Program-made: the position numbers and the translations under genes
Origin: an uncultured Flavobacteriales bacterium
GTDB taxonomy: Bacteria > Bacteroidota > Bacteroidia > Flavobacteriales > BACL11
Direction of reading: 5' to 3'
Assembly (NCBI GenBank): GCA_950069165.1
Contig: CATMIT010000003.1
Coordinates: 1-40,719 of the forward strand
Length of the DNA: 40,719 nt
Shown here: positions 1 through 40,719 of the stretch, piece after piece
How the letters are laid out: every line of letters starts with the position of its first letter
How positions within the stretch are numbered: the stretch's first letter is position 1
The notes under the pieces: generated by a model
Told to the model about the DNA's origin: nothing
Seen by the model: the letters and a program-made list of their open reading frames with translations, nothing else
Database searches by the model: none

Positions 1-2
1 TA

Positions 3-443
3 AAAGGAGCAAGAATTTGGCAAGGAGCAACTAATTCACTTCACAAAGAAATGAAAAATGTAGGGTTTTTACGCATCCGTATTGATTGGATAGAAGCTTG
101 TTTCTCAAAAAATGAAGTGGATGAAATCTGGATTACTTTCCCGGATCCTCAATTAAAAAAAAGAAGAGGGACAAAACGCTTAACGCATCCAAATTTTCTG
201 AATAGATATAAAAACATACTTAAAAAGGAGGGACTCATTCACTTAAAAACAGATAGTCAGTTTTTACATGGTTTTACTTTGGGAGTGATTGCTGGGGAAA
301 ATCATTTTTTGGAAGACAGTACGAATGATCTATACAATGATGCGATTAAAAGAGAGCACATGGAAATCAAAACCCATTATGAGCAAATCTATTTGAATAA
401 AGGATTGCCCATTACATATTTGAGGTTTAGGCTGAATTATTAA
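3..443 (+). CDS. trmB: tRNA (guanine-N7-)-methyltransferase, 5'-truncated by window edge
   Basis: Frame is open from the window edge (KGARIWQGATNSLHKEMKNVGFLRIRIDWIE...), so the listed M at 51 is internal; motifs DEIWITFPDPQLKKRR and RLTHPNFLNRY are typical of TrmB. Confidence 0.93.
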   Translation, partial: KGARIWQGATNSLHKEMKNVGFLRIRIDWIEACFSKNEVDEIWITFPDPQLKKRRGTKRLTHPNFLNRYKNILKKEGLIHLKTDSQFLHGFTLGVIAGENHFLEDSTNDLYNDAIKREHMEIKTHYEQIYLNKGLPITYLRFRLNY

Positions 444-763
444 TGGAAGATAATTTCTTTAATAAAGTATATGAGGTCGTTAGGATAATTCCAATAGGAA
501 GAGTAACTTCCTATGGCGCTATTGGTAAATATCTTGGGAGTGCAAAGTCTGCCAGAATGGTGGGTTGGGCGCTTAATAAATGCCCCAATGATGTGCCAGC
601 ACATAGGGTTATAAATCGTAATGGTTTGCTTACAGGAAAAGCGCATTTTAATGGAATTAATCTCATGCAACAACTCTTGGAAAATGAAGGAATTGTAGTA
701 GAAGAAAATAAAGTAATTAATTTAGAAAATAATTTTTGGGACCCATCAAAAGAATTGCTTTAA
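443..763 (+). CDS. MGMT-fold alkyltransferase-like (ATL) DNA-binding protein, Cys-less
   Basis: GRVTSYGAIGKYLG, SARMVGWAL and VPAHRVINRNG match the Ogt/MGMT C-terminal DNA-binding domain; the PCHR active site reads PAHR. Start overlaps the trmB stop (TAATG). Confidence 0.88.
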   Translation: MEDNFFNKVYEVVRIIPIGRVTSYGAIGKYLGSAKSARMVGWALNKCPNDVPAHRVINRNGLLTGKAHFNGINLMQQLLENEGIVVEENKVINLENNFWDPSKELL

Positions 764-779
764 TTCAATCTAAAAAACT

Positions 780-787
780 TATCTTTG
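780..787 (+). promoter_or_regulatory. Bacteroidota-type -7 element (TATCTTTG), TTG 22 nt upstream
   Basis: Matches TAnnTTTG exactly; TTG at 755-757; 17 nt before the Mrp ATG at 805. Confidence 0.55.
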
Positions 788-804
788 CATTCTTAAACTT
801 CACA

Positions 805-1926
805 ATGAAGCTTACCAAACAACAAATAGAAGAAGCCTTATCACACATTACATTGCCTAATGAGGAGAAAAATATTGTGGAAAGTGGGGCGATAAAAAAT
901 ATTCAAATTTTCGGAACTGATGTGGAGTTGGATGTAGAGATAAAGAATCCTACTTTGCAATACAAGAAAAAAGTGGAAGTGGATTGTATGAAAGCAATAC
1001 ACGATTATGCCTATGAAAAATCTGCTGTAAAAATAAATTTGATTATCAACGCTCCTGAAAAGGTAACGCAAATAAAAGGAAATCCTATTCCTAATGTTAA
1101 AAATATCATTGCCGTATCTTCAGGTAAAGGTGGGGTAGGCAAATCAACCATTGCCGCAAACTTGGCTGTAGGATTAACCCAGCTTGGCAATAAAGTTGGG
1201 GTAGTTGATGCAGATATTTACGGTCCATCTATGCCCATGATGTTTGATTTGGAAGGGGCTGTTCCGCAAGGAATAGATGTAGACGGTAAAACAAAAATGA
1301 AACCTCTTGAAAGTTATGGAGTAAAATTGCTTTCTATTGGCTTTTTCGCACAAAGCCAGCAAGCAGTAGTTTGGAGAGGCCCCATGGCATCAAAAGCATT
1401 AAACCAACTTATTTGGGATGCACACTGGGGAGAGCTGGATTACTTAATTATTGATTTGCCACCAGGAACAGGAGATATTCATTTATCTTTGGTACAGTCT
1501 ATTCCTTTAACTGGGGCTATTGTAGTTAGCACCCCTCAACCCATTGCTTTGGCTGATGCCAGAAAAGGGGTGAATATGTTCCAAATGGAAAGTATTAATG
1601 TACCAGTTCTTGGAATTATTGAAAATATGGCTTATTTCTCTCCTTTGGACATGCCTAATAAAAAATATTATATCTTTGGAAAAGAAGGGGCAAAAGAATT
1701 GGCAGAGCAATTGAATATCGAATTATTGGCAGAAATCCCAATTGTGCAATCGGTAAGAGAGGCCGCAGATGCTGGCAGACCCGCTATTTTGCAAATCGAC
1801 AGTCCAATTGCAAAATCATTTCTAACTTTGGCAAAAAATGTAGTTGCAATGATTGATAAAAGAAATACCAAAATAAAACCAACCCAGGCCGTAAAAACAA
1901 CTCATTCAAGGGGTTGTTCAAATTAA
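805..1926 (+). CDS. Mrp/ApbC family Fe-S cluster carrier P-loop ATPase
   Basis: DUF59-like N-terminus, deviant Walker A GKGGVGKST, DADIYGPSMPMMF, LIIDLPPGTGD. Start at 805 (MKLTKQQIEEAL) preferred over the 736 ORF start, which overlaps the previous gene and lies upstream of the promoter. Confidence 0.93.
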   Translation: MKLTKQQIEEALSHITLPNEEKNIVESGAIKNIQIFGTDVELDVEIKNPTLQYKKKVEVDCMKAIHDYAYEKSAVKINLIINAPEKVTQIKGNPIPNVKNIIAVSSGKGGVGKSTIAANLAVGLTQLGNKVGVVDADIYGPSMPMMFDLEGAVPQGIDVDGKTKMKPLESYGVKLLSIGFFAQSQQAVVWRGPMASKALNQLIWDAHWGELDYLIIDLPPGTGDIHLSLVQSIPLTGAIVVSTPQPIALADARKGVNMFQMESINVPVLGIIENMAYFSPLDMPNKKYYIFGKEGAKELAEQLNIELLAEIPIVQSVREAADAGRPAILQIDSPIAKSFLTLAKNVVAMIDKRNTKIKPTQAVKTTHSRGCSN

Positions 1927-1936
1927 AAAGAAAATT

Positions 1937-2191
1937 ATGGGAATAATTACAGACAGGGAACTACTTAGTAAAATTGAAGGAGCATTGGATGAGATTCGGC
2001 CTTACCTTGAGGCAGATGAAGGGGATATTAAACTAATTGAAGTGACAGATGATATGGTGGTTAAAGTAAAACTTATGGGAGCTTGTAGTAGTTGTAATGT
2101 GAGTATGATGACCATGAAATCAGGGGTGGAACAAGCCATCAAAAGGGCTGTGCCAGAAATAAAAGAGGTAATAGACATTACTTCTTTATAA
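1937..2191 (+). CDS. NifU C-terminal-domain protein (Nfu-type Fe-S scaffold)
   Basis: 84 aa; IRPYLEADEGDIKLIEV and MGACSSCNVSMMTMKSGVEQAIK with the CxxC of Nfu proteins. Confidence 0.92.
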   Translation: MGIITDRELLSKIEGALDEIRPYLEADEGDIKLIEVTDDMVVKVKLMGACSSCNVSMMTMKSGVEQAIKRAVPEIKEVIDITSL

Positions 2192-2193
2192 TT

Positions 2194-3009
2194 TTACTTC
2201 AATTCTTCTGGAATAGTACAAACCGGAATTTCCTTCATTTTATGCAAATTTACTTTTCTTAAATGTCTGTAAATTTTCAACACTTCCTTTTCTCTTTCCG
2301 ACAAACCATTTTCTTCTAATGAAAAATCCATAGCCCATTCCAGTTCTGGATAAGTAGCTCCAATTTGCTCTTCATCTGTTCTGTTGTCATTCCATAAGCC
2401 ATCCGTTGGAGCTGCAGTTTGTATGGCTTCAATAATAGTTAACTGTTTACCCAATGTAAAAATTTCCGATTTTGTTAAATCGGCAAGGGGGCTCAAATCA
2501 ACCCCACCATCTCCATTTTTTGTAAAAAATCCAATTCCAAAATCCTCAACTTTATTACCCGTACCAAGCACCAAATAGTTATTCAACTGAGCAAAATAAT
2601 AAAGGGTAGTCATTCTGATTCTGGCGCGAGTATTGATAAGGGCTCTCTCGGAAGTTTCTTCTGTTTTACTTTTAGGCAATAGCGCTATAAAAGAATCAAA
2701 AAGTGGAGTGAGGTTTATTTCCATTGCACTTACATTAGCATAGTCGTTTTTCAGCCATTTTAAATGATTGATTGCTCTTTCTACTTGTGTGGCACTTTGG
2801 TGTATTGGCATTTCAATACAAAGTAAAGGGAGTTCGGTTTTTGCACCCAATACAGAAGCTACGGCAGAATCAATTCCTCCCGAAATACCAATTACAAATC
2901 CTTTTGTTTTCGATAAGTTAGAATATTGTTTGAGCCAGCTAACAATATGTTTGATTATTTTTTCTTCTTGCACAAAATATGTTTTCGCAAAAGTAATTAT
3001 TGTTTTCAT
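2194..3009 (-). CDS. nadE: NAD+ synthetase
   Basis: VIGISGGIDSAVAS PP-loop motif, LVLGTGNKVEDFGIGFFTKNGDGGVDLSPLADLTKSE. Start MKTIITFAK at 3009 preferred over the 3120 ORF start, which runs into gldB. Confidence 0.94.
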   Translation of the reverse strand: MKTIITFAKTYFVQEEKIIKHIVSWLKQYSNLSKTKGFVIGISGGIDSAVASVLGAKTELPLLCIEMPIHQSATQVERAINHLKWLKNDYANVSAMEINLTPLFDSFIALLPKSKTEETSERALINTRARIRMTTLYYFAQLNNYLVLGTGNKVEDFGIGFFTKNGDGGVDLSPLADLTKSEIFTLGKQLTIIEAIQTAAPTDGLWNDNRTDEEQIGATYPELEWAMDFSLEENGLSEREKEVLKIYRHLRKVNLHKMKEIPVCTIPEELK

Positions 3010-3027
3010 TAAAACTAAATAGATTCT

Positions 3028-3035
3028 TAATTTTG
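3028..3035 (+). promoter_or_regulatory. candidate -7 element TAATTTTG immediately before gldB
   Basis: Exact TAnnTTTG; only 5 nt (caaat) before the GTG start at 3041. Confidence 0.5.
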
Positions 3036-3040
3036 CAAAT

Positions 3041-4039
3041 GTGAAAGTATCCAAATTATTTTTCTTATTTCTTGTTGTAGTCCTTTGTGTTTTTGTTTTC
3101 AGAAACAACAAGTCTGACACTGCAAAAACGAAAGCAATAAAAATTTATCGATTTGAGCAAACTCTTTTTACAACCGATAGCATTAAAATTAAGGATGATA
3201 TTCTGGAATGGGAAACAGAGCTTGGTTCTTTTTTCGAGAGTTTTAATCAGGAAATTTTAAGAACAAATTCCCAAAGCGCAGGATATAGAGATGAAATTTT
3301 ATCATTTGTTTACCATCCAGACATGAGAGAGGCATACGATACGCTAATGAAAAAATATCCGAATGTAGATTTTTTGGAAAGGGATTTAGCAGATGCTTTT
3401 GACAGATACAAACATCATTTTCCTGAAAGAAAAGCACCAAGAGTCATTACTTATTTTACTGGTTTCAACTTTGGAGTGGTTACAAATGACAGTATTCTCG
3501 CTATTGGCTTGGATTATTTTCTGGGTAAAGACTGCTGTTTTTACAAGCGACTAAGTTTCCCAGAATACATGCGTTTTAAAAATCAGAAAAAATTTATTTT
3601 GCCTTACTGCTTTGAGGCAATTGCTAATAATGAGTTTGGGGCCTTTGATAGGGGAAATGACTTTTTATCTCAGATGATTTATAAAGGGAAAATCATGTAT
3701 TTTTTGGATGTAATGTTACCTCAGCTCCCGAAAGCCGATAAACTCAGATTTAGCAAAAAACAAATTGCTTGGTGTGAGGATAATGAGCAATCTATTTGGG
3801 CTTATTTTATTCAAAACGACATTCTTTTTTCTACCGATATAAAGCAGTATAATAGTTACATCAACTATTCGCCTTTTGCAAAAGGAATGTCAAACAAATC
3901 TCCAGGAAGAATTGCCTATTGGCTAGGATGGAAAATTGTGAACGAATATATGGAAAACAATACGAGCGTTACTTTAATAGAATTAATGCAAAACACAAAG
4001 CCCCAAGAAATTTTACAACAATCGGGCTACAAACCTTAA
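3041..4039 (+). CDS. gldB: gliding motility lipoprotein GldB
   Basis: Hydrophobic N-terminus with Cys (LVVVLC), IYRFEQTLFTTDS, YWLGWKIVNEYMENN; followed by gldC as in flavobacteria. GTG start. Confidence 0.88.
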   Translation: MKVSKLFFLFLVVVLCVFVFRNNKSDTAKTKAIKIYRFEQTLFTTDSIKIKDDILEWETELGSFFESFNQEILRTNSQSAGYRDEILSFVYHPDMREAYDTLMKKYPNVDFLERDLADAFDRYKHHFPERKAPRVITYFTGFNFGVVTNDSILAIGLDYFLGKDCCFYKRLSFPEYMRFKNQKKFILPYCFEAIANNEFGAFDRGNDFLSQMIYKGKIMYFLDVMLPQLPKADKLRFSKKQIAWCEDNEQSIWAYFIQNDILFSTDIKQYNSYINYSPFAKGMSNKSPGRIAYWLGWKIVNEYMENNTSVTLIELMQNTKPQEILQQSGYKP

Positions 4040-4045
4040 AGAATA

Positions 4046-4384
4046 ATGATGAAAAAATCAAAAATTAGTTTTGAAATTGAGCTAAACGAAAACAACATTC
4101 CGCAAAATATTCAGATGAGCAGTACAGATGGACAGCTAAAAAAGGTAGAGGTAAAATCTTTTTTAATTTCGGCTTGGGATAAAAAAACAAATGAAACTTT
4201 ACGAATTGATCTTTGGACAAAGGACATGATGGTAAGTGAGATGCTGATTATGTATCATCAAACGCTACTCTCAATGGCAAGTTCACTAGAAAAAGCCACT
4301 AATGAAACCAATCTAGCAGATGCGCTAAGAGATTATTGTGCATTTTTTGGGGAGCAGTCAGGAATAATAAAAGCTAAGAAGTAA
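4046..4384 (+). CDS. gldC: gliding motility protein GldC
   Basis: [24 protein letters not shown] ... [15 protein letters not shown]; directly after gldB. Confidence 0.9.
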
Positions 4385-4979
4385 AAAGAAGATTCGTATT
4401 TTCAATAAAGTCAAGAATTTCCTTACTTCCTTTTCTTTTAGGCACTGACGCGAAAAAAGTTTGAGGTATCTCTTCCCATTGTTTTAGCATCTCAGTTTTG
4501 TAATTTTCTATATTTTTTTTAAGTGCAGTCTTGCCTAATTTATCAATTTTTGTAAAAATCATAAGAAAGGGTATTTGCTTTTCGCCCAACCACTTCATAA
4601 ATTCCAAATCAATTTTTTGGGGCTTGTGTCTGCAATCCAAAAGCACAAACAGGCACATTAAATTCTCCCTATATTCCAGATAATTAAAAATAATTTTTTG
4701 AAATTCTTGCTTTTGTGTTTTAGAAACGGTAGCATAGCCATAACCAGGTAAATCCACCAAATACCACTCTTTATTTATTAAAAAATGATTGATAAGTTGT
4801 GTTTTCCCGGGCTTTCTTGAAATTTTAGCAAGGTGTTTTTTATTTGTAATGAGATTAATAATGGACGACTTGCCAACATTTGATCTGCCAATAAAAGCAT
4901 ATTCTGGCATATTTGCTTTTGGGCAATGGGTATAATCCGTATTACTGATAATAAAATCGGCACTTTTTATCTGCATCAC
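4374..4979 (-). CDS. engB: ribosome biogenesis GTP-binding protein YihA/YsxC (EngB)
   Basis: [17 protein letters not shown] (G1), DLPGYGYA (G3), IFTKIDK (G4). Confidence 0.95.
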
Positions 4980-4985
4980 AAAATT

Positions 4986-5744
4986 TTAGAAATGATTACC
5001 CATCCAATCAATGGTAATTTCGCTAAACTTTTCAGGGTGCTCCCACATTGGCGAATGCCCACATTTGTCAATCCAGAAAAGTTCGGAATTAGGGAAAAGA
5101 CTATGAAATTCCTCAGCAACATGTGGGGGGGTTACCTTGTCTTGCTTTCCCCAAATAAGGCAAACAGGCATTTTAAAGTTAGGGATATCTTCAGCCATAT
5201 TGTGTCGTATTGCCGATTTTGCAAAAGCAAGTAATCGGATTACGGAATCTCTTTTATTTGCTATATCAAATACTTTATCTACCAATTCTTTAGTAGCAGT
5301 TTTCGGATCATAAAACACTTCTTCTGTTTTTATTCTTATATACTCATAATCACCTCTTCTAGGAAATGAATCCCCCATTGCTTTTTCGTACAAACCAGAA
5401 CTCCCTGTTAGCACCATACCCTCTACCTTTTCTGGATATTTTTTAGAAAAAACAAGGGCAATATGTCCTCCCAGTGAATTTCCAACTAGTACGGCTTTCT
5501 TTAATTTCTTGTGATTCATAAAATCATTAAGATATTCTGCCAAATACTTTATAGAAGTTTTCAGCAAGGGGACTTTAAAAAGTTTTAAATCAGGAGCAAG
5601 AACTTTAAATCCGGCATCAGCTACTACATCTACCATAGTTCCAAAATTATCTACCCCGCCCATAAGACCGTGTAATAAAATTAGAGGGACTCCTTCCCCT
5701 TTTTCAATATATGTGAATTCACCTTCTTTTTTTATCATCTTCAA
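4986..5744 (-). CDS. alpha/beta hydrolase
   Basis: LLHGLMGGVDNF, nucleophile elbow GNSLGGH, C-terminal CGHSPMWEHPE. Confidence 0.9.
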   Translation of the reverse strand: MKMIKKEGEFTYIEKGEGVPLILLHGLMGGVDNFGTMVDVVADAGFKVLAPDLKLFKVPLLKTSIKYLAEYLNDFMNHKKLKKAVLVGNSLGGHIALVFSKKYPEKVEGMVLTGSSGLYEKAMGDSFPRRGDYEYIRIKTEEVFYDPKTATKELVDKVFDIANKRDSVIRLLAFAKSAIRHNMAEDIPNFKMPVCLIWGKQDKVTPPHVAEEFHSLFPNSELFWIDKCGHSPMWEHPEKFSEITIDWMGNHF

Positions 5745-5856
5745 TATTTTTCAACAGTTGCAAAGTAAAGAAATTTTATTTGATAGGAGTATTGAATATT
5801 TATTCTTCTGAATACCATTTGAGAAACAGAGAAAATGGATAAAGTTTTCAACAAAG

Positions 5857-5881
5857 TGGTAAAATGTGGTAAAATGTGGGG
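5857..5881 (+). promoter_or_regulatory. candidate MraZ operator: three direct repeats, 10-bp period (TGGTA-N5-TGGTA-N5-TGGGG)
   Basis: Sequence tggtaaaatgtggtaaaatgtgggg directly upstream of mraZ; same geometry as the TGGGN-N5 repeats bound by MraZ in other bacteria. Confidence 0.6.
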
Positions 5882-5890
5882 CATTTATAA

Positions 5891-5898
5891 TATATTTA
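5891..5898 (+). promoter_or_regulatory. candidate -7 element TATATTTA for the dcw cluster
   Basis: 7/8 match to TAnnTTTG, between the operator-like repeats and mraZ. Confidence 0.4.
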
Positions 5899-5917
5899 CA
5901 CCCATTAAAAAAGAAAA

Positions 5918-6397
5918 GTGATTAATCTGATAGGAACATATGAATGTAAGTCTGATGCAAAAGGTCGTATCATGCTTCCCTCCGCTCTAAAAAAACAATT
6001 ATCTCCTGTGATGCAAGATGGTTTTGTAATAAAAAGAAGCGTTTTTAATAATTGCTTGGAGATGTATCCAATGAAAGAATGGAATACAATGGCAGCACAG
6101 GTGAATCAATTAAATCGGTTTATAAAGAAGAATATTGATTTTATACGCTCGTATATGTCAGGATTAAAAATAGTAGAAGCAGATGGAAATGGTAGAATAC
6201 TTATCCCAAAAAACCTAATTGTTTTTGCTGGAATTGACAAGGAAATTGTGCTAACTGCATCCGTAAATGTCATTGAGATTTGGGATAAGCAGCAGTATGA
6301 AGACACCATAAAATCAACATTGAAAGACTTTGGAAAATTAGCGGAAGAAGTAATGGGGAATCAGTCACATGTAAAGAGGGAGGATGATGTATCATGA
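5918..6397 (+). CDS. mraZ: division/cell wall cluster transcriptional regulator MraZ
   Basis: IGTYECKSDAKGRIMLPSALKKQL and a second AbrB-like half (VEADGNGRILIPKNL); GTG start; head of dcw cluster. Confidence 0.95.
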   Translation: MINLIGTYECKSDAKGRIMLPSALKKQLSPVMQDGFVIKRSVFNNCLEMYPMKEWNTMAAQVNQLNRFIKKNIDFIRSYMSGLKIVEADGNGRILIPKNLIVFAGIDKEIVLTASVNVIEIWDKQQYEDTIKSTLKDFGKLAEEVMGNQSHVKREDDVS

Positions 6398-7280
6398 GCC
6401 GGTTTTACTAAGTGAGAGTGTGGAGGGGCTTAGTATAAATCCCAACGGAATTTATATAGATGTAACATTTGGTGGGGGTGGACATTCGAGAGAAATTTTA
6501 AAAAATATTAGCACAGGGAAGTTGTATGCTTTTGATCAAGATACAGATGCTAACAATAATATTTTAGAAAATAATAATTTCAAATTATTGAATACTAATT
6601 TCAGAAACATTAAAAACTTTTTAAGATTGGAAGGGGTAAATAAAATTGATGGATTGTTGGCGGACTTAGGTGTTTCTTCTCATCAATTTGATATTTCAGA
6701 AAGAGGATTCTCCACTCGATTTTCAGGACCATTGGATATGCGTATGAATCTCAATTCTGAATTGGATGCCAAGCATATCATTAATAATTATTCAGAAGAA
6801 GATTTAGCAAAAGTATTTTTCGAATATGGTGAACTTAGAGAATCAAGAAAAATTGCCAAAACCATTGTTACAGCTAGAAAGGAAAAACAGATTCTAACCA
6901 CTAATCAGCTTTTAGATTGCATGCAGCATTTAACCATTGAGAGAAAAAGAAATCAGTTTTTTTCAAGGGTTTTTCAATCCATACGAATTGAGGTAAATGA
7001 TGAAATAGGAGCATTAAAAGCAATGCTAAATGCAGCAACTGACTTATTAAAAGTTGGCGGTAGATTATCGGTAATCTCCTACCATTCATTGGAAGATAGA
7101 TTGGTAAAGAATTTGGTAAAAAAAGGAAATATAGAAGGAAATCTGCAAAAAGATTTTTACGGAAATCCTTTCAAGAAATTTAAAGAAATCAGTAAAAAAG
7201 TAATTATTCCTTCTGAAAAGGAAATAAAAAACAACCCAAGAGCAAGAAGTGCAAAGCTAAGGATTGCTGAAAAAATATAG
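6384..7280 (+). CDS. rsmH: 16S rRNA (cytosine(1402)-N(4))-methyltransferase
   Basis: YHEPVLLSESVEGL, DVTFGGGGHS, LLADLGVSSHQFD, RGFSTRFSGPLDMRM, ISYHSLEDRLVK; overlaps mraZ by 14 nt. Confidence 0.97.
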   Translation: MMYHEPVLLSESVEGLSINPNGIYIDVTFGGGGHSREILKNISTGKLYAFDQDTDANNNILENNNFKLLNTNFRNIKNFLRLEGVNKIDGLLADLGVSSHQFDISERGFSTRFSGPLDMRMNLNSELDAKHIINNYSEEDLAKVFFEYGELRESRKIAKTIVTARKEKQILTTNQLLDCMQHLTIERKRNQFFSRVFQSIRIEVNDEIGALKAMLNAATDLLKVGGRLSVISYHSLEDRLVKNLVKKGNIEGNLQKDFYGNPFKKFKEISKKVIIPSEKEIKNNPRARSAKLRIAEKI

Positions 7281-7281
7281 A

Positions 7282-7611
7282 ATGAGAAGTAAAAAAGCGC
7301 AAGAGCAAAATATTATTACCCAAATAATTAGAGGAGATTTTCTTTCTAAGAAGGAGAATCAGGAACACCTACCATTCATCCTATTTGTTGTGCTTTTAAT
7401 CATCATCAATATTACCCTTTACTACAATGCTGAGCATCTCGCCCGAAATATTGATAAAGCAGAAAAAGAGTTATATGAATTGCGAGTGGAATACATTACT
7501 ACAAAGTCGGAATTGATGGGTAAATACAAAAGATCAACAATTGAAAATACAGTGGTAAGTATGGGTTTAAAATCATCACTAATAGCTCCAAAAATTATTG
7601 AAGAAAACTAA
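7282..7611 (+). CDS. ftsL: FtsL-like cell division protein
   Basis: Small single-TM protein between rsmH and ftsI with coiled-coil region after the TM; ATG at 7282 preferred over the upstream TTG at 7264. Confidence 0.8.
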   Translation: MRSKKAQEQNIITQIIRGDFLSKKENQEHLPFILFVVLLIIINITLYYNAEHLARNIDKAEKELYELRVEYITTKSELMGKYKRSTIENTVVSMGLKSSLIAPKIIEEN

Positions 7612-9695
7612 TGAATAAACAGAAAGGGAATATAAACTGGCGATTGATTTTTCTGTATTTTTTTATGATTCTTTTTGCATTTATCATTTTATCTCAGGTT
7701 TTTGTAATCCAACAATTAAAAGAATCATTTAGTCAGAACCAACCCGAGTTTATAACGGTTGAGGCGCCAAGAGGAAATATTTTCTCTGATGATGGAAGTC
7801 TGCTTGCGATATCTATGCCTCTTTATGATGTGCATATTGATTTTCAAACAATAGATAATGACACTTTTCGCAAGTACATTTCTGCCTTAGCCAAGAAATT
7901 GGAAAATTTATTTAACGATAAAACTGCTTTGGCTTATGAAATTGAGTTTCGAAATGCAAAAAAGAACAATGAAAGATATTATTTTCTTAAAAAAGAAATG
8001 ACTTACAATAAAGTAAAACAACTAAAATCTTTCCCAATTTTTAAGATGGGTCAATTTAAAGGAGGGCTAATTTGTGAGAGAAAAGAAAATAGAGAAATAC
8101 CATTTCAACTGTTAGCAAAACGAACAATAGGATATGAAAGGCAGGGGATAAAGCCAATAGGAATTGAAGGAGCTTATAACCAAATTTTGAAAGGGGAAAA
8201 CGGTAAAAAGTTAGTACAAAAAATTTCTAAAAAGGTTTTGATGCCAATCAATTCTAATGCGAATGTATTGCCAAAAGCCGGAGATGATGTAATAAGCACT
8301 ATCAATATTGATTTGCAGGATGTTGCTGAACGGGCATTAATAAATGCACTTGAGAAACATAAAGCAGAATTTGGTTGTGTGGCTGTGATGGAGGTGAAAA
8401 CAGGAAAAATAAAAGCAATTGCTAACCTCAGAAGATTAAAAGAAGGATTGTTTATTGAAGATTACAACTATGTGATAGGGGAACATTCCGAGCCTGGCTC
8501 TACCTTCAAATTGGCTTCTATTTTGGCTGGATTGGAAGATGGATTTTTCAAATTATCAGATAGTGTAGATACCGAAAATGGCAGGTGTAAATTTTTTGAC
8601 AGAACCATGATTGATTCCAAAAAAGGGGGTTATGGAAAAATAACAATTGGGGAAGCTTTTGTAGTATCATCAAATGTTGGGATTTCCAAAGTTATAAATA
8701 ATGCTTATGCCAAACAACCAGAAAAATTTGTAGATAGATTATACAAATTTCAACTAAACACTCCACTTAATATTGAGATTCCAACTCCAGAAAACCCTAA
8801 AATAAAAACACCAAAAAGTCTTGATTGGTCAGGCACCACTTTGCCTTGGATGTCCATTGGTTATGAAGTGAGTTTGACACCGCTTCATCTGCTGACATTT
8901 TATAATGCAATAGCAAATAAAGGGCGAATGGTAAAACCACTTTTTGTAAGCGGCTTAAAAAGAAATGGAAAATTTATTGAAGTATATAATACAGAAGTTA
9001 TCAATCCTGCAATTTGTGCCAGAACAAATATCGAGCAAATTATCCCTTTAATGATACAAGTAGTGGAGAGAGGGACAGCAAAAAACATAAAAAGCAAACA
9101 GTATAGTATTGCCGGAAAAACGGGTACTTGTCAGCTTAATTATTGGAAAAGAAAAAAAGGAGAGAAAAAAAGCTATCAAGCATCTTTTGCAGGATTTTTT
9201 CCAGCAGATAATCCAAAATATTCATGTATTGTAGTGATAAGTAACCCGACAGAAAACGGCTTTTATGGCGCAAAAGTGGCAGCACCCGTATTTAAGGAAA
9301 TTGCAGATAAAGTTTTTGCATCTGACTTGGAATTGCATGAAGTGTTTACCGCCCAAAAAAACACAAGTTCGCCTTATACCAAAAACGGAAACAATTATGA
9401 TGCACAAGTTGTTTTAAGCGAGCTAAATATTCCTTTCCAAGCTGATAAAACCAATTGGATAATTGCTAGTGCTAAGCAAGATATTATTGAGCTAAAAACA
9501 CGGAAAATAGAAGAAGATTTAAAAGATGGCTTTATTCCTGAATTAAGAGGAATGGGGATTCAGGATGTGCTTTTTCTTTTGGAAAACAATGGGCTTAAAG
9601 TTCATTTTTCAGGGAAAGGAACAATAAAAAATCAAAGTTTAAAAAAAGGAAAACGATTTAAAAATGGAAGTGAAATAATTTTGGAATTAGCATGA
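7611..9695 (+). CDS. ftsI: penicillin-binding protein FtsI/PBP3 family, transpeptidase plus PASTA
   Basis: GEHSEPGSTFKLAS (SxxK), VSSNVG (SxN), AGKTGTCQ (KTG), C-terminal PASTA-like FIPELRGMGIQDVLFLLENNGLKVHFSGKG. Confidence 0.95.
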   Translation: MNKQKGNINWRLIFLYFFMILFAFIILSQVFVIQQLKESFSQNQPEFITVEAPRGNIFSDDGSLLAISMPLYDVHIDFQTIDNDTFRKYISALAKKLENLFNDKTALAYEIEFRNAKKNNERYYFLKKEMTYNKVKQLKSFPIFKMGQFKGGLICERKENREIPFQLLAKRTIGYERQGIKPIGIEGAYNQILKGENGKKLVQKISKKVLMPINSNANVLPKAGDDVISTINIDLQDVAERALINALEKHKAEFGCVAVMEVKTGKIKAIANLRRLKEGLFIEDYNYVIGEHSEPGSTFKLASILAGLEDGFFKLSDSVDTENGRCKFFDRTMIDSKKGGYGKITIGEAFVVSSNVGISKVINNAYAKQPEKFVDRLYKFQLNTPLNIEIPTPENPKIKTPKSLDWSGTTLPWMSIGYEVSLTPLHLLTFYNAIANKGRMVKPLFVSGLKRNGKFIEVYNTEVINPAICARTNIEQIIPLMIQVVERGTAKNIKSKQYSIAGKTGTCQLNYWKRKKGEKKSYQASFAGFFPADNPKYSCIVVISNPTENGFYGAKVAAPVFKEIADKVFASDLELHEVFTAQKNTSSPYTKNGNNYDAQVVLSELNIPFQADKTNWIIASAKQDIIELKTRKIEEDLKDGFIPELRGMGIQDVLFLLENNGLKVHFSGKGTIKNQSLKKGKRFKNGSEIILELA

Positions 9696-11155
9696 AATCT
9701 TTAAAAGAGATACTTTATAAAGTAGAAATTATTAATGTAGTTGGCACCACCGATTTACCTATTTCCTCTGTGCATTTTGATTCCAGAAAAGTAAAAAAAC
9801 AAAGCTTATTTGTAGCGGTAAAAGGGACAATAACGGATGGTCATGAATATATCTTACAAGCCATAAAAAATGGTGCAACCGCCATTGTAGCAGAACAACT
9901 CCCTTCTAAAACTGAAAAAAATATCAGCTACATTATTGTAAAAAACTCTAGTAAGGAATTAGCAGTAATAGCTACTAATTATTTTGAAAATCCATCCGAA
10001 AAGTTAAAACTTATTGGGGTAACAGGAACAAATGGAAAAACAACCATTGTTTCTCTTTTATTCAATCTGTTTTTAGGGATGAATAAAAAGGTCGGAATGC
10101 TTTCTACAATTAATAATAAGATAAATAATGACACTATTGAAAGCACCCATACAACAGCAGATGCAGTTGAAATAAACCAGCTTTTATCTCAGATGGTTTC
10201 TGATGGATGTGAGTATTGTTTTATGGAAGTAAGTTCGCATGCAATCGACCAGAATCGTATTGTAGGACTTGCTTTTGATATCATGGTTTTTACCAATATT
10301 TCTCACGATCATCTAGATTACCATTCCACTTTTAATAAATATATAAATGCTAAAAAGAAAGTATTTAATCAGTTAAATTCTAATGCCATTGCTCTTGTAA
10401 ATAATGATGACAAGCACGGTATAAATATGCTAAGAGATACAAAAGCAAAAAAGCAAACTTATTCCTTAAAAAGCATGTCCGATTTTAAATGTAAAATTCT
10501 GGAAAATCAGTTTGATGGAATGCTTTTAAGCATTAATAATTTCGATTTATGGACTAAATTAATAGGAGAGTTTAATGCTTATAATGTTTTGGCAGTTTAT
10601 GCTGTTGGCGTTTTGCTAGAAACAGATGAAGAAAAACTCCTTGAAGGTATTAGTATGCTAAGTTCAGCAAAAGGGAGGTTTCAGAGTGTAAGAAATAAGG
10701 AAGGCGTAACGGCAATTGTTGATTATGCCCACACACCAGATGCGCTAAAAAATGTGCTTGGCACCATAAATAAAATAAGGTCAGGGAATGAAAAACTAAT
10801 TACTGTGCTTGGCTGTGGGGGAGATAGAGACAGGACAAAGCGACCAAAAATGGCAGCAATAGCTTGCGATTTAAGTACCCAAGTTATTATTACTTCCGAT
10901 AATCCCAGATCAGAAAATCCAGAGGATATTATCTCAGATATGATGGCAGGACTCAATCCTGTTCAGAAAAAGAAAACTTTGCTAATAAGCGATAGAAAAC
11001 AAGCCATCAAAACAGCTTGCACAATTTCAGAAAAAGAAGATATCATATTGGTAGCTGGCAAAGGACACGAAAAATACCAGGAGATAAAAGGAGTAAAATA
11101 TCCTTTTGACGATATGGATGAAATAAAAGAATCTTTAAACCTAATTAAAAGCTAA
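9692..11155 (+). CDS. murE: UDP-N-acetylmuramoyl-tripeptide synthetase MurE
   Basis: [55 protein letters not shown]. Confidence 0.96.
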
Positions 11156-12393
11156 TGTTATATTACTTATTTGACTACCTACAAGAAGCGTATAATTTTC
11201 CCGGAGCGGGCGTATTTCAATATATTTCCTTTCGTTCGGCCATGGCAGTAATCACTTCCCTTTTGGTGTCCATGGTTTTTGGTGGAAAAATCATCAATTT
11301 GATACGAGAAAAACAAATAGGGGAACAGATAAGGGAATTGGGATTAGAAGGTGAAAAGCAGAAAAAAGGAACGCCAACAATGGGAGGGTTAATCATTATT
11401 GCTGCAATCCTGATTCCTACACTACTTTTTACAAAACTCGAAAATATCTACATTATCATCATGATTATCTCTACCCTTTGGATGGGCGTAATTGGCTTTA
11501 TTGACGATTATATAAAAGTGTATCGTAAAGACAAGCAGGGGTTAGCCGGACGATTCAAAATATTAGGGCAAGTTGGCTTGGGAATTATTGTAGGGCTTAT
11601 CATGGTATTTCATGCTGATATTGTTGTAAAAGAACAATTAGCGGACTCCCAAATAATTACCGAAACAAATATATCTATTGCAAACGAATATGGATTTGAG
11701 CAAGAGGCAAAACAATCCACAAAAACAACCATTCCATTTGTAAAAAATAATGAATTTGATTACAAAATACTTACAAACTGGATGGGTGACATAGCGCCAA
11801 TTGCATCCATGATTTTGTTTATACTTATCGTGATTTTGATTATTACAGCAGTATCCAATGGTGCAAATATGACGGATGGTTTGGATGGCTTGGCAACAGG
11901 AACTTCCGCCATAATAGGAGCTACTATTGCGGTATTTGCTTATGTGTCTGGTAATATTATGGCAGCCGATTATCTCAATATTATGTACATCCCAAATACT
12001 GGAGAGTTAGTGATTTTCATGGCATCTTTTGTGGGGGCTTGTGTGGGATTTTTGTGGTACAATTCCTATCCAGCACAAGTGTTTATGGGCGATACAGGAA
12101 GTTTGTCTCTCGGAGGTATAATTGCAGTAGCAGCAATCCTTATCCGAAAGGAATTATTGATACCGATTTTGTGTGGAGTTTTCCTAATTGAAAATCTTTC
12201 GGTTATTCTGCAAGTAGGTTATTTCAAATATACCAAAAAGAAATATGGGCAGGGAAAAAGAATATTCAAAATGGCGCCTTTGCACCATCATTTTCAGAAG
12301 TTGGGTTATAACGAAAGTAAAATTGTTACGCGTTTTTGGATAGTAGGTATCATGTTGGCAATACTAACTATTGTGACGCTAAAATTAAGATAG
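11155..12393 (+). CDS. mraY: phospho-N-acetylmuramoyl-pentapeptide transferase
   Basis: [53 protein letters not shown]. Confidence 0.97.
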
Positions 12394-13719
12394 GTGGAAA
12401 AACAAATAGTGATTTTAGGTGCAGGGGAAAGTGGAGTGGGGGCAGCTATTTTAGCAAAGAAAAAGGGGTTGAAAGTTTTTGTTTCAGATAGTGGAATAAT
12501 AACTAAGGAAAATAAAAAAGTTCTTTCAAATAATGAGATAAAATGGGAGGAAGGTAAGCACACAATGGAAAAAATTCTGCAAGCAAAAGAAGTAGTAAAA
12601 AGCCCGGGAATTCCAGACGATATAGACATTATTCAAGCCATAAAATTGGCAGGAATTTCTGTTGTTTCAGAAGTGGAGTTTGCTTTTAGATACACCAAAG
12701 CAAAAGTGGTTGCCATAACAGGAAGCAATGGCAAAACCACTACTACTCTGCTTGTTGGCCACATCCTAAAAAAAGCAGGATTGGATGTGCTCATAGCTGG
12801 GAATATTGGTGTTGGTTTTGCTAGAGAAATTGCTAATAGAGATTATAGTTATATCGTTTTGGAACTGAGCAGTTTTCAATTGGATGGCATCAAAGAATTT
12901 AAGCCAAATGTAGCGATTATTCTCAACATTACTCCTGATCATTTAAACCGATATGAAAATGATTTTAGCAAATATATAGCATCAAAGTTGCGCATAACAA
13001 TGAATCAGCAAAAAGAGGATGTGCTTATTTATAATAGGGATGACAAACAGATAAAAGCTAACTTAAAAACAAAAGCAAAAGCGATACCAATTTCTATAAA
13101 TAAACAGATAGCAGGGAATGGCGCTTTTTATAAAAACAACAAAATTAATATTAACCTAAACAACAAAAAAATGACAATTCAAGAACTAGCATTACAAGGA
13201 AAACACAACATTTATAATTCAATGGCAGCAGCAATTGCCACAAGAATACTGGATATAAAAAATGATATTATCAGGCAAAGTATGCTCGATTTCCAGAACA
13301 TTGAGCACCGATTGGAATATGTGCTTACTGTTCATGGAATAGATTTTATAAATGATTCAAAAGCAACTAATGTAAATGCGGCTTGGTATGCTTTGGAGAG
13401 CATGACAAAACCAGTTATTTGGATTGTAGGAGGAGTGGATAAAGGAAACGATTATGATGAGATTTCGGAGATAGTAAAAAGCAGGGTGAAAGCCATTATT
13501 TGTTTAGGAGAATCAACCAAGAAAATACAAAAATATTTTAACAAAATAGTGGGTAAAATTGAAACGGTAAGCAGTATGGAAGAAGCAGTAAGGTCATCCT
13601 ATCAATTAGGTGATAAAGGAGATGTGGTGTTATTATCTCCAACTTGTGCAAGTTTCGATATGTTTGATAATTTCGAGCACAGAGGGCAAGAATTCAAAAA
13701 TCAGGTTAGGAAATTATAA
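12394..13719 (+). CDS. murD: UDP-N-acetylmuramoylalanine--D-glutamate ligase
   Basis: ILGAGESGVGAA, ITGSNGKTTTTLL, LNITPDHLNRY, NDSKATNVNAAWYAL; GTG start directly after the mraY stop. Confidence 0.96.
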   Translation: MEKQIVILGAGESGVGAAILAKKKGLKVFVSDSGIITKENKKVLSNNEIKWEEGKHTMEKILQAKEVVKSPGIPDDIDIIQAIKLAGISVVSEVEFAFRYTKAKVVAITGSNGKTTTTLLVGHILKKAGLDVLIAGNIGVGFAREIANRDYSYIVLELSSFQLDGIKEFKPNVAIILNITPDHLNRYENDFSKYIASKLRITMNQQKEDVLIYNRDDKQIKANLKTKAKAIPISINKQIAGNGAFYKNNKININLNNKKMTIQELALQGKHNIYNSMAAAIATRILDIKNDIIRQSMLDFQNIEHRLEYVLTVHGIDFINDSKATNVNAAWYALESMTKPVIWIVGGVDKGNDYDEISEIVKSRVKAIICLGESTKKIQKYFNKIVGKIETVSSMEEAVRSSYQLGDKGDVVLLSPTCASFDMFDNFEHRGQEFKNQVRKL

Positions 13720-14853
13720 ATGGATACCGTTCTAAAAAACATAAAATTAGAAGGGGACAGAACCATTTGGGTAGTGGTTTTCTTTCTGTGTATTTTCTCG
13801 GTGATTGTAGTATATAGTGCTGTAGGCATTGGCGATATTTTTAGCCATTTACTAAAACTAAGCATTGGCATAGGTGGCATGTATGTCATTCACAAATTAA
13901 AGTTCAAATACTTTTCTCGGCTTGGAGTTTTAGGGTTTTGGTTTTCGATTGCACTGCTTATTTTAGTGATGGTTATTGGGGTGAGTATTAATGGGGCTTC
14001 TCGTTGGCTTTCTATTTCAGGGCAAAGGTTTCAGCCATCCGATATTGCAAAGCTTTCTATTATATTATATACAGCTAGGCAATTAAGCAAACAAAGGGAT
14101 TTTTTAGGAGAATTTAAAGGAGTAATATGGTATATTTTAATGCCAGTTCTTCTAATTTGTATGCTGATTCTTCCTGCCAATTTTTCGACTGCTGCACTTG
14201 TTTTTGTCAATGGTTTGGTGCTGATGTTTATTGCAAAAATTAATTTGAAATATATTTTAGGAATTGTTGGAATAGCACTTTTTGGAGGATTATTATTATA
14301 CGGCACAGCCAAGTATGTGCCCCTAATGGGGGAGATTATGCCCCGTTCCACAACTTGGGTAAACAGAATTGATGGCTTTTTCTCCCCATCAGAAAATTAT
14401 AATTTGGATGAAGGATATCAATCCTATCAAGCAAAAATAGCAATACACAATGGAGGAATATTCGGGCAAGGACCAGGGAAAAGCGTGCAAAGGTATTTTC
14501 TGTATTCCAGCCATTCTGATTTTATTTATGCCATAATGGTGGAAGAATACGGAATGATAATAGGGGCATTTTTACCAATTTTACTTTATATGATTCTCTT
14601 TTTTAGGGCTGTAAAAATTGCAAACAGAAGTGAAAGTCAGTTTGGCGGATTAATTGCTTCTGGCTTGGCTTTTTCTTTGGTATTTCAAGCCATGATAAAC
14701 ATGGCAGTTGCAGTAGGGATAATGCCGGTAACTGGGCAAACTTTGCCCTTAATTAGTATGGGAGGAACTTCCATTTTATTTACCTGCATTACCATTGGTA
14801 TTATACTTAGCGTAAGCAGGGATTCAACCGACAGAAATTATGAAGCAGTTTAG
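13720..14853 (+). CDS. ftsW: FtsW/RodA/SpoVE family lipid II polymerase
   Basis: Polytopic; NGASRWLSISGQRFQPSDIAKL, GQGPGKSVQRYFLYSSHSDFIYAIMVEEYG, GQTLPLISMGGTS. Confidence 0.95.
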   Translation: MDTVLKNIKLEGDRTIWVVVFFLCIFSVIVVYSAVGIGDIFSHLLKLSIGIGGMYVIHKLKFKYFSRLGVLGFWFSIALLILVMVIGVSINGASRWLSISGQRFQPSDIAKLSIILYTARQLSKQRDFLGEFKGVIWYILMPVLLICMLILPANFSTAALVFVNGLVLMFIAKINLKYILGIVGIALFGGLLLYGTAKYVPLMGEIMPRSTTWVNRIDGFFSPSENYNLDEGYQSYQAKIAIHNGGIFGQGPGKSVQRYFLYSSHSDFIYAIMVEEYGMIIGAFLPILLYMILFFRAVKIANRSESQFGGLIASGLAFSLVFQAMINMAVAVGIMPVTGQTLPLISMGGTSILFTCITIGIILSVSRDSTDRNYEAV

Positions 14854-15943
14854 AGTAATAATTAGTGGAGGAGGAACGGGAGGGCATATTTTCCCAGCGC
14901 TTGCTATTGCAAAGGCATTAGAGAAAAAAGTGAGCAATATTGAGATTTTATTTGTTGGAGCAACAGGGAAAATGGAAATGAGTAAAATTCCAGCAGAAGG
15001 ATATAAAATTAAAGGCTTATGGATAAGTGGTTTGCAAAGAAGGATTACCATTAAAAATTTATACTTTCCATTTAAAGTAATTAGTAGTTTGCTAAAAGCG
15101 AGAAGAATAATCAAAAAATTTAAGCCAGATATTGCAATAGGAACTGGCGGATATGCAAGTGGCCCATTACTTTATGTGGCAGCTAAAAAAAATATTCCAA
15201 CATTGGTGCAAGAGCAAAATTCATATCCGGGAATTACCAATAAAGTACTTTCCAAAGTGGTAGATAAAGTTTGTGTGGCTTACGATAATATGGAACAGTT
15301 TTTTCCAAAAAATAAAATCATTTTTACCGGAAACCCAATTAGGCAAGATGTATTGGAATTTGCCAGTAAAAAACAGCTGGGTATTTCTCATTTTAATTTG
15401 GAAGAAAATAAAAAAACAGTACTTGTAATTGGAGGTAGTTTAGGGGCAAGAACCATCAATGAGGCAATTGATGAAAACATATCTTTTTTTGTAGAAAACA
15501 ATTTGAATTTGATTTGGCAAACGGGCATTAGCTATCAGAAAAAAGCAGAAAAAAGCGTAAAAGAAAAAGCAGTAAAGGGAATAAACGCATATACTTTTAT
15601 AAAAGAAATGGATAAAGCTTATGGGGCAGCCGATATTATCATTTCAAGAGCTGGGGCAATTGCCATTTCTGAGCTCTGTTGTATTGCTAAGCCTACTATT
15701 TTAATTCCTTCTCCAAATGTATCGGAAGATCATCAAACAAAGAATGCACAAGCGGTCGTTAATAAAAAGGCAGCACTGCTGGTGAAAGACAATGAGGCAG
15801 GCAGTAAATTAGTTAATTGTTTGCAGGAACTGTATGACGATACTGTAATGCAGAAAGAGTTAATAAGAAACATCAAGAATTTGGCAGTAATGGATGCTGC
15901 TGACAAGATTGCAAATGAAGCATTGATTTTAAGTAAAAAATGA
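14840..15943 (+). CDS. murG: undecaprenyldiphospho-muramoylpentapeptide beta-N-acetylglucosaminyltransferase
   Basis: ISGGGTGGHIFPALAIA, GTGGYASGPLL, QEQNSYPGITNK, SRAGAIAISEL. Confidence 0.97.
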   Translation: MKQFRVIISGGGTGGHIFPALAIAKALEKKVSNIEILFVGATGKMEMSKIPAEGYKIKGLWISGLQRRITIKNLYFPFKVISSLLKARRIIKKFKPDIAIGTGGYASGPLLYVAAKKNIPTLVQEQNSYPGITNKVLSKVVDKVCVAYDNMEQFFPKNKIIFTGNPIRQDVLEFASKKQLGISHFNLEENKKTVLVIGGSLGARTINEAIDENISFFVENNLNLIWQTGISYQKKAEKSVKEKAVKGINAYTFIKEMDKAYGAADIIISRAGAIAISELCCIAKPTILIPSPNVSEDHQTKNAQAVVNKKAALLVKDNEAGSKLVNCLQELYDDTVMQKELIRNIKNLAVMDAADKIANEALILSKK

Positions 15944-17337
15944 ATTTAGATTTATACAAACATATTTATTTACTAGGTATAGGAGGCATAGGCATGAGTG
16001 CCTTGGCAAGGTATTTTAATGCACAAGGAATACAGGTGAGTGGCTATGATAAAAGCAAAACCACACTTACAGAAAAATTAGAAAAAGAAGGTATTGCTAT
16101 TCATTATAAAGATGATATAAGTCAGATAAGTGATGAGGTAAAAGAGGCAAAATTCGCAGAGATTTTGGTGATTTACACCCCAGCTATTGATGAGAATAAT
16201 ACTGAATTTCATTTTTTTAAAGAAAAAGGAATAATCCCTTTAAAGCGTTCAGAAGTTTTGGGAATAATAACGCGCCAAAGTTTTACTATTGCTATTGCAG
16301 GAACCCACGGGAAAACAACAACAGCTGCACTACTTACCCATATTTTGAAAAATTCTGAAATTGATTGTACTGCTTTTTTGGGTGGAGTTAGTAAGGATTT
16401 TAATAGTAACCTTATTTTAGCCGAAAAAGGAAATATTGTAATTGTGGAAGCGGATGAATACGATCGCTCTTTCCTTTCGCTTTATCCTGATGTGGCAGTT
16501 ATTACTTCTATAGATGAGGACCATTTGGATATTTACGAAAATAAAAAATCATTGGAGATTGCCTTCCAAAAATTTGCTTCCCAAGTAAAACAAAAAGGAT
16601 TTTTGTTGGTGCAAGCTGGCGTACAAACAGAATTTGAAAAACCAGAAGAGGGGGCTTTAGTGTCCTATTCCGCCACGGAAAAGGCAGATTATTATGCTTC
16701 CAATATTGGCATCAGCAACAATAAAACAAAATTTGATATTGGGGTTTTAGATATTCTTCCCGGGATGGCTTATAAAAAAAAGATAACCAACTTACTGATA
16801 GATATGCCAGGAAAACACAATATTGAAAATGTGTTAGCAGCATCTGCTGTGGCTTGTTTTTTGGGGGCAACTTGCGACAATGTTGAAAAAGCAATTGGTT
16901 CTTTTAAGGGGATAAAAAGAAGATTTGAAATTCATTTGCATAATGATAAGATGACATTTATTGACGATTATGCCCATCATCCTAAGGAAGTAAAAGTGAC
17001 TATACAAGCTGTAAAAGAGTTGTATGAAGGAAAGAAAGTCATGGTAATTTTCCAGCCTCATTTATTTTCCAGAACGCAGGATTTTGCAGATGAATTTGCC
17101 GAGAGTTTATCCCTATCAGATGAACTTATTTTGTTAGAGATTTATCCTGCCAGAGAAAAACCAATTGATGGAGTTACCTCACAAATGTTGGCTGAAAAGT
17201 GCACCATAAAAAATGAAGTTTGTAGCAAAGAGCAACTACTAAGCGTTCTTGAAAAAAAGGATTTTGAGGTGTTACTTACAATGGGAGCAGGGGACATAAG
17301 CACAATGGTTCAGCCTATAAAAGAATTTTATAACTGA
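15940..17337 (+). CDS. murC: UDP-N-acetylmuramate--L-alanine ligase
   Basis: LLGIGGIGMSALARYF, AIAGTHGKTTTAALL, VEADEYDRSFL, DDYAHHPKEV. Confidence 0.97.
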   Translation: MNLDLYKHIYLLGIGGIGMSALARYFNAQGIQVSGYDKSKTTLTEKLEKEGIAIHYKDDISQISDEVKEAKFAEILVIYTPAIDENNTEFHFFKEKGIIPLKRSEVLGIITRQSFTIAIAGTHGKTTTAALLTHILKNSEIDCTAFLGGVSKDFNSNLILAEKGNIVIVEADEYDRSFLSLYPDVAVITSIDEDHLDIYENKKSLEIAFQKFASQVKQKGFLLVQAGVQTEFEKPEEGALVSYSATEKADYYASNIGISNNKTKFDIGVLDILPGMAYKKKITNLLIDMPGKHNIENVLAASAVACFLGATCDNVEKAIGSFKGIKRRFEIHLHNDKMTFIDDYAHHPKEVKVTIQAVKELYEGKKVMVIFQPHLFSRTQDFADEFAESLSLSDELILLEIYPAREKPIDGVTSQMLAEKCTIKNEVCSKEQLLSVLEKKDFEVLLTMGAGDISTMVQPIKEFYN

Positions 17338-18059
17338 TGAAAAAAGCATTTGAAATATTAAGCTGGCTTATGCTAATAGCTGTCATTGTATTGCTGATGG
17401 CTTTTTCGGTAAAAAACCAACAGCTAGTGGAATGTCAGAAATTTGAGGTTATGGTTGCAAGCAGTGAAAACCATTTTATAAACGATAAAATGATTAATGA
17501 ACTATTAAGCAATATAAACTTGCATCCATTAGGGAAAACGAGAGCAGAAATAGCAATGGATGAAATTGAAAAAAGCATTGGAAATCATACCTCCATTAAA
17601 GAGGTAAATGCCTACTTTGATATTGCTGGAAATGTATTTGTTGAGATTTTACAAAGAAGTCCAATAGCAAGAGTGGCAACCGAAAACAACTCCTTTTATA
17701 TTGATGAAAACGGCAAGCGTATGCCACTGTCAAAAGTGTATACTGCCCGCAGGCTTGTTATTACAGGAAAAGTAAATTTTCAAGAAAAAGGAGAGCTCTT
17801 TTTATTGGCTAAATTCATTAATGAGAATCCGTTTTGGAAAGCACAAATTATGCAAATTCATACAGAAGAAAATGGGGATTTAATACTAATACCAAGAGTT
17901 GGCTATCAGCAAATAGTATTTGGAAAGCCGATAAATATAGCTACTAAATTCAGTAAGTTAAAGTTGTTTTATGAAAAAGGAATTTCAGAAAGAGGATGGA
18001 ACAACTATTCACATATCAACTTAAAATTTAAAAATCAGATTGTTTGTACTAAAAAATAA
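17337..18059 (+). CDS. ftsQ: cell division protein FtsQ
   Basis: N-terminal TM, single-pass protein between murC and ftsA; divergent POTRA-like region ending ILQRSPIARV. Confidence 0.85.
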   Translation: MKKAFEILSWLMLIAVIVLLMAFSVKNQQLVECQKFEVMVASSENHFINDKMINELLSNINLHPLGKTRAEIAMDEIEKSIGNHTSIKEVNAYFDIAGNVFVEILQRSPIARVATENNSFYIDENGKRMPLSKVYTARRLVITGKVNFQEKGELFLLAKFINENPFWKAQIMQIHTEENGDLILIPRVGYQQIVFGKPINIATKFSKLKLFYEKGISERGWNNYSHINLKFKNQIVCTKK

Positions 18060-18064
18060 AAAAT

Positions 18065-19330
18065 ATGGAAAATAATTCGCCAATAATTGTAGGGCTGGAT
18101 ATAGGAACAACCAAAATAAGCGTGATGGTTGGCAGAAAAGACCAATTCGGAAAGTTGGAAATTTTAGGAATGGGAAAAGCCATTTCAGGAGGAGTATTAA
18201 GAGGTATTGTGGCCAATATCGATAAAACCGTAGAGTCGATAAAACTGGCGGTGGAGGAAGCCGAGCAAAAATCAGGAGCCGAGATTGATGAAGTTTATAT
18301 TGGCATTGCCGGCCAACACATCAAAAGTTTACAGCACAGAGGTGAAATGGTAAGAGATGATATTGAAAATGAAATTACCATTGACGATATGGAAAAGCTC
18401 AGGGAAAATATGTTCAAACTGGTAACCGTTCCTGGGGAGGAAGTAATTCATGTTATTCCCCAGGAATATACAGTGGATGGAGAAGATGGCATACAAAACC
18501 CTAAGGGAATGGCGGGTATTAAATTAGAGGCAAACTTCCATATTATTACGGCACAAGTTGCGGCAGTGCGCAACATTATAAGGTGTGTAAAAAAAGCAGG
18601 ATTAAATGCCAGGGAACTTATTTTAGAACCTTTCGCTTCCGCCATAGCAACCCTTGATAATGATGAGTTAAATGAAGGAGTAGCACTGGTTGATATTGGT
18701 GGAGGAACTACTGATGTGGCTATTTTTTTGGATGGTATTATTCGGCATACGGCAGTAATCCCTTTTGGAGGAAATATTATTACAAAAGACATTAAAACAG
18801 GGCTATCTATTTTAGAAAAACAAGCTGAACTCTTGAAGGTGAAATTTGGTTCGGCAATGCATACAAGCGATCAAGATAATGTAATGGTTTCCATCCCCGG
18901 ACTAAGAGGCAGAGAGCCAAAGGAAATATCTATTAAAAATCTGGCTGAAATAATAAGCGCTCGTATGAAAGAGATTATCGATTTGGTGTATCATGAAATA
19001 AAAGTTTCAGGTTTTGAAAATAAACTAATGACTGGAATTGTGCTAACTGGTGGCGGCTCACAGCTGAGAGCCTTGCCGCAACTAGTATCTTACATTACTG
19101 GCAAAGATGTAAGAGTAGGATTACCAAATGAACATTTAGGAAAGGAATCGCACGGAAAAGTAACAAGTCCAATGTATTCAACAGGTGTTGGGTTGGTGTT
19201 AAAAGGGTTTGAAGATTTGGAAGCCCATCTTGTAGGGAAAGACAAGGAAGATGACAAACCAACGCCAGGAGGAATATTAGTCAGATTAAAAGAACTATTA
19301 GCAGAATTTTTTGAAGAAGATGTAACATAA
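18065..19330 (+). CDS. ftsA: cell division protein FtsA
   Basis: VGLDIGTTKISVMVG, LVDIGGGTTDVAIF, GIVLTGGGSQLRALPQL; C-terminal amphipathic GGILVRLKELLAEFFEEDV. Confidence 0.97.
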   Translation: MENNSPIIVGLDIGTTKISVMVGRKDQFGKLEILGMGKAISGGVLRGIVANIDKTVESIKLAVEEAEQKSGAEIDEVYIGIAGQHIKSLQHRGEMVRDDIENEITIDDMEKLRENMFKLVTVPGEEVIHVIPQEYTVDGEDGIQNPKGMAGIKLEANFHIITAQVAAVRNIIRCVKKAGLNARELILEPFASAIATLDNDELNEGVALVDIGGGTTDVAIFLDGIIRHTAVIPFGGNIITKDIKTGLSILEKQAELLKVKFGSAMHTSDQDNVMVSIPGLRGREPKEISIKNLAEIISARMKEIIDLVYHEIKVSGFENKLMTGIVLTGGGSQLRALPQLVSYITGKDVRVGLPNEHLGKESHGKVTSPMYSTGVGLVLKGFEDLEAHLVGKDKEDDKPTPGGILVRLKELLAEFFEEDVT

Positions 19331-19367
19331 AAAAACAATCAATTATTAACTATAAAAACAATTAATC

Positions 19368-21038
19368 ATGAGTGAAAATGAAAGTTTATTCGAATTTAAC
19401 CTGCCGAAAAACCGATCCTCTATTATAAAGGTGATTGGAGTTGGTGGTGGTGGCGGTAATGCTGTTAATTACATGCACAAAAATGGCATTGAGGGTGTGG
19501 ATTTTGTAGTCTGTAATACAGATGCACAAGCCTTGGATAAAAGTGATGTTCCTACTAAAATACAATTAGGAGCAGAACTTACAGAGGGACTTGGTGCGGG
19601 TTCAAACCCTGAAATGGGTCGAAAGGCAGCAGAAGAAAGTATTGACAAAGTAAAAGAACTTTTGGATTCCAATACAAAAATGTTATTTATTACAGCTGGA
19701 ATGGGAGGAGGAACCGGAACTGGTGCAGCCCCTGTAATTGCTGAGGCGGCAAAAGAAAAAGGCATCCTAACTGTTGGAGTGGTAACCATTCCTTTTTCAA
19801 CAGAAGGAGGGAATCGGCATAAATATGCAATGCAAGGACTAAAAGAGCTCAGAAAATATGTGGATACGCTTTTGGTTATTAATAACGACAAGCTAATTGA
19901 AATTTATGGCAACTTAACTTTTACTCAGGCATTCGCAAAAGCCAATGAAGTGCTCAATACTGCAACCAAAGGTATTGCAGAAGTAATATCACAACATTTG
20001 CTGGTAAATATTGACCTTAATGATGCCAGAAGAGTATTGGAAAATAGTGGAACAGCCGTAATGGGGCAAGCAACTGCCTCTGGAGAGAATAGAGCCATTG
20101 AGGCAGTAAAAGGGGCGCTTGATTCCCCACTTCTTAATGATAATAACATTAAAGGAGCCAAGCAAGTACTTTTGAAAATTGTAACTGGTGATGGAGAGGA
20201 AGAAATTAGAATGATGGAACTTTCGGATATCAAGCAAAAAATTCAGGAGGCAGCTGGTTGTGAGGTAAATATTATTGAAGGTATAGGGATTGATCCTGAA
20301 TTAAATGGGGAAGTATGTGTGACTGTAATTGCTACTGGCTTTAATGTAAAGGTGATAAAGGATGATGTTACCGTTACATTAGATGGAGAGGCAAATATTG
20401 ATGATGTATTAAGCCAAGAAAAAGAGCAAGAAGTAATATCTCCTACAAAAGAGGATAAAGTACAGCACACTATTTTTGATAATACAGAAGAATTAGATAC
20501 AGAAGTTGAACTAGAATTGGAAATAGAAGCACTAGAAAAAGAAGTAGAGATTAAAGAAGAGGAGCAAACAAAAGAGGTAGAAGAAGTAGAATTAAATACT
20601 GAAGAAGTAGAATTATCTACTGAAATAGAGCTGGATGTAGAACCTCAGCCAGTTGTTATTGATTTGGAGGATGAGGTGGAATTACCTGATGAATTAATAC
20701 CAACATTAAAACAAGAAGAGGAAGCTACTGAAATAGAATTGGATGTTGAAAGTGAAGCAATAAATGAAAGCGAATCCCTTCCGGTAAATTTAGAGATACT
20801 AACTAATAAATCAAGGGAAAGAGAAGATAGATTAAAGAATATTTCTATGAAGCTAAGGACACCTTCTGGCTTAACTGCATTGGAAGACGAGCCAGCATAC
20901 AAGCGCGACAATGTGGACTTGGAGGAAACGCCTCATTCCTCAGAATCGGAAGTTTCTAAATATACCTTAACGGAAGGGGAGGATAACAAAACGGAAATAA
21001 AACTAAATAATTCGTTTTTGCACGATAATGTAGATTAG
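19368..21038 (+). CDS. ftsZ: cell division protein FtsZ with long acidic linker and C-terminal extension
   Basis: IKVIGVGGGGGNAVNYM, tubulin signature GMGGGTGTGAAPVIAE, VTIPFSTEGGNRHKYA; Glu-rich linker then DEPAYKR and tail ending NNSFLHDNVD. Confidence 0.97.
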   Translation: MSENESLFEFNLPKNRSSIIKVIGVGGGGGNAVNYMHKNGIEGVDFVVCNTDAQALDKSDVPTKIQLGAELTEGLGAGSNPEMGRKAAEESIDKVKELLDSNTKMLFITAGMGGGTGTGAAPVIAEAAKEKGILTVGVVTIPFSTEGGNRHKYAMQGLKELRKYVDTLLVINNDKLIEIYGNLTFTQAFAKANEVLNTATKGIAEVISQHLLVNIDLNDARRVLENSGTAVMGQATASGENRAIEAVKGALDSPLLNDNNIKGAKQVLLKIVTGDGEEEIRMMELSDIKQKIQEAAGCEVNIIEGIGIDPELNGEVCVTVIATGFNVKVIKDDVTVTLDGEANIDDVLSQEKEQEVISPTKEDKVQHTIFDNTEELDTEVELELEIEALEKEVEIKEEEQTKEVEEVELNTEEVELSTEIELDVEPQPVVIDLEDEVELPDELIPTLKQEEEATEIELDVESEAINESESLPVNLEILTNKSREREDRLKNISMKLRTPSGLTALEDEPAYKRDNVDLEETPHSSESEVSKYTLTEGEDNKTEIKLNNSFLHDNVD

Positions 21039-21070
21039 TTTTGTTTAATAGTTTTTGATTGATTGTTATA

Positions 21071-21093
21071 AGCCCTCTTTGGAGGGCTTTTTT
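21071..21093. terminator. rho-independent terminator after ftsZ
   Basis: AGCCCTC-TTTG-GAGGGCT followed by TTTTT. Confidence 0.85.
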
Positions 21094-21928
21094 ATTTCAC
21101 TATAATAATAATTGCCGATTTATCCAGGCTAAGTTGCATGACAACAGGATATTTTGTTTTGCTATCTACTAACTCAATTCGGCTGGTGTTAGGAGGAGAT
21201 GTCCCCAAACCAATGGCTTTTATCTCAATTGTATTTTCGCCTTTTTGTAATTTGTATTTTATTTTTTTACGTTTTCGTTTTGTTTCATATTCGTTAAGAA
21301 TAATCTTCCCATTGATGATTAGCTGAATTTTATCACCATCCTCCTCATTTGCATCCCAGAGGTAAAGTGTAAGTTTTTCACTCTCCCAATTAAGCACAAA
21401 ATCATCCCCGTCTTTTAGTTGTTTGGTCTGCAAAACAGTAGGCCTTTTTTCTTCAAACTTTTCTATCCTCTTTTTTATCTTCTTTATTTTTTTCTCCAAT
21501 TTCTCTTTTTCCATAAGCAGAATTTTACCACTTGCGCAAGTATCATTATTAGCAAACAAGCCCACAAACTCCCCCTCCAGGCGTTTGTTTCCCAATCGTC
21601 CTTTGATATACAAATTGGCGTGAATAAAACAGAAAGTACTTAAATCTGCTTCCGAGCTTGTGCTAAGTATTTGTGTTTCCTGCAATTGGAAAGATTTATC
21701 CTTTTTGAAATAAATGCCACTGAGATCACTTTTAGTCTCATCAGGGTTGCCTATATTGGTAAGGGAATAACCATTTACCACTCCATTTTCCTCATTAAAA
21801 TGAATACTGAAACTTATGGCAGAATTGTTAGGCAATAATAAAGTTCCTAAATAATTGAACTTTGTAGTTTGTTGTGCATTAGCAAAACCAATAAATAAAC
21901 TAAAAATAATGAAAATGGACTTTTGCAT
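21092..21928 (-). CDS. hypothetical secreted protein
   Basis: 278 aa, signal peptide MQKSIFIIFSLFIGFANAQ, Lys/Glu-rich central helix, beta-rich C-terminal part; no family recognised. Confidence 0.8.
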   Translation of the reverse strand: MQKSIFIIFSLFIGFANAQQTTKFNYLGTLLLPNNSAISFSIHFNEENGVVNGYSLTNIGNPDETKSDLSGIYFKKDKSFQLQETQILSTSSEADLSTFCFIHANLYIKGRLGNKRLEGEFVGLFANNDTCASGKILLMEKEKLEKKIKKIKKRIEKFEEKRPTVLQTKQLKDGDDFVLNWESEKLTLYLWDANEEDGDKIQLIINGKIILNEYETKRKRKKIKYKLQKGENTIEIKAIGLGTSPPNTSRIELVDSKTKYPVVMQLSLDKSAIIIIVK

Positions 21929-21932
21929 GGTG

Positions 21933-21940
21933 CAAAACTA
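21933..21940 (-). promoter_or_regulatory. candidate -7 element TAGTTTTG (minus strand)
   Basis: Exact TAnnTTTG on the minus strand, 4 nt before the ATG of the 21092..21928 gene. Confidence 0.45.
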
Positions 21941-21993
21941 TTAAAGAAAAGGCAATTTACTATGCTAAGCATAATACTTTATTTTAAATGCTT

Positions 21994-22001
21994 TATTTTT
22001 G
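21994..22001 (+). promoter_or_regulatory. candidate -7 element TATTTTTG for the small-paralog cluster
   Basis: Exact TAnnTTTG 29 nt before ATG 22031; 13-nt palindrome TATGCTAAGCATA at 21961-21973 lies in the -33 region. Confidence 0.45.
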
Positions 22002-22030
22002 TATCGTTAGTATTCAAAACATTTTGAATT

Positions 22031-22336
22031 ATGCGAAAACTAATACTGCTTTTAATTACACTTACTATAATAACAAATGTAAGTTATGCTTCTTTTCCTG
22101 TTACAAAACCTGAAGAGGTTCCAGATAATATGCCTTGGTATTTGCAAATCCTAGTTGGTTTTATTTTCGCAACACTATTTGCAATTGTTTACTATTTTTA
22201 TAAAAAATATAAAAGTTATAATTTAATTGAGGATGATAAAATAAGAGTAAGAAAGAAAACAAAATTTCAAATTACTATTGCTTTAATCGTACTTGGGTTT
22301 TTAATTCTTGGTATGTCAGCAATGTCTATGAATTAG
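22031..22336 (+). CDS. small two-TM membrane protein, paralog 1 of 3
   Basis: 101 aa; MRKLILLLITLTIITNVSYASFPV signal region shared with the next two genes; two TM segments separated by a basic loop. Confidence 0.75.
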   Translation: MRKLILLLITLTIITNVSYASFPVTKPEEVPDNMPWYLQILVGFIFATLFAIVYYFYKKYKSYNLIEDDKIRVRKKTKFQITIALIVLGFLILGMSAMSMN

Positions 22337-22339
22337 AAA

Positions 22340-22660
22340 ATGAAAAAACTAATACTAATTTTAATAACGCTAACTACACTTACAAATGTGAGTTATGCTT
22401 CTTATCCTGTAACTGAAAGCCTACAAACTGAAATTATTGAAAACGCTACCATCCTCAATACGCCTGAGTCTTCTCTGTACATGATTTTGGGATTCTTTGT
22501 TGGGTTCTTTAGTTGGTTTCTCCTGCTTTTACCTCTTTTATTGTTGTTTGTTCCTAATAAAAGTTTCAGAATTGGGATTATTTCTGGCTTTTTGGTTATG
22601 CTTATTTTACTTGTATTCTTTTTAGGTGGTATTGGTTTTGGTTCTGTGATGGGGGGATAA
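22340..22660 (+). CDS. small two-TM membrane protein, paralog 2 of 3
   Basis: 106 aa; MKKLILILITLTTLTNVSYASYPV shared signal region, two TM segments, C-terminal GSVMGG. Confidence 0.75.
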   Translation: MKKLILILITLTTLTNVSYASYPVTESLQTEIIENATILNTPESSLYMILGFFVGFFSWFLLLLPLLLLFVPNKSFRIGIISGFLVMLILLVFFLGGIGFGSVMGG

Positions 22661-22671
22661 AAAAGAAAACA

Positions 22672-22989
22672 ATGAAAAAATTACTCTTACTTTTAATTAC
22701 ACTTACTACATTTGTAAATGTGAGTTATGCTTCATTCCCTGTTGTTGCTAGTTTTGAAAATAAATTATCTACAAACATTCCGATTGGAGAGATTTTAGGA
22801 CCTTTGTTTGGTCTTACTCTACTGGTTACGGCATTTTATATTTTTAATCGATTTTTTAGAAAAGGTAATACTGTAAGAAGATGGATGTGGTAAAATTTTT
22901 GGTTATTACTTGGTTCCCTTGTATTGTTATTGATCTTAATTTTCGGTATAGTTATTGCAATTTATGGCGGTGGTGTTAGTGGTGGGTAA
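22672..22989 (+). pseudogene. small membrane protein, paralog 3 of 3, interrupted by in-frame TAA at 22891-22893
   Basis: ORF 22672..22893 ends ...VRRWMW*; same frame continues NFWLLLGSLVLLLILIFGIVIAIYGGGVSGG to TAA at 22987-22989, giving 105 codons, matching paralogs of 101 and 106 aa. Confidence 0.6.
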
Positions 22990-22993
22990 TAAC

Positions 22994-23027
22994 AAAAAAT
23001 CCCCACCAATAATGGCAGGGATTTTTA
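22994..23027. terminator. bidirectional rho-independent terminator between the paralog cluster and groEL
   Basis: AAAAATCCCCACCA-ATAA-TGGCAGGGATTTTT, 14-bp stem with two G-U pairs, A/T runs on both sides. Confidence 0.8.
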
Positions 23028-23049
23028 ATAAACATCTAACGCAATGGGT

Positions 23050-24681
23050 TTACATCATTCCTGGCATACCGCCACCACCCATAGGAGGCATAGCTGGTTC
23101 GTTTTCAGGAATATCAGCAATTACGCATTCAGTTGTAAGCAACATTCCCGCCACTGATGCCGCATGCTCTAAAGCAATACGAACTACTTTTACTGGGTCA
23201 ATAACCCCTGCTTTGTAGAGGTTTTCGTATTTTTCTGTTTTGGCATTAAAACCAAAATCTTCTTTTCCCTCTTTTATTTTAGCAACCACTACCGAGCTTT
23301 CCACACCAGCATTTTCTACTATTTGTCTTAGTGGCTCTTCCACTGCTCTTTCAATAATGCTGATACCTGTTTTCTCATCTTCATTTTCAGCTTTTACTTT
23401 AGAAAGCGAATCAGCAGCCCTTACAATAGCCACTCCACCACCTGGAACAATTCCTTCTTCCACAGCAGCTCTGGTTGCAGCTAATGCATCATCTACTCTG
23501 TCTTTCTTTTCTTTCATTTCAATTTCAGATGCAGCCCCAATGTACAACACCGCAACTCCACCAGCTAATTTAGCCAATCTTTCCTGTAGTTTTTCTCTAT
23601 CATAGTCAGAAGTGGTGCTTTCAATTTGTGCTTTGATTTGGTTTACTCTTGCTTTAATATCCGATTTGTTTCCTGCTCCATTTATAATGGTTGTATTGTC
23701 CTTATCAATTATAATTTTTTCAGCTCCTCCCAACATTTCAATAGTAGTTGCATCCAATTTAAAACCTCTTTCTTCCGACACTACAGTTCCTGATGTAAGA
23801 ATTGCGATATCTTCCAACATGGCTTTTCTTCTATCTCCAAACCCTGGCGCTTTAACGGCTGCTACTTTTAGGGACCCTCTTAGTTTGTTTACTACCAAAG
23901 TAGATAATGCTTCTCCATCCACATCTTCTGCAATAATTAAAAGTGGTCTTCCATCTTGTGCGGTTTGTTCCAATATTGGCAATAAGTCCTTCATTGCCGA
24001 TATCTTTTTGTCATAAATAAGGATATAAGGATTTTCCAGTTCGGTTTCCATTTTGTCGGCATCCGTAATAAAATAAGGAGAAAGGTAACCTCTGTCAAAC
24101 TGCATTCCTTCCACTACTTCCACAGTGGTTTCCGTTCCTTTTGCTTCCTCCACAGTAATAACCCCCTCTGTTTTTACTTTTTTCATTGCTTCCGCAATAA
24201 GTTCACCAATGATGTTGTCATTATTGGCAGAAATTGCCGCTACTTGCTCAATCTTCTCATAGCTATTTCCCACTTCTTTTGATTGTTTTTTAAGGTCAGC
24301 AACAATAGCCGCTACTGCTTTGTCAATTCCTCTTTTTAAATCCATTGGGTTCGCGCCAGCAGCTACATTTTTAAGTCCTGAACTAATTATTGCTTGTCCT
24401 AAAAGCGTTGCGGTAGTAGTACCATCTCCTGCCAAATCTGCAGTTTTTGATGCTACTTCTTTTAGCATTTGTGCACCCATGTTTTCGATAGGGTCTGCCA
24501 GTTCAATTTCTTTTGCTACAGTTACACCATCTTTTGTAATGGATGGTCCTCCAAATTTTTTGTCAATAATTACATTTCTTCCTTTTGGACCTAATGTAAC
24601 TTTTACTGCATTTGCAAGGGCATCTGCCCCTCTTTTAAGAGCATCTCTTGCCTGTGTGTCAAATGTGATTTCTTTTGCCAT
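23050..24681 (-). CDS. groEL: chaperonin GroEL
   Basis: [42 protein letters not shown]-terminal GGGGMPGMM. Confidence 0.99.
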
Positions 24682-24708
24682 TTCATTTATTTTTTAGTTT
24701 ATTATTAA

Positions 24709-24990
24709 TTATCCGATTATTGCAAGTATGTCCGATTCCTTCATGATAAGGTAGTCCTCTCCATCATATTTAAGTTCGGTTCCAGCATATTTTCCATACA
24801 ATACTAAATCCCCTTTTTTTACAGTAATAGGATTGTCTTTTGTGCCTTTCCCTACAGCCACAATACTTCCTTTTTGTGGTTTTTCTTGTGCGGTATCAGG
24901 AATAATAATTCCAGAAGCTGTTTTGGTTTCTGCTGCAGATGGGTGCACAAGCACTCTATCTGCAAGAGGTGTAATTTTTGTTTTAGTCAT
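24709..24990 (-). CDS. groES: co-chaperonin GroES
   Basis: [59 protein letters not shown]. Confidence 0.98.
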
Positions 24991-25033
24991 TTTTTATTTT
25001 TTTAATTTAAAATTTAGTTCTGCAAACTATAAC

Positions 25034-25049
25034 TGCATAAAGCGTGCCA
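25034..25049 (-). promoter_or_regulatory. candidate sigma54 (RpoN) -24/-12 promoter upstream of groES
   Basis: Minus-strand TGGCACGCTTTATGCA; GG (25047-25048) and GC (25035-25036) separated by 10 nt, -24 hexamer TGGCAC exact; -12 to groES ATG about 45 nt. Confidence 0.7.
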
Positions 25050-25060
25050 AATGGGGCAAT

Positions 25061-25152
25061 GTGTAAGTTTGTCAGTTTTATTAGTGTTACTGTGTAAGTT
25101 TGTCAGTTTTATTAGTGTTACTGTGTAAGTTTGTCAGTTTTATTAGTGTTAA
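25061..25152. repeat. three contiguous 31-bp direct repeats (GTGTAAGTTTGTCAGTTTTATTAGTGTTACT)
   Basis: Units 25061-25091, 25092-25122 and 25123-25152, identical apart from the last bases of unit 3; abuts the secG stop codon. Confidence 0.97.
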
Positions 25153-25488
25153 CTATTGCTCTTCCTGTATAGGAGTGCCGACAGGCAAGTTCGGTATTTG
25201 CTGTGGCACAAGCGACTGATCGATTTGCTCTTGCATTATTGATTCTGGCTCATCTGTGTTTGTTCTTGGAATAGCAAAGTTAGAAAGCAAGCTAAGCGAA
25301 ATAAGTGCTATTGCCAATGTCCAAGTTGCTTTTTCCAAAAAGTCAGTGGTTTGTTTAGCGCCCATCATTTGGCTTGCCCCACCACCAAAAGTAGAAGAAA
25401 GTCCGCCTCCTTTTGGGTTTTGCACTAGCACAACTAACACCAGTAGAATACAGCAAATAATAATAAGGATTGCAAAAATTGTATACAT
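25153..25488 (-). CDS. secG: preprotein translocase subunit SecG
   Basis: Two TM segments; VLVVLVQNPKGGGLSSTFGGGASQMMGAKQTTDFLEKATW. Confidence 0.94.
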   Translation of the reverse strand: MYTIFAILIIICCILLVLVVLVQNPKGGGLSSTFGGGASQMMGAKQTTDFLEKATWTLAIALISLSLLSNFAIPRTNTDEPESIMQEQIDQSLVPQQIPNLPVGTPIQEEQ

Positions 25489-25489
25489 T

Positions 25490-26197
25490 TTATTTTTCTT
25501 TTAAGTCGTAAATTAATTTTATTTGGTTTGCAAAGGAACCACTTTTTTGTGGATATTTCAAACTTAATTTCTCATAAGCTGCTATGGCCTTTTTGTAATG
25601 CCCCTGTTCTAGATATACCCTTGCCAAAGTTTCGGTTACAATCTCCTGATTTTCTATTAAACTTTGCTCTGCCGATTTCGAAGGCGAGAAAAATTCTTCT
25701 CTTTTTGGCTTGTTGATCCTTGGCTCTTGCTCAATAAATTTGTTAATCAAATTTTCACTGCTTTGCTGTTTTCTGTCAATCTTTTTAACTTTTGTAAGTG
25801 CAAGCCACTCTGCAAAAGAATGGGTTTCATTTTCGGTGAATTCTAGTGGTTTGCCAATTTCCAATTCTTTTTCTGGGGTTGCTGTTTCTGGTTTTTGCTC
25901 TATCTTTACCATTTCTTTTTCAGCAGTTGGTTTCTCAATAATTTCCTCAGCAACTTTCACATTTTCAGTAATAAGATTGAAAAGTAGTTTCCTATTCCCA
26001 GCATAGGCAGCTGCCTTTCTGAGTTGAGAATTATAACTAATGCTATCGGTATTGTAAAGCCCTTTGGCGTAGAGAAGTTGCATGCTGGTGAAATAAGGAA
26101 ATGCCTGCAAACTAATGCGCATATCGGCAATTTCTGCTTTTCCAATATCCATTGGATTTTGTATATTTTCTATGAGTTTTTCGTTTCGCATTACCAA
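25490..26197 (-). CDS. hypothetical TPR-like protein
   Basis: C-terminal TPR-like ETLARVYLEQGHYKKAIAAYEKLSLKYPQKS; between lptE and secG. Confidence 0.75.
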   Translation of the reverse strand: MVMRNEKLIENIQNPMDIGKAEIADMRISLQAFPYFTSMQLLYAKGLYNTDSISYNSQLRKAAAYAGNRKLLFNLITENVKVAEEIIEKPTAEKEMVKIEQKPETATPEKELEIGKPLEFTENETHSFAEWLALTKVKKIDRKQQSSENLINKFIEQEPRINKPKREEFFSPSKSAEQSLIENQEIVTETLARVYLEQGHYKKAIAAYEKLSLKYPQKSGSFANQIKLIYDLKEK

Positions 26198-26697
26198 TTC
26201 ACCACTGCTTTGTTGAAAATATCTTCTGCCAATTCGTTTGTAATCTGTTCGATTAAATCTTCTTCAACATCTGCTAAACTTTGGCTACTAACATAATCGG
26301 CATAACGAGAAAATTTTTGCTCAAAATTTTCGCTTTCATCTTTTGTATTTTCAAACTTTACTTTGACCACAATGGTTAAGCGGTTTTGTGCTGCCTGCTC
26401 ATTGGCTTGAATAGCAATGGGCTTTATTTCATATTTTACAATTTCTCCACTAAAATTTAAATCGCCTTCATCTGCTTCCAAGCTAAGGTTGGTTTGCTCC
26501 AAAAAATAATCTTTCAGCCGTTCGGTAAACACCTGGCTAAGGGTAGGCTGAATAGTAGCTGCACGGTTTGGAAAATACTGTACCGAAACCGTTTTCACAT
26601 CCGGCGAAATGGATGCGCCAGTAAAAGAATAAAAGCCACAAGAGCTTAAAAAAACCATACTAAAAACAACTGCTATTTTGCTACATAATTTAGGCAT
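26191..26697 (-). CDS. lptE: LPS-assembly lipoprotein LptE family
   Basis: Lipoprotein signal FLSSCGFYSFTGASI, SVQYFPNRAATIQPTLSQVFTERLKDYFLEQT. Confidence 0.87.
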   Translation of the reverse strand: MPKLCSKIAVVFSMVFLSSCGFYSFTGASISPDVKTVSVQYFPNRAATIQPTLSQVFTERLKDYFLEQTNLSLEADEGDLNFSGEIVKYEIKPIAIQANEQAAQNRLTIVVKVKFENTKDESENFEQKFSRYADYVSSQSLADVEEDLIEQITNELAEDIFNKAVVNW

Positions 26698-27869
26698 TAC
26701 AAATCAAATTCTTTAATTTTTCTATACAATGTTCGTTCTGAAATCCCCAACTCTTCTGCCGCATATTTTCGCTTTCCTTTGTGTTTTCCCAAAGCCCTTT
26801 CAATCAATATTTTTTCTTGCTGAAAAAGGGATAAATTTTGCGAGACTTCAATGGTTTCTCCAGAATTTTTATTTGGCAACAAAGTTACATTTCCATCCGT
26901 CATATCATCAAATACTTTTGCAGAAGTTCCATCTGTTTGTCCTTGTTTTTGCATCAAATCCACAGTTATTTTCTTTAAATCCGTAAGATCTTTTTTCATA
27001 TCAAAAAGCACTTTGTAAAGAATCTCTCTTTCGGATAGCTCTCCGCTATTTTCTCCTTCAAAAAGCACAGGCATTTTCTGCTCAGTTGTACTTTTCGGAA
27101 TATAAGTATTCAAAGTATCGGCCGTAATATTTCTTTCTTTTTCAATAACTGAAATTTGCGCCACAAAGTTTTTCAGTTGACGGATATTTCCTGGCCAAGG
27201 GTAATTTTTTAGCATTTCCATAGCATCCTCACTAAGACGGATAGGAGGGGTGTTGTATTTGTCGGCAAAATCGGCTGCAAATTTTTTGAAAAGCAAATGT
27301 ATGTCTTCTTTACGATTTCGTAAAGCAGGAATTTGAATACTAACAGTATTCAAGCGGTAAAATAAATCCTCTCGGAATCTTCCTTTTCTAAGGGCCTCTT
27401 GTATATTCACATTGGTAGCCGCCACAATCCTTACATCTGTTTTTTGTGCTTTGGAAGAGCCTACTTTCATAAATTCACCACTTTCCAAAACACGCAACAA
27501 TCTTACTTGTGTAGATAATGGTAATTCTGCAACTTCATCTAAAAAAATAGTACCACCATCTGCCACTTCAAAGTATCCTTTTCTGGAATCGTGCGCGCCA
27601 GTAAATGCCCCTTTTTCATGTCCAAAAAGTTCCGAATCAATAGTCCCTTCTGGAATTGCGCCACAGTTTACAGCCACATAATTGTTGTGTTTTCTTTTGC
27701 TATTCTGATGAATTATTTTTGGAATACTTTCTTTTCCCGTTCCGCTTTCGCCATACACAAAAACAGAAATATCGGTAGGGGAAACTTGCAAGGCTACATC
27801 AATTGCACGAATTAGTTCAGCATCATTACCAATTATTCCAAATCTTTGTTTTGCCTGTTTTGTATCCAT
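26697..27869 (-). CDS. sigma54-dependent transcriptional activator (bEBP), AAA+ and Fis-type HTH, no N-terminal regulatory domain
   Basis: GESGTGKE Walker A near residue 40, GAFTGA loop (27594-27611), GGTIFLDEVAELP, NYPWPGNIRQLKNF, C-terminal KRKYAAEELGISERTLYRKIKEF. Confidence 0.95.
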   Translation of the reverse strand: MDTKQAKQRFGIIGNDAELIRAIDVALQVSPTDISVFVYGESGTGKESIPKIIHQNSKRKHNNYVAVNCGAIPEGTIDSELFGHEKGAFTGAHDSRKGYFEVADGGTIFLDEVAELPLSTQVRLLRVLESGEFMKVGSSKAQKTDVRIVAATNVNIQEALRKGRFREDLFYRLNTVSIQIPALRNRKEDIHLLFKKFAADFADKYNTPPIRLSEDAMEMLKNYPWPGNIRQLKNFVAQISVIEKERNITADTLNTYIPKSTTEQKMPVLFEGENSGELSEREILYKVLFDMKKDLTDLKKITVDLMQKQGQTDGTSAKVFDDMTDGNVTLLPNKNSGETIEVSQNLSLFQQEKILIERALGKHKGKRKYAAEELGISERTLYRKIKEFDL

Positions 27870-27870
27870 T

Positions 27871-29319
27871 TTATATTACTTTTCCTTTGAGTGTTGCGGC
27901 TGTGCAGTCCTGAATCTGTACTTTTACATAAGTTCCTTTTTTATGTTTATTTTTAGCAAAAACAACTACTTTATTTTGCCTTGTTCTCCCATACAATTTT
28001 TCAGCAGATTTTTTGGAAGTTCCCTCAATCAAAACCTCATAAGTTTTGCCGATAGTTTCCTTATTTCTAAGTAAAGAATGCGCCATTTGTTTTTCAATTA
28101 TTTCGGTCAATCTTTTTTGTTTTATTTCCTCTGGGACATTATCTTTCCATTTCCTTTGCGCTGGAGTATTTGGTCTTTCAGAATACTTGAACATATAGCC
28201 AAAATCAAAAATTACTTTATCCATTAAACCCAAAGTATCTTTGTGGTCAATATCACTTTCAGTGCAAAATCCAGAAATCATATCCATGGAAACAGCACAA
28301 TCGGGCAAAATTTCGTGAATCTTTTCTATTCTTTGCAAATATTCTTCTTTGGTATAACCTCTGTTCATTTTTTTCAAAATATGATTGCTTCCAGATTGAA
28401 CAGGCAAATGAATGTAGTTGCAAATGTTGTCATATTTCGACATTATATGTAACACATCATCTGTCATGTCTTGCGGGTTAGATGTTGAAAATCGAATCCT
28501 CAATTTCGGACTTACCTTAGCAACTAATTCCATTAATTGAGCAAAACTCACACTCTCTTTTTGCTTTTTTTTATTTAAATTTTTGAACTCTTTTTTTAAT
28601 CCACCTCCATGCCAAAGGTAGGAATCTACATTTTGCCCTAAAAGGGTAACCTCCCTGAATCCATCCGCAATCAATTGCTTGCATTCCTTTACTATACTTT
28701 CCGGATCTCGGCTTCTCTCTCTGCCTCTTGTAAAAGGCACTACACAAAAAGTACACATATTATCGCAACCTCTAGTAATAGAAACAAAAGCCGTAACCCC
28801 ATTTCCGCCCAAACGAACAGGGCTAATTTCAGCATATGTTTCTTCTTTTGAGAGGATTACATTTACCGCTTTTCTGCCGTCATCCACTTGTTTTATAAGG
28901 TTAGGTAAATCTCGGTATGCATCTGGTCCTACCACAATATCTACTAACTTTTCCTCTTCCAAAAATTTTTCTTTTAACCTTTCGGCCATACAGCCCAAAA
29001 CACCGACAATCATTCCTGGGTTTTTCTTTTTCTTAATGGAATTATAGACTTGCAATCTTTTTCTTATCGTTTGTTCGGCCTTTTCTCTGATTGAGCAAGT
29101 ATTTACAAATACCAAATCAGCCTTTTCAATATCCTTTGTAGTTGAAAATCCTTCTCCAGAAAGTATGGAGGCTACAATCTCAGAATCGGAGAAATTCATC
29201 TGGCAACCATAACTTTCTATATACACTTTTTTACTGTCATTTTTAGCAGTAGAAAGCGATAATGATTCACCTTGTCTTTTTTCGTCTATCTGTTTTTCTA
29301 TCAAATTCTCAAAATCCAT
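27871..29319 (-). CDS. miaB: tRNA-2-methylthio-N6-dimethylallyladenosine synthase MiaB
   Basis: [44 protein letters not shown] radical-SAM CxxxCxxC, C-terminal TRAM. Confidence 0.97.
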
Positions 29320-29338
29320 TTTCTTTATTTTCGGGCAG

Positions 29339-29346
29339 CAAAGTTA
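29339..29346 (-). promoter_or_regulatory. candidate -7 element TAACTTTG for the miaB operon
   Basis: Exact TAnnTTTG on the minus strand; TTG 22 nt upstream. Confidence 0.55.
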
Positions 29347-29356
29347 AATAAAAAAT

Positions 29357-29379
29357 CTGTCAAACTGACAATGTGGCAG
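29357..29379. promoter_or_regulatory. candidate operator CTGTCA-AAC-TGACA-ATG-TGGCAG (three TGNCA elements, 8-bp period)
   Basis: Perfect TGTCA/TGACA inverted repeat plus a third TGGCA at the same spacing, overlapping the -33 region of the miaB promoter. Confidence 0.5.
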
Positions 29380-29460
29380 AATTTCAATTTTCTTATATTA
29401 TTTATAATATAATGGATGTGTCAGTAAAAATTGGATTTGGATAAGTTAAAAAAACTTTAT

Positions 29461-29468
29461 TTTCTTTG
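29461..29468 (+). promoter_or_regulatory. candidate topA -7 element TTTCTTTG with TTTG 21 nt upstream
   Basis: 7/8 match to TAnnTTTG; TTTG at 29436-29439. Confidence 0.45.
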
Positions 29469-29498
29469 CACAAAATTTAGAAATCAAATAATTAAGGT

Positions 29499-31814
29499 AT
29501 GAGTAAGAATTTAGTAATTGTAGAATCGCCAGCAAAGGCAAAAACTATTGAAGGATATTTAGGAAAAGATTTTTTAGTAAAATCTAGCATTGGGCATATA
29601 CGGGACCTTCCGAAAAAAGGAGGAATGGCAATTGATATTGAAAATGGGTTTAAGCCAAAATATATTATTTCGGAGGATAAAAAGAAAGTAGTAAGCGAAT
29701 TAAAGGCGGCAGCCAAAAAAGCAGAAGTAGTTTGGCTTGCTACAGATGAGGACCGAGAAGGGGAAGCAATTGCTTGGCATTTGACAGAAGCTCTTGGTTT
29801 GGATAAAAGCACGACTAAAAGAATTGTCTTTCATGAGATTACAAAAAAGGCAATAACACATGCGGTGGAAAATCCTAGGCAATTAGACCAAAACTTAATT
29901 GACGCTCAACAAGCGCGTAGGATTTTAGACAGATTGGTGGGTTTTGAGTTATCTCCAATTTTGTGGAAAAAAATAAAACCAGGACTCTCGGCAGGGCGTG
30001 TGCAATCGGTTGCCTTAAAACTAATTGTAGAAAGAGAAAAAGAGATAATCAACTTTAAAAGCGTTTCTACATTTAGAGTATCAGCAGAATTCAGAACTAA
30101 TGATGGGAAGCAATTTAAAGCAGAACTTCCCAAACGATTAAATACCATAAAAGAGGCACATGAATTTTTGGAGAAATGCAAGTCAGCTGAATTCAAAATA
30201 GAAAATATTGAAAAGAAGCCTTCAAAAAGATCTCCTTCTGCCCCATTTACTACTTCAACTCTGCAACAAGAAGCTTCAAGGAAATTGGGTTTTTCGGTAA
30301 CACAAACCATGATGGTTGCACAAAAACTATACGAATCAGGAAAAATTACCTATATGAGAACCGATAGTGTGAATCTTTCACAAGACGCACTCTCATCTGC
30401 TGCAACTGCAATTAGCAATTCTTATGGAGAAATTTATGCCAAAAGGAGAACTTTCAGTACAAAAATAAAGGGTGCACAGGAAGCTCATGAGGCCATACGC
30501 CCAACCGATATGAGTAAAAATATAATTGATGGGGAAAGCGCACATCAAAAACTATATGCACTTATCTGGAAAAGAACAATTGCTTCTCAAATGGCAGAAG
30601 CGCAAATAGACAGAACCATTGCCACAATAAGTGTTTCTACTACTGATGAGCACTTTATTGCAAAGGGGGAGATGATTACTTTTGATGGTTTTATGAAAGT
30701 ATATTTGGAAGGAAAAGATGATGAAACAGAAAGTGAAAAAGGAATGCTTCCTTCATTAGAGTTAGGTGCTTTGGTTGGGGCTGATGAAATTTTAGGACTA
30801 GAAAGGTTCAGCAAACATCCGCCAAGATATGCAGAGGCGAGTTTGGTAAAAAAATTAGAAGAATTAGGAATAGGACGACCATCCACTTATGCCAGCACAA
30901 TTACTACTATTCAAAACAGAGAATATGTTACAAAACAAACAACAGAAGCTAAGCAAAGGGAAATTCGGGCAATCATTGTGAAAAACACTGAACTGAAAGA
31001 AGAAAAACGACAGGAGAATTATGGAGCAGAAAAGGGTAAATTATTTCCAACATCAGAGGGAACTGTGGTTTGCGATTTTCTGGAAGAGAATTTTAATAAT
31101 ATCATGGATTATGGTTTTACCTCCTCTGTGGAAAGCGAATTTGATGATATTGCAGAAGGCAAGAAAGTTTGGAATGAAATGATAGCGGATTTTTATGGTC
31201 CTTTCCACCAAAAAGTATTGGAAGTGGATGAAACTGCCGAAAGAGCATCTGGTGAGCGACTTTTAGGAGAAGATCCAAAAAGTGGTGACAATGTGTATGC
31301 AAGAGTTGGAAGATTTGGGCCAATGGTGCAAATTGGAGAAATGCAACAATCGGATGATGCACCAAAACCAAAATACGCTTCCATTATTGGGGAACAAACC
31401 GTTCAAACCATTACTTTAGAACAAGCTTTGGAACTTTTCAGATTACCGAGAGTAGTTGGAGAATTTGAAGTAGAAGAAGTGGTTGCCGCTATTGGAAGGT
31501 TCGGTCCTTATTTAAGGCATAAAGGCAAATTTACTTCCATCAAAAAAACGGATGAAGAAGATCCTTTAACGATAAAATTGGATAGAGCAATTGAACTCAT
31601 CAAAATAAAAATTCAAGCTGATAAAGATAGGTTGATTAATAATTTTGAAGGCGAGCCACTTATTCAAGTTTTGAATGGAAGATACGGCCCATTTGTGCAA
31701 GTTACTCCTGAAAAAGGTAAGAAAATTAATCTTAAAATACCGAAAGATACTGAGCCAAAAAGTTTAAATAGAGAAGATTGTTTATCTTTGCTGAAAGAGC
31801 AAAAGAAAAAATAA
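29499..31814 (+). CDS. topA: DNA topoisomerase I
   Basis: NLVIVESPAKAKTIEGYLG, ATDEDREGEAIAWHL, GKITYMRTDSVNLS active-site Tyr, C-terminal GRFGP/GRYGPFV repeats. Confidence 0.98.
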   Translation: MSKNLVIVESPAKAKTIEGYLGKDFLVKSSIGHIRDLPKKGGMAIDIENGFKPKYIISEDKKKVVSELKAAAKKAEVVWLATDEDREGEAIAWHLTEALGLDKSTTKRIVFHEITKKAITHAVENPRQLDQNLIDAQQARRILDRLVGFELSPILWKKIKPGLSAGRVQSVALKLIVEREKEIINFKSVSTFRVSAEFRTNDGKQFKAELPKRLNTIKEAHEFLEKCKSAEFKIENIEKKPSKRSPSAPFTTSTLQQEASRKLGFSVTQTMMVAQKLYESGKITYMRTDSVNLSQDALSSAATAISNSYGEIYAKRRTFSTKIKGAQEAHEAIRPTDMSKNIIDGESAHQKLYALIWKRTIASQMAEAQIDRTIATISVSTTDEHFIAKGEMITFDGFMKVYLEGKDDETESEKGMLPSLELGALVGADEILGLERFSKHPPRYAEASLVKKLEELGIGRPSTYASTITTIQNREYVTKQTTEAKQREIRAIIVKNTELKEEKRQENYGAEKGKLFPTSEGTVVCDFLEENFNNIMDYGFTSSVESEFDDIAEGKKVWNEMIADFYGPFHQKVLEVDETAERASGERLLGEDPKSGDNVYARVGRFGPMVQIGEMQQSDDAPKPKYASIIGEQTVQTITLEQALELFRLPRVVGEFEVEEVVAAIGRFGPYLRHKGKFTSIKKTDEEDPLTIKLDRAIELIKIKIQADKDRLINNFEGEPLIQVLNGRYGPFVQVTPEKGKKINLKIPKDTEPKSLNREDCLSLLKEQKKK

Positions 31815-31820
31815 AGAATC

Positions 31821-32972
31821 TTGTATAATTTATCTTCCCATTTTCTTCCCATTGAAGATGATTTGCTTGCAGAAAGCTGGCAAACCTCTCAGATTGGGCA
31901 TTGTATAGCCAAACATACTTCCACCGTCTTTCCTGAAATAAGTAATGAAAAGATTGCTTTTTTCTCTGTCCCAGAATATGAAGGAACGGATAATAATGGC
32001 GATAATCATTCTGCAATCCGAGAAGAGTTTTATAGCTTGCATTTTGACATGCTTCCTCCTTTGGCTGATTTAGGTACTTTGCAATTAATGCCAACCAAAA
32101 AGGAATCCTTCAAACAAATTGAAAAAGTTTGTGCTTGCTTGCTTGAAAACGGAATCATTCCTTTGATAATTGGTGGAGGGCAAGATATTTCTTATGCCAT
32201 CTATAAAGCCTATGCTTCAATCGGAAAAATCATTACTTTCACTTCTGTCGATAATGCTTTCGATTTAGGTACAGAAGAGGATAAAATTCATTCCCATTCC
32301 TATTTAAGCAAGATGATTGCTTATCAACCCAATCATTTGTTTAATTATTGCAATATTGGCTATCAGTCTTATTTTGAAAGCCCTGCTGCCATTGAAATGC
32401 TCGATAAAATTCATTTTGACACTTTTAGACTAGGTTATGTAAAAGCCAATTTGTTTGAGGTAGAACCTCTTATGCGTAATACTGATTTTTTAAGTTTTGA
32501 TTTATCGGCTATTACATCTTCTTATGCTTCTGCCAATGTGCATGCTAGCCCCAATGGCTTTGATGGAGCCGAAAGTTGTAGTATTATGCGTTATGCTGGT
32601 TTGAGTGATAAAGTTACCGCTTGCGGTATTTTTGAATACCACAGGGAGTTAGATTTAGGAAATCAAACAGCAAAACTAATGGCGCAAATGTTTTGGTATT
32701 TTTTGGATGGCTTTAAGCAAAGAAAAAACGAATTAAATCCTAACCTAAATGAATGCACAAAATACACTGTTTCTTTTGATGACGGAGTGAATGAGGTGGT
32801 GTTTTATAAAAGCAATAAAACCGGAAGATGGTGGATTGGTGTTCCTTTTTCCACTTCTGAAAAAGAAAAAAAAGATAATTATTTTGTAGCTTGTTCCTAC
32901 CGAGATTATGAGCAATCTAATCAAGGAGAACCACCAGAAAGGTGGATAAAAACTTACCAAAAGCTGAATTAA
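31821..32972 (+). CDS. arginase/formimidoylglutamase superfamily protein with degenerate metal-ligand motifs
   Basis: PLIIGGGQDISYAIYKAY, TSVDNAFDLG, LSFDLSAITSSYAS correspond to the arginase-fold motifs; TTG start; lies between topA and porP. Confidence 0.82.
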   Translation: MYNLSSHFLPIEDDLLAESWQTSQIGHCIAKHTSTVFPEISNEKIAFFSVPEYEGTDNNGDNHSAIREEFYSLHFDMLPPLADLGTLQLMPTKKESFKQIEKVCACLLENGIIPLIIGGGQDISYAIYKAYASIGKIITFTSVDNAFDLGTEEDKIHSHSYLSKMIAYQPNHLFNYCNIGYQSYFESPAAIEMLDKIHFDTFRLGYVKANLFEVEPLMRNTDFLSFDLSAITSSYASANVHASPNGFDGAESCSIMRYAGLSDKVTACGIFEYHRELDLGNQTAKLMAQMFWYFLDGFKQRKNELNPNLNECTKYTVSFDDGVNEVVFYKSNKTGRWWIGVPFSTSEKEKKDNYFVACSYRDYEQSNQGEPPERWIKTYQKLN

Positions 32973-33063
32973 ATGTTTTCAGTTTCTTCTGATTTTTTAC
33001 CTATTAAATAAAAAATGTCTATTTTAGCGACCGTAAAACTTATAAATAACGATAAAATTGAAT

Positions 33064-33969
33064 ATGAAAAGAACGATATTATCTCTGTCTTTTTTGCTGA
33101 TTGCAGGGCTTGTTTTTTCACAGCAAGACCCTCAGTTTAGTCAAAATATGTTCAACAAATTAGCCAATAACCCTGGCTATGCGGGGAGCAATCAAGCTAT
33201 TTGTGTAACAATGCTTCACCGCTCACAATGGATGGGCTTTGAAGGTGCACCAACTACACTTAATTTGAGTGTGGATGCTGGCATCCCTGCTATTCATGGA
33301 GGAGTAGGGCTTAATATTGTAAAGGACAATATTGCGGCATTTAGCAATTTAGGATTACAATTAACCTATGCTTACCGAACAGATTTAGGAAATGGACAAA
33401 TGGGGGCAGGACTATCTTTAGGGATGTTTCAAAGTGGTGCTGACGGAGGTTGGTTTGATCCAGCTCAATCTGGTGATGCGGTAATCCCAACTGGTGATGA
33501 AAAGGGTTCTGCTATGGATTTTGGATTTGGCGTTTATTATAACACACAAGATGTATATATAGGTCTCTCCACTTCTCACTTTACCGAGCCAACAATTGAG
33601 TGGTCAAATAGCCAAATGGAATTAGCAAGACATTATTTTCTTATTGCTGGTTATGCGCATGAGTTAAATCCTATGTTTACGCTTAATCCTTCTATTTATT
33701 TAAAATCGGATGGTGCTTCCTCCCAATTAGATATTAACACCAATGTATTGTACAATAATAAGCTATGGGGAGGCGTTAGTTACAGGTTAGATGAAGGATT
33801 AATTGCCCTTTTAGGAATGCATATAACGGACGATTTAAAATTTGGTATAGCATATGATGTTGTAATGTCGGAGATACAAAATAACAGTTTAGAATTTATG
33901 TTGGGATATTGTTTCCAGGTTTCCTACGACAGACCTATGAAAAGTTACAAAAACCCAAGGTTCTTATAA
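33064..33969 (+). CDS. type IX secretion system membrane protein PorP/SprF family
   Basis: Signal peptide, QQDPQFSQNMFNKLANNPGYAGSN, C-terminal MLGYCFQVSYDRPMKSYKNPRFL; ATG at 33064 preferred over TTG 33058. Confidence 0.93.
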   Translation: MKRTILSLSFLLIAGLVFSQQDPQFSQNMFNKLANNPGYAGSNQAICVTMLHRSQWMGFEGAPTTLNLSVDAGIPAIHGGVGLNIVKDNIAAFSNLGLQLTYAYRTDLGNGQMGAGLSLGMFQSGADGGWFDPAQSGDAVIPTGDEKGSAMDFGFGVYYNTQDVYIGLSTSHFTEPTIEWSNSQMELARHYFLIAGYAHELNPMFTLNPSIYLKSDGASSQLDINTNVLYNNKLWGGVSYRLDEGLIALLGMHITDDLKFGIAYDVVMSEIQNNSLEFMLGYCFQVSYDRPMKSYKNPRFL

Positions 33970-34043
33970 ATTGAAAAAAAATAACAAATCATTATGCGTT
34001 GTAAGAAGATGTATGATGATTTTTAAAATTAAAGAGTAATCAT

Positions 34044-34062
34044 TTTCGCTTGAGGAGCGAAA
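34044..34062 (+). other. short perfect hairpin in the gldK 5' leader (TTTCGCT-TGAGG-AGCGAAA)
   Basis: 7-bp stem, 5-nt loop, 14 nt before the gldK ATG; no T-tract. Confidence 0.5.
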
Positions 34063-34076
34063 CAAAAATAAAAACT

Positions 34077-35381
34077 ATGAAAAAAATATTATTTTTTGGA
34101 TTAATTATTACGATTTTAAGCAGTTGCGGTAATTCTGGTAATGGCGAACTAATTGGAATCCAAGATAGAGCTATTTGGCAACCAATGGATCCTTACGGAA
34201 TGGTTTTTATTCCACAAGGTAGTTTTGTAATGGGTCCCTCTGACCAAGATGTACCTTTTGCTAATGTAACTGCTGCAAAAATGGTTTCTGTTGGAGCTTT
34301 CTATATGGACGAAACAGAAATAACAAATAATGAATATCGACAATTCACCAATTGGGTAAGGGATTCAATTGCTCATAGGATTCTTGGAGATGCAGGCATA
34401 GAAGGGCATTTGATTGAAGAAGATGAATATGGTAATTTCATAGAGCCAGCACTTATTAATTGGAAAGAAAAAATTAGATGGGATGATATTGAAGTGAGAG
34501 AAATACTGGAAGAGGAAATGTATTTACCTGAGCATGAAAGATTCAATAGAATGAGAGAAATTGATACTAGAAAGCTTATCTATGCGTATCAAGAAATGGA
34601 TTTGAAAAAAGCAGCACAAAAAGCAAATAGAGAAAATGATGCTACTGGAAAAAGAGACCGTTCCGTATTCTTAAAAGATGTTGAGGTAAGTATTTTCCCA
34701 GATACTCTTGCTTGGATGCACGATTATACTTATTCCTTTAATGAGCCAATGACAGATGAGTATTTTTGGCATCCTGCTTTTGATGACTACCCAGTGGTGG
34801 GAATCAATTGGAATCAAGCAGTTGCCTTTACTAAATGGAGAACACAAATGATGAATAGTTTCCTTAGAAGAAATAACGAACCAACACTTCCTGATTTTAG
34901 ATTACCAACAGAATCGGAATGGGAATATGCCGCTAGAGGTGGAATGGATTTATCGCCATATCCTTGGGGAGGACCGTATACCAGAAATCATAAAGGATGT
35001 TTTTTAGCTAATTTTAAACCACTTAGAGGAAATTATACAGCAGATGGCGGTTTGCGTTCAGTGAAAGTGGCAAGTTATAATCCTAATGCTTATGGCTTGT
35101 ATGATATGGCTGGAAATGTTTCAGAATGGACTTCAAATACTTTTGATGAATCTGCATTTAGCTATGCACATGATATGAATATGGACTATACTTTAACTGC
35201 TGAGGATTCTGATTCAGAAGTATTGAAAAGAAAAGTAATTAGAGGGGGTTCTTGGAAAGACATATCCTACTTTATACAAACTAGTACAAGGGATTTCGAA
35301 TACCAAGATACAGCAAAATGCTATATTGGATTTAGATGTACTGTGGATTTCTTAGGAAGGGATAAACAAGATTTTGAATAA
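34077..35381 (+). CDS. gldK: T9SS/gliding lipoprotein GldK (FGE-sulfatase fold)
   Basis: Lipobox ILSSC, MVFIPQGSFVMGPSDQD, RLPTESEWEYAARGG, GLYDMAGNVSEWTSN; start of gldKLMN. Start at MKKILFF preferred over 34050 TTG. Confidence 0.95.
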   Translation: MKKILFFGLIITILSSCGNSGNGELIGIQDRAIWQPMDPYGMVFIPQGSFVMGPSDQDVPFANVTAAKMVSVGAFYMDETEITNNEYRQFTNWVRDSIAHRILGDAGIEGHLIEEDEYGNFIEPALINWKEKIRWDDIEVREILEEEMYLPEHERFNRMREIDTRKLIYAYQEMDLKKAAQKANRENDATGKRDRSVFLKDVEVSIFPDTLAWMHDYTYSFNEPMTDEYFWHPAFDDYPVVGINWNQAVAFTKWRTQMMNSFLRRNNEPTLPDFRLPTESEWEYAARGGMDLSPYPWGGPYTRNHKGCFLANFKPLRGNYTADGGLRSVKVASYNPNAYGLYDMAGNVSEWTSNTFDESAFSYAHDMNMDYTLTAEDSDSEVLKRKVIRGGSWKDISYFIQTSTRDFEYQDTAKCYIGFRCTVDFLGRDKQDFE

Positions 35382-35408
35382 AAATAAATTAAATTAAAAA
35401 ACGAAAAA

Positions 35409-36056
35409 ATGACAATAAAGGAATTAGCAAATAAACCGGGATTTAAACTGTTTATGTCTCGTTTGTATGGGTGGGGTGCTTCTTTAGTAATCCTGGGAGC
35501 TTTATTTAAAATAGAACATTATCCAGGAGCAAGCATAATGTTAGGTTTAGGGTTAGGCACTGAAGCAGTAATCTTTTTCTTTTCCGCTTTTGAAACACCA
35601 AAGGAAGATCCAGATTGGAGTTTAGTTTATCCTGAATTGGCTTATATGAAAGACCCTGACAAAATAGGCACACCTGCTCAGCAGTTAGACAAAGCACTAG
35701 AAAGAGCTAAAATTGAAGATGAGTTAATTGAAAGCTTAGGAGATGGGCTTAGAAAATTTGGCGAAACGGCAACAAAGTTAAACGAAACGGTTGAGGCAGC
35801 TGGCGCTATTTCTGAGTACAATCAGCAAATACAAGAGGGTGTGAAAAATATGAACGCACTGAATTCATTATATGAATTACAATTACAAACTTCTTCACAG
35901 CAAATGGAAGCATCCACCCAATTCTTACAAAATTTGAGCACTTCCATTGAAGACTCAAAGCGTTTCCAGCAAGAAGTTGGTAAATTAGCAGAAAACCTAT
36001 CGGCACTTAACAAAGTGTATGGTAATATGCTAAATGCAATGAATCCGAATAAATAA
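35409..36056 (+). CDS. gldL: T9SS motor protein GldL
   Basis: FMSRLYGWGASLVILGALFKIEHYPGASIMLGLGLGTEAVIFFFSAFE. Confidence 0.95.
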   Translation: MTIKELANKPGFKLFMSRLYGWGASLVILGALFKIEHYPGASIMLGLGLGTEAVIFFFSAFETPKEDPDWSLVYPELAYMKDPDKIGTPAQQLDKALERAKIEDELIESLGDGLRKFGETATKLNETVEAAGAISEYNQQIQEGVKNMNALNSLYELQLQTSSQQMEASTQFLQNLSTSIEDSKRFQQEVGKLAENLSALNKVYGNMLNAMNPNK

Positions 36057-36076
36057 AAATTTTAAGAAAAGAATAA

Positions 36077-37789
36077 ATGGCAGGCAATCACCCCAGTGAG
36101 TTAAGTCCCCGGCAGAGGATGATAAATATGATGTATTTAGTGCTAACAGCACTACTTGCACTTAATGTATCAAAAGAGGTATTGGAGTCTTTCTTTGAAG
36201 TGAATAAAGGTATAGAAAGAACCACCACGAACTTTTTTTCAAAGAATGTAGAAACGTATTCTGATTTTGATAAAGCAGCAAAGAATAATCCAGAGAAATA
36301 TAAAACTGTTAGAGATAAAGCATACGAGATTAAGGAAATGTCTAATGACCTTATTATGCTAATTCAGGAGATGAAGTATGATTTAGTATATCGCACTGAT
36401 AAGCGAGAAGTTTATCTTGGGGAAGATTGGGAAATTTTTGATGAAGAAGGGAAATTAAAGGAGGAGACACTAATTGAAGATATAAAATTTGAAGAATTGA
36501 CTTTAACTCAAAAGCATCAGAAAATTGGATGGTTACAAAATAAATCAGATAGAAGTACTTCTGGAGATTTGTTTTGGCCAAAAGGCAAAAAGGACAATAG
36601 AGCTAAAAAATTAAAAGATGAAATTATCAAACTTGGTGATTTTTTAATGGAGGTTTCTGGAGACAACAAACAGTTAGTAAAAAGTATTGAATCATCTACT
36701 GATGTTAGCGATAGAAAAAGGAAAAAGAAGAAAATAAGCTGGGAAGAGTATTATTTTTATGATATGCCAGCGGTTGGCGCTTTAACATTACTATCTAAGA
36801 TGCAATCAGATGTAAGAAATGCGGAAGCTAATGTTATTGATTTTCTAAAAAAAGACATAGATGCAAAATCGTTAAAATTTACTTCTGCTGAAGGAATTGC
36901 AATTCCAGAAAGAAATTTTGTTTTAAGAGGAGATAGTTTCAAAGCAGAGATTTTTATTACTGCAAAAAATGAGAGTCAGAATCCTGATATTTATGTAGGG
37001 GAATACGATAGTATAGGTGGTGGAGAATATCAAATGATTGGGGATTATGAGATAGTAAAAGTTAAGAATGGAAAAGGTTTGTTTGCAACAAGAACTACTT
37101 CAGAAGGAATAAAAAAATGGGGAGGATTGATCGCTATGAAAACTGAATCAGGGACTAAATACTATCCTTTTGGTGGCGAATATTTAGTGGCCTCAAAATC
37201 TGTTGTAGTTTCTCCTATCAATATGAATGTGTTTTATTTAGAGGTAGATAATCCTGTAAAAATATCTGTTCCTGGGTTTGCTGCTACTGATATTACTGCC
37301 TCCATGTCAAATGGAAATTTAAGGGCAACAAAAAAATCGGTTGGAGAATACATTGCACGACCTACAAAAAAAGGAAAAGCTAGGGTTACTTTATTTGCAA
37401 CTATTGATGGGAAAAGAACAAAAATGGGGGCAGTTGAATTTAGAGTAAAAGAGGTGCCGCCACCAAAACCACTTATTGGTGGAAAATCAGAAGGGGTAAT
37501 TGAAAAGCAAAGAATGTTAGCTGCCGGGGGTATACAAGCCAAGCTAGAAGATTTTGATTTTAAAGGCGTTAGATATAAGGTTGTTGCTTATTCTTTTACC
37601 ACTGTCTATAAAGGAGATCAGGTTACAGAAACTGTAAACGGACAAAAATTTACTACTAAAATTAATGCAATTATAAATAATACAAAATCAGGTAATACTA
37701 TTACAGTATCTAATATTATGGCAAGAAGAACAGATGCTAAAGGTACAGCAACCAGATCATTACCTCCACTAGTTTTAAAAATTAAATAA
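36077..37789 (+). CDS. gldM: T9SS motor protein GldM
   Basis: SPRQRMINMMYLVLTALLALNVSKEVLESF N-terminal TM; between gldL and gldN. Confidence 0.95.
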   Translation: MAGNHPSELSPRQRMINMMYLVLTALLALNVSKEVLESFFEVNKGIERTTTNFFSKNVETYSDFDKAAKNNPEKYKTVRDKAYEIKEMSNDLIMLIQEMKYDLVYRTDKREVYLGEDWEIFDEEGKLKEETLIEDIKFEELTLTQKHQKIGWLQNKSDRSTSGDLFWPKGKKDNRAKKLKDEIIKLGDFLMEVSGDNKQLVKSIESSTDVSDRKRKKKKISWEEYYFYDMPAVGALTLLSKMQSDVRNAEANVIDFLKKDIDAKSLKFTSAEGIAIPERNFVLRGDSFKAEIFITAKNESQNPDIYVGEYDSIGGGEYQMIGDYEIVKVKNGKGLFATRTTSEGIKKWGGLIAMKTESGTKYYPFGGEYLVASKSVVVSPINMNVFYLEVDNPVKISVPGFAATDITASMSNGNLRATKKSVGEYIARPTKKGKARVTLFATIDGKRTKMGAVEFRVKEVPPPKPLIGGKSEGVIEKQRMLAAGGIQAKLEDFDFKGVRYKVVAYSFTTVYKGDQVTETVNGQKFTTKINAIINNTKSGNTITVSNIMARRTDAKGTATRSLPPLVLKIK

Positions 37790-37796
37790 TTTTATC

Positions 37797-38669
37797 ATGA
37801 AAAATCTTATTTTACTATTTATTTCGTTCTTGATGATTTCCATAACAGGAAATGCACAAGATATTTTAGATGGCGCTTACGATCGTAAGACAACTTATGA
37901 AAATAGAAAAGTGCAACCCTATCCGCATTTAAGACAAGCAGATGTAATGTGGTCTAGAAAAATTTGGCGCGAAATTGATTTGCGTGAAAAAGTAAATCAT
38001 CCTTTTTATTATCCTGCTATTCAGCCAGGGAATAACCAACCAAACGATAGAAGAAGTTTGATAGATGTAATAATGGATGCAGTAATTGAAGGAAGTATTA
38101 CTGCTTATGCCAATGCTATTTATGATGATGAGTTTAAGGTGGAAATGACACAAGAGGATATTAAAAAGATTGGAGGAGCTAGGGAAGAAATAATGCAGAT
38201 AATCGATTGGTCCAGTGATGTAGAAGATGCAGTAACAGACACATTAATAAAGGTTGCATTTGACAGAACAACAGTAAAAAAATGGAGAATAAAAGAAGAG
38301 TGGTATTTCGATAAGCAAAGATCCGTTATGGATGTAAGAATTATTGGAATTTGCCCAATGCAAGAAGGAAAAGATGAGATTACTGGTGAGCCAACCGGCT
38401 TTTTCGACCCTCTATTCTGGGTATATTTTCCTGATGCACGGCCAATTCTTGCCAATGCGGAGATATTCAACTTGATGAAAAATGATGCAGAAAGAAGGAC
38501 TTATGATGATATTTTCTGGAAAAGAATGTTCTCCTCCTACATCATAAAAGAATCGAATGTGATGGATAGAAAGGTAAATGAATACATGATTGGCTTAGAT
38601 GCCATCTTAAAATCAGAAGAAATAAAAGCAGAGATTTTTAATATTGAACATGATTTGTGGGAGTATTAA
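37797..38669 (+). CDS. gldN: T9SS ring protein GldN
   Basis: Signal peptide, RQADVMWSRKIWREIDLREKVNHPFYYP, VWVYFPDARPILANAEIFN. Confidence 0.94.
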   Translation: MKNLILLFISFLMISITGNAQDILDGAYDRKTTYENRKVQPYPHLRQADVMWSRKIWREIDLREKVNHPFYYPAIQPGNNQPNDRRSLIDVIMDAVIEGSITAYANAIYDDEFKVEMTQEDIKKIGGAREEIMQIIDWSSDVEDAVTDTLIKVAFDRTTVKKWRIKEEWYFDKQRSVMDVRIIGICPMQEGKDEITGEPTGFFDPLFWVYFPDARPILANAEIFNLMKNDAERRTYDDIFWKRMFSSYIIKESNVMDRKVNEYMIGLDAILKSEEIKAEIFNIEHDLWEY

Positions 38670-38690
38670 AATCTGTTTATAAGGCTAATG

Positions 38691-38720
38691 AAAACCCCTT
38701 CTTGCTAAGGGGTTTTTTTT
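38691..38720 (+). terminator. rho-independent terminator after gldN
   Basis: AAACCCCTT-CTTGCT-AAGGGGTTT plus T-tract. Confidence 0.88.
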
Positions 38721-38743
38721 ATGTAAATAAATTGTAAAACTTC

Positions 38744-38751
38744 TATCTTTG
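38744..38751 (+). promoter_or_regulatory. -7 element TATCTTTG for galE
   Basis: Exact TAnnTTTG, 4 nt before the ATG at 38756, just after the gldN terminator. Confidence 0.6.
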
Positions 38752-38755
38752 TAAA

Positions 38756-39748
38756 ATGAAAATAATAGTAACAGGAGGTGCAGGCTATATTGGGAGCCAT
38801 ACTGTTGTCGAGCTTATTGCGGTAGGATTTCAGCCGATAATTGTAGATAATCTTTGTAATTCTGACGTAAGTAATATTCAGGGGATAAAGGAAATTACAG
38901 GAGTTGACGTGCAGTGGTATAATGTGGATTGTAGTATTGAGAAGAAGTTAGTAGAGGTGTTTGAAAAAGAGGAGGGTATTATTGGAGCAATTCATTTTGC
39001 TGCCTACAAATCGGTAGAAGAATCGGTGCGTGAGCCAGAAAAATACTATAAAAACAATATTGGCTCCTTAGAAGTGTTATTAGAACAAATGAAAAAGCAC
39101 AAAGTGAATAATCTTATTTTTTCTTCTTCTTGTACGGTTTACGGAACCCCTGATATTTTGCCAGTTACTGAAAGTTCTCCATTCAAAAAGGCAGAATCCC
39201 CTTATGGAGAAACAAAGCAAATGTGTGAGAATATTTTACAAAAGTCAGATGTTAAAAGTATTTCTTTAAGATATTTTAATCCTATTGGCTCCCATTTTTC
39301 TTCTCTTATTGGCGATTGCTCGGCTGATAAACCTTGTAATCTTATCCCTATTATTTGTGAGGTTGCAAAAGGAGTAAGAGAAAAATTAATTGTAAATGGA
39401 GATGATTATAATACCATTGATGGCAGTTGTGTACGCGATTATATTCATGTAGTTGATTTGGCAAAATCCCATGTAAGTGCACTCCATTATTTATTAAAAA
39501 ATCCTAAGAAAGATGTTTTCAATATTGGTACAGGAAAAGGATTGAGCGTGATTCAGGCGATAAGTTGTTTCGAAAAAGCAAATGATAAAAAAATAAATTA
39601 TTCGATTGGTCATAGAAGAGATGGAGATGTAGAAGAAATTTATTCGGACAATGCTAAGGTAGAAAAACTACTAAATTGGAAAGCAGAAATTTCTGTGGAA
39701 ACTGCAATGAAAGACGCTTGGAATTGGGAAAAAATGAAAGTGAAATGA
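38756..39748 (+). CDS. galE: UDP-glucose 4-epimerase
   Basis: [36 protein letters not shown] (YxxxK), [10 protein letters not shown]. Confidence 0.95.
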
Positions 39749-40719
39749 AAAAGGTATTGATTATTTTTGGCACAAGACCAGAAGCCATTAAAATGGCGCC
39801 AGTAGTTAAAGCATTTAAAAAGAGTGATGATTTTGAAACAAAAGTGTGTGTTACTGCACAGCACAGAGAAATGTTGGACCAAGTATTGGAGTTCTTTGAG
39901 ATTATTCCTGATTATGATTTGGATTTGATGAAGCCCAATCAGAATTTGTATAATTTGACTGGGGAAATTATTAATGGGTTAAAACCTGTTTTAGAAGAAT
40001 TTAATCCTGATTTTGTATTTGTACATGGAGACACAACAACAACAATGGCGGCAAGTATTGCTGGGTTTTATTCTGGCGCAAAAGTATGTCATGTTGAGGC
40101 AGGACTAAGAACTTTTAATAAATACGCCCCTTTCCCAGAGGAAATAAACAGAAGTATTACTGGAAGAATTGCTGATTTTCATTTTGCACCAACTGAAAAG
40201 TCCAAGCAAAATTTATTAATGGAAAATATTTCTGAAGAGGGAATTTTAGTTACAGGAAATACAGTGATTGACGCCCTTTTAGATGGAATAGAAAAAGTAA
40301 AAAGCATTGATAATGAGCAAATAAATATGCTTAAATATTTAGTAAATCCTGATAAAGATTTAATTCTGGTAACTGGGCATAGGAGAGAAAATCATGGGGA
40401 AGGTTTCTTAAATATCTGTAAAGCACTGAAAGAAATTGCATCACAGAACAATGTGCAAATTATTTATCCTGTTCATTTGAACCCAAACGTACAGGATCCA
40501 GTAAATAAGATTTTATCTGCAGTAGAAAATATAGATTTGATTGCTCCACTTCCTTATGAAGCATTTTTGTGGTTGATGGAAAAATCAAAGTTAATTATTA
40601 CCGACAGTGGAGGGGTTCAGGAAGAGGCACCATCATTAGGGAAGCCAGTGTTAGTAATGCGTGAAACTACTGAAAGACCAGAAGCAGTTGAAGCAGGAAC
40701 AGTAATTTTGGTAGGTACT
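39745..40719 (+). CDS. wecB: UDP-N-acetylglucosamine 2-epimerase (non-hydrolysing), 3'-truncated by window edge
   Basis: Open frame to the window end, absent from the ORF track: [86 protein letters not shown] overlap with galE. Confidence 0.95.

Follow-up and report, generated by a model that had tools for sequence, protein, structure and literature searches.

The gap between secG and groES in the window (the whole 40,719-nucleotide stretch of DNA analysed here, which is one entire contig of the draft genome of a marine Flavobacteriales-type bacterium) is occupied by an array of three contiguous, genome-unique 31-bp direct repeats (25060..25152, minus strand). From comparison with related sequences we propose, with a probability of roughly 0.8, that the units are sites for a sensor-less sigma-54 activator (bEBP) that would activate groESL via sigma-54, and that the site was tripled by recent duplication. 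The initial annotation had already read the array as an upstream activating sequence for a bEBP, and this reading is supported by the conservation of the core site, its helical phasing, the lack of site and promoter at groES in the rpoN-lacking genomes of one reduced-genome family and the presence of a sole strong bEBP.

The array is 93 bp long and consists of units at 25060-25090, 25091-25121 and 25122-25152. Two of the three are identical and the third deviates at its last base alone, beside the secG stop codon. The earlier description of three contiguous, near-identical 31-bp units was thus accurate except for the start of the array, which lies at 25060 and not 25061, and the units do fill the secG-groES gap as had been claimed, reaching from the secG stop codon (end 25153) to 10 bp short of the -24 element. 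Read along the minus strand, the secG stop codon is followed by three copies of GTAACACTAATAAAACTGACAAACTTACACA (the first starting with T), TTGCCCCATT, TGGCACGCTTTATGC (a -24/-12 sigma-54 promoter), a short leader and the groES ATG. Tandem Repeats Finder scored the array at 184, compared to 76 for the runner-up tandem repeat of the window. No further copy of the 31-bp unit was found in the 1.46-Mb, 121-contig draft genome when up to three mismatches were allowed. A CRISPR or dispersed repeat was rejected, as the units are contiguous without spacers and absent elsewhere in the genome. A search for inverted repeats across 24900-25400 found none, so both a terminator reading of the array and an HrcA/CIRCE operator (a TTAGCACTC-N9-GAGTGCTAA inverted repeat before groES) were also rejected.

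The window genes given with coordinates here all lie on the minus strand. The start of groES (24709..24990; ORF plus homologs) was placed at 24990, and the groEL ORF (23050..24681) is a homolog of groEL in relatives, where that gene likewise comes after groES. The upstream neighbour, secG (25153..25488), was assigned from its ORF and conserved synteny, and the closest named records with secG relatives were mostly Flavobacteriales metagenome or single-cell genomes. Beyond it lie a TPR-like gene (25490..26197; weak TPR matches, below the Pfam cut-off) and an lptE-like gene (26191..26697; PF04390, 75 bits), giving the order miaB-like gene, bEBP, lptE, TPR-like gene, secG, groES. The -24/-12 sigma-54 promoter, TTGGCACGCTTTATGCAG, is located at 25033..25050 on the minus strand, with TGGCA at 25049-25045 as its -24 element.

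Each unit carries one conserved site of the form TGWCA-N3-TGWCA, represented in the window by TGACAAACTTACA. The window unit reads TGACA-AAC-TTACA, and its second half-site, TTACA, departs from TGWCA. The proximal (25062..25074), middle (25093..25105) and distal (25124..25136) cores, all on the minus strand, are 25, 56 and 87 bp upstream of TGGCA, respectively. To place this site in a wider context, 89 distinct secG-groES gaps from Bacteroidota in which the secG-groES-groEL order is conserved were compared. A -24/-12 promoter (TGGCAC-N5/6-TTGC-like elements) was kept before groES in 80 of the 89 gaps, and TGTCA or TGACA occurred no more than 110 bp upstream of that promoter in 76 of these 80, counts that come from related sequences and do not represent independent events. 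TGACA/TGTCA and the overlapping CTGAC were the most enriched 5-mers (TGACA in 76/80 regions against 8.9 expected). The consensus of the proximal site in the window's own family was CTGACA-N3-TTTCA, and in reduced-genome relatives the site was often a perfect palindrome, either TGTCATAATGACA or TGACATTATGTCA; TGWCA-N3-TGWCA is the form that unifies these sets. Two family members (L024/G014 and L028/G018) kept rpoN and a bEBP, yet had no recognisable sigma-54 promoter or site at groES; G014 retains both at dnaK and G018 retains both at lon. A separate arrangement was seen in eight gaps (L042, L043, L045, L048, L049, L058, L060 and L075), where TGTCA half-sites form part of a terminator-like hairpin downstream of secG, with a T run behind it, so that a single sequence might seem to act as both terminator and activator site.

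When the regions before groES, dnaK and lon were pooled, with the window excluded, site-to-TGGCA distances fell into clusters at 25.4, 36.1, 46.2, 56.2, 66.5, 77, 88 and 110 bp, with a best period of 10.51 bp (R = 0.95). As relatedness inflates raw counts, the test was rerun on the distance clusters; when eight cluster positions were drawn at random, about 1 set in 10,000 was as periodic. The three window copies all deviated from the mean phase by no more than about 1.3 bp and are therefore in phase with the promoter, in agreement with the initial suggestion that equivalent sites face one side of the helix. This phasing fits what would be expected of an activator that contacts the polymerase on a fixed helix face.

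Three copies were found in the window genome alone among the gaps examined; relatives mostly have a single one. In its three congeners (G001, G002 and G003; loci L011, L005 and L006, respectively) a single site lies 25 bp before TGGCA, exactly as far from it as the proximal copy is in the window. Judged by position, the proximal copy is the ancestral one, and the two distal copies would be extra, because the congeners carry one site at the proximal copy's distance, and recent, because they are identical. They look like a recent tandem expansion, as was first proposed and as the single-copy congeners support. We also scanned upstream of the proximal site for a second site, assessing significance against shuffled sequences. 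A second, diverged site was present 30-31 bp upstream in six gaps from three other genera (L013, L018, L019, L020, L021 and L022; P ≤ 0.05 each), and a weaker one at 32 bp in L032. Among the remaining best matches, only L033 (22 bp) reached P ≤ 0.05. A three-turn spacing therefore occurs outside the window's genus as well, although a single ancestral event may account for it in all of these relatives.

A serious competing explanation, to which we give somewhat less than an even chance, is that the site is a functional enhancer whose triplication reflects neutral slippage with no change in groESL expression. The near-identical and hence recent copies, the restriction of three copies to this genome among the gaps examined and the ability of the proximal copy by itself to reproduce the congeners' arrangement are all compatible with this. 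However, the 31-bp period holds every copy in phase with the promoter, and other genera have retained a second, diverged site 30-31 bp away. These points are also compatible with neutrality, as chance would place a neutral duplication of this size in phase.

Scanning genomes by pattern matching revealed the same site and promoter upstream of groES (76/89), dnaK (34/50) and lon (18/42), and upstream of none of the 338 other genes. Genome-wide matches in relatives preceded groES, dnaK and lon, plus a small gene before lon in several genomes. One element is therefore common to several chaperone and protease genes, as in a heat-shock regulon. In the window's own genome, the TGACA-N-TGGCAY pattern gave few targets and the TGTCA orientation recovered dnaK; the matches with a plausible target were groES and dnaK. 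Another match (G000:C4, also seen in G002) was probably due to chance, the next ORF being 123 bp downstream. As lon was not found in the draft assembly, its control is deduced from relatives. The small gene (L173 and L158) encodes a protein of ~95-100 amino acids without a Pfam match. In several family members it immediately precedes lon, and it also lies directly before lon in L235, L243, L244, L245, L249, L251, L338 and L339. In G013 and G015, a sigma-54 site and promoter precede it. Sigma-54-like promoters with TGTCA were also observed before a clpC-like gene (L370, G038) and two similar lipoprotein-like genes (L377 and L381; G045 and G038, respectively), and from these upstream sequences the clpC-like and lipoprotein-like genes are possible further members of the regulon.

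The proposed reader of the array is encoded four genes upstream of groES (26697..27869, minus strand), and its gene is near groES in relatives too. The protein has an AAA+ domain (PF00158, 225.6 bits), an AAA lid and a Fis-type HTH (HTH_8, 45.9 bits), has GAFTGA in its translation and lacks an N-terminal sensor domain. The search of the genome turned up no other strong PF00158 match, the remaining ones being weak, and a single rpoN was present (G000:C62; PF04552, 167.5 bits). Across 37 orthologs, most of them sharing about 50-70% identity, the HTH recognition segment ISERTLYRK was invariant and the linker variable. This invariance fits a conserved target site but does not prove it, since the segment resembles many Fis-type HTHs. 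Titration by free chaperone is a speculative way in which the bEBP might sense its signal.

Co-occurrence of these components was examined in a reduced-genome family (f16), with genomes mostly of 200-600 kb, which are probably insect symbionts. Here, rpoN and a strong bEBP co-occurred with one exception, G060, in which a strong PF00158 match lies in a 281-residue open frame (G060:C1:18664-19149) and rpoN was not detected; this is possibly an activator decaying after sigma-54 loss. The -24/-12 pattern was found at groES in 12 of the 17 rpoN-bearing genomes examined and the strict dyad in 10 of the 17, with several near-matches among the others; G058 and G113 have rpoN and no recognisable groES promoter or site. 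Neither the groES -24/-12 pattern (0/11) nor the site (0/11) was found in the 11 genomes lacking rpoN, which reflect few independent losses, so that fewer independent tests stand behind 11/11 than the figure implies. A paper on Walczuchella describes it as unusual for symbionts of this kind to keep rpoN and suggests a role in nitrogen use (PMC3971599). The pattern in f16 suggests instead that chaperone control lies behind rpoN retention.

We consider it unlikely that the TGWCA sites bind another regulator of these promoters, be it a repressor or a different activator, in place of the neighbouring bEBP. The link between protein and site is a prediction, and larger genomes of the order encode several strong bEBPs, so orders with many could use a different one. 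However, a sigma-54 promoter requires a bEBP, for which one strong candidate was found in this genome; site, promoter, rpoN and bEBP have been lost jointly in the reduced-genome family; and helical phasing suits an activator touching the polymerase. That the array is non-regulatory (a remnant of the secG terminator, a spacer or an assembly artefact) is very improbable: it does lie directly 3' of the secG stop codon, in a 121-contig draft and in a gap that a TGTCA-rich terminator-like hairpin fills in other Bacteroidota, but the region has no inverted repeat, relatives show both conservation and phasing of the core, and a 93-bp array is shorter than a typical read, while mis-assembly usually collapses repeats rather than expanding them.

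Under the preferred reading, activation by the neighbouring bEBP, RNA polymerase-sigma-54 would sit at the -24/-12 promoter in a closed complex. The activator would bind one site per 31-bp unit, always on one and the same side of the helix with respect to the polymerase, and its AAA+ ATPase would open the closed complex, turning groESL on. The same circuit would also control dnaK and, in relatives, lon. Ancestrally there was presumably one site (in some genera two, about 31 bp apart), and the recent tandem duplication would have produced the three in-phase sites seen here, which could raise the local concentration of activator and thereby expression or sensitivity. More broadly, we put at slightly better than even the chance that groESL, dnaK and lon of Bacteroidota are run by one dedicated sensor-less bEBP at phased TGWCA-N3-TGWCA sites beside sigma-54 promoters, a heat-shock-type system that would explain rpoN in some 300-600 kb flavobacterial insect symbionts and that the window lineage would have tuned with a tripled enhancer. 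If true, this would name the activator and enhancer of a sigma-54 chaperone regulon hitherto predicted from promoters alone, in a major phylum, and offer an alternative to nitrogen control for rpoN retention in flavobacterial endosymbionts (PMC3971599). The natural series of phased distances and the one-to-three-copy difference between congeners would also allow direct tests of how enhancer dosage and phasing act.

Sigma-54 promoters have previously been predicted for GroEL, GroES, DnaK, GrpE and ATP-dependent proteases of Bacteroidota, with the strongest enrichment in Flavobacteriia (Carrera-Reyna et al. 2025; PMC12316311). In contrast to the present analysis, the passages of that work consulted name neither an activator nor an enhancer site for these genes, and describe no phasing or repeats. 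Our literature search, which most subscription papers fell outside, turned up no activator or enhancer for such promoters in Bacteroidota. A role of sigma-54 in controlling the chaperones of this phylum had already been predicted; what appears to be new is the activator and its site, together with the phasing and the tripling. HrcA/CIRCE and RpoH are known controllers of groESL and dnaK and share these targets with the system proposed here. Unlike HrcA/CIRCE, there is no CIRCE-like inverted repeat and the promoter is of the activator-dependent sigma-54 type. Like PspF, a sensor-less bEBP of envelope stress, the window bEBP has no N-terminal regulatory domain, consists of AAA+ plus HTH and would have a stress-type role. 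However, its HTH is preceded by a long linker of variable sequence, a phage-shock context was not seen, and identity with PspF was rejected (273.2 bits against a model cut-off of 443.55). The arrangement resembles the classical sigma-54 enhancers, the upstream activating sequences of NtrC, NifA and PspF, for which helical phase matters: in both, upstream sites accompany a -24/-12 promoter and an AAA+ activator with a Fis-type HTH. It differs from them in its chaperone targets and in the three identical tandem copies of the window. The proximal site, at about -44 from the inferred start, is much nearer the promoter than most known enhancers, whereas about -75 and -106, where the window's two further copies lie, are within the more usual range.
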